Program-made: the position numbers and the translations under genes
Notes under the pieces: generated by a model
Databases searched by the model: none
Told to the model about the DNA's origin: nothing
The model's input: only the letters and a program-made list of their open reading frames with translations
In this document: piece after piece, positions 1 to 64,000 of the stretch
Layout of the letters: each line of letters begins with the position of its first letter
Numbering within the stretch: the stretch's first letter is position 1
From: an uncultured Spirochaetales bacterium
GTDB taxonomy: Bacteria > Spirochaetota > Spirochaetia > Sphaerochaetales > Sphaerochaetaceae
DNA: 64,000 bases
Direction: 5' to 3'
Assembly (NCBI GenBank): GCA_949282255.1
Contig: CASDPA010000007.1
Coordinates: 1 to 64,000 of the forward strand

Positions 1-98
1 TGCGAATGCTCCCGATTAAGCGAAAAGGATACTCCGTGGCTTCCGAAAGCGACACTCCGCCGCTAGCGAAAAGTTCACTCCATTAAGCCGTACATTGC
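1..98. mobile_element. End of an IS21-like insertion sequence (partial)
   Basis: Four direct-repeat units with an exact 23 bp period end in CTCC at 9-12, 32-35, 55-58 and 78-81. Three are fully visible: GCGAAAAGGATACTCC (20-35), CCGAAAGCGACACTCC (43-58) and GCGAAAAGTTCACTCC (66-81). Spaced multiple copies of a GCGAAAAG-type box near the ends are typical of IS21-family transposase binding sites (family knowledge). The unit series stops just before a CRISPR repeat that has lost its 5' part, so the element appears to have inserted into that repeat. The boundary is uncertain; a CA at 98-99 (or 93-94) would fit the usual CA-3' terminus. No transposase gene is in the window. Confidence 0.5.
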
Positions 99-710
99 AT
101 AGCTTAGAAAGGCGAATCCGGCCAGCACATAGATCAAGGCCTGTTTGCTATCGTATAGATAGCTTAGAAAGGATGTTATGAATTCATATTGCATGAGAAC
201 AGGTTTGCTATCGTATAGATAGCTTAGAAAATCCTGAAGCGTGTTGAGGAAATGATGAGATAGTTTGCTATCGTATAGATAGCTTAGAAATTCGACAAAG
301 TAAGCTGTCGGAAGGGATGAGAGTTTGCTATCGTATAGATAGCTTAGAAATTGAGAAGAAGCTCTCCAACATAGCTACGATTGTTTGCTATCGTATAGAT
401 AGCTTAGAAAATCGAAAAAAGATTGACTACGAATTTGGAGCTGTTTGCTATCGTATAGATAGCTTAGAAAACACGAACGGTATACCCTTGTCGCCTGATA
501 GAGTTTGCTATCGTATAGATAGCTTAGAAAAGACCCGAACGATATCGTCCCTTTTTGACTTCGTTTGCTATCGTATAGATAGCTTAGAAAATTGAAGATG
601 CCTTGCTTATAGCGTCGTCAAGGTTTGCTATCGTATAGATAGCTTAGAAAGCAATCAAGGTTGTTGCATAGTACTTCCGTATGTTTGCTATCGTATAGAT
701 AGCTTAGAGA
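99..710 (+). CRISPR. CRISPR array, type I-F-like repeats, 10 spacers
   Basis: Ten full 28 bp repeats start at 143, 203, 263 and so on every 60 bp up to 683. They are separated by 32 bp spacers (111-142, 171-202 ... 651-682). The repeat starts GTTTGCTATC and ends GATAGCTTAGAAA; GCTATC/GATAGC forms a 6 bp stem with a GTATA loop. The 28/32 geometry, the hairpin and the CTTAGAAA 5' handle match type I-F (Cas6f/Csy4-processed) repeats. The last repeat (683-710) ends GAGA instead of GAAA, so the trailer is on the right, transcription is left to right, and the leader lies to the left. The first repeat keeps only its last 12 nt (99-110) because an IS-like sequence abuts it. No cas genes are present here. 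Confidence 0.97.
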
Positions 711-802
711 GTAACGGAGCACGTTAGCTTACATCCTTATCCTCTAGATAGTAAAGAAACTAATTAGAGATTTTCTTAATTTTTAATGGAATATTGGTAA
801 TT

Positions 803-840
803 TCAAAAAATAAAAAATAGCCAGACATTCGCCTGGCTAT
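803..840 (-). terminator. Rho-independent terminator of tRNA-Leu
   Basis: A perfect 8 bp stem (ATAGCCAG at 817-824 with CTGGCTAT at 833-840) is followed, reading the minus strand, by a T-rich run (803-817). It lies 26 bp downstream of the tRNA 3' end. Confidence 0.85.
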
Positions 841-865
841 CATTGTCTTATTATGTTGTATGATG

Positions 866-948
866 TCCCCGGAACGGGACTCGGACCCGTACGACCAAAA
901 GGTCAAAGGATTTTAAGTCCTTTGTGTCTACCATTCCACCACCCGGGG
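866..948 (-). tRNA. tRNA-Leu (anticodon UAA)
   Basis: The minus strand folds as a class II tRNA of 83 nt. The acceptor stem is CCCCGGG against TCCGGGG with discriminator A (866). The anticodon loop is CTTAAAA with anticodon TAA (complement of 913-915). A long variable arm (GACC-TTTT-GGTC) and a T stem ACGGG/CCCGT follow. The 3' CCA is not encoded. The long variable arm and the anticodon agree on leucine. Confidence 0.96.
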
Positions 949-959
949 AAACTATGTCA

Positions 960-988
960 ATATTAAATTGATTTAAAAAAAATGTGAA
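960..988 (-). promoter_or_regulatory. Promoter for tRNA-Leu
   Basis: On the minus strand, TTCACA (983-988) and TAATAT (960-965) are separated by 17 bp, with the -10 box 11 bp upstream of the tRNA 5' end. Spacing and position fit a sigma-70-type promoter. Confidence 0.6.
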
Positions 989-1057
989 GTGCATATTTTG
1001 AATTGGATTGTCATGCCATGTATTTTCTTTTTGCTTCGATTGTCTTAAACTTGATAT

Positions 1058-1525
1058 ATGAACGATTTTCTTACCGGATTGATAGTGGGACTTGCTGTAG
1101 CTGCGGTCCTTGCAATAATACTGGCAACAAAGAATGCCAGTGCAAAAAAAGCATCAAAGGATGAGATTGCCCGTCTCAAGCAGATGCTTACAGACAGGAT
1201 GGAGCTTGAAAGTGAAGGGCTGACAAAGCTTAAAAGCGAGAATGAAGCGCTCAAGAAGCAGAACGAGAACCTGCGCGTATCGCTTCAGACCATGAGTCAG
1301 AAGCCCGGCAGGAAGGAACTGCAGAGGCTGGAGGTGTATCAGACTGCCGCCGAACGCCTTACGATGAACAGCCCAGGATTCGGTCCTATATGGCAGGCGG
1401 CGCTCAAGGACAGCGAGGAGGAGTTTAAAAAGACATTCCTCGGATTGACTCCGTTCTTGAGAAAGCATGTGTCGATCAAATCAAACGATGTCGAGCTGAT
1501 TTCAGACGATACGGACAAGATTTAA
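1058..1525 (+). CDS. Membrane-anchored coiled-coil protein of unknown function
   Basis: A 155-residue protein with one N-terminal membrane segment (about residues 5-22, GLIVGLAVAAVLAIILA), then a charged helical stretch (about 25-85) rich in K, E, L and Q that should form a coiled coil, then a short C-terminal region. The layout resembles small RmuC- or YtxH-like envelope proteins, but I do not recognise the family. The ATG has no clear Shine-Dalgarno. It converges on the ABC-F gene, overlapping it by 4 bp, and its terminator lies inside that gene's 3' end. Codon use is like its neighbours, so it is likely real. Confidence 0.7.
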   Translation: MNDFLTGLIVGLAVAAVLAIILATKNASAKKASKDEIARLKQMLTDRMELESEGLTKLKSENEALKKQNENLRVSLQTMSQKPGRKELQRLEVYQTAAERLTMNSPGFGPIWQAALKDSEEEFKKTFLGLTPFLRKHVSIKSNDVELISDDTDKI

Positions 1526-3387
1526 GAATCCAATTCCTCCAGATAGAGCCATCTGGAGGTTTTTTCATCTATGAGCTTGCCGATTTCCTGATAACGGCAT
1601 GTATTTTCATTGAGTTTTTTATAATCGTCGGGGGAGATGGTGGAAAATGATGTCTCAAGCTGGGCTTTTTCCTCCTCCAGCTGAGCTATTTCCAATTCAA
1701 GAGATTCCTTCTCCTTCTTTTCCTTGTAGCTTAGCCCCTTTTTTTCTCTAACAGGCCTTGTATCCTTTTTTTCTTTTCCTGCAGATGAGGCCTTTTTTGT
1801 TTCGTCTTCCTTTTCCTTTTTCCAGTCCTTCCATTCGCTGTAGTGGCCGGGGTAGAGGGAGATTGTTCCATTTTCGATCACAAGGAGCATGTCGGTTGTA
1901 ATATCCAAAAAGGTTCTGTCATGTGAGCATATGACAAGGCAGCCTGAAAATGAGGTGCAGTATTCCTCGAGATTTTCCATCGTTGCTAGATCCAGATCGT
2001 TTGTCGGCTCGTCAAGTACCAAGAAATTGGGGTTTTTTACGAGCATGGAAATGAGATACAGTCTTCTTCTTTCCCCGCCTGATAAAAGATTTATTGGAGA
2101 TCTGTGCATGCTTTGCGGAAATCCGAACAGCTCTAGAAAACGAGCGGCAGAAACGATTTCCCCATCGGAAAGGCATATTTTTTCCGCGATGTCGAGTATG
2201 TATTCCATCACAGTCTTTTCTCCGAAAAGGTCACGTCCCGCCTGATCATAGTAGCCGAATACAGTATTGACTCCTATGTCTACAGATCCTTCGTCTGGAG
2301 CAAGCTTTCCTGTTATGATGTCAAGCAGTGTGGACTTGCCGCTTCCGTTGTCGCCGATAAGCCCGATCTTCATTCCTTTGACAAAGGAAAAGGAGAAATC
2401 CGAGAAAAGTTTTTTCCCGTCGTATCCTTTGCCGATTGAGTTTATTTCGAGGATTTTCTTGCCAAGCCTTCTTTCCCTGCTTGAAAAATCCTTCTGCTTC
2501 TCATCCTGCACATCCTCCTGCTGCCCAAGCATCCTGTCGATGCGGTCCTTGCGGTTCTTGTCCTTGCCCGTGCGGGCCTTTGGACCTCGTGAAAGCCATT
2601 TAAGCTCCCTTTCCAGTATATTTTTTATCCGGTCCTGCTCCTTTTGAAGCATCATGACTCTTTCCGAACGCCTCTCAAGATAAGACTGGAAAGAGCCCGG
2701 ATGGAGGAAGAAAGATGACCTGTCCAATTCGAAGATGACCGAACAGACCGTGTTTAGTATGTGCCTGTCATGAGTGACTATGATCACCGTCTTGTCGGTC
2801 TTTTGAAGCATGTCCTCGAGTTTTTCGATGGTTTTTATATCGAGATGGTTTGTCGGCTCATCCAAAAGAAGAAGGTCCGCTTTCAAAGACAAGGCCCTTG
2901 ATAGAGCCATCTTTTTCTGCTGTCCTCCTGAGAGGTTTTTCACCAGATCATCCATTGAGCAGCCTGTGGAGAACTCATCGAGCAAAGCCTGATATGACCT
3001 TTCAAGGTCCCAGAGATTTTCTTTTTCTATCTCGTCGAAAAGTCTTGTGTATGTTTTTTCATCCCCGGATGCGGCCGCCTCATAATATTTTTCCAATTTG
3101 TCAAGGTAGGGGCTTCTTGCTTTGAAAAAATAAGAGCGTACGGTTTCATCCGGGCCGTATGCCACATTTTGTTCAAGAAGGGAAATTACGGTACCGCTTT
3201 TCATGCTGATGTTCCCTTCGTCAGCAGGCAGTACTCCTGCGAGAATTTTCAGCAATGTGGATTTCCCGGCTCCATTTTTTCCTACGATCCCGACCTTGTC
3301 CTTAACATCCACCCCGAATGTGAGGTGGGAAAAAAGCGGTTCGTCCTTAACCGTTTTCTCAAGATTTTCTACGCTTAAAAGATTCAT
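1522..3387 (-). CDS. uup: ABC-F family ATPase, Uup-like
   Basis: A 621-residue soluble protein with two ABC ATPase domains and no membrane segments. The first domain has Walker A GKNGAGKS (about residues 36-43), signature LSGGQQ and Walker B LLLLDEPTNHLD. The second has GDNGSGKS (about 340), LLSGGERRRLYL and FLVLDEPTNDLD. A lysine/glutamate-rich linker and a C-terminal coiled coil (about 540-621) match Uup rather than EttA. ABC-F proteins act on ribosomes or, for Uup, on DNA/replication or translation stress. It is divergent from azlC and appears monocistronic. ABC-F identity is certain; the Uup subfamily rests on the C-terminal extension. Confidence 0.9.
   Translation of the reverse strand: MNLLSVENLEKTVKDEPLFSHLTFGVDVKDKVGIVGKNGAGKSTLLKILAGVLPADEGNISMKSGTVISLLEQNVAYGPDETVRSYFFKARSPYLDKLEKYYEAAASGDEKTYTRLFDEIEKENLWDLERSYQALLDEFSTGCSMDDLVKNLSGGQQKKMALSRALSLKADLLLLDEPTNHLDIKTIEKLEDMLQKTDKTVIIVTHDRHILNTVCSVIFELDRSSFFLHPGSFQSYLERRSERVMMLQKEQDRIKNILERELKWLSRGPKARTGKDKNRKDRIDRMLGQQEDVQDEKQKDFSSRERRLGKKILEINSIGKGYDGKKLFSDFSFSFVKGMKIGLIGDNGSGKSTLLDIITGKLAPDEGSVDIGVNTVFGYYDQAGRDLFGEKTVMEYILDIAEKICLSDGEIVSAARFLELFGFPQSMHRSPINLLSGGERRRLYLISMLVKNPNFLVLDEPTNDLDLATMENLEEYCTSFSGCLVICSHDRTFLDITTDMLLVIENGTISLYPGHYSEWKDWKKEKEDETKKASSAGKEKKDTRPVREKKGLSYKEKKEKESLELEIAQLEEEKAQLETSFSTISPDDYKKLNENTCRYQEIGKLIDEKTSRWLYLEELDS
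1536..1565 (+). terminator. Terminator of the 1058 gene, inside the ABC-F coding end
   Basis: A perfect 9 bp stem (CCTCCAGAT 1536-1544 with ATCTGGAGG 1551-1559), a 6 nt loop and six T (1560-1565) start 11 bp after the stop codon of the upstream gene. It lies wholly within the last codons of the convergent ABC-F gene. Confidence 0.85.
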
Positions 3388-3471
3388 CAGCAGAAATGAT
3401 AATCGAGAATCGTCATTAAGAAAAGCCGGCCGTTCTTGAAAGTATCATCCCTTGTGGCTAAGATAGTTCGC

Positions 3472-4176
3472 ATGGATTCTTCTTTGACGGTTAAAGAGGG
3501 GATCAAGGACGGCTTGCCGATCTTCCTCGGATATTTCACCACTGCGATAGCTTTCGGCCTGCTTACAAGAACCAGCGGACTGAATTTCGTTCAGTCCGTG
3601 CTCATAAGCCTTACTAATTATTCTGGAAGCGGGCAGTTTTTGATGATGAACCTTTATAATGCGGGATCGTTGCTGATGGAAATCCTGATTTCTGTCTTTT
3701 TCATAAATACCCGGTACATCTTCATGTCCACAAGCCTCTATTCCCATCTTGAGGACAAGAAAAGCGTGTTCAAGCGTCTTGTCACAGGTTTTGGCGTAAC
3801 TGACGAGAATTTTGCCGTAGCTTCCTTCAAAGGGAAAAAGCTTCCATTCAGATATATCTGCGGATTAATTTTCACCTCGTATTCCGGATGGGTGTCTGGG
3901 GCTGCGGTAGGGTTTCTTGCAGGGAATTTCCTTCCCGATGTGGTGCAGAAAGCAGCTGTCATAACAGTGTATGCGATGTTCGCCTCCCTTTTGGGAGGGG
4001 AGGCGAGGAACAACTGGAAGGTTTTTGCCGTTCTTTTTGTTTCTGCAGCCCTCAATTCCCTTTTCATTCTTGTATTTGGTATGGCGACAGGCCTTTCCTT
4101 CATAATATCGATGATTGCAGCCATGCTGTTTGCGGCATTCATCTATACCGACGAGGAGGTTTTGGGCGATGAATAA
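3472..4176 (+). CDS. azlC: AzlC-family branched-chain amino acid exporter, large subunit
   Basis: Multi-pass membrane protein of 234 residues from ATG 3472; a TTG at 3436 would give 246. Neither start has a good Shine-Dalgarno, but the 3472 start gives the usual AzlC N-terminus, with about 20 residues before the conserved GxPIFLGYFTTAIAFGLL segment. AzlC with AzlD forms a two-component permease that exports branched-chain amino acids and analogues. The stop overlaps the azlD start by 8 bp. Its presence close to a complete ilv-leu operon fits a role in relieving leucine/valine/isoleucine excess, although the two loci are about 6 kb apart. Confidence 0.9.
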   Translation: MDSSLTVKEGIKDGLPIFLGYFTTAIAFGLLTRTSGLNFVQSVLISLTNYSGSGQFLMMNLYNAGSLLMEILISVFFINTRYIFMSTSLYSHLEDKKSVFKRLVTGFGVTDENFAVASFKGKKLPFRYICGLIFTSYSGWVSGAAVGFLAGNFLPDVVQKAAVITVYAMFASLLGGEARNNWKVFAVLFVSAALNSLFILVFGMATGLSFIISMIAAMLFAAFIYTDEEVLGDE

Positions 4177-4468
4177 GTATCTTATGATTTTTCTCTGCTC
4201 TGTCGTTACCATGCTTCCACGTATGGTTCCGCTTTTTGTGCACGGTCTTGATAACATGCCTAGATTTCTGAAAAAGTGCATGCTTCTTCTTCCGATCGCA
4301 TCCCTTGGGGCATTGATATTCCCCCTTGCTCTGACAGACTTCGGAATCCAGTGGTATGCAGGGCTGGGGGGAATAGTTGCGGCCTTCGTTTCGAGTTTCT
4401 TCAGAAAGCCGATGATAGTCTCAATAATTTTCGCGCTTTGTGCTACGTCTCTTCTGCTATTGGTTTAG
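4169..4468 (+). CDS. azlD: AzlD-family transporter, small subunit
   Basis: A 99-residue protein with about four membrane segments beginning MNKYLMIFLCSVVTMLPRMV. The TMLPR motif near the N-terminus is typical of AzlD. The ATG at 4169 lies inside the last codons of azlC, implying translational coupling. The small subunit partners AzlC in branched-chain amino acid export. The 3' end overlaps the convergent methyltransferase gene by 4 bp. Confidence 0.88.
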   Translation: MNKYLMIFLCSVVTMLPRMVPLFVHGLDNMPRFLKKCMLLLPIASLGALIFPLALTDFGIQWYAGLGGIVAAFVSSFFRKPMIVSIIFALCATSLLLLV

Positions 4469-5052
4469 ATCTTCTTCTGGAGGAAAGCAAAAAGCCATTT
4501 CTCGTTTTTCTTGTCCTTTCTCGTGTCGATCCTCTCTTCCAGCTTGAGTATGTCGAACAATCCGATAGTGGACAAAAAATCGGTGAATGTGACCTTGTCG
4601 AAGCTTGTAAGGGCTCTGCCTTCGCTGTCCACAAAATCATCCGGGCGGTCACGGAAGGATGCAAACAGTATGCCTTTGCTCTTGAGCGCATCGGAAATCT
4701 TTTTGAATGTCGGTGCCATGTCCGCTCTGGATACATGGTAAAGCGAGGCGCTTGCCCAGATTCCGTCATAGGCCTCCTTTGCATCCAAATCTTCCCATTT
4801 ACCTTCGTTTATCTTTATACCGGTGAACTCGGAAGCATACTTGATCATCTCCTTGGAGGGGTCGAAAGCCTTCACGTCATAGCCTTTTTGCAGAAAATAA
4901 AGGGTATCTCTTCCGCTGCCACAGCCTCCATCCAAGAGTTTTGCCCCGGGCTTGAGATGGCTTTCGAATTCCTTGTATTGTTCCTGCATGTCTGCAGTCA
5001 GCCACGAGTCTATGAACAGGCTTGCATTGGTATCATAAATTGCTTCAATCAT
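4465..5052 (-). CDS. Class I SAM-dependent methyltransferase (TehB-like)
   Basis: A 195-residue Rossmann-fold methyltransferase. The SAM-binding motif I, LLDGGCGSGRDTLYFLQKGYD, lies at about residues 39-59, followed by the acidic FDPSKEM motif II and a FASFRDRPDD segment. The TehB/UbiE-like short form methylates small molecules; the substrate cannot be told from sequence. A good AGGAGG Shine-Dalgarno lies just upstream on the minus strand (complement of 5058-5063). It is transcribed away from the BMP operon and convergent with azlD. Confidence 0.85.
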   Translation of the reverse strand: MIEAIYDTNASLFIDSWLTADMQEQYKEFESHLKPGAKLLDGGCGSGRDTLYFLQKGYDVKAFDPSKEMIKYASEFTGIKINEGKWEDLDAKEAYDGIWASASLYHVSRADMAPTFKKISDALKSKGILFASFRDRPDDFVDSEGRALTSFDKVTFTDFLSTIGLFDILKLEERIDTRKDKKNEKWLFAFLQKKI

Positions 5053-5328
5053 TATTTGATTCCTCCTTTGTTATGGCTAAGGATAACATGAAAAATACTT
5101 AAAAGCAAAATAATTTATTGTAATATAGATATTTATAAAAAAATATCGATATGATTTTATCTATTTGTCCTTTTCTTGTAAAAATTTTTTTTGTTGCCAT
5201 CTTGTCGTATATGGGTTGTATTTTATGATATTTTTGTTGCAATTTATCACTAATGCAAATATATGGTGTGCATATTTCGGAAAAACGGAATTTTTTGTCG
5301 TATTCATGCCAAAAGTGCTGTCAAATTT
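5053..5328. other. AT-rich intergenic region without genes
   Basis: About 275 bp of strongly AT-rich DNA between the divergent methyltransferase and BMP operons. One short open frame (5165-5350) has no Shine-Dalgarno and a composition unlike coding DNA. It probably holds the methyltransferase promoter and upstream AT-rich elements; I see no repeats or RNA gene. Confidence 0.6.
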
Positions 5329-5329
5329 A

Positions 5330-5359
5330 TTCCATATGACTTTCGTTTGATGATATAAT
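5330..5359 (+). promoter_or_regulatory. Promoter of the BMP-family ABC operon
   Basis: TTCCAT (5330-5335) and a consensus TATAAT (5354-5359) with an 18 bp spacer. Transcription should start near 5366, giving a 5' leader of about 145 nt before the first gene. Confidence 0.6.
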
Positions 5360-5382
5360 CAATAAAGTAGAAACATGAAATA

Positions 5383-5510
5383 GTCAGGGCTTAAGGCTGA
5401 CGGGGTGCAAATCCCTGCCTGACGGATAAGAAGCCTGTGCTTCTAAATCTTTGAAAGGAGAAGCCTCGTTTACGGGTTTGCTCTTATTTCCGTAAACAAG
5501 GCGGTTTGCT
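5383..5510 (+). promoter_or_regulatory. Structured 5' leader RNA, class unknown (riboswitch-like)
   Basis: Several helices can be drawn. GTCAG (5383-5387) can pair with either CTGAC (5397-5401) or the CCTGAC at 5418-5423, which are mutually exclusive choices. CGGGG/CCCTG (5401-5405/5413-5417) closes a 7 nt loop TGCAAAT that resembles a T-loop. AGAAGC/GCTTCT (5429-5434/5439-5444) is a tight hairpin. GCCT-c-GTTTACGG (5463-5475) pairs with CCGTAAAC-a-AGGC (5490-5502). A strong AAAGGAG (5454-5460) lies 50 nt before the ATG, and folding of the last hairpin would bring it to about 10 nt. The GGGGTGCAAATCCC stretch recalls parts of cobalamin and FMN aptamers, but neither full consensus is present. 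Confidence 0.55.
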
Positions 5511-6533
5511 ATGAGAAAAGTATTAGTTCTAGCTCTTGTCCTGTTGCTTGCCATGAGCGTATTTGCCGGCGGCGCCCAGGAAACGAAGGAATCGTCCGAC
5601 GACACGATCAAGATCGCTCTTATCATTGAGAACACCATCGACGACAAGGGCTGGTGTCAGGCCATGCATGACGGAATCACAGCCGCGATGGAACAGCTGC
5701 CCGGCAAAATCGAATACAGCTACTCGGAAAAGATGGCTGTTGTTGATGCAGGCTCGATTGCAAGACAGTATGTTGCAGATGGGTATGATCTCATCATCGG
5801 ACATGGCGCTCAGTACAAGAACATCATTCTTGAGCTTGCCGAGGAATATCCTGATGTATCATTCGCATTTGGAACCAGCAGTGAAATCGGACCTGCAAAC
5901 GTATTTACATACATGCCGGAAAGTGAAGAAACCGGATACCTCTCCGGTCTTATTGCCGGTCTTACCACAAAAGCCAATATTGTCGGTCTTGTAGGCCCTG
6001 TTGACGGAGGTGATGCTGCAAGATACAACAGAGGCTTCGTGCTTGGAGTGCAGAAGGTCAATCCGAATGCAAAGATTCTCGTGACCCACTCGGGATCCTT
6101 CTCCGATTATGTCAAGGCGGGAGAAATCGCGACCAGCCAGATCCAGAACGGTGCGGATGTGCTTACCGGGTCATCACAGCAGGCAATCGGTGCTCTCAGG
6201 GCAACAGCTGAAAGTCCGACAGCACTTTGGCTTGGACAGGATCTTGCCCAGCTCACAACAGAAGAGGGGAAGGCAAAGTGTCTTGCCGCTTCTTCCTACA
6301 ATTATGCAGCTGTCATCATCGGCCTTGTCGAGAAGCTTGAAGCAGGCGTAAAGGGTGGTGAATGCATTCCTATGAATTTCAACAACGGAGGATTCGTATT
6401 CGAGTACAACCCGGCTCTTGAGGATAAGGTTCCTGCGGAAGCCAAGGCTGCTGTCGACGAGGCTCTTGAGACATTTGAAGCCAATGCAGGAGTTCTCTCG
6501 AATTGGTCAAGCGTTGATTATTCAACCCTTTAA
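5511..6533 (+). CDS. BMP-family ABC transporter substrate-binding protein
   Basis: A 340-residue exported protein with a Sec signal peptide (residues 1-about 20, ending VFAGGAQET, without a lipobox cysteine). The mature part has the BMP/PnrA fold: IENTIDDKGWCQAMHDGI, then DLIIGHGAQYKN and AGLIAGLTTKANIVGLVGP. Members bind nucleosides (PnrA, MedBP), and a spirochaete branch (RfuA) binds riboflavin; the ligand here cannot be decided. It heads an operon with one double ATPase and two permeases. The ATG has only a weak local ribosome-binding site and may depend on the upstream hairpin-bridged AAAGGAG. The hairpin at 6543-6561 separates it from the transporter genes. Confidence 0.9.
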   Translation: MRKVLVLALVLLLAMSVFAGGAQETKESSDDTIKIALIIENTIDDKGWCQAMHDGITAAMEQLPGKIEYSYSEKMAVVDAGSIARQYVADGYDLIIGHGAQYKNIILELAEEYPDVSFAFGTSSEIGPANVFTYMPESEETGYLSGLIAGLTTKANIVGLVGPVDGGDAARYNRGFVLGVQKVNPNAKILVTHSGSFSDYVKAGEIATSQIQNGADVLTGSSQQAIGALRATAESPTALWLGQDLAQLTTEEGKAKCLAASSYNYAAVIIGLVEKLEAGVKGGECIPMNFNNGGFVFEYNPALEDKVPAEAKAAVDEALETFEANAGVLSNWSSVDYSTL

Positions 6534-6542
6534 TCTGTATAA

Positions 6543-6570
6543 CCGGGGGCAGGTCCCCCGGGATTTCTTT
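6543..6570 (+). terminator. Intercistronic hairpin after the binding-protein gene
   Basis: CCGGGGG (6543-6549) pairs perfectly with CCCCCGG (6555-6561) across a 5 nt loop, followed by GATTTCTTTT. It is either a leaky terminator or a 3' stabiliser that keeps the binding protein in excess over the membrane components, a common arrangement in ABC operons. Confidence 0.7.
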
Positions 6571-6600
6571 TGCTAATTATCTCAGTATTTTTATTTGGAT

Positions 6601-8124
6601 ATGGAAAATAGAATAACAAGCCTAAAAATGGAGCATATTACAAAGCGCTTTCCCGGTGTGCTTGCTTCCGACGATATCACGATCAGTGTCGGAGAAGGGG
6701 AGGTCCTGGCCCTTGTAGGGGAGAACGGAGCGGGAAAGACCACGCTGATGAACATACTGATGGGAATCTACCAGCAGGATGAGGGCAGGATACTCATCAA
6801 TGGAAGGGAAGTCAGGTTCCGCGGACCGGAGGATGCGTTCAATGCGGGTCTCGGCATGGTTCACCAGCAGTATATGCTTGTACAGAACATGACAGTTACA
6901 GAGAATGTCGCACTGGGCTATAAGAAGGCCTGGAAACATGGCATCCTCGATTTGAAAATGGTGCGTGACAGGGTTGTTGAGGTCAGTACGAAATACGGCC
7001 TTGCCGTAAACCCTGATGCATATATATGGCAGCTGAGCGTCGGCGAGCAGCAGAGGGTGGAACTTGTTAAGACTCTCAGCCTCGGTGCGAAGTTTTTGAT
7101 TTTGGATGAGCCGACGAGTGCTTTGACCCCGCAGGAGACGGATGAGCTTATAGTCCTTCTGAAAAACATGTCGAAAGAACTATCCATCATTTTCATTTCC
7201 CATAAGCTGCAGGAGGTCAAAGCCCTTTCGAACAAGGTCACCATATTGCGGCATGGCAAGGTCGTATTCAGCGGCAACACCGATGATTACTCGTCCAGCG
7301 AGATTGCCGCGAAGATGACAGGGCATGAGGTTGAGCTGCCGAAGAACGAAGAGCCGGATATGGGAGGAGAGGTTGTACTGGATATAAAGGACCTCTGCGT
7401 GAAAGGCGACAGGGGAAACCTTGCTCTCGACCACCTCTGTCTCCAGGTCAGAAGCGGGGAGATAATAGGCCTTGCCGGAGTCAGCGGAAACGGACAGCGT
7501 GAGCTTGCCGAGGCGATAAACGGCATCCGGGCAACAGAATCGGGATCCATAAGTTTTTATGGAAAGGAGATCTCCAACCTGAATCCGAACCAGGTCATAG
7601 ATAACGGGATGGGATATATCCCGGAAGAAAGGAATATTGAAGGAATTGTTCCCTCTTTCTCCATAAGGGAGAATCTGGTGCTGAAGGATGTTGAGAAAAA
7701 GCCGTTCTCCATCAAAAGATTGCTCAAGAGGAGATCTATCGATAAGAACGCCTCCGACCTCAGGAAGGATTTCGATATAAGGAGCCCTGGAATAAATACC
7801 GCAGGAGGGTCCCTTTCCGGAGGCAACATACAAAAGGTTATTCTTGCCCGTGAGCTTACCAGAGGGGCAAAGTTCCTTATCGCCGTATACCCGACCAGGG
7901 GGCTTGATATGGGTGCTGTTGAATTCATACACCAGCAGCTTTTGCAAAAGAGAAGGGAAGGTGTGGGCATCCTTTTGATCAGCGAGGAATTGGACGAAAT
8001 CATCAACCTCTCAGACCGCGTCGCGGTCATATACAAGGGCCGCATCCAAAAGGTATTACCACGGGAGGATGCAAACAGAAGAACCCTGGGTATTCTCATG
8101 GCAGGAGTCTCTCAAGATGACTAA
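6601..8124 (+). CDS. Sugar/nucleoside-type ABC transporter ATPase (two ABC domains)
   Basis: About 507 residues from ATG 6601 (a TTG at 6595 is an alternative). Two fused ATPase domains: the first has Walker A GENGAGKT, signature LSVGEQQRVEL and Walker B FLILDEPTSALT. The second has the degenerate P-loop GVSGNGQ, LSGGNIQKV and FLIAVYPTRGLD, in which the usual DEPTRG is VYPTRG, as is typical of BMP-system ATPases. It energises nucleoside- or riboflavin-type uptake with the following two permeases. The stop overlaps the next start (ATGACTAA). Confidence 0.93.
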   Translation: MENRITSLKMEHITKRFPGVLASDDITISVGEGEVLALVGENGAGKTTLMNILMGIYQQDEGRILINGREVRFRGPEDAFNAGLGMVHQQYMLVQNMTVTENVALGYKKAWKHGILDLKMVRDRVVEVSTKYGLAVNPDAYIWQLSVGEQQRVELVKTLSLGAKFLILDEPTSALTPQETDELIVLLKNMSKELSIIFISHKLQEVKALSNKVTILRHGKVVFSGNTDDYSSSEIAAKMTGHEVELPKNEEPDMGGEVVLDIKDLCVKGDRGNLALDHLCLQVRSGEIIGLAGVSGNGQRELAEAINGIRATESGSISFYGKEISNLNPNQVIDNGMGYIPEERNIEGIVPSFSIRENLVLKDVEKKPFSIKRLLKRRSIDKNASDLRKDFDIRSPGINTAGGSLSGGNIQKVILARELTRGAKFLIAVYPTRGLDMGAVEFIHQQLLQKRREGVGILLISEELDEIINLSDRVAVIYKGRIQKVLPREDANRRTLGILMAGVSQDD

Positions 8125-9217
8125 AGGTTTCAAGATAGGCTATAAGATAGCAATAATAATATTGTCGGTTTTGGCCGCGATGGCCTTAAGCTGCGTTATC
8201 CTCCTTGTGATCGGGGCGGATATAGGAAAAACCTTCTATACGATATGCATCCTTCCGCTTACGAGGAGCCTGCATATCACCGAGGTTCTGATCAGGGCGA
8301 TTCCGCTGTGCATAATCGCAATAGGCATCTCCGTTGCCTATAGGAGCGGAATAATCAACATCGGAGCCGAAGGCCAGATGGCGATGGGCATACTGGCTTT
8401 TACCGCAGTCGCCCTTGCCGCGCCAGATCTTCCACGAGCTCTGCTTTTACCTTTGGCTCTCTTTGCTGCCGTCTTAGGAGGAGCCGCATGGGGCTTTATA
8501 CCAGGCATTCTAAAGGCCAAGCTCAAGGTTTCGGAGCTGCTTTCAACTGTTATGCTTAATTATATTGCGGCCCAGTTCTATACCTTCTGTCTTCGCGTCG
8601 TCATGATGGATCCGGCGGAGAAGATGAGCGGCGGCGGAACGCCGCAATCGATGAGGCTTAGCGAAAGTGCGTGGCTTGGAAGGATTTCCGGACGTCTGCA
8701 TTATGGCCTCATAATAGCCATATTGCTCGCCGTCATGATCTTCATCCTGATGTGGAAGACTACGATAGGATTCAAGATGAGGGCCGCCGGAGCCCAGGAC
8801 CGGGCGGCAAGATATGGAGGGATCTCAGTTCCTTTCTATCTTGTTGCGGCAATGTGCATCTCCGGCGCGTTTGCCGGCTTTGCTGGTGGAATAGAGGTAG
8901 CAGGCGTGCATCGTCGGGCGATCGAGGGGGTGACAAACAATTATGGCTTTTCCGGGGTCGTTGTTGCGCTGTTCGGCGGCCTCCATCCTCTTGGAATAAT
9001 CCCTGCATCGTTTTTCTTTGGTCTGTTGATCTATGGTTCGACATTGTGCCCGGGAAGGGTCGGGGTTCCCGCGAATATAGTCGATGTCATGCAGGGTATA
9101 ATCATCCTCGTCATAGTCACTGCTCAGATGGTTCTGTCAAACACATATTTTGAAGACCGTGTATGGCGCAGATACCAGGCTCTGTTTATGAAAAAAGCAA
9201 AGGAGGTTGAAGCATGA
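8117..9217 (+). CDS. ABC transporter permease 1 (BMP system)
   Basis: About 366 residues from ATG 8117, which overlaps the ATPase stop by 8 bp. It has 8-10 membrane segments and belongs to the BPD_transp_2 family. The typical signature YRSGIINIGAEGQMAMG occurs at about residues 75-91, with FKMRAAGAQDRAARYGGI in the cytoplasmic loop. It is the larger of the two permeases (YufP/NupP-like). Its stop overlaps the next ATG by 4 bp, so the subunits are translationally coupled. Confidence 0.92.
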   Translation: MTKGFKIGYKIAIIILSVLAAMALSCVILLVIGADIGKTFYTICILPLTRSLHITEVLIRAIPLCIIAIGISVAYRSGIINIGAEGQMAMGILAFTAVALAAPDLPRALLLPLALFAAVLGGAAWGFIPGILKAKLKVSELLSTVMLNYIAAQFYTFCLRVVMMDPAEKMSGGGTPQSMRLSESAWLGRISGRLHYGLIIAILLAVMIFILMWKTTIGFKMRAAGAQDRAARYGGISVPFYLVAAMCISGAFAGFAGGIEVAGVHRRAIEGVTNNYGFSGVVVALFGGLHPLGIIPASFFFGLLIYGSTLCPGRVGVPANIVDVMQGIIILVIVTAQMVLSNTYFEDRVWRRYQALFMKKAKEVEA

Positions 9218-10158
9218 GCATAGTTGTCAATATCCTTTCCATGTGTATACCGTTTTCGGTTGCGCTTCTTTTGGCATCCCTGGGAGAGATGTTCAACCAG
9301 AGAGCAGGCATTTTCAATCTCGGATGCGAGGGTGTGATGGCCATGGGAGCTTTCATCGGCATGCTCATACCATTTCTTGTCGGACATGGCGGACCTGTCA
9401 GCCAGATGTATAATTTCATTGGATTTGTGGCCGCAGCCGCCGTCGGGGCGCTTTTAGGGCTCTTTTTTGGAGTGGTGGTGATCACTTTCCGTGCCCCTCA
9501 GGGCATTGCCGGCATAGGATTGCAGATGTTCGGAGTGGGTACCGCGGGCACATTGTTCAGATACTTTGTCGGTGGTACGCAGTCCATTCCTGGAATTCCC
9601 AATCTTCCAATACCGGTTTTGTCGAAGATCCCGGTTCTGGGACCTATCTTCTTCAGCCATAATCTTGTGGTATATCTTGCCTTCCTGTTTGTACCCGTAA
9701 GTTATTTCATACTGTTCAAAACACCGTGGGGACTGAAGGTCAGGGCGGTGGGAACCTACCCCCGGGCTGCAGACAGCATGGGCATCAACGTCAACCGCAC
9801 CCGTTATGAATCCCTGATGCTGGGAGGTATGCTTGCAGGTCTTGCGGGGGCCTATCTGTCGGTTGCCCAGGCGAAGATGTTTTCTGACGAGCTTATCAGT
9901 GGACGTGGATTCATAGCCGTGGCTCTGGTATATTTCGGTCATTGGCATCCGTATCAGATAATGGGTGGAGCTCTTTTGTTCTCCCTTGCCCAGACGTTCC
10001 AGACGGTTGTCCAATCTCTTGGAATTTCGTTCCCGTACGAGTTTGCGGTCATGCTTCCGTATGTGCTTGTGATCGTGGTCTTGTCATTTACAAGCAAGAA
10101 CCAGAAGGGCAGTCCTGCGAGTCTTGGAAAGCCGTTTAACAGGGAAATACGTACATGA
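9214..10158 (+). CDS. ABC transporter permease 2 (BMP system)
   Basis: A 314-residue BPD_transp_2 permease with 8-9 membrane segments. The family motif FNQRAGIFNLGCEGVMAMGA lies at about residues 29-48, and a KVRAVGTYPRAADSMGI loop follows. It pairs with the preceding permease as the heterodimeric channel (YufQ/NupQ-like). ATG 9214 overlaps the upstream stop. A strong terminator follows, ending the operon. Confidence 0.92.
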   Translation: MSIVVNILSMCIPFSVALLLASLGEMFNQRAGIFNLGCEGVMAMGAFIGMLIPFLVGHGGPVSQMYNFIGFVAAAAVGALLGLFFGVVVITFRAPQGIAGIGLQMFGVGTAGTLFRYFVGGTQSIPGIPNLPIPVLSKIPVLGPIFFSHNLVVYLAFLFVPVSYFILFKTPWGLKVRAVGTYPRAADSMGINVNRTRYESLMLGGMLAGLAGAYLSVAQAKMFSDELISGRGFIAVALVYFGHWHPYQIMGGALLFSLAQTFQTVVQSLGISFPYEFAVMLPYVLVIVVLSFTSKNQKGSPASLGKPFNREIRT

Positions 10159-10179
10159 TTTTGCTTGATGTATGATTGC

Positions 10180-10214
10180 AGGGTCCCTTGAAAAATCAGG
10201 GACCCTTTCATTTT
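10180..10214 (+). terminator. Terminator of the BMP-family ABC operon
   Basis: Perfect 9 bp stem AGGGTCCCT (10180-10188) with AGGGACCCT (10198-10206), 9 nt loop, then TTCATTTT. Confidence 0.88.
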
Positions 10215-10369
10215 CAGTTTGCTAAGGCTGAATTTTTGGTTTCAAAGAAAAAGTTTTCATCCGATTGTTTTTTTATTCCATGAAAGAAGTTGCTTGAAAT
10301 CTTTGTATAGATATGCATATTTTTTGCAAAAAAACTGTATCTGGAAACATAAAAAAAACACGTATTGAA

Positions 10370-10399
10370 TTGACAAAAACTTCAAAGTTGCGGTAAAAG
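10370..10399 (+). promoter_or_regulatory. Promoter of the ilv-leu operon
   Basis: A consensus TTGACA (10370-10375) is followed 18 bp later by TAAAAG (10394-10399). Transcription would begin near 10406, just before the leader peptide gene. Confidence 0.6.
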
Positions 10400-10436
10400 A
10401 GAGTATCAAAAAAAATATTCAGGGAGGAAAGACATC

Positions 10437-10514
10437 ATGAAAAAGGATTTTTTAACCGATATCGTTGTTTTTTCTTCTCTGGTAGTCCTATCTGTCCTAG
10501 TCATTACATGCTGA
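10437..10514 (+). CDS. ilv-leu operon leader peptide (attenuator peptide)
   Basis: A 25-codon reading frame starts at ATG 10437, with a strong Shine-Dalgarno AGGGAGG at 10421-10427, and stops at TGA 10512. Twelve of its 25 residues are branched-chain: six Val, four Leu and two Ile, including the run SSLVVLSVLVI. It begins MKKDFLTDIVV and ends ITC. It immediately precedes mutually exclusive RNA hairpins and the ilvN gene. This is the classic layout of transcription attenuation, in which ribosome stalling at Leu/Val/Ile codons favours an antiterminator. The peptide itself needs no function. Codons include CTA, TTA, CTG and GTA. Confidence 0.87.
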   Translation: MKKDFLTDIVVFSSLVVLSVLVITC

Positions 10515-10580
10515 GCCACGGTTTTCAGTATTTGTTGTCATGGGCCCGTGGTATATGTATATGCCGGGGCTATTTTTTTT
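10515..10580 (+). terminator. Attenuator of the ilv-leu operon (antiterminator/terminator pair)
   Basis: Terminator: GCCC (10544-10547) pairs with GGGC (10567-10570), and GGTATAT (10550-10556) with ATATGCC (10559-10565), followed by TATTTTTTTT (10571-10580). Competing hairpin: CCACGG (10516-10521) pairs with CCGTGG (10546-10551). The two share bases 10546-10551 and so exclude each other. The first arm of the competing hairpin begins two bases after the leader peptide stop codon, so a ribosome reaching the stop would mask it and allow termination, while one stalled upstream would leave it free to form the antiterminator. Confidence 0.85.
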
Positions 10581-10597
10581 ATCCAAGGAGGTAAGGG

Positions 10598-11149
10598 ATG
10601 CAGGGAGATAAGAAGAAGAGATATACGATAGCGATTCTGGTCAATAACCGGTCGGGAGTCCTCATGCGCGTCGTGGGCCTTTTTTCCAGACGTGGATACA
10701 ATATTGATTCTTTGAGCGTTGGAGAGACTGAAGACAACAGGATCAGCCGCATTACCATAGTCCTTACCGCCTCAAGGGATATTGTCGAACAGATAAAAAG
10801 ACAGGTGGAGAAGCTTGTGGATGTGAAAAGGGTGTTCGAAATGACTTCGATGGGATCTGTCCAAAGGGAGCTTGTGATGGTCAAGCTCCGTGCTGACGAG
10901 GCCACCAGGCCGAATATCGTCGAGGTGGGGGAGATCTTCAAGGCCAAGATACTTGATGTGACGCCCAGCACCATAACACTTATGCTTACCGGTTCCCTGG
11001 AAAAGCTCGATTCCTTTTTGGAGCTGACCAGGCATTATGGGATCGTTGAACTGGCGAGAACGGGAATCACAGCCCTTGAACGTGGATCCAGGGGACTTAC
11101 GGAAGTGAATCCGGATGAGAATCTTGAAAACAATAATAAGGAAATATAA
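10598..11149 (+). CDS. ilvN: Acetolactate synthase small (regulatory) subunit
   Basis: A 183-residue regulatory subunit with an N-terminal ACT domain (about residues 9-80; IAILVNNRSGVLMRVVGLFSRRGYNIDSL) and the conserved C-terminal half (ELVMVKLRADEATRPNIVEV; LTGSLEKLDSFLEL). It activates the IlvB catalytic subunit and gives valine feedback inhibition at the first common step of branched-chain synthesis. It opens the operon, with Shine-Dalgarno AAGGAGG (10585-10591) just after the attenuator. Its partner ilvB is the last gene, about 7 kb away, an unusual separation. Confidence 0.96.
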   Translation: MQGDKKKRYTIAILVNNRSGVLMRVVGLFSRRGYNIDSLSVGETEDNRISRITIVLTASRDIVEQIKRQVEKLVDVKRVFEMTSMGSVQRELVMVKLRADEATRPNIVEVGEIFKAKILDVTPSTITLMLTGSLEKLDSFLELTRHYGIVELARTGITALERGSRGLTEVNPDENLENNNKEI

Positions 11150-12154
<1,005 letters not shown>

Positions 12155-12172
12155 GTATGGGAGGAATCGGAT

Positions 12173-13771
12173 ATGGCGGAAAGGATTTACATTTTCGATA
12201 CGACGCTGCGTGACGGCGAACAGGCTCCGGGCTACAGCATGAACCTGGAGGAAAAGATCAGGATGGCCAAGCAGCTTGAAAGCCTAGGCGTGGATATCAT
12301 CGAAGCAGGATTCGCCATATCCAGTCCCGGTGATTTCGAATCGGTGGAGGCCATTGCAAAGGCGGTTGAAAAACCTGTTGTGGCCTCCCTTGCAAGGGCC
12401 CTGAAAAAGGATATCGATGCCGCATGGAATGCGGTCAAGTGTGCAAAGCATCCAAGGATCCACCTTTTTCTCGCAACCAGCGACATCCATCTTGAGTACA
12501 AGCTCAAGATAAGCCGCGATGAGGCCCTTTCCAGGATCAGGGAGAATGTGAGGTATGCAAAGAGCCTCTGTGACGATATAGAATTCTCCCTCGAGGATGC
12601 TACAAGAACAGATCTTGATTACATGTGCACAGTCGTTCAGGCTGCGATAGAGGAGGGTGCCACAACTGTCAACCTCCCCGATACCGTTGGATATTCGACT
12701 CCAGCAGAGATTGCAAACATGGTTTGCTATGTGAAAAAGAATGTTCCCGATATCGCCAAGGCCAGGATAAGCATGCACTGCCATAACGATCTGGGGCTTG
12801 CTGTTGCAAACAGCCTTGCCGGCATAGAGGCCGGTGCCCGCCAGATTGAATGCACTGTCTGCGGTATCGGCGAGAGGGCCGGCAATGCTGCTTTGGAGGA
12901 GCTTGTCATGGCTATGAAGACAAGGCATGACAGATTCGATTTCACAACAGGCATCATAACGGAGGAGATAACCCGTACAGCCCGTCTTTTAAGCAAGACC
13001 ACTGGTGTCAAGATCAATCCCAGCAAGGCGATTGTCGGTGATAACGCCTTTGCCCATGAATCGGGCATCCATCAGCATGGGATGATGGCGAACAGCAAGA
13101 CCTATGAGATCATGACTCCGGAATCGGTGGGTGTCGTAAAGACCAATCTTGTCCTTGGAAAGCATTCCGGACAGCATGCGTTCACAAAGAAGATGGAAGA
13201 GCTCGGATACACCCTCTCGAAAGAGCAGGCTGACAGCCTCTTCAAGGAATTCAAAAAGACCTGTGACAGGAAGAAGAACATCACGGAGCGTGATCTTGTG
13301 GCGCTTGTGGAGGCTCAGGAAAACCCGGAGATGCAGACCTGGACGCTTGATTCGTTTGTCGTCAACAGCGGCAACAGGATGACAAGCACCGCATGCATCT
13401 CATTGAAGAAAAATGGGGAAAAGATATATCAGGAGGTCGCATCCGGCACCGGACCGGTATATGCTTCGCTCAGATGTGTGGAGAAAATAATCAAGCATCC
13501 TTTCTCATTGGAGGAATATCAGCTCCAGGCTGTCACCGAACATAGGGACGCCCTTGGTGAGGTGCTTGTCAAGATAAGCGATGAAAGCGGGGTATACCGT
13601 GGCAGAGGGGTTTCGACCGATGTCATTGAAGCATCGATCCTTTCCTGTTTGAATGCGGTAAACAAGATGATTTCTTCTTCCAGTCCTCTTTCAAGTGCGG
13701 AGAACAGTGCTCAGAAGATGAGTTTCGAAAACGATATGCTCGTGGGGCATACCGATAAAAGGAGTGAATGA
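12173..13771 (+). CDS. leuA: 2-isopropylmalate synthase
   Basis: A 532-residue enzyme that condenses 2-oxoisovalerate and acetyl-CoA, the committed step of leucine synthesis. The DRE-TIM metallolyase signature [15 protein letters not shown] is at about 9-23. The metal ligands are in [18 protein letters not shown], and [12 protein letters not shown] follows. The long C-terminal LeuA dimerisation/regulatory domain is present (about 400-510), so leucine feedback is likely; a citramalate synthase reading is less likely given leuCDB next door. The start has Shine-Dalgarno GGGAGG. Confidence 0.94.
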
Positions 13772-13773
13772 GT

Positions 13774-15027
13774 ATGAACATGGCTGAAAAGATCCTTGCC
13801 CATGCCGCGAAGCTTGATGTTGTCCATCCCGGGCAGCTTATCATGGCTGATTTGGACATGGTGCTCGGAAACGATATAACCAGCCCGGTTGCAATCAGGG
13901 AATTTCCCAAGTTCGGGAAGGACAAGGTTTTCGACAAGACAAAGATCGCTCTTGTTCCCGACCATTTTGCACCCAATAAGGACATCAAGGCCGCACAGCA
14001 GTGCGCTTGTGTCAGGGCTTTTGCCAAGAAAGAGGATATAAAGAATTATTTTGAGGTTGGGCAGATGGGCATAGAGCATGCACTTTTGCCTGAAAAGGGA
14101 CTTGTGACTGCAGGTGATGTGGTTATCGGTGCCGACAGCCATACCTGCACATATGGTGCTCTTGGCGCATTTTCCACCGGTGTCGGTTCCACCGACATGG
14201 CCTGTGGCATGGCAACAGGCAAGGCGTGGTTCAAGGTCCCTGAGTCGATCAAGGTGAATCTCAGCGGAAAATTGAAGAGATATGTTACTGGAAAGGATCT
14301 TATTCTCCACTTGATCGGCCTTATCGGAGTCGATGGTGCGCTTTATAAGGCAATCGAGTTCTCAGGCGAAGGCGTTAAGGAGCTTTCGATGGATGACAGG
14401 TTCACCATCAGCAACATGGCCATCGAGGCGGGCGGCAAGGCCGGTCTGTTCCCTGTTGATGATAAGACACTCGAATACCTGAAAGCTTCCGGTGCCAAGG
14501 AGCCTAAGATTTTCAACAGCGATCCGGATGCCTCGTATTCAAAAGTGATCGATATCGATCTTTCCAAGCTTGAATGTACGGTAAGCTATCCACATCTTCC
14601 TGAGAACACGCATCTGGCAAAGGATTCATCCTCGATTGCTATAGACCAGGTTGTGATCGGAAGCTGCACAAACGGACGCATTTCCGATATGAGGGCCGCT
14701 GCGGAGATCCTCAAGGGGCGCAAGGTGGCCCCGTATGTCAGGTGCATAGTCATACCTGCGACCCAGAATATCTGGAAAGAATGCATGGCTGAAGGGCTCT
14801 TTGACATATTCATCGATGCCGGAGCTGTTGTGAGCACCCCGACTTGCGGACCATGCCTTGGTGGTTATATGGGTATCCTCAGTGAGAACGAGAGGTGTGT
14901 GTCAACAACAAACCGCAATTTCGTCGGACGCATGGGGCATGTCACCAGCGAGGTATACCTCGCATCCCCGTATGTCGCCGCCGCAAGTGCTGTCACCGGG
15001 TTCATCACGAGCCCCGAGAATCTTTGA
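13774..15027 (+). CDS. leuC: 3-isopropylmalate dehydratase large subunit
   Basis: About 417 residues. ATG 13774 is favoured because AAAGGAG (13757-13764) then sits 9 nt upstream; ATG 13768 is also in frame and would overlap leuA. Aconitase-family catalytic subunit with 4Fe-4S ligands in GSCTNGR and [10 protein letters not shown], and the [23 protein letters not shown] motif. At this length it is the short LeuC type found in archaea, Thermotoga and clostridia rather than the ~466-residue enterobacterial type. It pairs with leuD to isomerise 2- to 3-isopropylmalate. Confidence 0.95.
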
Positions 15028-15036
15028 GGAGGGCGT

Positions 15037-15525
15037 ATGAAGGCTGAAGGAAAAGTTTTCAGATATGGGGATAACGTCGATACGGATGTGATCATCCCTG
15101 CAAGATACTTGAATACGAGTGCGGAAAGCGAGCTCGCCTCCCATTGCATGGAGGATATTGACAAGGAATTTGTGAAAAAGGTCGAAAAGGGGGACGTGAT
15201 TGTTGCCGGGAAGAACTTTGGCTGTGGCAGCAGCCGTGAGCATGCTCCGATTGCAATCAAGGCTGCAGGCATCTCTTGCGTCATAGCCGCCACGTTCGCC
15301 CGCATATTCTACCGAAATTCGATCAATATAGGACTTCCTATCCTGGAGTGTGAACAAGCCAGCCGTGAGATAGCCTCCGGTGATGAGGTGAGCGTTGATT
15401 TCGCCACAGGAGTCATCACCGATAAGACCACAGGGAAAACATATCAGGCTGAACCGTTTCCGCCATTCATGCAGGATCTTATCAAAGCCGGCGGTCTTGC
15501 GGCATATATGAAGGGGAGGTATTGA
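15037..15525 (+). CDS. leuD: 3-isopropylmalate dehydratase small subunit
   Basis: A 162-residue swivel-domain subunit. The [17 protein letters not shown] motif at about 10-27 and [22 protein letters not shown] at about 57-78 carry the substrate-binding loop. This is the short LeuD type (about 160-170 residues) that goes with the short LeuC upstream. It starts 9 bp after leuC with a GAGGAGGG Shine-Dalgarno overlapping the leuC stop. Confidence 0.95.
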
Positions 15526-15526
15526 T

Positions 15527-16594
15527 ATGGATATGAAGATAGCCCTTGTCCCCGGTGACGGCATCGGACCGGATATAGTCCGCGAGGCCGTCAGGGTTCT
15601 TGGTAAGGTCGCTTTAATGTATGGACATGAAATATCATATGAAACCGTCCTTGCCGGCGGATGCTCGATAGATGAGCATGGCATTCCTCTTACAAAGGAG
15701 GCTCTTGATGCATGCCTTTTTTCGGACAGCGTGCTTCTTGGAGCTGTTGGGGGACCAAAATGGGATGGCATGAAAGGGGAGCTCAGGCCAGAAAAGGCCC
15801 TTTTGGGCCTGAGAAGCGGCCTTGGGCTTTTCTGCAACCTCCGACCTGCCCTGATGTATCCGGAACTCAAGGATGCTTGCCCGCTGAAGGACAGTCTCGT
15901 TGAAAGCGGTCTTGATGTCTTGGTTGTCAGGGAGCTGACAGGAGGCATCTATTTCGGAAAAAAGGGATTGTCCGAAGATGGTACATCCGCATTTGATGTG
16001 ATGAGCTATTCGGAGATGGAGATCCGCCGCATTGCAAAAAGGGCCTTCGAGGCTGCCATGAAGAGGAAAAAGAAGGTCACCAGCGTTGACAAGGCCAATG
16101 TGCTGGAGACATCGAGACTTTGGAGAAAAGTGGTGGCTGAAGTTGCAAAGGAGTATCCGGAGGTCGTTCTTGAGAACATGTACATCGACAATTGTGCGAT
16201 GCAGCTTGTGAGAAACCCTTCCCAATTTGATGTGATACTTACAGAGAACATGTTCGGCGATATTCTTTCTGATGAGGCGAGCATGATAACCGGAAGCATC
16301 GGAATGCTTGCTTCCGCTTCCCTCGGTGCGGACGGACGCGGAATGTATGAGCCCATACATGGATCAGCCCCTGATATTGCGGGGAAAAATATTGCAAACC
16401 CGATTGCGACGATATTGTCTGCCGCGATGATGCTGCGCTACAGCTTCGGCCTGGAAAAAGAGGCGTTGGCTGTGGAAAAGGCCGTTGCAGATACCCTCAA
16501 GGCTGGAATCCGCACAGCAGATATTGCGGGAAAAGGTGAAAACAGCGTTTCCACAACACAAATGGGAGATGAGATATTGAGGAGGATTCAATGA
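15527..16594 (+). CDS. leuB: 3-isopropylmalate dehydrogenase
   Basis: A 355-residue NAD-dependent oxidative decarboxylase producing 2-oxoisocaproate. The N-terminus [21 protein letters not shown] is typical; ELTGGIYFG, the [15 protein letters not shown] segment (catalytic Lys), [27 protein letters not shown] and [18 protein letters not shown] complete the family motifs. It begins one base after leuD with GGGGAGG (15513-15519) and overlaps ilvD by 4 bp. Confidence 0.96.
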
Positions 16595-18264
16595 GATCGG
16601 ACTTGATGAAGAAGGGGGATGAGAGGGCTCCTCACAGGTCTCTCATGAAGGCCCTCGGTTGGACCGACAGAGAGATAGATATGCCGATAATCGGTGTTGT
16701 TTCCGGATATAACGAAATTATTCCGGGCCATAAGGAGCTTGGAAGGATTGTCGATGCTGTGAAGGCCGGCGTGAGGAATGCCGGTGGGAATCCTGTTTCA
16801 TTTCCTGTTATCGGAGTATGTGATGGAATTGCGATGGGACATACGGGAATGAAATACTCGCTTGCTTCCCGCGGCCTTATCGCGGACAGCATAGAGGTCA
16901 TGGCTACGGCACATCCGTTTGATGCGCTTGTGTTCGTTCCCAACTGCGATAAGATTGTCCCAGGCATGCTTATGGCCGCACTCAGGATCAATATCCCGTC
17001 CATTTTCGTCTCCGGAGGCCCGATGCTCGCCGGGCATGTGAAAGGTGGTGACAAAAAAGGGATGAGCCTTTCCTCCATGTTTGAAGCTGTCGGGCGCAAG
17101 GCTGCGGGCAAGATGGACGACAAGGAATTTCTGGCATGGGAGAATTCGGCTTGTCCAACATGTGGTTCCTGCTCTGGAATGTATACGGCAAACAGCATGA
17201 ACTGCCTTTGTGAAGCCATCGGTATCGCCCTTCCTGGAAACGGTACGATACCTGCGGTTTATTCTGCGCGGGAACGCCTTGCAAAGGAAGCTGGATACAA
17301 GATCATGGAGCTTCTTGAAAAGAACATACGCCCCCGCGACATAATGACTGAAAAGGCTTTTGAGAATGCCCTTAGAGTCGATATGGCGCTTGGTTGCAGT
17401 ACGAATACGATGCTGCACCTTCCCGCCATCGCGCATGAAGCGGGCATAACAATCGATATTTTCGAGGCAAACAGGATAAGCGATGAAACCCCGAACCTCT
17501 GCCATCTTGCGCCGGCAGGAAAGGACCATATGGAGGATCTCGAGTTTGCTGGCGGCGTCATGGCTGTGATGAAGGAGCTTGATAAGAAGGATCTTCTTCA
17601 TAAGGATGTGCTTACTGTTACCGGAAAGAGCATCTCTGAAAGCTATCTGAAGACGGAGAATTACAACCCTGATGTCATCAGACCGATAGATAACCCGTAT
17701 TCTTCAACCGGAGGTATTGCCGTGCTTAAAGGCAGCCTTGCCCCGGATGGTGCGGTTGTGAAGAGGAGCGCTGTCTCGCCGGAGATGTTTGTCCATAAGG
17801 GGCCGGCAAGGGTGTTTGATAGCGAAGAGGAGGCTATCGAAGCCATTTTCTCATCCAAAATCAAACCCGGAGATGTTGTGATCATCCGCTATGAAGGCCC
17901 GAAAGGAGGCCCGGGCATGAGAGAAATGCTCAGCCCGACGAGCGCCATTGCAGGAATGGGGCTTGATAAGGAAGTCGCACTCATAACCGATGGCCGTTTC
18001 AGTGGTGCCACAAGGGGCGCCAGCATAGGGCATTGTTCGCCGGAGGCTGCCGATGGAGGGCCGATCGCGCTTGTGGAGGATGGTGATGTGATAAGCATCG
18101 ACATCCCATCTGGAAAGCTTGATCTGCTTGTGGATGAAAAGATTCTCCAAGAAAGGAAAAGGAATCTGAAGGTCCACGAAAGCCCGATCAAGACCGGTTA
18201 TCTCGCACGTTATGCAAAACATGTCACCTCCGCCGACAGCGGTGCGGTGATCAAGGAGGATTGA
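16591..18264 (+). CDS. ilvD: Dihydroxy-acid dehydratase
   Basis: A 557-residue IlvD/Edd-family Fe-S dehydratase that turns dihydroxy acids into 2-oxo acids for valine and isoleucine. Visible motifs: [14 protein letters not shown] (cluster Cys), [18 protein letters not shown] (second cluster motif), [22 protein letters not shown] and [18 protein letters not shown] with [22 protein letters not shown] at the C-terminus. It reads as dihydroxy-acid rather than phosphogluconate dehydratase by length and context. ATGA overlap with leuB. Confidence 0.96.
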
Positions 18265-18265
18265 A

Positions 18266-19942
18266 TTGAAGCTTACAGGTGCCGAAGTAATAATGAAGGT
18301 TCTCATCAGCGAGGGTGTGGACACTGTTTTCGGATATCCCGGAGGACAGGTGATTCCCCTTTATGATGCGCTTTATCTCACGAAAGGAAAGATAAGGCAT
18401 ATCTTGACCGCACATGAGCAGGGAGCCAGCCATGCAGCCGATTCGTATGCACGGAGCACCGGCAAAGTTGGGGTGTGCATCGCCACCAGCGGTCCGGGTG
18501 CAACAAATCTTGTCACCGGTCTTGCCACTGCATATATGGATTCGTCTCCAGTTGTGGCGATCACCGGTAACGTGCCTCTTGCACTTTTGGGCCGTGACAG
18601 CTTTCAGGAGGTCGACATAACCGGCGTTACGATGCCGATCACCAAGCATAATTACATTGTCAAGGACATAAACGAGCTTGCAGATATCGTCCGTGAAGCC
18701 TTCTATATTGCAAAGGAGGGCAGGCCCGGGCCGGTATTGGTTGATATTCCAAAGGATCTGCAGGTCGGATATGTCGAGTATGAGGAAAAAGCCCCGATAG
18801 AGGTTTTCCCGAAGACAGAAAGGCTCAAGGGTGCTGATCTCGATAAGGCCGTTGAGATGATCAAGGCCTCGAAGCGTCCGATGTTCTATGTCGGAGGAGG
18901 CGTGGTCAGAAGTGGTGCGGACGAGGAGCTTAGGAGGTTCGTGGATCTTGTCGATGCTCCTGTATGTTCGACACTCATGGGGTTGGGAGCCTTCCCATCC
19001 TCATCCCCGCGTTTTACAGGCATGGTTGGAATGCACGGCACAAAGTTGAGCAATATGAGCGTCAATTCCTGCGATCTTCTGATCGTGGTGGGAGCGCGTT
19101 TCTCAGACAGGGTTATTTCCAACGGCTCCACCTTCGCCCGCCAGGCAAAGGTCCTTCAGCTAGATGTCGATCCTGCGGAGATCAATAAGAACATAGTCTC
19201 CCATCATCACGTGATCGGGGATCTGAAAGTGGTGCTTTCCCGCCTTTGTGCAATGATGCAGAGCCAGAAGCATGATGCATGGATGGAGCAGCTTGAAAAT
19301 AACCGCAAACGCTATCCGATGAAAACCACCGCTGAAAGCGCAAGGGCCAAGGAGATAATGGAGGCTCTTGAGCAGGTGCTTCCTGAAAAGCATATCATCA
19401 CGACCGAGGTCGGACAGCATCAGATGTGGGCTGCCCAGTACCTGAGAGATATAAAGCCGAGAAGATTCATCACCAGCGGAGGTCTTGGTACGATGGGCTT
19501 TGGCACGGGAGCTGCAATAGGAGCTCAGGTGTCACATCCTGATCACCGCGTTGTCAATGTCGCAGGAGACGGCTCGTTCCGCATGAACTGCAATGAGCTT
19601 GCGACCATTGCACGCTACAATCTTCCGATAATAATTCTTGTGATGAACAACCATTGCCTCGGAATGGTCAGACAGTGGCAGACACTTTTCTTCAAGAGCC
19701 ACTATAGCGAGACCACTTTGGATACTCCTATAAACTGGTGCATGCTTGCATCGGCATACGGACTTGATGGCATGAGCCTGAAGAAGGATGATGATCCTGT
19801 GAAGGTCCTTGCGGAAGCGGTTGGCAGGAACAAGGCCGTTGTGGTTGATTGCGAAATTCCTCTTGATGACAAGGTCTATCCTATGGTCGCCCCGGGTGCG
19901 TCCATAAACGATATGATAGGCTTTATTGATCTTGAATCTTAA
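18266..19942 (+). CDS. ilvB: Acetolactate synthase large (catalytic) subunit
   Basis: 558 residues from TTG 18266, supported by AAGGAGG (18253-18259). ThDP-dependent enzyme with FGYPGGQVIPLYDAL at the N-terminus, the catalytic glutamate in TAHEQGASHAADSYARSTG, the FAD-binding central domain, and the ThDP motif GDGSFRMNCNELATIARYNLPIIILVMNN at about 433-461. It condenses pyruvate or 2-oxobutyrate at the first step. It closes the operon, one base after ilvD and followed by a terminator; its regulatory subunit ilvN is the first gene. A biosynthetic role (not catabolic AlsS) follows from FAD-type motifs and context. Confidence 0.96.
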   Translation: MKLTGAEVIMKVLISEGVDTVFGYPGGQVIPLYDALYLTKGKIRHILTAHEQGASHAADSYARSTGKVGVCIATSGPGATNLVTGLATAYMDSSPVVAITGNVPLALLGRDSFQEVDITGVTMPITKHNYIVKDINELADIVREAFYIAKEGRPGPVLVDIPKDLQVGYVEYEEKAPIEVFPKTERLKGADLDKAVEMIKASKRPMFYVGGGVVRSGADEELRRFVDLVDAPVCSTLMGLGAFPSSSPRFTGMVGMHGTKLSNMSVNSCDLLIVVGARFSDRVISNGSTFARQAKVLQLDVDPAEINKNIVSHHHVIGDLKVVLSRLCAMMQSQKHDAWMEQLENNRKRYPMKTTAESARAKEIMEALEQVLPEKHIITTEVGQHQMWAAQYLRDIKPRRFITSGGLGTMGFGTGAAIGAQVSHPDHRVVNVAGDGSFRMNCNELATIARYNLPIIILVMNNHCLGMVRQWQTLFFKSHYSETTLDTPINWCMLASAYGLDGMSLKKDDDPVKVLAEAVGRNKAVVVDCEIPLDDKVYPMVAPGASINDMIGFIDLES

Positions 19943-19952
19943 GAAGCATGGG

Positions 19953-19978
19953 GGGAGGGCGTTGGCCCTCCCTTTTTT
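19953..19978 (+). terminator. Terminator of the ilv-leu operon
   Basis: Perfect 8 bp GC-rich stem GGGAGGGC (19953-19960) with GCCCTCCC (19965-19972), 4 nt loop, then six T (19973-19978). Confidence 0.93.
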
Positions 19979-20014
19979 GTTTCCTCAGCCTGCATGTTCT
20001 GCTATCATCTTCTT

Positions 20015-20581
20015 ATGGATGCATTGAATAGGATTGTTTCAGAGATAGAGCAGCTGTTGTTGGGACAGGATAGGGTGGTCATCGCTGTTGATGGTAAGAG
20101 TGGTACCGGTAAGAGCCACCTCTCAAAACTCATCAAGACCTGTCTTCCTTGTAGCGTGGTCCATATGGATGATTTTTTTCTCCCTTGGGAAAAGCGCGAT
20201 GAAAAGAGGTTGTCTTTTGTTGGCGGCAATTTGGATTCTGAACGGTTTTATGCCGATGTCATAACACCTTTGAAGGAAAAAAGGGAAAGCTTTTCATATT
20301 ATCCATTTGACTGCGGCATTATGAGGCTTTCGGATAATAAGAGGCAGATAAGCGGGAATGTGATCCTTGTAGAAGGGGTGTACAGCCTGATTCCGGCCTT
20401 CAGGCCGGCCTATGATCTCGGATACATTCTCGAAGCTCCTTATCAGGACAGGCTTTACAGGATAATGGCCAGAGGGGGAAGTCGGATGCTCGAACGCTTT
20501 GTCAACGAATGGATACCCTTGGAGGACGAGTATTTCGGAAAATTGGATTTTACCGGGTATCTTCGGATAAGGAACATATAG
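20015..20581 (+). CDS. Uridine kinase-like P-loop kinase
   Basis: About 188 residues from ATG 20015 (an in-frame ATG at 19994 exists). The P-loop VDGKSGTGKSHLSKLIKT lies at about 24-41, followed by VVHMDDFFLP, the Walker-B-like acidic motif of uridine/pantothenate-type kinases, then YYPFDC and VILVEGVYSLIPAF. It belongs to the uridine-kinase/PRK-like family, and the substrate may be a nucleoside or another small hydroxyl compound. No Shine-Dalgarno precedes the ATG; a TATCAT box 13 bp upstream hints at a nearly leaderless message. It stands alone between terminators. Confidence 0.75.
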   Translation: MDALNRIVSEIEQLLLGQDRVVIAVDGKSGTGKSHLSKLIKTCLPCSVVHMDDFFLPWEKRDEKRLSFVGGNLDSERFYADVITPLKEKRESFSYYPFDCGIMRLSDNKRQISGNVILVEGVYSLIPAFRPAYDLGYILEAPYQDRLYRIMARGGSRMLERFVNEWIPLEDEYFGKLDFTGYLRIRNI

Positions 20582-20596
20582 GAAGGGCTCTTTTTT

Positions 20597-20633
20597 TTGT
20601 TACTATAATAACAAAATATAATATTTATAACAA
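20597..20633 (+). promoter_or_regulatory. Inverted and direct repeats upstream of the antiporter gene
   Basis: TTGTTA (20597-20602) and TAACAA (20609-20614) form an inverted repeat with a 6 bp spacer. A third TAACAA copy lies at 20628-20633, and TATAAT-like sequence (20618-20623) sits between them. The position, 66-102 bp before the start codon, fits an operator over a promoter. Confidence 0.4.
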
Positions 20634-20698
20634 AATTTTCCATTTTCTATTGTTCTAATACGCCTTCTTTGATAACATCCGGTTTCAGGAGGTGTGTA

Positions 20699-22309
20699 AT
20701 GGAACATTTCGGGGCATTGGGTCTTATACCCCCTGTACTTACCATCACGCTGGCATTTTTGACAAAGGATGTAATCATATCCCTTTTTCTCGGTATTTTC
20801 TCCGGGGCGTTGATCGTTGCAGGTGGAAATCCTGTAAATGCATTTTTGAATCTCACCGATCTGCTTGCAGGTGTTCTGACCGACGGTTGGAACATAAGGA
20901 TTGTTCTTTTCTGTTCGCTTTTGGGCGGATTGGTTGGAATGATGAGCCGTACCGGTGCGGCCCAGGCGTTTGGGGCATGGGCCTCAAAAAAGCTCCACAG
21001 TCCCAAGACCAGCATGGTAATGGCATGGTTCTGCGGCCTGGTGATATTCATCGATGATTATTTCAATTCGCTTGCTGTCGGGACTATAATGCGTCCTATC
21101 ACAGATAGAAACGGTGTGCCAAGGGCCAAGCTTGCATATATCCTCGATTCCACCGCGGCTCCTGTATGCATACTGGTTCCAATTTCAAGCTGGGTGATAA
21201 CCGTCATGTCAATCGTAAAGGGAAGCGAGGGGTTTGATGTTTTCGGCATAAGCGAGCTGAGCTTCTTTTTGCGCGCAGTCCCTTACAATCTTTATGCGAT
21301 ACTGACTCTTGTCATGGTCGTGGTTATCGCGCTGACCGGAAGGGATTTCGGTCCGATGAAGCGCAGCCACCAGCTTTATAAGGAAAAGGGTCTGCTTTTC
21401 AATGAAGGCTATGGCGAGGCTCCGGGAGAAATCGCGCTTGCAGGGGCTGGAAGGGTTGCAAAAGCCAAGAGCTTTGATATGCTGTTTCCGATCATCGTGT
21501 TGATCATAACCGCGCTTTTCTTCTTCCCGTTCACGACATACCTGATCATGGCTTCGGACGGTATGAGCATTTCGGAGGCGATGGCATCCATCTCTCTTGC
21601 CGATGCGTTCAACAACACCGATGCCTCGATGGCCCTGTGGTATTCAGTTCTTCTTACTGCTGTTGTAAGCTACATCTATTATCTCTGCAGGAGGCTGTTT
21701 ACAGTCAAGGAAGCTTCTGAAGCCCTTACTGACGGCATCAAGTCCATGATTCCTGCAATAATCATCCTTGTCATGGCATGGAGCATCGGAACAATCATCA
21801 AGTCCTCTCCTGCAGATGGAGGCCTGGGACTTGCAGCTTATCTCAGCGAGGTTGTTGTTGGCGGAGGATTCCCGCTTGCGTTGGTTCCTGCAATCGTATT
21901 CATCCTTTCCGCGCTCATTGCATTTGCAACCGGAACCAGCTGGGGAACATTTGCAATCATGATCCCGATCGTCATGCCGATAGCAGTTGGTCTTGGACAG
22001 GCAAAGGGACTTGATTCCACAGCGCTTTTGAATGCGACGATGATCTGCGTCTCGTCGGTTCTCGGAGGAGCAGTGTTCGGCGACCATGCATCTCCGATAT
22101 CCGATACCACGATACTTTCCAGCACCGGTGCAGGATGTCCCCATCTTGAGCATGTGCAGACACAGCTGCCTTATGCGGTGTTTGTTGCGATCTGTGCTCT
22201 TATCGGTGCACTTTTCGGCGGGTTCACCCTCAATCTGCTTGCCGCCTGGATCGCTTCGGCCGCAATGCTTGCGCTCGGCCTGGTCTTCCTTCCGAGGCTT
22301 TGGAAATAA
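20699..22309 (+). CDS. NhaC-family Na+/H+ antiporter
   Basis: 536 residues from ATG 20699, with AGGAGG at 20687-20692. It has 11-12 membrane segments. Characteristic motifs: CGLVIFIDDYFNSLAVGTIMRPITD (about 108-132), DSTAAPVCILVPISSW, and the C-terminal half GTSWGTFAIMIPIVMPIA with GGAVFGDHASPISDTTILSSTGAGC. This matches the NhaC branch of the ion transporter superfamily; members exchange Na+/H+, lactate/malate or amino acids, so the cargo is uncertain. It is monocistronic with its own terminator. Confidence 0.87.
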   Translation: MEHFGALGLIPPVLTITLAFLTKDVIISLFLGIFSGALIVAGGNPVNAFLNLTDLLAGVLTDGWNIRIVLFCSLLGGLVGMMSRTGAAQAFGAWASKKLHSPKTSMVMAWFCGLVIFIDDYFNSLAVGTIMRPITDRNGVPRAKLAYILDSTAAPVCILVPISSWVITVMSIVKGSEGFDVFGISELSFFLRAVPYNLYAILTLVMVVVIALTGRDFGPMKRSHQLYKEKGLLFNEGYGEAPGEIALAGAGRVAKAKSFDMLFPIIVLIITALFFFPFTTYLIMASDGMSISEAMASISLADAFNNTDASMALWYSVLLTAVVSYIYYLCRRLFTVKEASEALTDGIKSMIPAIIILVMAWSIGTIIKSSPADGGLGLAAYLSEVVVGGGFPLALVPAIVFILSALIAFATGTSWGTFAIMIPIVMPIAVGLGQAKGLDSTALLNATMICVSSVLGGAVFGDHASPISDTTILSSTGAGCPHLEHVQTQLPYAVFVAICALIGALFGGFTLNLLAAWIASAAMLALGLVFLPRLWK

Positions 22310-22332
22310 GGATTGTACAAAATGATGTCTTG

Positions 22333-22380
22333 CAGGGCTGCGCTGGGAGCCAATCCCGGTTTTGCGGCCCTGTTTTCTTT
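22333..22380 (+). terminator. Terminator after the NhaC-like gene
   Basis: CAGGGC (22333-22338) pairs with GCCCTG (22367-22372), with an inner CTGGGA/TCCCGG stem, followed by TTTTCTTTTT. Confidence 0.75.
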
Positions 22381-22465
22381 TTCCAACATCATTTTGGATT
22401 AAAACGCTTAAACCTGTTTTCATACTGGATTAAGATGTCTGAAAGGGATATCATCTGGCGTGATT

Positions 22466-23572
22466 ATGATAGCGTTCTTTAAAAGGGAGATGACCTTTAC
22501 GGTCGCTCTGATTGCCACATTGGTTTCATTTTTGTTTGTCGGGGTTCAGCCTTCCTCCTTTTCTTCCGTCGATTTCAGGATACTCGCTCTCCTGTTCTGT
22601 CTCATGGGGATATCCTCGGGACTGAAGAAGGCTGGGTTTTTCAACAGTCTTGCACACATGATCCTGAAAGCCTGTAAAAACGGACGCGTCCTTTTCATTT
22701 CCCTGGTCTCGCTTGTTTTCTTTTCTTCCATGCTCGTCACAAATGATGTTGCTTTGATAATATTCGTCCCATTTTCAATCATGATGCTCAAGGGTAGGTT
22801 GGACGATAAGAGCCTTGCCGCTCTGATTGTGCTTGAAACGATAGGTGCGAATCTCGGATCGATGGCGACTCCGGTGGGAAACCCGCAAAATCTTTTTCTT
22901 TATTCATATTATAGCTTGGATGCAGCCTCTTTCTTTTCCGTGATAGTTCCGGTTTCTGCTTTGAGCTATCTGCTTCTTATCCTGCTTTGCCTGATGGTCT
23001 CCAGAAAAGCGGTTTATGACAGGGGCACTTCATGCTCGATCGAGACGGAAAGGGATATGAGGAGCACTGCGTTTTATTTTGTTTTCCTTCTTTTGGCCCT
23101 CTTGTCCGTTTTCAGGATACTGGACTGGCGCATCCTTTTTGCTCTTCTTGTCGTTTTCCTGCTATTTTACGACAAAAGCATTTTCCTGAAGGTCGATTAC
23201 GTGCTTCTTTTGACCTTCGTCTGCTTCTTCATTTTCAGCGCCAACATATCAATGATCCATTTTGTGAGAAATTTCCTTTCGTCTCTTATGGAAAGCCATC
23301 CGTTTATGACAGGGATCCTCACCAGCCAGGTGATAAGCAATGTGCCTTCTGCTGTGCTCCTTGCGCCATTCTGCAATGCTTGGAAGGCATTGCTTCTTGC
23401 AGTTGATGTCGGGGGGCTCGGCACTCCTGTTGCAAGCCTGGCAAGCCTCATCGGACTCAAGTATTACCTGTCTTCAACTTCGGATGAGCATGGGTATTTT
23501 ATGTTTTGTTTTGCTTTTTTTAATATCGTGCTGCTGTTGGTGCTTGCTTTCTTCAGCCTCTTGCTGATTTAG
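22466..23572 (+). CDS. ArsB/CitM-superfamily permease (SLC13-like)
   Basis: About 368 residues from ATG 22466 (GTG 22460 also possible), with 10-11 membrane segments. FRILALLFCLMGISSGLKKAG and SMLVTNDVALIIFVPFSIMML resemble the conserved repeats of the ArsB/CitM/NhaD group; ETIGANLGSMATPVGNPQNLFLY is the family hallmark, and a weaker repeat (SNVPSAVLLAPFC) lies near the C-terminus. Substrates in the family include Na+/H+, arsenite, citrate and sulfate, so no cargo is claimed. No Shine-Dalgarno is evident. Confidence 0.82.
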   Translation: MIAFFKREMTFTVALIATLVSFLFVGVQPSSFSSVDFRILALLFCLMGISSGLKKAGFFNSLAHMILKACKNGRVLFISLVSLVFFSSMLVTNDVALIIFVPFSIMMLKGRLDDKSLAALIVLETIGANLGSMATPVGNPQNLFLYSYYSLDAASFFSVIVPVSALSYLLLILLCLMVSRKAVYDRGTSCSIETERDMRSTAFYFVFLLLALLSVFRILDWRILFALLVVFLLFYDKSIFLKVDYVLLLTFVCFFIFSANISMIHFVRNFLSSLMESHPFMTGILTSQVISNVPSAVLLAPFCNAWKALLLAVDVGGLGTPVASLASLIGLKYYLSSTSDEHGYFMFCFAFFNIVLLLVLAFFSLLLI

Positions 23573-23627
23573 AAGCTGTAAAATATTAAAAAAATAAGCA
23601 CAAATTTAAAAATAGTCAAAATTTTGT

Positions 23628-23656
23628 TTGACATATCAGATTTTCTGGTTTGTAAT
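23628..23656 (+). promoter_or_regulatory. Promoter of the PTS operon
   Basis: TTGACA (23628-23633) and TGTAAT (23651-23656) with a 17 bp spacer. Transcription would start around 23664, just upstream of the RAT element. Confidence 0.65.
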
Positions 23657-23670
23657 TATATTAGCAGATT

Positions 23671-23754
23671 GGATTGTTACCTTATCTGAGGGCAAAACCA
23701 AATTTCATAAGCCTAAGAGCATATTCTTTGGTGTTTATGGAATTTGGTTTTTTT
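23671..23754 (+). promoter_or_regulatory. RAT antiterminator element overlapping a terminator
   Basis: 23671-23699 reads GGATTGTTAC ... GGCAAAACC, the ribonucleic antiterminator consensus bound by BglG/LicT CAT domains. Its last bases are shared with a terminator: a 15 nt arm (23696-23710) pairs with 23735-23749 (one mismatch/wobble), followed by seven T (23748-23754). Binding of the antiterminator to the RAT would block this hairpin. The gene directly downstream encodes a LicT-type protein, so the operon is autoregulated. Confidence 0.93.
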
Positions 23755-23772
23755 ATTGGGGAGCGTTTGGAA

Positions 23773-24627
23773 TTGATTGTCAGCAAGGTCATAAACAATA
23801 ATATTGTTTCCTGCATAGGCTCTGACGGGCATGAAGTGATTGCGATGGGGCGGGGGCTTGGTTTTTTCTGCAAGCCGGGCTCGGAAATCATCCCGTCACG
23901 GATCGAGAAGACCTTCAGCGTCGATACCGAGAATTCCGAAAGGGCAAAAAAACTTCTTTCCAGCCTTCCTGAAAAGCATATCGAGATATCGATGAAGATA
24001 ATCGAATATGCTGGCCAGATACTTGGCTGCCGGTTGAATGACAATGTTTACATAACATTGACCGATCACATAAGTTTTGCAATCTCCCGCCATCTCGAGG
24101 GTGTGAACATGGGTTCTGCTCTCATGAGCGAGGTAAAGGTCTTTTATCCACGGGAGTATGCGATAGGAAAATATGCCGTCTCGATGATCCGTGAGGAATT
24201 GGGAGTGTCCCTTCCCGAGGATGAGGCATGCTCGATCGCTTTGCATATAACCAATGCGGAGTTCAGCACCAATCTGAACCAGATTGTCAGGATCACCAGG
24301 GCCATCGGGGATATACGCGACATAATAACACGTGAAACAGGGCTTGATTCTTTTGACGGGGTTGCCGGCGGAGAATTCACAAGCTTTTTAAAGTTTTTTG
24401 TTTTCCGTTGCTTTTCCGAGGAGATGGGCGATGTTGATGATAATGGACGGCTCATGGGGCTTGCTGAAGGTTTGGGAGACGGCTTGATCGGTGTGAGCTC
24501 GAAGATTGCCGAATATCTTGAGGAGAATACCAAAAGGAGCGTGTCCTTGATGGACAAGGCTTTTCTTGCAATAAACATATATTGGTTTGGTGAATATACG
24601 AGGAGGAACCAGGATGGGACTTTTTGA
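23773..24627 (+). CDS. licT: LicT/BglG-family transcriptional antiterminator
   Basis: 284 residues from TTG 23773, chosen because it yields the canonical start MIVSKVINNNIVS and because GGGGAG (23758-23763) sits 9 nt upstream. Longer in-frame starts would translate the RAT and terminator. CAT RNA-binding domain at 1-55 (VIAMGRGLGFFCKPG), PRD1 at about 65-170 with both histidines kept (LTDHISFAI, IALHITNAE). In PRD2 the usual histidines are replaced: SFLKFFVFR for THLKFF.R and FLAINI for YLTIHI. PRD1 is normally inhibited by EII-dependent phosphorylation and PRD2 activated by HPr; here only the former seems possible. It overlaps crr by 14 bp. Confidence 0.93.
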   Translation: MIVSKVINNNIVSCIGSDGHEVIAMGRGLGFFCKPGSEIIPSRIEKTFSVDTENSERAKKLLSSLPEKHIEISMKIIEYAGQILGCRLNDNVYITLTDHISFAISRHLEGVNMGSALMSEVKVFYPREYAIGKYAVSMIREELGVSLPEDEACSIALHITNAEFSTNLNQIVRITRAIGDIRDIITRETGLDSFDGVAGGEFTSFLKFFVFRCFSEEMGDVDDNGRLMGLAEGLGDGLIGVSSKIAEYLEENTKRSVSLMDKAFLAINIYWFGEYTRRNQDGTF

Positions 24628-25108
24628 TAAGCTTTTCAAGGCTAAGAACGATGCGATCGTTCTTGGAGCTGCGGTGGATGGTGAGGCTGTTGATCTTACC
24701 GAGGTTCCCGATCCGACTTTTGGAGAGGGGATTTTGGGCAAGGGAGTGGCTATCAAACCCGTTGGAGGAACTGTTTACGCGCCTTGCGATGCTGAGGTGG
24801 ATCTTATGTTTGAGACGGGGCATGCCGTCAACCTGAAAGGGCCGGAGGGCTTGGAGATCCTCATCCATATCGGTCTTGAGACGATCGGACTCAAGGGAGA
24901 GGGTTTCACATGTCTCAAAAAGAATGGGGACAAGGTGAAAAAGGGGGAGGCCCTGATCAATTTCGATAGGGCGCTGCTGCTTGAAAAAGGCTTTGACATT
25001 ATTACCCCGATGGTCATCTGCAACACCGATGAGTACGAGTCTGTGGAACGTGTTGCCAATGGATCTGTGAAAGCAGGAGATGACGTGCTTGCCATCAGGA
25101 GGAAGTGA
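24614..25108 (+). CDS. crr: PTS glucose-type EIIA component
   Basis: 164 residues from ATG 24614, supported by AGGAGG (24601-24606). EIIA-Glc fold with VGGTVYAPCDAEVDLMFETGHAVNL (first active-site His) and ILIHIGLETIGLKGEGF (phosphorylated His). It accepts phosphate from HPr and passes it to the IIB domain of the EIICB encoded three genes downstream. As a separate polypeptide it could also serve other sugar EIIs. The start lies within the last codons of the antiterminator gene. Confidence 0.93.
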   Translation: MGLFDKLFKAKNDAIVLGAAVDGEAVDLTEVPDPTFGEGILGKGVAIKPVGGTVYAPCDAEVDLMFETGHAVNLKGPEGLEILIHIGLETIGLKGEGFTCLKKNGDKVKKGEALINFDRALLLEKGFDIITPMVICNTDEYESVERVANGSVKAGDDVLAIRRK

Positions 25109-25109
25109 G

Positions 25110-26726
25110 ATGCTTAAGGGAACAGGCCGTCCCGTGTATTCAGGAGTGGCCATCGGAAAGATATATGTCTACAAGAAGGCCGAGACCAAGATATATGAGA
25201 AATGCTCGGACAAGGCCAAGGAATTGAAACGTTTTTCCCTCGCACGTGATGAGGCGAGGGCTCAGCTGGATGCGCTTTATGCCAAAACCAAGAGGGAAAT
25301 AGGCGAAGAGCAGGCCGAGATAATCGATGTGCAGAAGATGTTTCTTGACGATCCCGATTATGTCGAAGGGATCGAGGATATGATAGGGCAGGGCTATGGG
25401 GCCGCTTTCAGCGTTCATGAGATAGGAGATGCACAGGCTTCGATGTTCGCATCCCTCGATGATGAATATATGAAGGCCAGGGCCGCTGATGTGCGCGACA
25501 TAAGCGATCGGCTTGTCAGGGTGCTTTCCGGAGCTGATGTCTCTTTCAAGATGACGGAACCCGGAATCCTTTTGGCCGAGGACCTGACCCCCAGCGAGAC
25601 CGTGCAGCTCGATAAGGATAAGATTCTCGCATTTGTCACACGGCAGGGATCTTCCAACAGCCACACCGCCATTCTTGCAAGGGTCATGAACATACCTTCT
25701 CTTGTCCAGACGGATATCGACATAGATCCGAGCCTTAATGGCCGGACGATGATCATCGATGGATTTACAGGCGAGTATTACATAGATCCGGATGATGCGC
25801 TGCTTGCGAAGATGACCGAAAAGAAGCAAAAGGCCAGGGAATACAAGGAAGCCCTTGAGAAATACAGGGGTAAGCCCTCTGTTTCAAAAACAGGCCGCAA
25901 GGTCAAGCTCTTTGCAAATATCGGCAATGTCGATGATATGAAATATGTCATCAGCGGGGACGCAGAGGGCATCGGACTTCTGAGAAGTGAGTTCCTTTAT
26001 CTCGGACGTGATGATTTTCCGACCGAGGATGAGCTGTTTGAGGCCTATAAGAAGGTGGTTGTAGGTCTGAATGGAAAAAGATGTGTTATACGGACCCTCG
26101 ATATCGGTGCGGACAAGAAGGTCGACTATTTCCACCTTGAAAAGGAGGAGAATCCCGCTCTAGGATATCGCGGCATCAGGATATGTCTTTTGCAAAAGGA
26201 TATATTCCGCACCCAGATGAGGGCCATATACCGCGCCAGCGCCTTCGGCCCTGTTTCTGTGATGTTCCCGATGATCATAAGCGTCAAGGAGGTCGAGGAG
26301 ATAAAGGCTTTCTGTGCCCAGGTGATGGCTGAGCTTGCAAAGAAGAACATTCCTTTTGCCCGCGACACAGAGCTTGGAATCATGATTGAGACTCCGGCTG
26401 CGGCCATAATGTCCGACGAGCTTGCAAAGCACGTGGATTTCTTCAGCGTTGGAACAAACGATCTGACGCAGTACACGCTTGCAATCGACAGGCAGAATGC
26501 AAAGCTCGATTATTTCTACGATGCCCATCATCCGGCGCTTTTGCGGCTTTTGGGCATGATTGCGGAAAATGCCCATAAAAATGGTATCTGGGCAGGAATC
26601 TGCGGCGAGCTTGCTGCAGACCTTTCCTTGACCGATACCTTCTTGAAGATGGGGTATGATGAACTTTCGGTATCCCCTTCCAGGATACTCGAACTTAGAA
26701 AGAACGTTATTGAAAGCGAGGTATGA
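25110..26726 (+). CDS. ptsI: PTS enzyme I (phosphoenolpyruvate-protein phosphotransferase)
   Basis: 538 residues from ATG 25110 (AGGAGG 25098-25103). N-terminal HPr-binding helical domain, then the phosphohistidine loop TRQGSSNSHTAILARVMNIP at about 180-199, and a PEP-binding TIM barrel with GIGLLRSEFLYLGRDDFPTEDELFEAY, GYRGIRI, EIGIMIETPAA-type motif (LGIMIETPAAAIMSD), FFSVGTNDLTQYTLAIDRQN and the catalytic Cys in WAGICGELAAD. Somewhat shorter than the ~575 residues of most EI, but all catalytic motifs are present. Confidence 0.97.
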   Translation: MLKGTGRPVYSGVAIGKIYVYKKAETKIYEKCSDKAKELKRFSLARDEARAQLDALYAKTKREIGEEQAEIIDVQKMFLDDPDYVEGIEDMIGQGYGAAFSVHEIGDAQASMFASLDDEYMKARAADVRDISDRLVRVLSGADVSFKMTEPGILLAEDLTPSETVQLDKDKILAFVTRQGSSNSHTAILARVMNIPSLVQTDIDIDPSLNGRTMIIDGFTGEYYIDPDDALLAKMTEKKQKAREYKEALEKYRGKPSVSKTGRKVKLFANIGNVDDMKYVISGDAEGIGLLRSEFLYLGRDDFPTEDELFEAYKKVVVGLNGKRCVIRTLDIGADKKVDYFHLEKEENPALGYRGIRICLLQKDIFRTQMRAIYRASAFGPVSVMFPMIISVKEVEEIKAFCAQVMAELAKKNIPFARDTELGIMIETPAAAIMSDELAKHVDFFSVGTNDLTQYTLAIDRQNAKLDYFYDAHHPALLRLLGMIAENAHKNGIWAGICGELAADLSLTDTFLKMGYDELSVSPSRILELRKNVIESEV

Positions 26727-26730
26727 ATAA

Positions 26731-26988
26731 ATGAAAGAATTCAAGTATGTGATCACCGATGAGCTTGGCATCCATGCCCGTCCGGCAGGACAGCTCGTCA
26801 AGAAGGCCATGGGCTTCAAGAGCACAGTCTCAATCTCTTGTCCAAAGGGGCAGGCGGACTGCAAAAGGATCATGGCAGTCATGAAGCTTGTCGTCAAGCA
26901 GGGTGATGAGGTTGTCCTCAAGATTGAAGGTGAGGACGAGGATGCAGCGGCCAAGGAACTCGAGGAGTTCTTCAAGACCACGCTTTAA
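26731..26988 (+). CDS. ptsH: PTS phosphocarrier protein HPr
   Basis: An 85-residue HPr with the active-site histidine in LGIHARPAGQLVKKA (His at about position 15). The regulatory-serine segment, normally KSIMGV, reads KRIMAVMKL, so the Ser46 target of HPr kinase is replaced by Arg. It follows ptsI by 4 bp. HPr shuttles phosphate from EI to the EIIA upstream. The missing serine argues against Gram-positive style HPr-Ser-P catabolite control. Confidence 0.95.
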   Translation: MKEFKYVITDELGIHARPAGQLVKKAMGFKSTVSISCPKGQADCKRIMAVMKLVVKQGDEVVLKIEGEDEDAAAKELEEFFKTTL

Positions 26989-27049
26989 TCAATTTGAAAT
27001 GCTTTCCCTTTGTTTGTGGGAAGGTTAAATAATCAGGAGGGGTATTTCT

Positions 27050-28489
27050 ATGATGAAAACCTTACAGAGACTCGGAAAGTCTCTCATGTTGCCGGTGGCA
27101 TGTTTGCCTGTTGCCGGTATTCTCATGGGCATCGGTTATTGGATCGACCCGTCTGGTTGGGGCGCAAACAATGTTGCAGCTCTTATCATGATCAAGGCCG
27201 GCGGCGCCCTTGTCGACAATATGGCCATCCTTTTTGCAATCGGTGTAGCTGTTGGAATGTCAAAAGATCAGGAAGGAACATCCGCACTTGCCGGTATCGT
27301 ATCCTGGCTTATGTTCCAGACCATTCTTGGTGGGGTAGCCCCTTCCATCGTTGGTAACATTTCCTGGCTTGATCCTGTTGCTTTCACAAAGGTAAACAAC
27401 CAGTTCATCGGTATTTTCTCCGGTCTCATCGGTGCTGCTTGCTACAACAGGTTCCATAAGACACAGCTTCCTGAATTCCTTGCATTCTTCAGTGGAAGAA
27501 GAAGTGTTGCCATCATGACCGCCATCTCCACGTTGATCATCTGTATCCCGATGTTCTTCATCTGGCCGTTCATCTATGGCCTTCTTGTTGCATTCGGCGA
27601 GGCGATCATCAGCGCAGGTGCTGTCGGTGCCGGAATCTACGGCTTCTTCAACAGACTTCTTATCCCCGTCGGCCTCCATCACGCACTCAACAGCGTATTC
27701 TGGTTCGATGTTGCAGGTATAAGCGATATCGCAAGATTCTGGGGAAGCATGCCTCTTATCGAAGGTGTTACAGGAATCTACATGACCGGTTTCTTCCCTG
27801 TCATGATGTTCGGTCTTCCTGCTGCAGCTCTTGCCATGTATCTGACGGCAAAGGACAAGAACAAGAAGAACGCTGCCGGAATCCTTTTTGCAGCAGCTCT
27901 CTGCTCTTTCTTCACCGGTGTTACAGAGCCTCTTGAATTCTCGTTCATGTTCCTTGCTCCCGGTCTTTATCTTGCACATGCTCTTCTTACAGGAATCTCC
28001 GTTGCAGTCTGTGCAATGCTTCCTGTCAGAGCCGGATTCAATTTCTCTGCAGGCTTCGTAGACTGGATCCTTTCCTTCAATGCGCCTGGTGCAGAGAATC
28101 CTCTTCTCCTTCTTCCGATCGGACTTGTGTTTGGAGCAATCTACTTTGTTGTGTTCTACTTCCTCATCAAGAAGTTCAATTTCAAGACTCCTGGAAGGGA
28201 AGACGATCAGGAAGATGAGCTGAATGTCGAACTTGGAACAAGTGATTTCACAACTGTTGCCGCCATCATCCTCGAAGGTGTCGGTGGAAAGGGTAACGTC
28301 ACAAGCGTGGACAACTGCATCACACGTCTCCGCCTAGAAGTGAAGGATCGTCTGCTTGTCGATGAGAAGAAGATCAAGAGCGCAGGCATCAAGGGAATCA
28401 TCCGCCCGGGAAAGACTTCCGTGCAGGTCATTATTGGGCCGAAAGTGCAGTTTGTTGCGGATGAGTTCAAGAACCTTATGAAGAAATGA
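27050..28489 (+). CDS. PTS EIICB, glucose/N-acetylglucosamine family
   Basis: 479 residues. EIIC membrane domain (about 1-370, 10 segments) with LQRLGKSLMLPVACLPVAGILMGIGYWID, RLLIPVGLHHALNSVFWF, the family signature GVTEPLEFSFMFLAPGLY and FVDWILSF; the last is more like NagE than PtsG. The cytoplasmic IIB domain (about 400-479) carries the phosphocysteine in SVDNCITRLRLEV. There is no IIA domain, so it needs the crr product. ATG 27050 has AGGAGGGG upstream. Substrate is probably GlcNAc or glucose; the two cannot be separated by eye. Confidence 0.92.
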   Translation: MMKTLQRLGKSLMLPVACLPVAGILMGIGYWIDPSGWGANNVAALIMIKAGGALVDNMAILFAIGVAVGMSKDQEGTSALAGIVSWLMFQTILGGVAPSIVGNISWLDPVAFTKVNNQFIGIFSGLIGAACYNRFHKTQLPEFLAFFSGRRSVAIMTAISTLIICIPMFFIWPFIYGLLVAFGEAIISAGAVGAGIYGFFNRLLIPVGLHHALNSVFWFDVAGISDIARFWGSMPLIEGVTGIYMTGFFPVMMFGLPAAALAMYLTAKDKNKKNAAGILFAAALCSFFTGVTEPLEFSFMFLAPGLYLAHALLTGISVAVCAMLPVRAGFNFSAGFVDWILSFNAPGAENPLLLLPIGLVFGAIYFVVFYFLIKKFNFKTPGREDDQEDELNVELGTSDFTTVAAIILEGVGGKGNVTSVDNCITRLRLEVKDRLLVDEKKIKSAGIKGIIRPGKTSVQVIIGPKVQFVADEFKNLMKK

Positions 28490-28511
28490 GACAGATAATG
28501 TCTTTTTCGAG

Positions 28512-28541
28512 GGATCTCCTTTTGGAGATCCTTTTTTTTTT
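28512..28541 (+). terminator. Terminator of the PTS operon
   Basis: Perfect 8 bp stem GGATCTCC (28512-28519) with GGAGATCC (28524-28531), 4 nt loop, then ten T. Confidence 0.94.
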
Positions 28542-28565
28542 ACTGATGTCGTTTATATTTATAGT

Positions 28566-29381
28566 ATGAAGAAAAGAATAGTTGGACCTCTGATTTTTGT
28601 CCTGGCAATACTTCTTGTTTCATCTTGCAGCCTTGACAATGTTTTCATATCTCCGGAAGTGACCCCTGAGTGCAAGAAGGCTGTTGCCAATATCGTTTCT
28701 TCGATTGAGGCGGTTGAACCGGTGACAATAGAGCTTACCCCGTATGAGTATGTTTATGGATTGCTCAGTACAGCTTTCAATGAATTGAAGGTGGACATAT
28801 CAGATGCGGATGTTGAAAAGCTTATGGATGAGTTTTTTCCAAATCTCAAAGATAAGAACATAAAATTTTCCTATTCGTATATCGCTCCTGCCTCATGGTC
28901 CGTAATATCCGATATCCTTTCGCTGACAACAAGGGAGGATATCGCTTATATGAACAGTTGCCTGTCACTATCTGCGAACAAGGATGCCGCTTACGGCAAG
29001 GCACTTGATGATTTTTTCAACCTGGTGCTGTATCTTGCAGGAGATGATGTCACAGTCGCAAACGGGCTTTTCAGTGTGAAAGACGAACAGGAACTGGATC
29101 TGTCCGATTTCATTTCCGTACAGATCGCATTCCGTTTCATATTCATCAATTCTTTCAACGCGGTTGCCGCAAGCTATGATGCATATGTGAAAGAGAATCC
29201 AGAGGCGGGCATTGCCGGATATATGGAGAATTTCGATATAAAAAGCATCCTCCGGCAGTTTTTATCGAAGGATATCATGGATGAGGTGCTGAATTATTAT
29301 ACCGTGCTCTATAGGCTATCCCCAAGCACATCCATTGTTAAGATATCGGCTTTGTCGGACCTTTTTGAGGAGGGATCATGA
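28566..29381 (+). CDS. Lipoprotein of unknown function
   Basis: 271 residues with a lipoprotein signal peptide (hydrophobic stretch about 8-19, lipobox LVSSC, Cys at about 21). The mature part is acidic and predicted helical, with no motif I recognise. Its stop overlaps the start of the next gene, a predicted outer-membrane beta-barrel, by 4 bp, so the two are co-translated and may work together at the outer membrane. The ATG is close behind the upstream terminator and has little ribosome-binding signal (GTTTATATTTATAGT). Confidence 0.75.
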   Translation: MKKRIVGPLIFVLAILLVSSCSLDNVFISPEVTPECKKAVANIVSSIEAVEPVTIELTPYEYVYGLLSTAFNELKVDISDADVEKLMDEFFPNLKDKNIKFSYSYIAPASWSVISDILSLTTREDIAYMNSCLSLSANKDAAYGKALDDFFNLVLYLAGDDVTVANGLFSVKDEQELDLSDFISVQIAFRFIFINSFNAVAASYDAYVKENPEAGIAGYMENFDIKSILRQFLSKDIMDEVLNYYTVLYRLSPSTSIVKISALSDLFEEGS

Positions 29382-30580
29382 AAAAGCTTTTTGCAATCGT
29401 TGTATTATGTTTTTCCTTATCCGGACTTTTTGCATCGTATGATGTGCAGTCAAACCTTGCATTTCCGTTCGAGCGCTATGACATAAGAAAGGACGCAATG
29501 GGCGGTTCCAGGCTTGCTCTGAAGAAGACCGGCGGATCCGAAAGCGAAGGTTTTTCCCTTTTTCTTCCTTCTGTCGGTGTAAGGCTGTATAACATAAAAA
29601 ACAACATCTCCTCCTTCGAGGCGGCAAAATCGGGCGATGCCGTAGCCGTTGCTTTGGGTTTTTTGAATTCCATTCCTGCCGGGTTTAAGGATTTTATGAC
29701 GGTGGATGCGGGAGTGGGTATGTCCTTAAGCCCTTTGTCATTCTATTTCAACAGCAGGTTGTCGGTGATGACAGCTGGGCCGGGAAACGCCTCCAGCAGC
29801 ATGTTCATAATGTATGAGGAGTCTTATGACATTTCTCTTTCACATACCTTTCACTTTAATAAGGATTGGGGGTTGTCACTCTCTTTTTCATTCAGGCCGT
29901 CCTACAGGCTCTACAGCGCCGATTCACAAAGCCTTTCCGGTGTGAATGTATCCGATGTTTCGAATATCGTCGCAAGCTCCACCGACAGTCCTGACATAAT
30001 GGCATCGCTGAGAACGCTTATTCTGGATGATGTGCCTTTTTCTTCCGGATGGGCTTTGCCGATATGCATATATTCGAGGCTGGACATGCCATATGGATTT
30101 TCAACGGCGCTGGCGCTAAACAACCTCAACGGAAATTATGAAATGGCTTACAGGGGCGGATTGCTCGCGGCAAGAGGAAAGGAAAGCGGAGCTGTCGACG
30201 AGGTGCGCTATACGGTTGATGTCCCATTCAGCCTTGATCTTGGATTATCCTGGAGCGGATTCTGGAGCGGCTGGAAAAAAGGTCTGGCAGATCCGCATAT
30301 AGCAGTGGACATTGTCGATCTGGTTGGATTGTTAAGCGGGGACCTGGCAGAAAAAGGTGGATTGATAGACCACCTCAAGCTGGGGGCCCGGCTGGATTTC
30401 TTGTACATGTTCTCCATTGCGGCAGGTCTGGACAGGGGATATGTTTCTGCAGGATTCTCTTTCCTGTTCAAGGTCTTCGAGGTGGATCTGACATATGCTG
30501 TCAAGCCCTATGGGGCGGTGCGTTACGGCGATAGTCTCGATTACCTGGCCCTCAGGGTGGCCTTAGGGTGGGTCTCATGA
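29378..30580 (+). CDS. Predicted outer-membrane beta-barrel protein
   Basis: 400 residues with a Sec signal peptide (residues 1-19, cleavage near LFASYD). The mature chain alternates short amphipathic strands (for example SLSFSFRPSYRLYS, YGFSTALALNNL, IAAGLDRGYVSAGFSFLF, VDLTYAVKPYGAVRYGD) and ends in an aromatic-poor strand LALRVALGWVS. This pattern fits a spirochaetal outer-membrane barrel. No family name can be given with confidence. ATG overlaps the lipoprotein stop; AGGAGGGATC precedes it. Confidence 0.75.
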   Translation: MKKLFAIVVLCFSLSGLFASYDVQSNLAFPFERYDIRKDAMGGSRLALKKTGGSESEGFSLFLPSVGVRLYNIKNNISSFEAAKSGDAVAVALGFLNSIPAGFKDFMTVDAGVGMSLSPLSFYFNSRLSVMTAGPGNASSSMFIMYEESYDISLSHTFHFNKDWGLSLSFSFRPSYRLYSADSQSLSGVNVSDVSNIVASSTDSPDIMASLRTLILDDVPFSSGWALPICIYSRLDMPYGFSTALALNNLNGNYEMAYRGGLLAARGKESGAVDEVRYTVDVPFSLDLGLSWSGFWSGWKKGLADPHIAVDIVDLVGLLSGDLAEKGGLIDHLKLGARLDFLYMFSIAAGLDRGYVSAGFSFLFKVFEVDLTYAVKPYGAVRYGDSLDYLALRVALGWVS

Positions 30581-31053
30581 GCGATGTTTTCGACAGGGCG
30601 ACGAGATCATTGATCATGTCGCATATCAGAGGCAAGAACACGAAGGCGGAGTTGATTGTGAGAAGGGGGCTGTTTGCTCTGGGCCGCCGTTACCGGATAC
30701 ATGTGAAAAAGTATCCGGGCACTCCAGATATCGTTCTTGCAAAATACCGCGTGGTTGTTTTTGTCAACGGTTGTTTCTGGCACGGACATGAATTCTGCCA
30801 CAGCGGGCGTATACCCTCGAGCAACACCGGATTCTGGACGGAGAAGATCATGCGGAACAAGGAGAACGACAAGAAGAACATAAACACCTTGGTTGGCATG
30901 GGTTTCAGGGTGCTGGTGATATGGGAATGCGCTTTGAAGAACAGGAACAGCCTTCCTCACCTCATCCTCAGCCTGGATGAGGAGATACGTGAGGGGAAGA
31001 ACAGCTATGTAGAGTTTCCCGATCCCGAAAGTTTCGAACTGCAATCCGATTAA
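30577..31053 (+). CDS. vsr: Very short patch repair (Vsr-like) endonuclease
   Basis: 158 residues from ATG 30577, which overlaps the previous stop by 4 bp. Vsr family motifs: MSHIRGKNTKAELIVRRGLFALGRRYRIH, the catalytic segment YPGTPDIVLAKYRVVVFVNGCFWHGHEFC (metal-binding Asp, zinc-site residues), FWTEKI..NKENDKKN and VLVIWECAL. Vsr nicks at T:G mismatches arising from 5-methylcytosine deamination and is normally encoded beside a cytosine methyltransferase. None is in this window. Confidence 0.93.
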   Translation: MSDVFDRATRSLIMSHIRGKNTKAELIVRRGLFALGRRYRIHVKKYPGTPDIVLAKYRVVVFVNGCFWHGHEFCHSGRIPSSNTGFWTEKIMRNKENDKKNINTLVGMGFRVLVIWECALKNRNSLPHLILSLDEEIREGKNSYVEFPDPESFELQSD

Positions 31054-33128
31054 AGGCTCAGGTTCCTGCCCTGGGCTTCCTTCAGGCATTCTTCTTGGCT
31101 GTCAAACGGAGCGGACAGTGATTGTACCTTGTGGTATCTCCCGTCAGAAAGAAGCCTTCTTGCCTTCACATTATCGCTGAAGATGTTGTCCATGAGGTGG
31201 TTTATCTCCGCTTTCACATCCTGATCCAGAACAGGACAGGCTATCTCGATCCTTTTGTTTATGTTCCTGGTCATAAGATCCGCAGAGCCTATGTACATCC
31301 TCTGATCATTTCCCGAAGAGAAGCTGTATATTCTCGAATGCTCCAGAAAACGTCCGACTATGCTTATGACGCTTACGTTGTCGCTTACCCCTTCGACCCC
31401 TGGAAGAAGGCAGCAGATACCGCGCACAATCAGATGCACCTTCACCCCGGCCTGGCTCGCCTCAATCAGCTTTTCTATCATACCGCGGTCGGTCAGACTG
31501 TTCATCTTCGCCCTGATAAGCCCATTCTCACCTTTTTGGATCTCCTTGTCGATTTCGGCAATCAATCCGCTTCTTAGGCTGTGTGGGGCGACAAGCAATC
31601 GTTTATAATCATACTCAAGGTTCAGGACAGCGAGGTTCCGGAAGAATGCCACCCCGTCTTCACCGATTTCCCTATTTGAGGTGATTATGTTGAGGTCTGT
31701 GTATTGACGGCTTGTGCTTTCGTTATAATTTCCGGTTCCGATGTGGGTGATGTAGCTGACACGCCCGTTCTTTTCCCTCACGATCGATATGATCTTGCTA
31801 TGCACCTTGTAATCACCAAGCCCGTAGAAAACGGTGCAGCCCGCCTCGCGGAGCCTTGAAGCGTTTTCAAGGTTGTTCTCCTCATCAAAACGCGCACAGA
31901 GCTCCATGACAGCAGTCACATCCTTACCGTTGTTCGCAGCTTTTATCAGAGCGCTGATTATTCCCGAATGGTCCATCAGACGGTATATGGTGATCTTTAT
32001 GTTTGTTACGCTTTTATCCGTTGCCGCCTCCTGCAAGAGGTTTATCAGCGTTTCCATGCTGTCATACGGGTAGGAGAGGAAAATATCCCTTTTTTCCACC
32101 ACGCTGAAAAGGTTTGCCCCTGCAAGGCTGCGCGGAACGGAGCTCTTAAATGGCTTGAAGGACAGCTTCTCCTTTTCTTCCTCACTGAAATAGTTTGAGA
32201 GAGAAAAAAGGAATTTGTAGTCGAAATAGGTTCCGCAGTAGAAAATACGGTTCTTCTTTATTCCAAGCTGCTTTGACACATAGGATTTGATCTCCTCGCT
32301 TGGGCTGTTTGTCTCTACCCTTACCGTCGGAAGGTTGGTTCTTTCTTCGATTTTCGTCTTGATCAGCTTCGAAAAGTCGAAATTGTACTCAATGTCCGCA
32401 TCCTCCATGCTCGCCTCGAAATCCGCATTCCTGGTTATTCTTATCAAAGCTTTTTCCTTGACGCTGTAGCCGGGAAACGCCAGATGTCCGAATCTGAAAA
32501 GCAGGTCCTCCGTGAGTATCAGGTGTTTTTTCTTTCCTCCGGGAATGTGGAATATCCTTTCAGCCGCAAGAGGGACCGCGACGACGCCGAACATCGAGCG
32601 TCCGTTCCTTTCCAAAAGGAGGACCATGTACGTCCTGAGATTGAAAAAGCGTATGAGAGGATGCTTCTGGTCAAGCACCAGAGGCGAAAGGCGCGGAAGC
32701 AGATAGTCTGTGAAATGCCCGAGGCACTGCTTTTCCTGTTTGATGCTCAGCTCATCCGGCTTGATGATGTTTATCCCCTTTGAATATAGCTCTGTTGCAA
32801 GGAAATTGAACGTATGGTCGGCTCTTTTGTACAGGGCGGGGTATATCTCAAGCACCGCGGAAATCTGCTCGGCCGCAGTCAGACCGGTCTTGTTATCCCT
32901 TTCTTCGGGGTTGCTCTTAGCCATGTTCTCCAGACTTCCGAGACGCACCATCGTGAATTCGTCCAGATTCGATTTGAATATGGAGAGGAATTTGCATCTT
33001 TCCAGTAGTGGATTTGTGAGATCCATGGCCTGGTCCAAAACCCTTGAATTGAATTCAAGCCAAGAATACTCCCTGTTGATGAATGCGCCTTTTATGCATT
33101 TTTCGGCATTTCCCGTCTTAACGCCCAT
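31050..33128 (-). CDS. ppk1: Polyphosphate kinase 1
   Basis: 692 residues; makes polyphosphate from ATP reversibly at the membrane. N-terminal domain INREYSWLEFNSRVLDQA and FLSIFKSNLDEFTMVR. The catalytic histidine region is VHSKIISIV followed by ITHIGTGNYNESTSRQYTDL, and the second conserved histidine is in KVHLIVRGICCLLPG. It overlaps the ppx gene by 11 bp and the Vsr gene by 4 bp (convergent). Third gene of a pfk-ppx-ppk operon on the minus strand. Confidence 0.97.
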   Translation of the reverse strand: MGVKTGNAEKCIKGAFINREYSWLEFNSRVLDQAMDLTNPLLERCKFLSIFKSNLDEFTMVRLGSLENMAKSNPEERDNKTGLTAAEQISAVLEIYPALYKRADHTFNFLATELYSKGINIIKPDELSIKQEKQCLGHFTDYLLPRLSPLVLDQKHPLIRFFNLRTYMVLLLERNGRSMFGVVAVPLAAERIFHIPGGKKKHLILTEDLLFRFGHLAFPGYSVKEKALIRITRNADFEASMEDADIEYNFDFSKLIKTKIEERTNLPTVRVETNSPSEEIKSYVSKQLGIKKNRIFYCGTYFDYKFLFSLSNYFSEEEKEKLSFKPFKSSVPRSLAGANLFSVVEKRDIFLSYPYDSMETLINLLQEAATDKSVTNIKITIYRLMDHSGIISALIKAANNGKDVTAVMELCARFDEENNLENASRLREAGCTVFYGLGDYKVHSKIISIVREKNGRVSYITHIGTGNYNESTSRQYTDLNIITSNREIGEDGVAFFRNLAVLNLEYDYKRLLVAPHSLRSGLIAEIDKEIQKGENGLIRAKMNSLTDRGMIEKLIEASQAGVKVHLIVRGICCLLPGVEGVSDNVSVISIVGRFLEHSRIYSFSSGNDQRMYIGSADLMTRNINKRIEIACPVLDQDVKAEINHLMDNIFSDNVKARRLLSDGRYHKVQSLSAPFDSQEECLKEAQGRNLSL

Positions 33129-34062
33129 TTTTGGAATCCTCCCCGCAATTGCCTCCCATGCGTCCTGAAAGAATCAGCTTGAGCGCCCCTTCCTTGACTC
33201 CGAACGTGGAGACGGTCATGTTCTCGATTCCGAACCTCTTGAGTATCTGCTTTAAGCATATTGCGGTCGGAATCAGAAGATTGACCTTCTCCGGCACAGT
33301 CTTGATTATGATCCTGGATCTCTTCTTTTTTTCCATCAGTGTCGAAATGAGCTTTTCGAGCTTTCCCGTTTGCATAAGCATCTCATCCCCGTCAGGAATG
33401 TCATAATAGTCTGCGTATATCGTATAAAGCGCCTGACAATTTGAGCCGGAGAGGACCGCATTGTCGTAGTTCTGGGGCAGATACTTGGTCTCTTCGTCTA
33501 TCTTCTCCTTAAGATAGCGCCTTATCTTCTTTTCTTCCTCTCCGGTGGGGTAGAGGTCCTTTATGAACATCCTCTCGATCTGGTTTGCCCCAATATCTAT
33601 GCTGACCATCCCATCCTTGTCGGAACTTCTGAAATCGCATATTTCGGTGCTGCTTCCCCCGATGTCGATGAGCACAGCCCTTTCGAGATTCTTGTAACGC
33701 TCGTTGGCGACAAATGCCGCGTATGCCTCATCTTTTCCCTCCATATGGAGCACATCAAGGCCTATGCATTCCTTGATCTTCCTTCCGACATCCTCCGCGT
33801 TTGCAATTCCTTTTAAAAGTGTGCTGGAGATTGCAAAGGTCTTGTCTGGATTGAACTGCGCAGCCATGTTCATCAGATATAGGCTCTCTTTTATCAGCTT
33901 TTCAAGGCCCTTTCCCTCCAGCAGACCGTCGGAAAGGTAGTCCGGAATCCGGATTATGCGATGTGATTTGAATATGCTCTCGAGCCCTCCGTTCATTTTC
34001 TGCTCGGCAACAAGCAATGATACGGAGGACAAGGAAAAATCGATTACGGCGTACCTTGCCAT
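33118..34062 (-). CDS. ppx: Ppx/GppA-family exopolyphosphatase
   Basis: 314 residues in the ASKHA fold. Motifs: YAVIDFSLSSVSLLVAE (phosphate 1; the usual DxGSNS is DFSLSS), ISSTLLKGIANAEDV, EGKDEAYAAF and the second phosphate loop LIDIGGSSTEICDF. It lacks the C-terminal HD domain, so it is the short form. It should release phosphate from polyphosphate or (p)ppGpp. Begins one base after the pfk stop and overlaps ppk1. Confidence 0.9.
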   Translation of the reverse strand: MARYAVIDFSLSSVSLLVAEQKMNGGLESIFKSHRIIRIPDYLSDGLLEGKGLEKLIKESLYLMNMAAQFNPDKTFAISSTLLKGIANAEDVGRKIKECIGLDVLHMEGKDEAYAAFVANERYKNLERAVLIDIGGSSTEICDFRSSDKDGMVSIDIGANQIERMFIKDLYPTGEEEKKIRRYLKEKIDEETKYLPQNYDNAVLSGSNCQALYTIYADYYDIPDGDEMLMQTGKLEKLISTLMEKKKRSRIIIKTVPEKVNLLIPTAICLKQILKRFGIENMTVSTFGVKEGALKLILSGRMGGNCGEDSKNGR

Positions 34063-34063
34063 C

Positions 34064-35152
34064 CTATCTTATCTCCTTGAACTTTTTCCCGTCTCCGAAT
34101 GAGATTCCGATCGATCTTGCGACTGCGATCATCTGGTCATCTTCAGGGACAAATTTTGTCTTGCCTGCTATGTCAGCAAGCTTGTTGTAGGTTATCTGGT
34201 TGTTGCGCATTGCGACAGTGGTTCCAAAGTTCCCGTCCTGTACGAGTTTTCCGGCAAACGATCCCATCTCTGTTGACAGCAGGCGGTCGTACGGCGAGGG
34301 GCTTCCTCCTCTCTGCAGATGGCCGGGGACAACGACCCTAGTTTCAACCTCTGCATTCTCGGAAATGTATTTCGCAAGCTGGTTTGTTGCTGTCGCATCC
34401 CCACCTCGGGCCTGGAGCCGTTCGGTTTTCTTCATTTTGCTTTCTTGCTGGCTCATCGCGCCTTCCGCAATCGCTATGATATTGAATGCCTTGCCGCTTG
34501 TGATCCTGTGCCTGACTGTCCTTACGACCTCATCCGGATCGTATGGGATTTCAGGGATCAGCACGATATCCGCGCCACCTGCGATTCCTGAATATAGGGT
34601 AAGCCAGCCGACCTTGTTTCCCATGATCTCTATCAGCATCGTTCGTCCATGGCTGGCTGCGGTTGTATGTATCCTGTCGATGCATTCCGTTGCGATATCC
34701 ACAGCTGTATGGAAGCCGAAGGTGACGTCGGTGCCGAATATGTCGTTGTCGATGGTCTTAGGAATACCGATCACGTTGAGTCCTGCAGCGGAAAGCAACC
34801 CCGCTGTCTTATGGGTTCCAGCACCTCCCAATGTCACCAGCAGGTCAAGATCGAGCTTCTTGTAGTTCTTCTTCATCAGATCGAGTTTGCTTTCCCCGTT
34901 CTGGTCCTCGACTGTCATCATCTTGAAAGGCTGCCGGGAGGTGCCGAGAATCGTTCCTCCGACATTGAGGATGCCTGAGAAATCGGATTCCTTCAGCATC
35001 TTCGCTTCTCCGTTGATCAATCCGCCATAGCCGTCGGATATTCCGATCATTTCAACACGTGGAATCTGGTTGTATACGTATTTTGCAAAGCCTCTTATCA
35101 CAGCATTCAATCCGGGGCAGTCGCCTCCGCTTGTAAGAATTCCTATCCTCAT
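34064..35152 (-). CDS. pfkA: 6-phosphofructokinase, non-canonical active site
   Basis: 362 residues. Clear Pfk fold: RIGILTSGGDCPGLNAVIRG at the start, GTILGTSRQPF, PKTIDNDIFGTDVTFGFHTAV with the catalytic Asp pair, VVVPGHLQRGGSPSPYDRLL. Two positions are unusual. The nucleotide loop is GGAGTHK where ATP-type enzymes have GGDGS, so the Mg-binding Asp is Ala. The PKTIDND lysine is typical of PPi- or group III enzymes while the following Gly of GGAG is ATP-like. Also MGNKVGW replaces MGRxxGW. The donor (ATP or PPi) cannot be assigned. It heads the operon with ppx and ppk1. Confidence 0.92.
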   Translation of the reverse strand: MRIGILTSGGDCPGLNAVIRGFAKYVYNQIPRVEMIGISDGYGGLINGEAKMLKESDFSGILNVGGTILGTSRQPFKMMTVEDQNGESKLDLMKKNYKKLDLDLLVTLGGAGTHKTAGLLSAAGLNVIGIPKTIDNDIFGTDVTFGFHTAVDIATECIDRIHTTAASHGRTMLIEIMGNKVGWLTLYSGIAGGADIVLIPEIPYDPDEVVRTVRHRITSGKAFNIIAIAEGAMSQQESKMKKTERLQARGGDATATNQLAKYISENAEVETRVVVPGHLQRGGSPSPYDRLLSTEMGSFAGKLVQDGNFGTTVAMRNNQITYNKLADIAGKTKFVPEDDQMIAVARSIGISFGDGKKFKEIR

Positions 35153-35219
35153 ATTTCCTCCCTTGTTATGATAAAGTTAATTATAACAGTGAATAAATGC
35201 TGTTTGTGTAAAAAAAAGG

Positions 35220-35714
35220 TTAAGAAAATTGTTTTTCAAGGTCTAAAAGCTGTTTTTTTATCTCCAACCCACCTGCAAATCCTGTAAGGCTTCCGGATTT
35301 TCCAACAACCCTGTGGCAGGGAAGGACGATTGCAACCGGATTGGAACGCATCACAGCTCCAACGGCACGTGCGGCCTTCGGATTGCCAGCTTTTCTGGCA
35401 AGTTCGCAATAGGTCATGGTGCGGCCATATGGAACAAGTGCGAGCTGCTCAAGCACCGATTTTGCAAAGCCTTTTTTCTCAAGGCTTATAGGAATTGTGA
35501 ATTTTTTCCTTTTGCCAAGGAAATACTCTTCAAGCTCCTTTTGTGCCTGTAGGATGATTTCATCGGGTTCTGTGGATGCAACATCCCGGTTTCTGCTGAA
35601 TGAGATGCCGCAGATTCCCTTGCCGTCAGATGACAGCAGAAGCGGTCCCACAGGGCTTTCGATGATGGTCTGTCTCATGTAAAAAGGATAACATGTCTTC
35701 AGGATTTCTTCCAT
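35220..35714 (-). CDS. ogt: Methylated-DNA-protein cysteine methyltransferase
   Basis: 164 residues. Active-site motif VLPCHRVVGKSGSLTGFAGGLEIKKQLL at about 130-157, preceded by VPYGRTMTYCELARKAGNPKAARAVGAVMRSNP, the DNA-binding helix-turn-helix. It repairs O6-alkylguanine by suicidal alkyl transfer. ATG at 35714 is supported by AGGAG upstream; an internal ATG at 35678 would give 152 residues. Monocistronic, next to the Pfk operon promoter. Confidence 0.95.
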   Translation of the reverse strand: MEEILKTCYPFYMRQTIIESPVGPLLLSSDGKGICGISFSRNRDVASTEPDEIILQAQKELEEYFLGKRKKFTIPISLEKKGFAKSVLEQLALVPYGRTMTYCELARKAGNPKAARAVGAVMRSNPVAIVLPCHRVVGKSGSLTGFAGGLEIKKQLLDLEKQFS

Positions 35715-35904
35715 CTGGCTTTTCTCCTGGCCTCATCTATGTCATGTGACCATCTGCAGGATGATTTCATCGGGAAACAAAGCTGGGGAGCCGCTTTTTA
35801 TGATTCCCTTTCCAGCCGTTAAAAATTATTGTCTTATTCCCATTTAATCCCGACAATGAAATTTTTTTCTGTTGTAAATAAATAATTGCAGCAATAATTA
35901 AGCC

Positions 35905-36366
35905 ATGAAAAAAATTTTTTGTGTTCTGATTTTACTGATGGTTTCCTTGTCATTATCCGCTGTGCCAAGCGGAGAAGTTACTCCGGAATATCTTGCTAAA
36001 GTAATGCAGAATGCCGGATATGAAGCGAATGTTGACCAAGATGGGGATGTGGAGTTTCAGGATCAATACGAAATGTATTATTGGATAACATGTTCTCCTG
36101 CTGAAAACAGATTATATATCCAAAGCGGCTGGCCTGCCGCCGACGGTATTTCCAGTGAGAAGGCTTATAAAATAGTGAATGACGCCAATATCCGGTACTA
36201 TTTGATCCGGTCCTTCTATGATTCCGCTTATCGTACCTTTTACTGCGACTATGATTTCTTTTATGCGGATGATTTTGATGAAGGGCTTTTTTTGAGGGCC
36301 ATTGAGGAATTCCTGTATTACTCTGACATTTTCACCGATGCCTTGATTGGAGAGGGGGCAATCTAG
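35905..36366 (+). CDS. Exported YbjN-domain-like protein
   Basis: 153 residues with a signal peptide (1-about 18, SLSLSAVPS). The mature part, VTPEYLAKVMQNAGYEANVDQDGDVEFQ followed by IVNDANIRYYLIRSF, has the pattern of the YbjN fold (PF10722-like): a helix, then strands with alternating aromatic/acidic residues and a long C-terminal helix. YbjN proteins are small regulators or chaperone-like factors; the exported form has no clear role. Its AT-rich upstream region lacks an evident promoter I would name. Confidence 0.7.
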   Translation: MKKIFCVLILLMVSLSLSAVPSGEVTPEYLAKVMQNAGYEANVDQDGDVEFQDQYEMYYWITCSPAENRLYIQSGWPAADGISSEKAYKIVNDANIRYYLIRSFYDSAYRTFYCDYDFFYADDFDEGLFLRAIEEFLYYSDIFTDALIGEGAI

Positions 36367-36457
36367 GATTTTCCCGCTTTTTTCATACTACATAATGCTT
36401 GATTGGAGTCATGGCGGCATGGTGGGGGAAAATTCTGCGTTTTCACAATACTTGGTT

Positions 36458-36886
36458 TTATATATTCTTCGAAATTGTAGTGATGTTCCAGATGCCGTTG
36501 TATTTGTAATCAATCTTGTCCATGAGATTTCGCACTATATGGATTCCGAGTCCCCCGATACACCTTTCCTCAGCATTTGAAGCGGTATCGGGTTCTTCAG
36601 CTTTCGTTGTGTCGTATTGTGCTCCGTCGTCAGAGATGCGAAAAGATATGCCTGCTTGATTGCGGATATATTTTATGCGTACATTTTCCGCCTTGCTGTA
36701 GAAAGCCACATTTGAGAGAAGCTTATCAAGAGATATAAGAAAATGGCCTTTTATTCTTTCATCCAAATCCTCTTCAGCAAGGAGTCTCTTGGCAAAGGCA
36801 GATATTTTTTCCAATTCCTCGATCTTGGCTTTGACCGTGATGCACTTCTTTTCCTTCATCTCGTCCCCAATCTTTTTCATGCACAA
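36458..36886 (-). CDS. RsbW-like anti-sigma factor kinase (HATPase_c)
   Basis: 142 residues of the GHKL serine-kinase fold. N-box LISLDKLLSNVAFYSKA (normally E/D-N; here DKLLSN), G1 box FRISDDGAQYD, and the lid/G2 region CIGGLGIHIVRNLMDKIDY. Anti-sigma kinases of this type bind a STAS antagonist; a STAS gene lies divergently 320 bp away. No sigma factor or SpoIIE phosphatase is in the window. Such pairs can also act outside sigma control. Confidence 0.85.
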   Translation of the reverse strand: MCMKKIGDEMKEKKCITVKAKIEELEKISAFAKRLLAEEDLDERIKGHFLISLDKLLSNVAFYSKAENVRIKYIRNQAGISFRISDDGAQYDTTKAEEPDTASNAEERCIGGLGIHIVRNLMDKIDYKYNGIWNITTISKNI

Positions 36887-37205
36887 AAGACATGGCTATA
36901 TCTTAAAATCCTTTCATGCAGGATGCTGCTCAGTCCATATGTTTTTACTGCTGCAGGATCCGATTATCGAAAGCTTTTAAATAAATGCCCGGCTCGATCT
37001 GATTGCTCCCTTTGAACTGATGATAATAAGCTCTGTGTGTGAATGCAACTCATCGGCGATGAAAGGCCATCAATAAGCCATGAAAACATATGTTATCGAC
37101 AGCATCAGGCCTTTTCATCGTACATGAGTGCACATTTGTCGCATCCTTATTGAAGCCGTTCTGCCTGCCGGTTAACATCTGCACAGAATAAGGAGTACGG
37201 GGATT
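36887..37205. other. Divergent intergenic region with a long inverted repeat
   Basis: 319 bp without a gene between the kinase and STAS genes. CGATGAAAGGCC (37057-37068) is repeated in inverse orientation as GGCCTTTTCATCG (37108-37120), one base longer, 39 bp apart. The inner part contains AACATATGTT. It could fold as a long RNA hairpin or bind a protein. Promoters for both flanking genes must be here, but I see no consensus pair. Confidence 0.45.
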
Positions 37206-37502
37206 ATGACTATAGATAAAGTACGAGATGACGGACGGCTTACAGTATCCATTTCAGGACGGATGGATACCATGACGGCTCCGGAAGTGGACAAGGCCAT
37301 CAAAGGGGAACTTGATTCTGTCAGCGAGCTCGTTTTTGATTTTTCGGGCTTGGACTATATTTCTTCTTCCGGTCTTCGTGTGCTGCTTGCCGCGCAGAAG
37401 GTTATGAACAAAAAGGGAAGGATGGCCATCAAAAATGTCTGTCAGACCGTGATGGATGTTTTTGAGGTGACTGGGTTCTCTTCGATACTTACAATAGAGT
37501 GA
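37206..37502 (+). CDS. STAS-domain anti-sigma factor antagonist
   Basis: 98 residues, a single STAS domain: TVSISGRMDTMTAPEVDKAIKGEL, then the phospho-serine segment LDYISSSGLRVLLAAQKVM (serine at about position 57) and VTGFSSILTIE. It would be phosphorylated by the RsbW-like kinase encoded divergently and switch partners. Starts with AAGGAG upstream (37189-37194). It is followed by a small cysteine-rich gene. Confidence 0.92.
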   Translation: MTIDKVRDDGRLTVSISGRMDTMTAPEVDKAIKGELDSVSELVFDFSGLDYISSSGLRVLLAAQKVMNKKGRMAIKNVCQTVMDVFEVTGFSSILTIE

Positions 37503-37509
37503 TGCCGGT

Positions 37510-37704
37510 ATGGATACGTGTTTGAATAAAAGGGAATGTCCATGCACCTTCTCCTGCCCGAGGCATGGAAGATGTTGTGAGTGCGTCGCGCATCACAGGG
37601 ATAACAATGAAGGGGTACCGGGATGTTTTTTCTCCCCGGAGGCCGAGGCGACATATGATCGCTCTGTTTTGGCTCTCGCCAAAGACCACGGCTTGATCGG
37701 ATAG
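37510..37704 (+). CDS. Small cysteine-rich DUF6485-like protein
   Basis: 64 residues starting 7 bp after the STAS gene. Eight cysteines arranged CPCTFSCPRHGRCCECVAHHRDNNEGVPGCFF, which I associate with the DUF6485 family of putative metal-binding proteins common in gut anaerobes. Shine-Dalgarno is weak (GATGCCGGT). Probably co-transcribed with STAS. Confidence 0.7.
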   Translation: MDTCLNKRECPCTFSCPRHGRCCECVAHHRDNNEGVPGCFFSPEAEATYDRSVLALAKDHGLIG

Positions 37705-37715
37705 TCTTTTTTTTA

Positions 37716-38267
37716 ATGGAAAAATCAATGGGTGCATTGTTGTTTGGACATCGTGGAAAACGGTTTGGCTTGATATGCCTTGCCTTTGTTTTTCTTTTGG
37801 TTCTGCTTTTATCTGTTTGCTCCTGCCGCAAGGGGGAGGAACGACGGATTATAGGAAGTCTTGAAGATCTTGATCAGGAGAAAATCAAGATCGGAGTTGT
37901 GACAGGATCGGTATACGACGGTATCGTAAAAGAGCATTTCCCAAATACTGAAATCGGGCATTACAATGGTTTCACCAGTATGGCATACCTTGTATCGCAG
38001 GGACAGCTTGATACATTCATCACGGATGTACCGCTTGCAAGATACATCCATAACCAGTACCCGTCGGTAAGCCATCTTGATGAGTTTTTGGGACGGGCTG
38101 GTTATGCTTTTGCTTTTCCTAAAACGGACAAGGGCACGCATCTAAAGGCCCAGATTGATGAATTCATCGCCAGAATTTCGTCGGACGGAACGCTCGAGAT
38201 TATTGATTCTGTATGGTTTGGCAACGATGTCTCGAAACAGGTCATCGATAAAAGTGGTCTTTCGTGA
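37716..38267 (+). pseudogene. Truncated binding protein (SBP_bac_3-like), C-terminal part lost
   Basis: 183 codons with an N-terminal membrane/lipoprotein signal (LLSVCSCRKG) and a partial periplasmic binding domain: SLEDLDQEKIKIGVVTGSVYDGIVKEHFPN, QGQLDTFITDVPLARY, IDEFIARISSDGTL. In-frame reading continues past the TGA (38265) as VNGTLHFATCVEATPFS, which resembles the start of a second binding domain (the normal form has GENGTL). That domain is then cut off where sequence of a dicarboxylate symporter begins at about 38310. It looks like a nonsense mutation plus deletion. If translated, the product would be a one-domain remnant. Confidence 0.7.
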
Positions 38268-38304
38268 GTGAATGGAACGCTTCATTTCGCAACCTGCGTC
38301 GAAG

Positions 38305-38649
38305 CCACCCCTTTTTCTGACCACAGGACTTTGTCTTGCAGAGGTGTACGGGGTGTCTGTTTCTCCCGCATGGGTGTTCAATGCCATTGTGGTCTCTTTT
38401 GTACTCGCAGTTGCTGCTCCTCCGGTGCCTTGAGGCGCGCTCACTTGTTAGACGATGCTCGTGATGCAGCTGGGGCTTACGGCGGAAGCCATTGCCATAG
38501 CCATCGCTTTCAATGTGATTTTGGAGTTTGTATCCACTGCGGTGAATGTTGCGGTGCTGCAGCTTGAACTTGTTGAGCTTTCAGGTTCCCTTGGAATGCT
38601 GGACAAAAAAGTTTTGGTTAAAAAAACAGTTCAAAAAACCAAGGCCTAA
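38305..38649 (+). pseudogene. Remnant of a dicarboxylate/amino acid:cation symporter C-terminus
   Basis: Read in the frame of 38335, the translation is PLFLTTGLCLAEVYGVSVS, then PAWVFNAIVVSFVLAVAAPPVP, TGA (38431), GALTC, TAG (38449), TMLVMQLGLTAEAIAIAIAF and NVILEFVSTAVNVAVLQLEL to the stop at 38649. That is the last two membrane segments of the SLC1/DAACS family, whose normal text runs PPVPGGALTCYTMLVMQ. Two in-frame stops and loss of everything N-terminal make it a pseudogene. The first bases (38305-38318) coincide with the end of the binding-protein remnant. Confidence 0.8.
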
Positions 38650-38695
38650 GCCTAGTGTCTGCCATACACCAATCTGATTATAAAAGGAGTACTAT

Positions 38696-39775
38696 ATGAA
38701 ACATTTTTTTACACGGATATGTTTTTTCCTGGTTCTTGCTGGGCTTTTGCTTGGGTGCGCATCCACATCCGAAAATAAAAACAGCTCTCCAGTTGCAGGC
38801 AAGAAAATTGCATACATAATAAATATGGCCCCGAGCGACATATTTCTTGATGCCGCAGATGGTGCTAGGGAAACGGCTGCCAAGCTTGGCATGACATGCA
38901 ACGTCCATTTTACCGGAGGCTACGACAGCATGTTCATCACATATGTCAGGGTTCTGGCAGACGAAGGGTATGACGGGCTGTTCCTCTCCCACGGTGGCGC
39001 ATCCTATTCTTATGAACTGGTTAACGAGGTGCTTGCCAAGCATCCAGATCTGAAAATCGTCACTTTTGACACGCAGTTTATCGATTCCAACAAAAAAGAA
39101 GTGGGGATCGATGGGGTGACACGATTCTTTCAGGATGACAGCCAGCTTGCATCGCTTCTGCTGGATTATCTGATCGGCCTGTTTGATGGAAAGCAAGGTC
39201 CGGTAAGGCTTTTGAAGGTCTGGGTGCCGGATTACATCGCCGCATTCGACAGGCGTCAGAAAGGGTATGTGGGATACGAGGAGTCTGGGGCCATAGAGAC
39301 AGTGCTGACAATATCCCCTGATGTCAGTTCTCCTGATGTTGAGAATGCAGCCTATGTGGCTATGAAAAAAGCTTTGGAAAATGTCCCAGCCGATGATTAT
39401 GATGCGGTGTGGGTGGCTTATGATGCATATGGACGCGGAGTATGGAAGGCGATGATGGAAGAGGGTGCAGACAAGCCTATGGTGAGCGTAGACATATGCC
39501 AGGCCGATATTGAAATGATGCTGAGCCCGGACTCTGTATGGAAGGCTTCCTCTTGCACCGATTTCCGCGCCAATGGAGAGCAGGGTGTCAGACTGCTTGC
39601 TCTTGAGATTGCAGGATGCCAGGAAGATGGCTCTTTTTTGGAGATGCCAGCAAGCATTGTCACCGCCGATGACATAATAAAGGTCAAAGACGGCTACATC
39701 ATCACAGCCTCCGGCTATGGGGATGTTGAAAACTATGTTTCAAGTCCTTGGCTGAAGGATCTGATTGGATATTGA
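38696..39775 (+). CDS. Sugar-binding lipoprotein (Peripla_BP_4-like), solitary
   Basis: 359 residues with a lipoprotein signal (GLLLGCAST, Cys at about 21). Type I periplasmic binding fold: KKIAYIINMAPSDIFLDAADGARETAAKLGM, GYDGLFLSHGG, LKIVTFDTQF, DDYDAVWVAYDAYGRGVWKAMMEEG. No transporter genes accompany it; directly downstream is a membrane histidine kinase with a LytTR regulator, so it may act as the sensory part of that system. Shine-Dalgarno AAAGGAG (38681-38687). Confidence 0.85.
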   Translation: MKHFFTRICFFLVLAGLLLGCASTSENKNSSPVAGKKIAYIINMAPSDIFLDAADGARETAAKLGMTCNVHFTGGYDSMFITYVRVLADEGYDGLFLSHGGASYSYELVNEVLAKHPDLKIVTFDTQFIDSNKKEVGIDGVTRFFQDDSQLASLLLDYLIGLFDGKQGPVRLLKVWVPDYIAAFDRRQKGYVGYEESGAIETVLTISPDVSSPDVENAAYVAMKKALENVPADDYDAVWVAYDAYGRGVWKAMMEEGADKPMVSVDICQADIEMMLSPDSVWKASSCTDFRANGEQGVRLLALEIAGCQEDGSFLEMPASIVTADDIIKVKDGYIITASGYGDVENYVSSPWLKDLIGY

Positions 39776-39881
39776 AACTCATGCTGCGGATTATTCTTTT
39801 TTTTTTTGTTGATATATGGGATATTGGTAATATGGCATGCATATTGAAGCATATCTGCATGTAAGAAGTTGTGGTTGAACG

Positions 39882-41168
39882 ATGTCTGAACAAACGCTGT
39901 ATATTGTCAGATTGCTTTCATCGGCCATTTCACATGGCCTTACATTGGCAATCCTGATCCGTAGTGATGAAAGAAAAAAGAATATGGCCCCGGTGATGGC
40001 GGTCATGACTGTCTTGATTTCCCTGTTGGGAGGAGTCATCTTCACTCTCATATCTTCCTCGACCTCTCAGATATACTTCACCGCTTTTATGATGCTGATC
40101 GTGATGGGGATATTCTTCTGCCTGTTCTGCACAGGCTCATCGCTTGTGGAGCGTCTGTTCATATATATAATCTATGTTGCGGTATTCATGCTTTTTGTGG
40201 GCTTTGCCAATTGCATTGCAGCGATATTGTTTCCAAAGCATTTGGATACGGCGCAAATAGTAATCAGGTCCATGTTCACCGTCTTGCTGATCATACTCTT
40301 AAAATTATTTTTGAAGGACAAGCTTTACAGTCTCGTGGATGGGCTCTGTGGGCAAGGGGTGGAGATCACGGTTTTTTCCTGGATACTCGGCATTTTCATA
40401 TTGGTTTATGTGATCTTTTCGGCGCTTTTCATCCCGGATCCAGGGAGAAAGTTCATAATACTTTGCGTGTTGAGCCTCGTTATTGCTGCAATCTTCTCTT
40501 TGACAATCCGTATTGTAAGGCTTGCAGACAGGAAAATTGAGATTGAAAGGGTTTTGAGCCGCCAACGAATTCTGGAAGGTGAGCTGGAGTCGGAAAGGAG
40601 CTTTGTGGAGAAAGCCAAAGCCCTTAGACATGACCAGAGGCACCATGACCGTATGGTCCTCGAGTTTCTGGAGGCGGGACGCGTGGAAGAAGCAAAAAGG
40701 TACTTGGGAGCCTTGGATGAATCGATGCATGCCGAACGCCTTATGTCCTGGTGCGGCAATCCGCTGTTGGATGCCCAGCTCCGTATCGCATGGCGCAGCT
40801 GCAGATTGAAAGGGATAGATTTCAAGATAGTCGTGAATCTCCCTAAGAAAAACTATTTGAACGATATCGATTTCGTATCGGTTGTCGGAAATCTGCTGGA
40901 AAATGCCATCGAGGCAGCTTCAAAATGTGATTCACCATCTGTCTCAATTTATTCCACGGTTTCCAACGGTCGGCTGCTTATGGAAATAAAAAACACTTTT
41001 TCCGGAGATGTGAAGTGGATCGGCGGCAATCTTGAGACAACCAAGGATGGGGGAGGGATAGGGCTTAGAAGCGTTAGGAACATACTTTCCCGTCATAAGG
41101 GCCTGCTGAGGCAGGAAACTGAGGGAAACACTTTCATATCCCGCGTAATACTGCCAATCGTAGATTGA
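39882..41168 (+). CDS. GHKL sensor histidine kinase with multi-pass membrane domain
   Basis: 428 residues. Six or seven membrane segments fill the first ~215 residues, then a coiled linker, the histidine box KALRHDQRHHDRMVLEFLEAG (about 247-267), N-box VVGNLLENAIEAASK, and G-box TKDGGGIGLRSVRNILSRH. This is the AgrC/GHKL class that partners LytTR regulators, as seen next door. Located 106 bp after a sugar-binding lipoprotein gene, suggesting a sugar-sensing triad. No clear Shine-Dalgarno. Confidence 0.9.
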   Translation: MSEQTLYIVRLLSSAISHGLTLAILIRSDERKKNMAPVMAVMTVLISLLGGVIFTLISSSTSQIYFTAFMMLIVMGIFFCLFCTGSSLVERLFIYIIYVAVFMLFVGFANCIAAILFPKHLDTAQIVIRSMFTVLLIILLKLFLKDKLYSLVDGLCGQGVEITVFSWILGIFILVYVIFSALFIPDPGRKFIILCVLSLVIAAIFSLTIRIVRLADRKIEIERVLSRQRILEGELESERSFVEKAKALRHDQRHHDRMVLEFLEAGRVEEAKRYLGALDESMHAERLMSWCGNPLLDAQLRIAWRSCRLKGIDFKIVVNLPKKNYLNDIDFVSVVGNLLENAIEAASKCDSPSVSIYSTVSNGRLLMEIKNTFSGDVKWIGGNLETTKDGGGIGLRSVRNILSRHKGLLRQETEGNTFISRVILPIVD

Positions 41169-41265
41169 TCCATTTTTCTGCTTATGCAGCATGCCTGATG
41201 GATTGCCCGAGCCCGTTCATTTGGATAAAATTCTTCTGGTCTTAAAAGATTGAGGATTTTACCGT

Positions 41266-41996
41266 ATGCTCCGTATAGCCGTATGTGATGATAATGTTAT
41301 GAGTCTCGATACTGTCGTTCAGCATACCGGCAGATACTGGCTTATGAAGCTGTGAAATATACATCACCGAATCTGCTTTTAAATGATTTTGAGAGCGACT
41401 CCAAATTCGATATTGTGATATTGGATATCATCATGCCCGAGGTACTGGGGATTGACATAGCCAGAAGAATCCATGCTCTAAATCCTAAGATTCGCATCAT
41501 CTTCATAACCATCAGTCATGATTATGCCATCGATGCCTACGACATCGGGGCTGTGCATTATGTTACGAAACCCGTTGGTTACGAGGCTTTGAAGCAGGCG
41601 CTTGACAGAGCCATTCCGGCTTTCGAGGAGAAAGCGGAGGCCCGGCTTGTCATACAAATGCGGAATTCTGTTGTGCAGAGCATCGATTGCGATGATATAT
41701 ATTATATCGAAAGCATAGGCTACCGGCGTGTCGTATATACGAAAAAAGGGGTGATTGAGGAGACCAGGCAAACTCTCACTTCTTTTATGGACGAGCTTGA
41801 AAGATTGTGCCCCGGCCGTTTTTTCAGCCCTTACCGCGGCTATATTGTCAATTTGGATGAGATCACTACGATAACCCCCGATCATATTGTCATGAAGGAA
41901 GGCTCAAAGATACTGATAAAAAGAGGGGATTTCAGGAGGATAAGGGATATATTCTTCTCATGGACATTCTCTGATGCCCAAAAACATGGCGGGTGA
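41266..41996 (+). pseudogene. LytTR response regulator, frameshifted near the N-terminus
   Basis: ATG 41266 with TGAGGA upstream opens MLRIAVCDDNVMSLDTVVQ, the typical receiver start with its acidic pair, then runs into a TGA at 41353. In the frame two bases over, RQILAYEAVKYTSP continues the receiver, with the phospho-acceptor Asp in VILDIIMP, YVTKPVGYEAL and a C-terminal LytTR DNA-binding domain (QSIDCDDIYYIESIGYRRVVY, FSPYRGYIVNLDEI). The overall length fits an intact regulator (about 243 codons), so one small indel near 41315-41335 broke it, or it is a sequencing error. A GTG at 41352 could start a truncated product. Confidence 0.85.
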
Positions 41997-42025
41997 TGTG
42001 CATAGGCGGATATGGTGCGTTTTAC

Positions 42026-42907
42026 TCAGCACTTTGAGGCAGATTTTCTTATCTTTTCATGATAAAAGAAGTTGACAATTGCAGGAGGCGCGCTAAAAGG
42101 CCTTTCAAGCCTGTCGTTGTTGACGACATATTCCAGTCCCGATTGCCGGGCGAAGGCTTCGAGCTTCCTGTCAAGAGCCTGCCAGAAGCTTTTGTCCTTT
42201 TTGTCATAGATCTGCTCATACATCCCGGAGAGCATTGGATGGTTTCGATGAATGTAATCCATTATCACCGCCTTATAGCTACCTCTCAGATTCAGGTTCT
42301 CCAGCCATATCAGGTTGCATCTGTCCATTACTGTTTTTATTATCGCCTCAACATCCGTTATTCCTGGGAAAATCGGGGATATGAAGCAAATTGTGCGTAT
42401 TCCGGCGTCATGGAAGGCTTTCATTGCATCCAGTCTTCTCTTTATTGAAACAGCATTATCCATATCCGCCCGGAAATCTTCATCAAGGGTGTTTATCGAC
42501 CATGAAACACGTGCATCCTGAAAGGTTTTTATAAGCTCAAGATCCCTTAGGATGAGGTCGCTTTTTGTCGATATGCTGATCTTCGCATTGCTTCCACAGA
42601 GCTGGAGAAGAAGAGCTCTTGTTCGTTCGTATTCTTTCTCCTGTGGAAGATATGGATCTGTCACGGATCCGATGAAAAGCTCTTTGCCATCATACTTTTC
42701 CGGATTCTTGATCTTTGGCCATTTCTTTACGTCAACGAAGGTGCCCCAGGGTTCCTGATGCCCTGTAAAGCGCTTCATGAAGGATGCGTAGCAGTATTTG
42801 CAACCGTGTGTGCACCCCACATATGGATTGACCGAATACTCGCATGCAGGCAGGTCGGACTTTGTTATGATACCTTTTGCTTTGATCTCTTTAACTTGGA
42901 TATCCAT
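42026..42907 (-). CDS. Radical SAM protein (SplB/Rv2578c-like)
   Basis: 293 residues. The Fe-S motif is CTHGCKYCYASF (CX3CX2C) at about 32-43, within NPYVGCTHGCKYCY, the hallmark of the SplB-related radical SAM group. Further conserved pieces: FIGSVTDPYLPQEKEYERTR, SISTKSDLILRDLELI and FISPIFPGITD. The substrate is unknown; related proteins are annotated as DNA-repair-like photolyase family members. Single gene on the minus strand. Confidence 0.9.
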   Translation of the reverse strand: MDIQVKEIKAKGIITKSDLPACEYSVNPYVGCTHGCKYCYASFMKRFTGHQEPWGTFVDVKKWPKIKNPEKYDGKELFIGSVTDPYLPQEKEYERTRALLLQLCGSNAKISISTKSDLILRDLELIKTFQDARVSWSINTLDEDFRADMDNAVSIKRRLDAMKAFHDAGIRTICFISPIFPGITDVEAIIKTVMDRCNLIWLENLNLRGSYKAVIMDYIHRNHPMLSGMYEQIYDKKDKSFWQALDRKLEAFARQSGLEYVVNNDRLERPFSAPPAIVNFFYHEKIRKSASKC

Positions 42908-43132
42908 AATCGCTATCTCTTATTACGTTAAATATATATTTCACCAGTGTGATTGCAAGAACTGAAAAAAAGCAAGCTATTTTGTTTGGAAACATAAATA
43001 AGTGTAGAATACCATTTTTATGTTTTTGAAAAATCTTCATCAATATCTCATCTGAGGGAGCAATGTAATATTACAGGAGAAGTACTGCTTCTTTGAATGA
43101 AATAAGCGGAAAAATCCAGATTGAGCTGACTA

Positions 43133-44041
43133 TCATCCGCTGGCGCGGGCTGTCAGCTCCCATTTAAGTTTTATGGACTTCTCATTGTTTCCATTCGACA
43201 GCATTGAGACAAGGATTTCCGCCGCAGTTTTTCCTGTCATCTGATTCTTATGCCCAAGAGATGTGATCGGAACCGCACCAACCTGGCTGTAGAAGCTGTT
43301 GTCAAAGCTTACGACAGATATGTCTTCTGGAACTTTTTTCCCGAATTCCATCATTCTTTTTATGAGAGTGAATGCAATTTCATCATTATAGCAGACGACG
43401 GCAGTGGAGCCAGAAAGCCTCTTATTGATGAATCGGTCAATCCTGTCGGTTCCCTGTCCGCTTATTATGGCTTTCCTATCTTCGCTGTCGTACCAGCAGA
43501 AAGAGCTGTCGTTTATTCTGAGCCCGGCATCCACCATTGCGGAAACTACCCCATGATATCTTTCCGGTCCCTGCATAACATCGCTTTTGAATATACCGGC
43601 AATTTTTGAGTGCCCTTTTTCTATCAGGTACTTTGCAAGCAGATATCCTCCTTCATAATTGTCATCAAGGACGCAGGGAAAATCTGGAAGGTTGTGGTAT
43701 GCACCGTGTAAGAAAAGGACAGGTATCTCCATTTTCTTCAGCCTTGAGAATATGTCCGTGTTCGGAGTAGGTAGGGCGGTTTTCGATCCTTCGATCAGAA
43801 TGGCACTTACATTTTTCTCAAGCAAAGCCAACAAGATCTCTCTCTCCCTCTCGACTTTGTTCTCGGTAGCGTATACAAGTGTGGAATATCCATTTATCTC
43901 AAATATGTTTTGTGCATCGTGGAGAATTGATGGAAAGATATAGTCATCGATGAAGGTGGTCACCACAGCAATCTGCTTTGTGTCTGATCTGTCTTTTTTG
44001 ATCTCCTTTATATAGGAACCACTTCCTTGCTTCCGTTCTAT
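43133..44041 (-). pseudogene. araR: AraR-like arabinose repressor missing its N-terminal HTH
   Basis: The ligand-binding half is complete: IAVVTTFIDDYIFPSILHDAQN, FPCVLDDNYEGGYLLAKYLIEKGHSKIAGIF, AVVCYNDEIAFTLIKRMMEFGKKVPEDISVVSFDN. The reading frame stays open upstream of GTG 43966 into IERKQGSGSYIKEIKK, the end of a GntR winged helix, and then stops making sense at about 44041. So the first ~65-70 residues of the DNA-binding domain are gone. The next bases belong to an oppositely oriented sugar-binding protein, also beheaded. The GntR-HTH plus LacI-type layout is that of AraR. If made from GTG 43966 (277 residues), the product could not bind DNA. Confidence 0.85.
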
Positions 44042-44800
44042 AGCCTTAGAAACGACGAGCAGATCGCTGCGGCTCAGAACTTCATACAGAATGAGGTTGA
44101 TTACCTCCTTATTTCAGCAGCTGGAACAGCCGGGTGGGATTCAGTTCTCCAGGATGCACAGAATGCTGGAATCTACGTAATCCTTTTTGATCGCACAATC
44201 GACGCCGATGAGAGCCTCTATGTGGCTTCAATAGTTTCCGACATGGCATTGGAGGGAGAGACAGCAGTGAATTGGCTCGCATCCCAGGGGCTTCCTGAAT
44301 ACAATATCATTCATATTCAGGGTGTTATGGGATCTGCTGCACAGATTGGAAGAACAGGTGCTCTCGATGCGATGGTCGCAGCAAACAGCAATTGGAATCT
44401 TGTAACCCAGCAGACAGCAGAATGGAATGCTGAAACAGCGCAGCAGATCGTACAGTCCGTAATCGATGCAGGAACACCATTCAACGTAATCTATGCTGAA
44501 AATGACGATATGGCCCGTGGTGCCGTTGCTGCACTTGACAGGGCAAATATCTCCCACGGAGTTGACGGTGATGTGATCATCATGGGATTCGATACTAACA
44601 GATGGGCTCTTGAGGAGCTTCTTGCCGGAAGATGGAACTACGATGGACAGTGCAATCCGTTCCAGGCTGCATACATCGATGAGATCATCAAGAACCTGGA
44701 ACAGGGTATCCAGCCTGCAGAAAAGGTCATCTATCTTGAAGAGAGAGGCTTTGATGCTTCTACAATTACCGCAGAAGATGTGGAGAAGTATGGAATCTAA
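44042..44800 (+). pseudogene. Sugar ABC binding protein (YtfQ-like), N-terminus deleted
   Basis: Homology begins abruptly at NDEQIAAAQNFIQNEVDYLLISAAG (44051) and continues through DAQNAGIYVILFDRTID, GRTGALDAM, IYAENDDMARGAVAALDRA and GFDTNRWALEELLAGRWNYDGQCNP to the stop. The signal peptide and the first ~65-70 residues are missing, so it could not be exported. It is first in the arabinose operon. The YtfQ subfamily binds furanose sugars (galactofuranose, arabinose); arabinose is the likely ligand from context. A TTG at 44027 gives only an artificial start. Confidence 0.85.
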
Positions 44801-44832
44801 GCAGAAATAAGACTGTATTATTTTCTGGAAGG

Positions 44833-44876
44833 CAAGGCACGGGGAAGGCTCATGTAGATGCACTCCACGTGCCTTG
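44833..44876 (+). terminator. Intercistronic hairpin after the binding-protein gene
   Basis: CAAGGCACG (44833-44841) pairs perfectly with CGTGCCTTG (44868-44876) over a 26 nt loop. No T run follows, so it more likely stabilises the upstream message than terminates. Confidence 0.6.
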
Positions 44877-44914
44877 ATTGTCAGATGGCAAAACTAAAAA
44901 AGGAGTGATATGGC

Positions 44915-46420
44915 ATGCAGAAGGATTCTGTTCTTGAAATGAGAGGAATCTCAAAAAGCTTTTATAGCGTAAAAGCACTGCAGAATGTCGATTTTACGCT
45001 TAAAGAAGGGGAAATCCATGCTCTTATGGGTGAAAATGGAGCAGGAAAGTCAACACTTATCAAGGTCCTTACAGGTGTTTATGAAAAGGATGGTGGAAAA
45101 GTTTATTTGAAGGGTGTTGACGGTGAGGTGCACATAAAATCCCCGGAAGATGCCCAGAACAAGGGTATAAGCACTGTTTATCAAGAAATCACGCTCTGCC
45201 CAAATCTTACAGTGGCGGAGAATATGTATATAGGGCGGGGAAAGGCAAAGATCACAAAATGGCACAAGATGAATCACGATGCCACAAAAATCCTTGAGAA
45301 CCTGCAGATCCCTGCAAAAGCTGAGCAACAGCTTGGGACATGCTCGATAGCAGTCCAGCAGATGGTGGCAATTGCACGCGCTGTGGATATGGATTGTAAG
45401 GTTTTGATCCTTGATGAGCCTACATCCTCACTAGATGAGACCGAAGTCGCAAAGCTTTTCAAACTCATGCTCGATTTGAAAAGCAGAGGGGTTGGAATCA
45501 TCTTTGTGACACACTTTTTGGATCAGGTATATGAAGTGTGTGACAGAATTACTGTTTTAAGGGATGGCAAGCTTGTGGGATCATATTCGATAGAGAATTT
45601 ACCTCGTGTCGAATTGGTTTCAAAGATGCTTGGAAAAGAGCTTGACGACCTTTCGGAGATAAAGGGTTCTGATGATTTTGAGACTGTCGGAGATGATGTC
45701 GTGTACGAAGCTGCAGGTCTGGCCAGCGTTGCTTCAAATCCTTTTAATTTCCAAATTCATAGGGGGGAAGTCAATGGTTTTACCGGACTCCTTGGCTCCG
45801 GCAGGAGTGAATCTGTTCGTGCCATTTTCGGGGCGGACAAGGTCACAGGAGGAAAGGTTAGGGTTGATGGAAAGGATGTCCGTATCTCGAAACCGAGGGA
45901 TGCTATGAAGCACGGCATCGGATATATTCCCGAGGACAGAAAAAAAGATGGGATTGTGGGGGATCTTTCTGTAAGGGAGAACATAATCCTTGCTCTACAG
46001 GTCATGAAAGGCTTCTTTGGACCGATTTCAAGGGTTAAGGCTGAAGAATTTGCAGATAAGTATATCAAGCTTCTTGAAATCAAGACCGAGTCTCCCGATA
46101 CTCCGATAAAATCTCTTTCTGGAGGAAACCAGCAGAAGGTCATCCTTGCACGTTGGCTTTTGACGAATCCACAATATCTTATTCTCGATGAGCCGACAAG
46201 GGGAATCGATATCGGAACCAAGATCGAAATCCAGAAGCTTGTGCTTGATTTGGCCAAGGAAGGAAGGAGTGTTACATTCATCTCTTCTGAAATTGATGAG
46301 ATGCTCAGAACCTGTTCCAAGCTCTATGTCATGAGGGATGGAAAACAGGTAGGAGAGATTTCAGGAGACGGACTCACACAGAATAATGTAATGAATACAA
46401 TTGCAGGAGGGGGAAATTGA
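44915..46420 (+). CDS. Sugar ABC transporter ATPase (YtfR/AraG-like)
   Basis: 501 residues, two ABC domains. First: GENGAGKSTLIK (about 40-51), YQEITLCPNLTVAENMYIG, VQQMVAIARAVDM, VLILDEPTSSLD. Second: degenerate P-loop GLLGSGRSE, IPEDRKKDGIVGDLSVRENI, LSGGNQQKVILARWL and LILDEPTRGIDIGTK. This is the CUT2 class. With the two following permeases it forms a YtfRT-YjfF-like furanose or L-arabinose importer. AAAGGAG precedes the start. Confidence 0.94.
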   Translation: MQKDSVLEMRGISKSFYSVKALQNVDFTLKEGEIHALMGENGAGKSTLIKVLTGVYEKDGGKVYLKGVDGEVHIKSPEDAQNKGISTVYQEITLCPNLTVAENMYIGRGKAKITKWHKMNHDATKILENLQIPAKAEQQLGTCSIAVQQMVAIARAVDMDCKVLILDEPTSSLDETEVAKLFKLMLDLKSRGVGIIFVTHFLDQVYEVCDRITVLRDGKLVGSYSIENLPRVELVSKMLGKELDDLSEIKGSDDFETVGDDVVYEAAGLASVASNPFNFQIHRGEVNGFTGLLGSGRSESVRAIFGADKVTGGKVRVDGKDVRISKPRDAMKHGIGYIPEDRKKDGIVGDLSVRENIILALQVMKGFFGPISRVKAEEFADKYIKLLEIKTESPDTPIKSLSGGNQQKVILARWLLTNPQYLILDEPTRGIDIGTKIEIQKLVLDLAKEGRSVTFISSEIDEMLRTCSKLYVMRDGKQVGEISGDGLTQNNVMNTIAGGGN

Positions 46421-47514
46421 AAGAGGCAGCCATTAAGAACAGCGGCATGAAAAAGCTTACCCAGCTGATGAGAAAACAGATATTCATTCCTATTGCCGCT
46501 TTGTTGATTCTGATCATATTCAATCTGATCGCAGATCCTTCATTTTTTCAGATAAATTATGCTAGAAACAGTGCAGGAGATCCTGTTCTCTCAGGATATC
46601 TGATCACGATCTTGGATAATGCTTCCGAACTTGCCATTCTTGCAATCGGAATGACGCTTGTAACTGCAGCCTCAGGAGGGCAGGACATAAGTGTCGGAGC
46701 GGCGATTGCAATCAGCGGCAGCGTGGTTCTTCGTGTTCTCTGTGGAGATAACCCCAGGCCTGAAGAGCTGCAGGCTTCTATTCTCACCGCCTTTTTGATA
46801 AGCTGTCTTGTTTCAATGTTTTTCGGTGCTTTCAATGGAACGTTGGTCGCATATTTCAATATTCAGCCTATGATTGCGACGTTGATCCTGTATACTGCTG
46901 GGCGATCCATTGCGGCATGGATCAATAACAACAGGCTTCCAATCATATCCGATCCTGTTTTCGGCTACTTTGGAACCTTCATTCCAGGCATTCCGATCCC
47001 GACACCTATCTTCATTGCCGCAATATGCATGATAATCATCGCACTTGTCTTGAAGTTCACAACACTCGGACTTTATACGCAAGCTGTTGGAATAAATCCG
47101 AATTCTGCAAAACTTAATGGAATTAATCCGCAGTTCATAAAGTTCCTCACATATGTGATCATGGGACTTTGTGTGGCTGTGGCAGGATTTATCAAGGTCA
47201 CAAGATTCTCCACAATAAACTATTCGGTTGTTGCTGCAGATATCGAGATGGATGCGATTCTTGCTGTCGTACTTGGCGGAAATGCACTCTCCGGAGGCCG
47301 CTTCAGCATGGTCTCATCGATTCTCGGTGCATATGTTATCCAGTTCTTGACGACTACGCTCTTCAAGTTCAATGTCTCGTCGAGCGCCCTTCCCGCATAC
47401 AAGGCAATTGTTGTCATCGTTCTTGTGGTTATCAGCGCACCTACAGTGAGAACAAAGATGTCAAAGCTATGGAAGAATTTTCAGAATGCAAGACTTAAGA
47501 AGGAGGTAGCCTGA
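46417..47514 (+). CDS. Sugar ABC transporter permease 1 (YtfT-like)
   Basis: 365 residues from TTG 46417, overlapping the ATPase stop; ATG 46447 is the alternative. BPD_transp_2/CUT2 permease with about 9 membrane segments; ELAILAIGMTLVTAASGGQDISVGAAIAISG at about 67-97 and GLYTQAVGINPNSAKLNGI in the loop, then LAVVLGGNALSGGRFSMVSSILGA. Partner of the next permease. Its stop overlaps the next ATG by one base. Confidence 0.92.
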   Translation: MKEAAIKNSGMKKLTQLMRKQIFIPIAALLILIIFNLIADPSFFQINYARNSAGDPVLSGYLITILDNASELAILAIGMTLVTAASGGQDISVGAAIAISGSVVLRVLCGDNPRPEELQASILTAFLISCLVSMFFGAFNGTLVAYFNIQPMIATLILYTAGRSIAAWINNNRLPIISDPVFGYFGTFIPGIPIPTPIFIAAICMIIIALVLKFTTLGLYTQAVGINPNSAKLNGINPQFIKFLTYVIMGLCVAVAGFIKVTRFSTINYSVVAADIEMDAILAVVLGGNALSGGRFSMVSSILGAYVIQFLTTTLFKFNVSSSALPAYKAIVVIVLVVISAPTVRTKMSKLWKNFQNARLKKEVA

Positions 47515-48557
47515 TGAAAACTGTTCTGAATAAGAAGACAAGAAGGCTTTCCACAATGTCGGACACAAATCTCCTTCTTGCTATCACAATCACCGTCTTC
47601 TTGCTTATGTATCTATCGGCAATGATTTTTATTGGACGTGGATTCTTGCGTTTTCAGATGTTCTTCAACATCCTTAACGAGAATGCAGCCCTGATAATCC
47701 TTTCCTGCGGAATGAGCATCGTGATGATTACCGGCGGAATAGATATATCTGTGGGTAAGCTCACCGCCCTGATATGCATGAGTGCGGCTGTCAATCTTGA
47801 TTACCAGGGAGGAAATGTGTTGACTGCAGTCCTTTTATCGCTTGCAATAGGTATTGCGTTCGGCTTAGTCCAGGGCTTCCTTGTTGCTTATCTGGATATA
47901 CAGCCTTTCATAGTCACACTTGCTGGAATGTTTTTTGCAAAAGGTATGACAACCATTGTGAACTCGACACAGTTCAATGTACAGAATGAAGCATTTGTCG
48001 CGTTGAAGAACACCAGGGTATGTGTTCCTGGTACCGGATATGTGAACAAGCTTGGGGTGTATGTTCCAGCTTACGTTGAAATAGGCGTCATCATCGCGCT
48101 TTTGACCGTAGCAGTTCTTTTTGTCATCCTCAGATGGACCAAGCTTGGAAGAAGCTTTTATGCGGTAGGAGGAAACGCACAAAGTGCGAACATGCTTGGA
48201 ATTAATGTGAAGCGTACAAAATTCCTCGCACATCTGTTATGCGGCCTTCTTGCAGGCATTGGAGGATTTGTATACTTTTTGCACGTTGGTTCTGGTGCCC
48301 CTTCCCATGCGACAGGAGCCGAGATGAATGCTATTGCTTCTTCGATCATCGGAGGCACGATGCTTACCGGAGGGGTTGGCAATATAATCGGTACTTTCTT
48401 TGGAGTGCTTTCTCTTAGTACAATAAAGAATATAGTGACGATGCTTGGCCTTGATGATGCATGGTGGACGAATATAACTGTAGCCCTCATGATCTGTATC
48501 TTCCTTGTTGTCCAGTCTGTTGTGCTTTTAAGGAAGAGGACAAAGGCAAAAGCTTAG
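47514..48557 (+). CDS. Sugar ABC transporter permease 2 (YjfF-like)
   Basis: 347 residues, CUT2 permease, 9-10 membrane segments. ALIILSCGMSIVMITGGIDISVGKLTALICM, GRSFYAVGGNAQSANMLGI and SSIIGGTMLTGGVGNIIGTFFGVL. Two distinct permeases in one operon are typical of the YtfT/YjfF-type furanose system rather than of AraH. Start has AAGGAGG upstream. Confidence 0.92.
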   Translation: MKTVLNKKTRRLSTMSDTNLLLAITITVFLLMYLSAMIFIGRGFLRFQMFFNILNENAALIILSCGMSIVMITGGIDISVGKLTALICMSAAVNLDYQGGNVLTAVLLSLAIGIAFGLVQGFLVAYLDIQPFIVTLAGMFFAKGMTTIVNSTQFNVQNEAFVALKNTRVCVPGTGYVNKLGVYVPAYVEIGVIIALLTVAVLFVILRWTKLGRSFYAVGGNAQSANMLGINVKRTKFLAHLLCGLLAGIGGFVYFLHVGSGAPSHATGAEMNAIASSIIGGTMLTGGVGNIIGTFFGVLSLSTIKNIVTMLGLDDAWWTNITVALMICIFLVVQSVVLLRKRTKAKA

Positions 48558-48566
48558 GAGGTGTTT

Positions 48567-50123
48567 ATGGAATTGAAGCTTGAATCCTGTTATCTAGGCA
48601 TAGAGTTCGGATCAACCAGAATAAAAGCTGTTTTGATCTCTTCTGAATACATACCTCTTGCCTCAGGTGGTTATACCTGGTCGGATCATCTTGAATCCGG
48701 TTACTGGTCATACTCCATGGCTGAGGTTGAGAAAGGGCTGAGAAGCTGTTATGCGGCTCTCAAAAAGGAAGTTAAAGAGAAATATGGAGTGACTCTCACC
48801 ACTTGTGGAGCTATTGGGATTTCTGCGATGATGCACGGTTACCTCCCTTTTGATGAAAACGGCAGGCTTTTGACGCCGTTCAGGACATGGAGGAATACGA
48901 CCACAGGCGAGGCTGCTGAAAGATTGACAGCGCTCTTTTCCTTCAATGTCCCACAGCGCTGGAGCATTGCCCATCTTTATCAGGCAATGTTGAATAGCGA
49001 GCAGCATGTGAAAGACATATCATATCTCACAACACTTGCGGGTTATGTCCATCATAAGCTCACGGGACGCAATGTGCTCGGAGTAGGAGATGCCTCAGGG
49101 ATGTTCCCGATAGATTCTGAAAAATGTGATTATGATTTTTCGATGGCAGATAAATTTGAGCAACTTGTGCATATCGATGTAAGAAAAATCATGCCAAAGG
49201 TCCTAAAAGCAGGAGATGATGCAGGATTTCTCACAAGGGAAGGTGCACTTTTTATCGATCCCGATGGCGATTTGAAGGAAGGCATCCCGTTTGCTCCTCC
49301 AGAGGGGGATGCAGGAACAGGTATGACTGCTACAGATTCTGTGAGGGAGAGGACCGGTAATGTGTCTGCGGGAACCTCGATCTTTTCGATGGTGGTTTTA
49401 GAAAAGATGCTCAGCACGGTTCATCCTGAAATAGATCTGGTCACAACTCCTTCTGGAAAGCCTGTCGCGATGGTGCATTGTAACAACTGCACCACAGATA
49501 TGAACAGCTATGTCTCGATCATACAGGAAGCAGTCGAGCTCATGGGGGGGAACAGCGACCTCGATGAGATATACCGGCTGTTATATAAGAAATGTCTGGA
49601 AGGGGATCTGGATGCTGGTGCTTTCACTGTTTACAACTACATTTCTGGTGAGCCCGTTGTTGGCTTAAACGATGGGAAACCTGTCATCATCAGAAGAGCG
49701 GACAGGCCGGCCCGTCTTGCGGATTTTGTGCGGGCTCATCTTTATTCAGCGCTTGCCGCTTTGGCCTATGGGATGTCGATTTTGCAGGATGAAGGCGTCA
49801 AGATAGACAGGCTCATGGGGCACGGAGGTCTCTTCAGGCATCCGGTTACAGGAGCAAAATTCCTCTCATCAAGCGTTAATGCCACTGTGTTCACTTTGGA
49901 GACAGCAGGAGAAGGTGGTCCTTATGGCATGGCCATTCTTGCAGCATACCGTGTGAGCGGAAAAGGAAAGACGCTGGAGGATTTCCTCGATGACGAGGTC
50001 TTTAGGGATGCCAAGGGCTCCAGAATGGATCCGGTTAAAGAAGAGGTTGAAGGCTTCAGGGTTTATCTGAAGAGATTCCTTGACGGACTTGATGTGGAGA
50101 AAGAAGCTGTCAGGTGTTTTTAA
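48567..50123 (+). CDS. FGGY-family carbohydrate kinase (L-ribulokinase role)
   Basis: 518 residues from ATG 48567 (TAGGAGG 48555-48561). N-terminal phosphate loop YLGIEFGSTRIKAVLI, AIGISAMMHGYLPFD, the catalytic-region PEGDAGTGMTATDSV (Asp base), NVSAGTSIFSMVV, and C-terminal LMGHGGLFRHPVTGAKFLSSSV. Located just before araA and araD, so it should phosphorylate L-ribulose. It differs from classical AraB (about 560 residues) and from xylulokinase, belonging to an alternative FGGY branch. I therefore give no gene symbol. Confidence 0.88.
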   Translation: MELKLESCYLGIEFGSTRIKAVLISSEYIPLASGGYTWSDHLESGYWSYSMAEVEKGLRSCYAALKKEVKEKYGVTLTTCGAIGISAMMHGYLPFDENGRLLTPFRTWRNTTTGEAAERLTALFSFNVPQRWSIAHLYQAMLNSEQHVKDISYLTTLAGYVHHKLTGRNVLGVGDASGMFPIDSEKCDYDFSMADKFEQLVHIDVRKIMPKVLKAGDDAGFLTREGALFIDPDGDLKEGIPFAPPEGDAGTGMTATDSVRERTGNVSAGTSIFSMVVLEKMLSTVHPEIDLVTTPSGKPVAMVHCNNCTTDMNSYVSIIQEAVELMGGNSDLDEIYRLLYKKCLEGDLDAGAFTVYNYISGEPVVGLNDGKPVIIRRADRPARLADFVRAHLYSALAALAYGMSILQDEGVKIDRLMGHGGLFRHPVTGAKFLSSSVNATVFTLETAGEGGPYGMAILAAYRVSGKGKTLEDFLDDEVFRDAKGSRMDPVKEEVEGFRVYLKRFLDGLDVEKEAVRCF

Positions 50124-50139
50124 GCATAGGAGGGTAAAA

Positions 50140-51603
50140 ATGGAGAAAAAAGAATTCTGGTTTGTTGTGGGATCTCAGTTCCTTTATGGTCCCGAGGTTC
50201 TTGAAACGGTTGAAAACAGGGCAAAGGAGATGGCTTTGGGGCTTTCCAAGGTTCTTCCCTATAAGCTTGTATATAAGGTTACAGCCAAGACCAATAAAGA
50301 AATTATGGATGTGGTGAAAGAGGCCAATTACGATGACTCGTGTCTTGGAATTGTTACCTGGTGCCATACTTTCAGCCCAAGCAAGATGTGGATCAACGGC
50401 CTTGAAGCTCTGCAAAAACCATATTGTCATCTTGCAACGCAGTATAATATGGAAATCCCAAATGAAGAGATAGATATGGATTTCATGAATCTCAACCAAT
50501 CTGCACATGGAGATAGGGAACATGGATTCATTGCATCAAGACTGAGGATGCAGAGGAAGGTCATCGCTGGATATTGGAAGGATGAAGAGGTTCATTCCCG
50601 CCTTTCTTCATGGATGAGAACCGCATATGGTGTTGCTTTTTCAAAGAATCTGAAAGTCATGCGCTTTGGGGATAATATGAGGGAGGTCGCGGTGACGGAA
50701 GGTGACAAGGTTGAGACTCAGATCAAACTTGGCTGGCAGGTCAACACCTGGCCGGTAGGAAAGCTTGTGGAGGTTATGGACAGCGTTACCGAAAAGGAAA
50801 TCGATGAGATGATGGACATCTACCGCTCAAGCTATGATTTTGCAACCGATGATATGGATTCTGTCCGTTATCAGGCCAAAGAGGAGATCGCAATTAAAAA
50901 GATGATGGATGCCGAAGGCTGTTCAGCTTTTTCCAACACATTCCAGGACCTTTATGGAATGGAACAGCTTCCAGGACTTGCAAGCCAGCATCTGATGGCT
51001 CTCGGCTACGGCTATGGAGGAGAAGGGGATTGGAAGGTAAGTGCGATGATGACCATAATGAAGAAGATGGGAAAGGATGAGAACGGGGAGTCCGCATTCA
51101 TGGAAGACTATACTTATAATCTCGCACCTGGTGCAAAGTATAGTCTTGGTGCCCATATGCTTGAAGTATGTCCCACAATCGCTTCTTCCCGCCCTCGTAT
51201 TGAAGTCCATCCGCTTGGAATAGGTGACAGAAAGGATCCTGCCCGTCTTGTTTTCGAAGGAAAAGAAGGGGATGCTATTGTTGTTTCTCTTGTTGATATG
51301 GGAGGAAGGCTGCGTCTGATATGTCAGGATGTAAAATGTGTCAAGCCTATTCTTCCAATGCCGAATCTTCCTGTAGCCCGTGTTATGTGGCAGGCTTATC
51401 CAGATCTTGAGACTGGAATCGAGTGCTGGATAACCGCAGGAGGTGCGCATCATACCGTCTTAAGCTATGATGTCAGTGCAGAGCAGATGAAGGATTTTGC
51501 AAACATGATGGCAATAGAGTTTGTTCATATTTCAAAAGACACGACAGTTGAGAGTCTTGAGAAAGAGCTTTTCTTGAATGATATTGCATGGAAGCTGAGG
51601 TGA
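50140..51603 (+). CDS. araA: L-arabinose isomerase
   Basis: 487 residues from ATG 50140, with AGGAGGG 50128-50134. It interconverts L-arabinose and L-ribulose, metal dependent. Family text: [19 protein letters not shown] at the start, [83 protein letters not shown] and [21 protein letters not shown]. Complete length. Located between the kinase and araD genes. Confidence 0.97.
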
Positions 51604-51604
51604 T

Positions 51605-52294
51605 ATGTTAGAGGAACTGAAAGAGGAAGTATGCCGGGCAAATCTGGAACTTCCAAAATACGGGCTTGTGACCTTCACCTGGGGGAACGTCTCCGGTGTT
51701 GATAGAAAGAAGGGTCTGATGGTCATTAAACCAAGTGGTGTCAGCTATGAGAAAATGTGTGCGGACGACATGGTTGTGGTGTCCTTGGAGACAGGAGAAA
51801 AAGTTGAAGGACGATGGAAGCCATCTTCAGACACTCCTACACATGTGGTTTTATACAATGCATTCAAAAACATAGGAGGAATCGTCCATACCCATTCAAG
51901 ATGGGCGACATCCTTTGCCCAGGCTGGAATGGGGATACCTGCATATGGCACGACGCAGGGGGATTACTTTTACGGTGAAATCCCATGTACCAGAAAAATG
52001 AGTGAAAGCGAGATCAAGGGCGAATATGAAAAGGAGACTGGAAATGTCATCGTGGAGACATTCAAGGATTTTTCCCCAGATGACATTCCCGCTGTTCTTG
52101 TCAATTCCCACGGGCCTTTTTCCTGGGGAACGAATGCAGAAAATGCAGTGCATAATGCTGTAGTCCTTGAAGAGGTTGCCTTCATGGCGTTCCATGCAAG
52201 GATGCTGAATCCTGAGCTTGGACCTATGCAGAAGACGCTTTTGGACAAGCACTATCTCAGAAAACATGGAGCCAATGCCTATTACGGGCAATAA
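51605..52294 (+). CDS. araD: L-ribulose-5-phosphate 4-epimerase
   Basis: 229 residues of the class II aldolase/epimerase family. [36 protein letters not shown], then the zinc ligands in [18 protein letters not shown] and [30 protein letters not shown]. It yields D-xylulose 5-phosphate for the pentose phosphate pathway. Two bases after the araA stop; last gene of the operon. Confidence 0.96.
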
Positions 52295-52310
52295 GATGCT
52301 TTTTTGATGA

Positions 52311-52382
52311 AGCCTGCATCCCCCCCCCTCACACACCGGGGATACTCTTTCATTTTTTTTTTTTTTTGAGGGGGGGCTGTTT
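52311..52382 (+). terminator. Unusual terminator-like hairpin with long homopolymers
   Basis: A run of nine C followed by TC (52320-52330) pairs with GAGGGGGGG (52368-52376), extended by AGC/GCT; CTGTTTTGATT follows. The loop contains a run of 15 T (52353-52367). It probably ends the arabinose operon. Homopolymers of this length are prone to slippage in both cells and sequencing. Confidence 0.55.
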
Positions 52383-52561
52383 TGATTCATCTCGTTTTTA
52401 AATTCTGAGAGGCATGCACGAAGAAAAATATTGGTATTATCGTTCTTGATAGCACTTGCTTTTCAAAGTTGATATCTAACCCGATGGTTTCTGAAGTTAG
52501 AAACCTTATAGATTTTGTAACAGGAAAAACTGAAAGCTGCTACAATCGTAAAACATGTTTT

Positions 52562-53428
52562 TCATTGGCCATTTATGAGAAAGTCTATAAACCGTCCAGT
52601 TGCAGCTGAAAATATTTGGTCCTTCTTCCAACAGATTGCACTTCCTGTCTCAAGTGGAGGATCGAACGGTATGAATCTGAGATTTTCAAAGCTTGAAAAG
52701 AGGTTGAAGCAGATTCCAATTCCTAGTCTTTCCTCGACCATTACTGCAATATTTCTACCAAGGTTGTATCTTGCAGCTATGTTCAGTTGCTGAAAAGATT
52801 TCTTGAACCAGCCTTCAAGTGTGTATCTGACTTCCGATCTTATAGGTAGAATCAATGCCTGGTCTGTTAAATCCTCGGCATGTACTGCTGTTTTTCCTGC
52901 AATAGGAGAATCCATTCTTACAAGGGCACCCCATCTGTCCTTGATAGGGAGATGCAGGGTTTCAAATCTCGAAGTATCGACCGGTTCCGTGATCAGTCCG
53001 AGCTCTGAAAGACCTTTTTCCATAATCTCCTTTATTCCGTCCACGTTTGCAGTGTGGATTTTATAGGACACATCCGGATGGTCGTCTCTGAATTCCGCCA
53101 TTCTTTTTGCAAGGTAAATCATACTGTCAGTTTCCGTGCAACCGATTGTTATTTCTCCGGAAATATCCTTATCCTTGTTTTCGAATGCATTTGCGGTACT
53201 CTCTGCAAGAGCAAGCATTTCCTCTGCTCTCCGCTTTAGAAAAAGTCCGTCATCCGTGAGTTGCATCCGGTATTTGCCACGTTTGAAAAGCTTTGCTCCC
53301 AATTCATCCTCAAGTTGCATGATCTGGCGTGAAAGAGTGGGCTGGGTCACATGGAGGATATCTGCGGCCCTGGTCATATTCTCTTCCTCTGCAATCGTTA
53401 AAAAGTATCTTAAAACCCTTAATTCCAT
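52562..53428 (-). CDS. LysR-family transcriptional regulator
   Basis: 288 residues. The winged helix-turn-helix lies at 1-60: MELRVLRYFLTIAEEENMTRAADILHVTQPTLSRQIMQLEDELG. The substrate-binding domain runs from about 90. It is divergent from the CMD/cupin gene, the usual place for a LysR target, so it likely controls that pair together with its own expression. Effector unknown. Confidence 0.94.
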   Translation of the reverse strand: MELRVLRYFLTIAEEENMTRAADILHVTQPTLSRQIMQLEDELGAKLFKRGKYRMQLTDDGLFLKRRAEEMLALAESTANAFENKDKDISGEITIGCTETDSMIYLAKRMAEFRDDHPDVSYKIHTANVDGIKEIMEKGLSELGLITEPVDTSRFETLHLPIKDRWGALVRMDSPIAGKTAVHAEDLTDQALILPIRSEVRYTLEGWFKKSFQQLNIAARYNLGRNIAVMVEERLGIGICFNLFSSFENLRFIPFDPPLETGSAICWKKDQIFSAATGRFIDFLINGQ

Positions 53429-53490
53429 AGTTTTGATTATACTTCGCTTAAAAATTACTTAAAAGTATTTTTAAATATAAAAAATAAGTA

Positions 53491-53518
53491 TTAGACATAC
53501 TAATGGAATGAATATAAA
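53491..53518 (+). promoter_or_regulatory. Promoter of the CMD/cupin gene, LysR-divergent region
   Basis: TTAGAC (53491-53496) and TATAAA (53513-53518) with a 16 bp spacer lie 22 bp before the start codon. The adjacent AGTAT-N5-ATACT (53488-53502) overlaps the -35 box and is a possible LysR site. Confidence 0.45.
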
Positions 53519-53539
53519 TTTGTTCTTGCAGGAGCAATT

Positions 53540-54274
53540 ATGATGAGACAAACAGCGGGACGCGATGCGCTTTCAGGATTTGCGGATGAATTTGCACATC
53601 TTAATGACGACATACTCTTTGGCGAGGTATGGTCGAGAAAAGATAGGCTTTCATTGAAGATGAGGTCGATATTAACTATTTCGGCTCTGGTATCGAAAGG
53701 AGTTGTCGACAGTTCTTTCGAGTATCATATGCAGACGGCGAAAAAGAATGGTGTGACCAAAGGCGAGATGGCGGAAATACTCACACATCTTGCATTTTAT
53801 GCCGGATGGCCGAATGCATGGGCGGCGTTCCGCGTTGCAATTGCAGCCTATAAGGATGATGAGGATGCGGATGGAGGGCTCTTCGGACTTGGTGGGCCTA
53901 ATGACGCTTACAGCCGGTATTTTTCCGGGAAATCATATTTGAAACCTCTTACGGATCCCGAAGAGACTGTGTTTATGGCCAATGTCACATTCGAGCCAGG
54001 CTGCCGCAACAACTGGCATATACATCATGCGAAAAAGGGTGGAGGGCAGATACTGTTGTGCACATCAGGCTGCGGCTGGTACCAGCAATGGGAAGAAGAG
54101 GCTTTGAGCTTGCATCCCGGTGATGTCATAACCATACCAAGCGGTATCAAACACTGGCATGGAGCAGCAAAGGACAGTTGGTTTTCGCATGTGGCGGTGG
54201 AGGTTCCCGGAGAGGATGTTCATAACGAATGGCTTGAGGCTGTTTCAGATGAGGAGTATGACAGGCTTACATGA
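53540..54274 (+). CDS. Carboxymuconolactone decarboxylase-cupin fusion protein
   Basis: 244 residues in two domains. Residues about 15-105 are a CMD/AhpD-like fold (RLSLKMRSILTISALVSKG, HMQTAKKNGVTKGEMAEILTHLAFYAGWPNAWAAF) without the CXXC pair of AhpD. Residues about 135-235 are a cupin with NNWHIHHAKKGGGQILLCTSG and HPGDVITIPSGIKHWHGA as metal-binding motifs. Substrate unknown. Shine-Dalgarno AGGAG (53531-53535). Start codon of the next gene overlaps the stop. Confidence 0.9.
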   Translation: MMRQTAGRDALSGFADEFAHLNDDILFGEVWSRKDRLSLKMRSILTISALVSKGVVDSSFEYHMQTAKKNGVTKGEMAEILTHLAFYAGWPNAWAAFRVAIAAYKDDEDADGGLFGLGGPNDAYSRYFSGKSYLKPLTDPEETVFMANVTFEPGCRNNWHIHHAKKGGGQILLCTSGCGWYQQWEEEALSLHPGDVITIPSGIKHWHGAAKDSWFSHVAVEVPGEDVHNEWLEAVSDEEYDRLT

Positions 54275-54714
54275 AGATTATTCTTTTCCTTCTGATGCTT
54301 TTGGCCGTTGAACCGGTTTCCGCATTCTCTAATGCCGATGGAGGTGGTGTGATGAAAAGAGTGATGGACATTACTGTGAATGGTCATACCCTTACTGCAA
54401 GGATGGAAGACAATTCTTCCGTAGATTCCCTTTTTGAAATGTTACAAAAGGGGCCTGTCGTCCTTGGGATGGAGGACTATGCGCATATGGAGAAGGTTGG
54501 GGATCTTGGTGTGGTTCTTCCAAGAAACGACAGGATGCTTGATGTGGATGCAAATGATGTGATCCTTTATCAGGGACGGAGCCTTGTCATCTATTATGAT
54601 AAGAATTCCTGGAACCTCACTCTGCTGGGAAGGATCGAGGGTGTATCCGGTAAAGAGCTGAAGTCGATTCTCGGCCCCGGGACTGTGAATGTCACTCTCT
54701 CGATCGGGAAATGA
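54271..54714 (+). CDS. Cyclophilin-like fold protein with signal peptide
   Basis: 147 residues, N-terminal signal (about 1-18, LLMLLAVEPVSAFS). The rest, ITVNGHTLTARMEDNSSVDSLFEMLQKGPVVLGMEDYAHMEKVGDLG...VLPRNDRMLDVDANDVILYQGRSLVIYY, follows the cyclophilin-like (PF18050) family text, where the start is normally around the inner MKRVMDITVNG. An internal ATG at 54352 could thus be the start of a cytoplasmic form. Overlaps the CMD/cupin gene and may act with it. Confidence 0.8.
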   Translation: MKIILFLLMLLAVEPVSAFSNADGGGVMKRVMDITVNGHTLTARMEDNSSVDSLFEMLQKGPVVLGMEDYAHMEKVGDLGVVLPRNDRMLDVDANDVILYQGRSLVIYYDKNSWNLTLLGRIEGVSGKELKSILGPGTVNVTLSIGK

Positions 54715-54734
54715 TGTCATGCCGCTGGTTCCTG

Positions 54735-55613
54735 TCACATGAAAGACCTGATTGCAAGAAGCAGTGTGCCTATCACGATCATGACCAGTCCCACAGCCGA
54801 TTTTTTTGTCAGCCGTTCCTTGAACACGATTCTGGAGAATATGATTGTTGCCAGTATGCTGAGCTTGTCGATTGGAACGACCACGCTTGCCGGCCCGTCC
54901 TGCAACGCCTTATAATAGCACAGCCAGGATGCACCGGTTACAAATCCCGATAGTATTATGAAAAACAGCTCGTTCTTTCCGATTTCCTTCACCCTGTCTT
55001 CCTTTCCTGATACAAGGACCATCACCCATGCCATGACGAGAACGACGGAGGTCCTGATGGCGGTGCCCAGATTTGAATCGATTCCTTCAATGCCGATTTT
55101 TCCCAAGATGGAGGTGATGCTTGCAAATACGGCTGAAAGAAGTGCGTAGAGCATCCATGGTCCCTTGGCTTTTGCCGAAGCGCCTTTTTTCTTCTCAACC
55201 ATCATGAGTGTCCCGGCTCCGATCAGCAGTATCGCCGCAATTTTGGCGGGTGTGAGCATCTCGTCGAGGAAAATGATTGCAAGCACCATGGTTAAAACCG
55301 TACTTGATTTATCTATTGGGACTACCTTGTTGATATCGCCTTTTTGTAGAGCATGAAAGTAACAAAGCCAGGATGCACCCGTTGAAAGTCCTGAGAGGAT
55401 CAGGAAAAGCCAGGTCCTGCCTGCGATGGTGCCGATGCTGGAGGGTGGGGATGAAATAAATGCCAAGAGCCATGAGAAAACAAGAACAACCACCGTGCGT
55501 ATCGCCGTGGCCACAGTGGAATCCGTATTTTTTATCCCGCATTTTGAAAGTATTGCGGTTATTCCGGCAAAAAGCGCAGAAGCCGAAGCATAAACCATCC
55601 ACATGGCAAACAT
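54735..55613 (-). CDS. EamA-family (DMT) transporter
   Basis: 292 residues (a start at 55604, 3 codons in, has better Shine-Dalgarno spacing). Ten membrane segments in two EamA repeats with strikingly similar halves: GASWLCYFHALQKGDINKVVPIDK in the first and GASWLCYYKALQDGPASVVVPIDKLS in the second. This subtype is often annotated as drug/metabolite exporter. Convergent with the cyclophilin-like gene. Confidence 0.9.
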   Translation of the reverse strand: MFAMWMVYASASALFAGITAILSKCGIKNTDSTVATAIRTVVVLVFSWLLAFISSPPSSIGTIAGRTWLFLILSGLSTGASWLCYFHALQKGDINKVVPIDKSSTVLTMVLAIIFLDEMLTPAKIAAILLIGAGTLMMVEKKKGASAKAKGPWMLYALLSAVFASITSILGKIGIEGIDSNLGTAIRTSVVLVMAWVMVLVSGKEDRVKEIGKNELFFIILSGFVTGASWLCYYKALQDGPASVVVPIDKLSILATIIFSRIVFKERLTKKSAVGLVMIVIGTLLLAIRSFM

Positions 55614-55778
55614 CCTGTCCGGCTTACTCTAATCCAATTTCCAGGTTGTTGCAATTTCAATGAACCATTTTATCTTTGCTCTTGTGTTTTTATTGCCATC
55701 TGATTTCTTAATGCTTTTGAAAACTTCCACTGGTACTTTCAGATTGAATAACAATGTTTTTAGTTCTATATTTTTCAC

Positions 55779-57062
55779 ATGGAAAAAAGTTTTTTGGAAA
55801 ATGCCAAGATCCTTACGGATTTCATTTCATCTTCTCCGAGCCCCTATCATGTGGTTGCCAATATGAGAAAAGGGTTTGAAAATGCCAATTTTATCGAGCT
55901 TGAAGAAAAGAGAAGGTTTTTGCTTGAGAAAGGCAAATCCTACTTTGTGACAAGGAACGGTTCAGCTGTGATCGCTTTCAAAATTCCTGAAAAGCCGTTA
56001 AAGCGCATTCATATCATAAGCGCGCATACAGACAGCCCTTCTTTCAAGATCAAGCCTGATCCGGAGGTCGTTTCCTCTTCCTGCTATACGACGCTTAATG
56101 TTGAAGGCTATGGGGGAATGCTCATGGCTCCGTGGTTTGATCGTCCTCTTTCTATTGCTGGAAGGGTTTTTGTAGATACAGCAGATGGAGTGGAGTGCCG
56201 CCTTGTCAATTTCGATGAGGATCTTGTCAGCATCGTCAATCTGGCTATTCATCAGAATAGGAAGGCCAATGAAGGCATCTGCTACAAGGTGCAGAAGGAG
56301 CTTTTGCCGATTTTTGCAGACAAGGCGGAAAAAGGTTCATTCATATCCCTTCTTTCGAAACATCTTGATGTGGAGAAAAAGGATATCCTCGATTACGATC
56401 TTTTCCTCTATTCCCGTACCCCATCATCCTTCTGGGGACTTGATAAGGCGTTCTTCAGCATCGGGAAGATCGACGATCTGGAGTGTGCGCATAGCGCATA
56501 TAGGGCATTGATCGAAACGCCATGCAGCGAATCAACGATGATTGCGGTAGCGCTTTTTGACAACGAAGAGGTTGGAAGCGGATCCAAGCAGGGAGCGTTA
56601 TCTGATTTTTTGAAGACAACTCTCGACAGGGTCTTTGCTTCTTTAAAAATAGACGAGGAGGAAAAGGCCATGCTTGAGGCCTCTTCTTTCATGTTGAGCG
56701 CCGACAACGGACATGCGCTTCATCCGAATTATCCAGAGGTTTCAGACATCGTGAATAAGCCTGTTGTGAACGGGGGAGTTCTTATAAAATATTCAGCCAA
56801 TCAGAAATACACCACGGACGCCGAGAGCGGAGCTTTTGTGAAAAAGCTCATGAAAGACAATAATATCCCTTATCAGGTTTTTGTGAACAACTCGGACGTA
56901 GTCGGAGGATCCACCCTCGGCAATCTTTCTACACAGAAAATCAGCATCAGGACTGCGGATGTGGGCCTTGCCCAGCTGGCGATGCATTCGCCTTACGAGA
57001 CAGCAGGAGTGAAGGATGTGAGCTATCTTTTATCGCTGTTCAAAGCCTTTTTCAGCTTATGA
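55779..57062 (+). CDS. apeB: M18-family aspartyl aminopeptidase
   Basis: 427 residues. Dinuclear zinc peptidase: HIISAHTDSPSFKIKPDP (first His/Asp ligand), YGGMLMAPWFDRPLSIAGRV, the catalytic Glu in ALFDNEEVGSGSKQGA, SADNGHALHPNYPE and the C-terminal His in LGLAQLAMHSPYETAG-type text (VGLAQLAMHSPYETAG). Cytosolic removal of acidic N-terminal residues. No Shine-Dalgarno before ATG; 3' end overlaps the convergent HAD gene by 11 bp. Confidence 0.94.
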   Translation: MEKSFLENAKILTDFISSSPSPYHVVANMRKGFENANFIELEEKRRFLLEKGKSYFVTRNGSAVIAFKIPEKPLKRIHIISAHTDSPSFKIKPDPEVVSSSCYTTLNVEGYGGMLMAPWFDRPLSIAGRVFVDTADGVECRLVNFDEDLVSIVNLAIHQNRKANEGICYKVQKELLPIFADKAEKGSFISLLSKHLDVEKKDILDYDLFLYSRTPSSFWGLDKAFFSIGKIDDLECAHSAYRALIETPCSESTMIAVALFDNEEVGSGSKQGALSDFLKTTLDRVFASLKIDEEEKAMLEASSFMLSADNGHALHPNYPEVSDIVNKPVVNGGVLIKYSANQKYTTDAESGAFVKKLMKDNNIPYQVFVNNSDVVGGSTLGNLSTQKISIRTADVGLAQLAMHSPYETAGVKDVSYLLSLFKAFFSL

Positions 57063-57828
57063 GGCCGAAATATTTCAGTGCATGCTCTATGCCGTCGTCG
57101 CGTATGTCCCTTGTCACATATCCGGCGGCGGCTTTGACTTCTTCTGATGCATTGCCCATTGCAACTCCGATTCCTGTGTTCTTAAGCATTCCTATGTCGT
57201 TTTCCCCATCTCCGAATGAGATTGTTTCCTCTTTTTTTATCCCAAGCCTTTCAAGAAGGGCAAAAATGCCGTTTTCCTTCCCGCCTCCGATTGGAATCAG
57301 ATCGATGGCATAGGGATTCCACCAGACGGCCTTCACCCCCGGAATGCTTTTCTCTAGCTCAAGCATTTCTTTTCTATTGCCGTAGCTCATCAATTGGTAT
57401 ACATCCCCACCTTCATAGCTTCCAATAATCGGGAGCGGGGTGGATATTGCCTTATGGCATTCTTCCACGTCCTTATTGTTGCAGTTGATGTATATCCTTT
57501 CTTCCTCGACAATCATTATCGGAAGCGTTTTGGCATCAAAGAGGTCTTTGATTATCGGTTTTGCTTCTTGTCTGACAGGGTGGGAGATAATGATCTTGCC
57601 ATCTTTATCCAGGACAAGCTGTCCGTTGAGAGTCACCATGTAATCGAATGATATGCCTTTTAGCGGCAGTCTTCTCATTTCGCTTATATGGCGTCCAGTG
57701 CTTGCAATCACAAGTATTCCATTTTTTTTAAGCTTGTCCAAACTGCTTATAGCGCTTGGCGGAATCTTTTTTTCAGGATGGGCCAAGAGCGTCCCGTCTA
57801 TGTCGAAAAATGCGGCTTTGATATCCAT
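57052..57828 (-). CDS. HAD-superfamily hydrolase, Cof/YidA type
   Basis: 258 residues from ATG 57828 (MDIKAAFFDIDGTLL); an upstream ATG at 57846 with a GGAG ahead would add six residues. Motif I FFDIDGTLL, motif II VIASTGRH, the IIB-type cap, motif III K in GGGKENGI and motif IV FGDGENDIGMLKNTGIGVAMGNA. Sugar-phosphate or FMN phosphatases are usual in this class. Substrate unknown. Confidence 0.9.
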   Translation of the reverse strand: MDIKAAFFDIDGTLLAHPEKKIPPSAISSLDKLKKNGILVIASTGRHISEMRRLPLKGISFDYMVTLNGQLVLDKDGKIIISHPVRQEAKPIIKDLFDAKTLPIMIVEEERIYINCNNKDVEECHKAISTPLPIIGSYEGGDVYQLMSYGNRKEMLELEKSIPGVKAVWWNPYAIDLIPIGGGKENGIFALLERLGIKKEETISFGDGENDIGMLKNTGIGVAMGNASEEVKAAAGYVTRDIRDDGIEHALKYFGLIS

Positions 57829-57895
57829 GCTTAGATCATACACCATCCAGAAGCTCCATTACAGCTTTTTCATATGGGTGATGGCATTTTCCTTT

Positions 57896-59746
57896 TCAGG
57901 AGAGTTCGAACAGCCCTGTATAAAGCTTATGGTAGATTCCATTTTTCTTCATCAGATCGTCATGGTTTCCTCGTTCGATTATCTCTCCGTTTTCAAGCAC
58001 CATGATCGCATCGGCGTTCCTTACGGTTGAAAGGCGATGCGCGATCACGAACACTGTGCGGTTCTCCATAAGCGCATCCATTCCTTTTTCAATAAGATCC
58101 TCGGTTCTCGTGTCGATGTTGCTTGTCGCCTCGTCGAGGATCAAGACAGGAGGATCGGCCACTGCAGCACGTGCTATTGCAAGAAGCTGCCTCTGTCCTT
58201 GCGAAAGGTTGGCCCCGTCATTTGTCACCATCGTGTCATAGCCTTGGGGGAGCCTTCTGATGAAGGAATCCGCATTGGCGCTGATTGCTGCTTTCTCCAC
58301 TTCCTCGTCAGTCGCATCCAGCCTGCCATATCGGATGTTTTCCCTTATTGTTGCGGTAAATAGGTGCGTATCCTGCAAAACCATGCCAAGGCTTGAACGG
58401 AGCGAATCCTTTTTTATCCGCATTATGTCTATGCCGTCGTAAAATATGTTTCCCCTGTCGATATCATAGAACCTGTTGATAAGGTTTGTGATGGTTGTTT
58501 TTCCAGCTCCTGTGGAGCCTACGAATGCTATTGTCTGGCCGCTTTTTGCGTATAGGGACACTTTTTTCAGCACCTGCTTGTCTTTGGCATAGCCGAAATC
58601 GACATCCCTGAGGACGACTTCACCTTTCTGGGCTATGAGATTGCCATCTTTTTCCTTCCATGCCCAAGATCCTGTGCGCTGGCCTGTTTCCTTCAGCTTT
58701 CCATTTTCATCCTTCATGACATTGACAAGCGTCACATCCCCAAAGTCCTCTTCCGGTTTTATTTTCAAAGCCTCGAAGATCCTCTCTGCTCCCGCCAAGG
58801 ATGAGAGTAGGAAATTTGTCTGTTGTGTGAATTGGTTGATCGGAGCTGCGGCCTGCCTCACAAAAACCAGATAGCTTGCCAGCGAGCCTATGTCTGTCCA
58901 GCCTCGGAGCACCATCAGGCCTCCAATGAAAGCGACTAATGCGTAATTGAGGTAGGAGATTGTGACAACGCTCGGAATCATTGTCGCAGCATACGCCTGC
59001 GCTCCTGTCCCCGCATCACGCAAGAGCGCATTCCTTTGCCTGAAGCCCTCAAGGTTTTTCTCTTCGTGGTTAAAGGTTTTGACCACCTTCTGTCCGCTTA
59101 CCATCTCCTGGATGTATCCGTCGAGCTCTCCAAGGCTCTTTTGCTGCTTTGTATAATACATTTTGCTCTTTTTTGCAGCCAGGCGTATATAAAGGAACAT
59201 CAGTACATACGCTACGGCAACTATCATGGAAAGCCTCCAGTTGAGGATGAGAAGCATGAACATGGTTCCTGTGATCTGCATGAAGTTCTTCACGACGGAA
59301 GCAAAGCTGTTGTTCAGCGCGTCAGAGATGGTATCGACATCGTTTGTGAAATAGCTCATTATATCCCCGCTCTTTCTCTGGTCGAAGAAGGATAGGGGGA
59401 GGCTCTGTATGTGTACAAAAAGATCCTTTCTTATGTCATATACGATTTCCTGTGCGCTTTTTGCCATCATCTGCGTGTAACCTAATGCAGCAAGAACCCC
59501 GACAATATATATTGCTGCAGTGAAAATGACTCCGCGGATCAGATTCTGATATGGCTGCGGCCCTGTCAAGGAGTTTATCACGGGCTTGATCATATATGTT
59601 CCCATAAGGTTTGCTATAACGCTCAGTGCGACCATTATCGCAACGGCCAGGAGGATGTATTTATGCCTTCCCATATAGGAAACGAGTGTATTCATCGTTG
59701 CTTTGAGATCTTTTGGCTTTTTCGTGCTCGGTGTCCTAGTTGGCAT
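57896..59746 (-). CDS. Heterodimeric ABC exporter, canonical half
   Basis: 616 residues. Six-segment ABC exporter membrane domain (about 25-320) then ATPase with Walker A AFVGSTGAGKTTITNLINRF, signature LSQGQRQLLAIARA, Walker B VLILDEATSNIDT (catalytic Glu present) and H-loop VIAHRLSTVRNAD. The LSQGQ signature is a mild variant of LSGGQ. Overlaps its partner gene by 11 bp. The pair resembles TM287/288 or BmrCD multidrug/lipid exporters. Confidence 0.95.
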   Translation of the reverse strand: MPTRTPSTKKPKDLKATMNTLVSYMGRHKYILLAVAIMVALSVIANLMGTYMIKPVINSLTGPQPYQNLIRGVIFTAAIYIVGVLAALGYTQMMAKSAQEIVYDIRKDLFVHIQSLPLSFFDQRKSGDIMSYFTNDVDTISDALNNSFASVVKNFMQITGTMFMLLILNWRLSMIVAVAYVLMFLYIRLAAKKSKMYYTKQQKSLGELDGYIQEMVSGQKVVKTFNHEEKNLEGFRQRNALLRDAGTGAQAYAATMIPSVVTISYLNYALVAFIGGLMVLRGWTDIGSLASYLVFVRQAAAPINQFTQQTNFLLSSLAGAERIFEALKIKPEEDFGDVTLVNVMKDENGKLKETGQRTGSWAWKEKDGNLIAQKGEVVLRDVDFGYAKDKQVLKKVSLYAKSGQTIAFVGSTGAGKTTITNLINRFYDIDRGNIFYDGIDIMRIKKDSLRSSLGMVLQDTHLFTATIRENIRYGRLDATDEEVEKAAISANADSFIRRLPQGYDTMVTNDGANLSQGQRQLLAIARAAVADPPVLILDEATSNIDTRTEDLIEKGMDALMENRTVFVIAHRLSTVRNADAIMVLENGEIIERGNHDDLMKKNGIYHKLYTGLFELS

Positions 59747-61475
59747 TCTCGCTCCCTCCTTTCATCTGGCTGGAATATATCTCCCTGTAAATCGGGCTTC
59801 TTTCCATCAGCTCGTCATGCTTTCCGACATCGGCTATCCGACCCTCATCAAGAATTACGATCTTATCCGCATTCTTGACGGTGCTTATTCTTTGAGCGAT
59901 GAATATTTTTGTTAATCCTTTGATTTCCCCAAGACCCTTTCTGATTGCTGCTTCCGTAGCACTGTCGACTGCACTCATGGAATCGTCGAAGATTATTATT
60001 CTAGGCTTCTTCAAAAGAGTTCTTGCTATGCACAGCCTTTGCTTCTGTCCTCCGGAAAAGTTTTCTCCGGCCTGCGAAACCCTTGCATCCAGCTTCATCG
60101 GCATATTATTCACAAAATCGTATGCACATGCTGTTTTCAACGCTTCCCATATCTGTTCGTCAGAAGCATTTTCATCCCCCCACTGGAGGTTTTCTCTTAA
60201 AGTGCCTGAAAAAAGCAGGTTTTTTTGCAATACCATGCCTACGCTGTCTCTCAATTCTTTTATTCCATACTCGCGTATATCTTTATTAGCTACCATAACA
60301 AAGCCTGATGTAGGCTCATACAGGCGTGAAATGAGCTGGACAAGCGTGGATTTTCCACTGCCGGTTGCTCCAAGTATCCCGATGGTTTGCCCGCTTTCAA
60401 TTTTCAGGTTGATATCGCAAAGCGTATATTCATCGGCATTTTCAGAGTATTTGAAATATACATGCTTGAATTCAACCGAACCGTTTGGAATGCTCTTTAC
60501 AGGGTCTTCTGCTTCTTTTATGGACGGATCTTCCTCCAATACCTGGCAGATCCTTTCCGCACTTGCCAGGCTTCTTGTGAGAAGGAGGAAGACATTGCTG
60601 ATCATCATCATCGAATTGAGGACTTGCATTACATAGCTCAAAAAACCTGTCAGCTCTCCTACAAGCAGGCTGCCAGCTAAAATCATTCTTCCTCCGAAAA
60701 ACATTATCAGTACTATCGATGTGTAGAGCATCAGCTGCGAAACAGGAAGGTTGAGCACCGCTTTCCTGTTTGTGCTTTCGGCCGTCTGCGCCAGGTTGAA
60801 ATTCGATTCCTCGAATTTTTTATTCTCATGATCTCCTCTCACATAAGCCTTGACTGTCCTGATCGCCCTGAGGTTTTCTTCGACGCACATGTTGACTTTA
60901 TCTACCGCCCTTTGCAATGTGGAATACATCGGTGCAACGTGGGAGATTATCGTAAACAGCATCAAGGCAAGAAGCGGAGTGAGGATTATGAAGACAAGCG
61001 ATAGGCTTGGGCTCATTGAGAAAGAGAAACCTATTCCAAGCAAAAGAAGCAGCGGGCTTCTGACGAGAGGGCGCAGGCCTCCGTTTATTGCATTCTGCAT
61101 TACAGTCACGTCACTTGTCATTCTTGTCACAAGACTCGATGATTCAAAGTAATCTATGTTTTTGAATGAGAAATCCTGGAGGTGGGAATATTCCGCATCC
61201 CTGAGCCGGGCGCCCCAGCCATATGCGGCACGTGCGGCAAAGCGTGCATATGCCAAGCCAGTAATAAGTGCAAGTATTGCACATAGCCCCATCTGCAGCC
61301 CTTTGTGTTTCATGTATGAAAGATCTCCGAGGCTCACTCCGAAATCGATCAGGTCTGCCATCATCTTGGGAATAAGCAGCTCGAATGTTGTTTCAATAAA
61401 AACCAGAAAGGCTGCGATGAACAGATCCTTCTTGTATGGCCCCATGTAGGAGAAAAGCTTTTTAATGCTGCCCAT
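59736..61475 (-). CDS. Heterodimeric ABC exporter, degenerate half
   Basis: 579 residues from ATG 61475 (AGGAGG 8 bp upstream). Membrane domain, then ATPase with Walker A GILGATGSGKSTLVQLISR, signature FSGGQKQRLCIART and Walker B IIIFDDSMSAVDS, where the catalytic Glu is Asp. That substitution is the known mark of the degenerate subunit in heterodimeric exporters. H-loop FIAQRISTVKNAD has Gln instead of His, a second degenerate feature. Overlaps the MarR gene by 14 bp, so expression is coupled to it. Confidence 0.95.
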   Translation of the reverse strand: MGSIKKLFSYMGPYKKDLFIAAFLVFIETTFELLIPKMMADLIDFGVSLGDLSYMKHKGLQMGLCAILALITGLAYARFAARAAYGWGARLRDAEYSHLQDFSFKNIDYFESSSLVTRMTSDVTVMQNAINGGLRPLVRSPLLLLLGIGFSFSMSPSLSLVFIILTPLLALMLFTIISHVAPMYSTLQRAVDKVNMCVEENLRAIRTVKAYVRGDHENKKFEESNFNLAQTAESTNRKAVLNLPVSQLMLYTSIVLIMFFGGRMILAGSLLVGELTGFLSYVMQVLNSMMMISNVFLLLTRSLASAERICQVLEEDPSIKEAEDPVKSIPNGSVEFKHVYFKYSENADEYTLCDINLKIESGQTIGILGATGSGKSTLVQLISRLYEPTSGFVMVANKDIREYGIKELRDSVGMVLQKNLLFSGTLRENLQWGDENASDEQIWEALKTACAYDFVNNMPMKLDARVSQAGENFSGGQKQRLCIARTLLKKPRIIIFDDSMSAVDSATEAAIRKGLGEIKGLTKIFIAQRISTVKNADKIVILDEGRIADVGKHDELMERSPIYREIYSSQMKGGSENAN

Positions 61476-61899
61476 CAACGCTTCCTCCTTCCATGTTGTA
61501 ATACGCTTTTTGCAAGAGTTCAACCAACATATTCCTTTCTTCAGAGGTAAAGCCGTTGAGCATTTTCTCTTCTGTTTTTCTGCATCCGTCCTGCCATTTT
61601 TTTATGGCCTCGGTTCCTTTTTCCGTTATCTTAAGTATGTTCCTTCTTCTGCATTGGCTGTCCATCTCGGCTGAAATAAAGCCTTTTTTGCTCATTGTCT
61701 CGACCATTCTTGATATCGAGGCGGGATCAAGCTTGAAATATGAAGCGACCTCGTTCTGCGTGCATTCTCCGTTGTTTATGAGGTAGTTGAGTATTTTCGG
61801 CTGGCCCCTTCCCAGTCCCAGCTCTTCCAATAAGGGGGAAAGCATCCTTGTTTGCGCATGATAGGCCCTGAAAAGGAGGGTGTGCAGCATCATTGTCAT
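61462..61899 (-). CDS. MarR-family transcriptional regulator
   Basis: 145 residues. Winged helix: LGLGRGQPKILNYLINNGECTQNEVASYFKLDPASISRMVETMSKKGFIS, with wing EMDSQCRRRNILKITEKG. First gene of a three-gene operon with an ABC exporter; palindromes upstream overlap its promoter, so it probably represses itself and the exporter until a toxic ligand binds. Start 61899 is 17 bp from the operator. Confidence 0.92.
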   Translation of the reverse strand: MTMMLHTLLFRAYHAQTRMLSPLLEELGLGRGQPKILNYLINNGECTQNEVASYFKLDPASISRMVETMSKKGFISAEMDSQCRRRNILKITEKGTEAIKKWQDGCRKTEEKMLNGFTSEERNMLVELLQKAYYNMEGGSVDGQH

Positions 61900-61915
61900 A
61901 TAATTATCCTTGCTT

Positions 61916-61936
61916 TATCAATTATTGATATATCAA
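61916..61936 (-). promoter_or_regulatory. MarR operator, three alternating half-sites
   Basis: TATCAATTATTGATA (61916-61930) and TTGATATATCAA (61925-61936) are overlapping perfect palindromes built from TATCAA/TTGATA half-sites. They lie just downstream of the -10 box of the minus-strand promoter and 17 bp before the MarR start codon. Confidence 0.75.
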
Positions 61937-61942
61937 TGATAC

Positions 61943-61969
61943 ATTATATTTTCTTTCCATCTCTGTCAA
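61943..61969 (-). promoter_or_regulatory. Promoter of the MarR-exporter operon
   Basis: On the minus strand TTGACA (61964-61969) and a consensus TATAAT (61943-61948) lie 15 bp apart; the short spacer might weaken it, or an alternative -10 TAATGT (61941-61946) with 17 bp is used. Confidence 0.55.
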
Positions 61970-62119
61970 ATGAAATCTTAACTTATATTATCAAAAAAAT
62001 ATTATTCCGAATTAAGAATGAAAAATATTTATAAATAACTATAATTTGGTTTTTTGCAAGAATAAATTGTGTTGTCCAAGCTCTCGGGATAAGATGAGCC
62101 TAAATGGAGGATTATTCCT

Positions 62120-62914
62120 ATGGCGCTGGTTGATATCGATTTTTATTCATATTATTTAGGCATGGACAGCCGGATTAGTGTCCTTTATCCGGAGAAAAGA
62201 GGTATCCAGCCTTGTGCTGCTGAAAGAAATCATCCAGTGCTTTATCTGCTGCATGGTCATTCGGATGATGAGAGCGCTTGGGTAAGAAAGGGTGGAGTTG
62301 AAGAAATAGTAAGCAGATATGATCTTATTGTCGTCATGCCTTCTGTGCATAGATCCTTTTATACGAATTGCAGGCATGGGCATTTTTATGAGGATTACAT
62401 GGTGAAAGAGCTTCCCATCCTGATAAAGAACATGTTCCATGCATCCAGCAAAAGAGAGGATACATTCATCGCGGGCCTTTCAATGGGAGGCTACGGCGCA
62501 TTGAAGCTCTCGTTGAAATATCCTGAAATATATAAAGGTGTTGTTTCCATGTCCGCCGCTTTGGACGCTTATTCGTCATTGGAATCAGGCCGAGGCATGT
62601 TTACTGTCCCGGATTTTGAAAGCAACATCGACAATGTGTTTGGCGGCATCGATGGGTTTTACGGCAGTGAGAACGATGTGTTTTATCTTGCTGAAGAATA
62701 CGCTTTAAAAAAAGATGAGTTTCCTCTGGATATGTATATCTGCTGTGGCAAAGCCGATCCGCTCTATGACCAGTATCTGAAACTCAAGGAGAAGTTTTCC
62801 TCTCTTTCCCTTGATGCGTTTTTTGACGGGGAAAGGGACTATGGGCACAAATGGCCGTTCTGGCGCCTTGAGCTTGCTCTTGCGCTGAAAAGGTTTCAGC
62901 TTCCTATTCTATGA
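62120..62914 (+). CDS. Esterase-D-like alpha/beta hydrolase
   Basis: 264 residues. The nucleophile elbow is AGLSMGGYGALKLSLKYPE at about 116-134; HPVLYLLHGHSDDESAW gives the oxyanion HG motif; the acid is probably in CGKADPLYDQ, the base His in DYGHKWPFW. This EstD/S-formylglutathione hydrolase-like family acts on short acyl esters, including acetylated sugars. GGAGG precedes the start. The following carbohydrate ABC permease genes would fit acetyl-polysaccharide use. Confidence 0.88.
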   Translation: MALVDIDFYSYYLGMDSRISVLYPEKRGIQPCAAERNHPVLYLLHGHSDDESAWVRKGGVEEIVSRYDLIVVMPSVHRSFYTNCRHGHFYEDYMVKELPILIKNMFHASSKREDTFIAGLSMGGYGALKLSLKYPEIYKGVVSMSAALDAYSSLESGRGMFTVPDFESNIDNVFGGIDGFYGSENDVFYLAEEYALKKDEFPLDMYICCGKADPLYDQYLKLKEKFSSLSLDAFFDGERDYGHKWPFWRLELALALKRFQLPIL

Positions 62915-63017
62915 AATATTGCAAGATCCGATAGAATGGTGCAAATCGAATTTAAAAAGTCGGAATAGTCCAAATTGCTTTCTGTATTTTCTCCCAAACG
63001 GGCTTTAGTCTAGAATT

Positions 63018-63965
63018 GTGAGGCATAGGAAAGTGAGTAACAAGGACACTTACGCGGTAAAGAAAAGTTTTATTAAGGAGGTGGTCAGGCACAAGGCTGT
63101 GTACATGATACTCCTCATCCCGCTGGCATACTATATACTCTTTAAGTATGTACCTATTTGGAACAGCCAGATAGCTTTCCGCGATTACATGGCCCTTGAT
63201 GGGGTAACGGGAAGCAAGTGGATCGGTTTGGATAATTTCAAGGCGTTTTTCAATTCGTTTTATTTTTGGGAGCTGCTTAGAAACACATTAATGTACAGTT
63301 TCGGGAAAATAATATTCTCCCTTCCTCTTTCGATTGTGCTTGCGGTTGCCATTTACGAATGCAGAAGAGCGAAGCTGAGAAAGGTCGTGCAGACGCTGAC
63401 GTATCTGCCGCACTTCCTTTCCTGGGTTATAATGTATGGTATTCTCCTTTCGCTTCTTGCCCCTGGAGATGGAATTGTAAACGATCTGATAAAGATGTGC
63501 GGAGGAACTCCGATAGATTTCCTTACCAACACCAAAGCTTTCCCGTGGATAGTGATCTTCTCCGATGCATGGAAGGAGATGGGGTGGTCGGCGATCATTT
63601 TCATTGCAGCTTTGATGGGCATTGACATGTCGCTTTTTGAAGCGGCCATGGTGGAGGGTGCATCCGCATGGCAGAGGGTCAGATACATCACGCTCCCCTC
63701 GATTGCTCCTGTCATTGTGACAGTGCTTCTTTTAAAGATAGGCACAATCCTCGATGCGGGCTTCAACCAGATATTCATGCTGTATTCTCCCGCAGTCTAT
63801 TCGGTAGGCGACATCATCGATACCTGGGTATACAGGCAGGGACTTCTTGAATTCCAGTTTGGCCTTGCAACTGCTGTCGGACTCTTTAAGGGAGTCATCG
63901 GAATGCTTTTGATTTTCTTTGCCAACAGGCTGACGAGAAAGGTCTCCAATTCGTCGTTGTTCTAA
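63018..63965 (+). CDS. Carbohydrate ABC permease (LplB-like)
   Basis: 315 residues from GTG 63018 (GTG 63033 possible). Six membrane segments, BPD_transp_1 type: YILFKYVPIWNSQIAFRDY near the N-terminus and the EAA loop FEAAMVEGASAWQRVRYITLPSIAP at about 213-237. The LplB/YtcP-type subfamily transports oligosaccharides or uronides. Neighbouring gene 14 bp on is the start of the second permease; binding protein not in the window. Confidence 0.9.
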   Translation: MRHRKVSNKDTYAVKKSFIKEVVRHKAVYMILLIPLAYYILFKYVPIWNSQIAFRDYMALDGVTGSKWIGLDNFKAFFNSFYFWELLRNTLMYSFGKIIFSLPLSIVLAVAIYECRRAKLRKVVQTLTYLPHFLSWVIMYGILLSLLAPGDGIVNDLIKMCGGTPIDFLTNTKAFPWIVIFSDAWKEMGWSAIIFIAALMGIDMSLFEAAMVEGASAWQRVRYITLPSIAPVIVTVLLLKIGTILDAGFNQIFMLYSPAVYSVGDIIDTWVYRQGLLEFQFGLATAVGLFKGVIGMLLIFFANRLTRKVSNSSLF

Positions 63966-63978
63966 GGGGGATGGGTAT

Positions 63979-64000
63979 ATGAAAAAAGATAAGAACAAGA
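63979..64000 (+). CDS. Start of a second carbohydrate ABC permease (partial)
   Basis: ATG 63979 opens MKKDKNK just 13 bp after the LplB-like stop, preceded by AAGGGGG (63964-63970). Only seven codons are in the window. An LplC-type partner is expected here from the family arrangement; the identity is inference. Confidence 0.5.

Follow-up and report, generated by a model that had tools for sequence, protein, structure and literature searches.

The gene coding for a BMP-family substrate-binding protein (5511-6533; Pfam Bmp, 9e-35) in the window, i.e. the whole stretch of 64,000 nucleotides analysed from an uncultured Spirochaetales bacterium (genome G000), is preceded by a leader of approximately 140 nt that probably represents a hairpin-bridged translation start. 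In such an arrangement, the true Shine-Dalgarno (SD) sequence would be AAGGAG (5455-5460), parted from the AUG codon at 5511 by a stable hairpin (5463-5502). Folding of this hairpin would cut the 50-nt gap to approximately 10 nt, allowing the 30S subunit to hold the SD and the AUG together, and it is inferred that ribosomes use this bridged site. A first-pass annotation had proposed a structured leader for this gene, which was confirmed in outline; the distance of 50 nt between SD and AUG and the exact filling of this gap by the last hairpin were absent from it. Judged by sequence comparison, the leader is a genuine, selectively conserved, cis-acting RNA structure that is lineage-specific.

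Gene context and leader architecture

The leader elements and the BMP gene are located on the forward strand. According to the sequence, ATG 5511 is the sole possible start of the BMP gene, because an in-frame stop codon occurs directly upstream (CCG TAA ACA AGG CGG TTT GCT ATG). Similarly, in those orthologues that were read by eye, the AUG is fixed as start codon by in-frame stop codons and by the lack of alternative start codons. Genes for an ABC ATPase and for two permeases come next. A G+C-rich hairpin with a T-rich tail (6543-6561), situated between the BMP gene and that of the ATPase, is probably a partial terminator, lowering the expression of the remaining operon. The nearest NCBIfam system of the importer is a 'putative B6 ABC transporter', far below the cutoff. 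Riboflavin had been named, next to nucleosides, as a ligand carried by BMP systems, which was not supported here, as RfuA-like binding was not indicated and the PDB matches of the BMP protein were other BMP proteins. Upstream of the gene, a putative -10 box TATAAT (approximately 5355-5360; TATAATCAAT, invariant in all three species possessing the leader) suggests a transcript start around 5367. Further upstream, a 60-bp AT-rich block (5106-5166) is nearly invariant in the three species, and the adjacent 170 bp are approximately 60% identical in the most distant of them. This block, of which a similar one precedes the gene in G020, G021, and G031, may be an operator or a divergent promoter. In addition, TTGTTGCA and TGCAA motifs are repeated upstream of the BMP orthologues of several members of the genus (e.g. 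L008, L009, and L010) and resemble the target sites of a DNA-binding regulatory protein.

The leader starts with a small three-way junction closed by P1, formed by GTCAGG (5383-5388) and CCTGAC (5418-5423), of which all six pairs were kept in the three species, with one G-C to G-U change. Two mutually exclusive pairings had been annotated for GTCAG, but the nearer partner, CTGAC (5397-5401), is CTTAT in G003 and CTCAA in G034, so that the alternative pairing is not conserved and only P1 is. Within the junction, P2 (5389-5391/5395-5397) is a weak 3-bp stem, assigned with low confidence in view of its shortness, with one compensatory C-G to A-U change in G034. P3 (5402-5416), a GGGG-UGCAAAU-CCCY hairpin with a T-loop-like loop, is invariant except for one G-U/G-C wobble. 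Of the 5-bp stem annotated earlier around TGCAAAT, four pairs are conserved, and the fifth (C5401-G5417) is C-G in G000, U-G in G003, and lost in G034. The two further hairpins announced before the AUG were both retrieved. Hairpin 4 (AGAAGC-CUGU-GCUUCU; 5429-5444) has twelve out of twelve paired bases invariant and a pairing probability of 0.79-0.94. The bridging hairpin GCCUCGUUUACGG...CCGUAAACAAGGC (5463-5502) occupies the gap between SD and AUG; 12 of its 13 pairs and the bases of its GCUCU loop are invariant, the outermost pair being lost in G034. For the three species, the predicted folding energies are -18.0, -20.3, and -14.3 kcal/mol, with 10-12 nt left outside the stem. A possible weak second SD, AAGGCGG (5498-5504), lies partly within the hairpin stem, its AGG being predicted as paired with a probability of approximately 0.9 or more. 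It runs into the pre-AUG segment GGUUUGCU (5503-5510), which is invariant in the three species and may be a partner of the P3 loop.

Position of the Shine-Dalgarno sequence among orthologues

A bridged start is indicated by a comparison of the upstream regions of 43 BMP orthologues in the genus. In 34 of them, the distance between SD and AUG is 4-9 nt, the SD motif being the same, and the other nine have their SD 33-50 nt upstream. The latter belong to two clades, namely clade 1 (G000, G003, and G034) and clade 2 (G017, G067, G071, G063, G002, and G010). In all nine cases, one predicted helix fills the gap between SD and AUG, leaving 10-13 nt unpaired, with a minimum free energy of -14.2 to -20.3 kcal/mol, versus a mean of -3.9 kcal/mol for the same region of the other 34 orthologues. 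Equal or better folding was obtained for 0-19 out of 500 shuffles of these gap regions (2, 1, and 19 dinucleotide shuffles in the three clade-1 species). Of the 54 ORFs in the window, 43 are preceded by an SD at the usual distance; among the 11 others, a strong SD further upstream is found for the BMP gene alone.

The clade-2 stem, GC(A/G)(G/A)GG(A/G)AGAC/GTTTTCCTTGC, varies by wobble at four of its 11 pairs. Pairing was kept in 98.5% of the cells (all but one of 65), versus 48-63% when the strands were slid. The changes are all one-sided wobbles and are not in excess over column shuffles; the bridging stem of clade 1 is almost invariant, so that it receives no covariation support from this clade. 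The protein tree separates the two clades and places clade 1, at moderate support, together with G014, G001, and G031, which possess ordinary start sites. The displaced-SD arrangement therefore has either two origins or a history of several losses.

Clade 2 has the SD-hairpin-AUG layout without the upstream domain, and a usable SD adjoining the AUG is absent from it. In clade 1, by contrast, the weak and mostly paired AAGGCGG is present, and it is possible that this motif is the SD instead, hidden by a hairpin with a sequestering role. The lack of a second SD in clade 2 argues for bridging over sequestration. Against a bridged site counts the prediction that AAGGAG is partly paired in the free RNA. 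Several clade-2 leaders (L111, L112, L113, and L117) begin with a small hairpin of the GGACUU...AAGUCC type, after which come an A/T-rich spacer and then the SD. This resembles hairpin 4 and its spacer in clade 1; a common origin is possible. No convincing second copies of the clade-2 element were found upstream of other genes, except for a possible look-alike in L127 (1534-1571; contig C89 of G033), where another gene has TAAGGAGG, a GC-rich 7-bp hairpin, and an ATG approximately 6 nt later. This may represent a terminator or, alternatively, one more hairpin-bridged start.

In clade 1, the domain made up of P1, P2, P3, and hairpin 4 would be placed in front of the bridged site and could act on it. 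The P3 loop GCAAAU (5407-5412) is able to form six pairs with GUUUGC (5504-5509) directly 5' of the AUG, both sides being invariant in the three species. The resulting pseudoknot would block initiation, and expression could therefore depend on the formation of this contact. Six pairs were reached by 0.6% of random octamers and by 7% of octamer permutations, and none of the 40 other orthologues reached five pairs. This complementarity suggests a translational switch, as a lead for an off-state, although with 7% of the permutations reaching six pairs the match could be due to chance after multiple looks. A combination of bridge and lock, in which the upstream T-loop domain would respond to a ligand or protein by making or breaking the pre-AUG loop contact, would be a new type of RNA switch acting on translation, and is considered a rather doubtful extension.

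Sequence conservation and occurrence of the leader

DNA searches revealed the leader in three of the 48 genomes of the genus, namely G000 itself and the uncultured Spirochaetales assemblies G003 and G034. The leaders of G000 and G034 share 89% identity (94% in the 3' half), versus 53% for third codon positions of the gene, 58% for the upstream intergenic region (5201-5340), and 48% for the downstream intergenic region. The contrast between 89% and the 48-60% of neutral sites and neighbouring non-coding DNA indicates purifying selection. Folding of the whole leader is favoured over that of shuffled sequences to a modest degree (z-scores of -2.1, -2.15, and -1.2 in the three species). The changes among these species comprise one compensatory change (P2) and two G-C/G-U wobbles (P1 and P3), and 158 out of 500 shuffles were as good. 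Hence, the comparison of homologous leaders that had been advised earlier yielded strong conservation in three species, but no significant covariation, since three sequences are too few for covariation statistics.

A covariance model of positions 5380-5449 retrieved no further member, whether among the genomes of the genus or among 395 genomes of Spirochaetia; the hits with E-values of 0.03-0.5 that were read lacked the junction, looked like coding DNA, and were ascribed to chance. Similarly, no further credible member emerged when 84,980 species genomes were scanned for the pattern. The other pattern hits, in species genomes and viral contigs, were judged from their sequence to be due to chance, two of them being group II introns. 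The viral contig L100 (IMGVR_UViG_3300029448_001291), scoring 28 bits, was not accepted as a homologue, as it had been selected by the pattern itself. On its minus strand, this phage-like contig carries two GGGTGCAAATCCC hairpins approximately 390 nt apart (around 3860 and 4250), at or near gene ends, for which ARAGORN found no tRNA and Rfam no match. A second copy of the element was not found in the genome of G000.

Several other assignments were rejected. A tRNA-like element was discarded, as ARAGORN found only a tRNA-Leu at 865, and so was an attenuator, as the leader contains no intrinsic terminator. The inverted repeat GTTTACGG...CCGTAAAC occurs at a single place in the genome and is hence not a general operator. 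The window also contains a CRISPR-like array (143-710), with a counterpart on contig C28 of G000 (26417-27104), in which a 28-bp repeat, GTTTGCTATCGTATAGATAGCTTAGAAA, recurs every 60 bp. Together, these two places hold 22 copies of the repeat, which is absent from the remaining 47 genomes of the genus; the listed ORF at 317-595 results from translating the array. The repeat shares GTTTGCTAT with the pre-AUG segment, but a link was dismissed, since the repeat is absent from G003 and G034, in which the segment is conserved.

Relation to known translation starts

The arrangement resembles that of phage T4 genes 25 and 38, in which the SD is too far from the AUG and the intervening RNA structure restores a functional spacing. 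This spacing is cut from 22 to 5 nt in gene 38 and from 27 to 11 nt in gene 25, and destabilising mutations lower initiation (PMC3014915). These are the 'split' or 'accommodated' ribosome-binding sites of T4 (PMC3014915, citing Malys & Nivinskas 2009). Like the present one, the arrangement of gene 25 is of restricted origin, having arisen in a single subclade among related genomes. The present arrangement differs from the phage sites by its position on a bacterial chromosome, its gap of 33-50 nt instead of 22-27 nt, and its larger stem. Furthermore, it occurs in two separate clades of one genus, clade 1 adding an upstream structured domain. 

In Escherichia coli, expression of thrS is regulated by ThrRS, and the hairpin of this gene precedes the SD and separates the standby region from the SD-AUG part, unlike the hairpin of the present leader, which lies between SD and AUG. 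This chromosomal gene has a split ribosome-binding site, within which a long hairpin is accommodated by the ribosome (PMC3936740). The leader is best filed as a hairpin-bridged ribosome-binding site of the known phage type, in a chromosomal setting and with an added upstream domain.

Alternative explanations

The position of the leader before a transporter gene, its invariant T-loop-like loop, and the burial of AAGGCGG in a hairpin would fit a riboswitch, with P1, P2, P3, and hairpin 4 as the aptamer and either the last hairpin hiding AAGGCGG or the contact between P3 loop and pre-AUG segment as the expression platform. A scan against Rfam 15 yielded no match at the gathering score, in line with the absence of a known RNA class noted before, so that only a new riboswitch class would be possible. 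The best E-value in the region (0.16) was for a microRNA family, on the other strand and over coding DNA. According to the first-pass annotation, a portion of the leader recalls one arm of cobalamin or FMN aptamers, the rest of those consensus elements being absent. With the FMN riboswitch (RF00050), the leader shares a GGGUGnAAAUYCC hairpin with a T-loop-like loop, but only this hairpin and part of P1 could be aligned (11.7 bits versus a cutoff of 66.2), the rest of the multi-helix aptamer being missing. This fragment and a weak rli28 fragment were judged to be due to chance, and no FMN riboswitch was found anywhere in the genome of G000. The string GGUGCAAAUCC presumably resembles the cobalamin riboswitch (RF00174), but the Rfam scan gave no cobalamin match for the leader. 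A further point against a riboswitch is the restriction of the leader to three close species, it being absent from the searched genomes mentioned above and from 40 other species with an orthologous importer. Sensing is therefore not tied to the transporter substrate across the genus, which goes against the ligand argument of the first-pass annotation, and the narrow range of the leader, although compatible with a young riboswitch, gives it no support. In addition, no conserved and appreciably probable alternative pairing was found that would open the last hairpin, the GTCAG/CTGAC switch helix is not conserved, and clade 2 shares the layout of SD, hairpin, and AUG without the upstream domain. 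The analysis yielded no sign of a small-molecule ligand, and the riboswitch proposal is supported in part at most. A new riboswitch class is hence regarded as unlikely.

Binding of the leader RNA by a regulatory protein, for instance an autoregulating or ribosomal one, much as ThrRS binds on E. coli thrS, is likewise improbable. The invariance of hairpin 4 and of the bridging hairpin, including its GCUCU loop, suggests sequence-specific recognition, and the split site of thrS provides a precedent, but no candidate protein emerged, and a second copy of the element is absent from the genome. There is a small chance that the displaced SD serves the translation of a short upstream frame, followed by coupled re-initiation at the start codon of the BMP gene. 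In G067, G002, and G010 of clade 2, an ATG occurs 12-16 nt after the SD, opening a frame of 5-8 codons whose end coincides with the gene AUG or closely precedes it. Such an ATG-started frame is lacking in the remaining three species of clade 2, however, and the only candidate start in clade 1 (TTG in GGGTTTGCTC) is TCG in G034; a hairpin, not a frame, is common to all nine leaders. A chance structure in a neutral leader, for which the modest whole-leader z-scores and the lack of significant covariation might plead, is scarcely credible, as it is contradicted by the difference in identity between leader and neutral sites and by the occurrence of hairpins at equivalent positions in both clades. 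A hairpin-bridged translation start is thus retained as the preferred reading.

Implications

The literature searched documents hairpin-bridged starts mainly for a few genes of phage T4. If the present reading is true, two clades of a single bacterial genus would share this layout in front of the same transporter gene on the chromosome. The 34 sister species with conventional starts would then constitute a natural control for studying how and why such sites arise. It would also be a warning that genome annotation and statistics on SD spacing may overlook hairpin-bridged sites.
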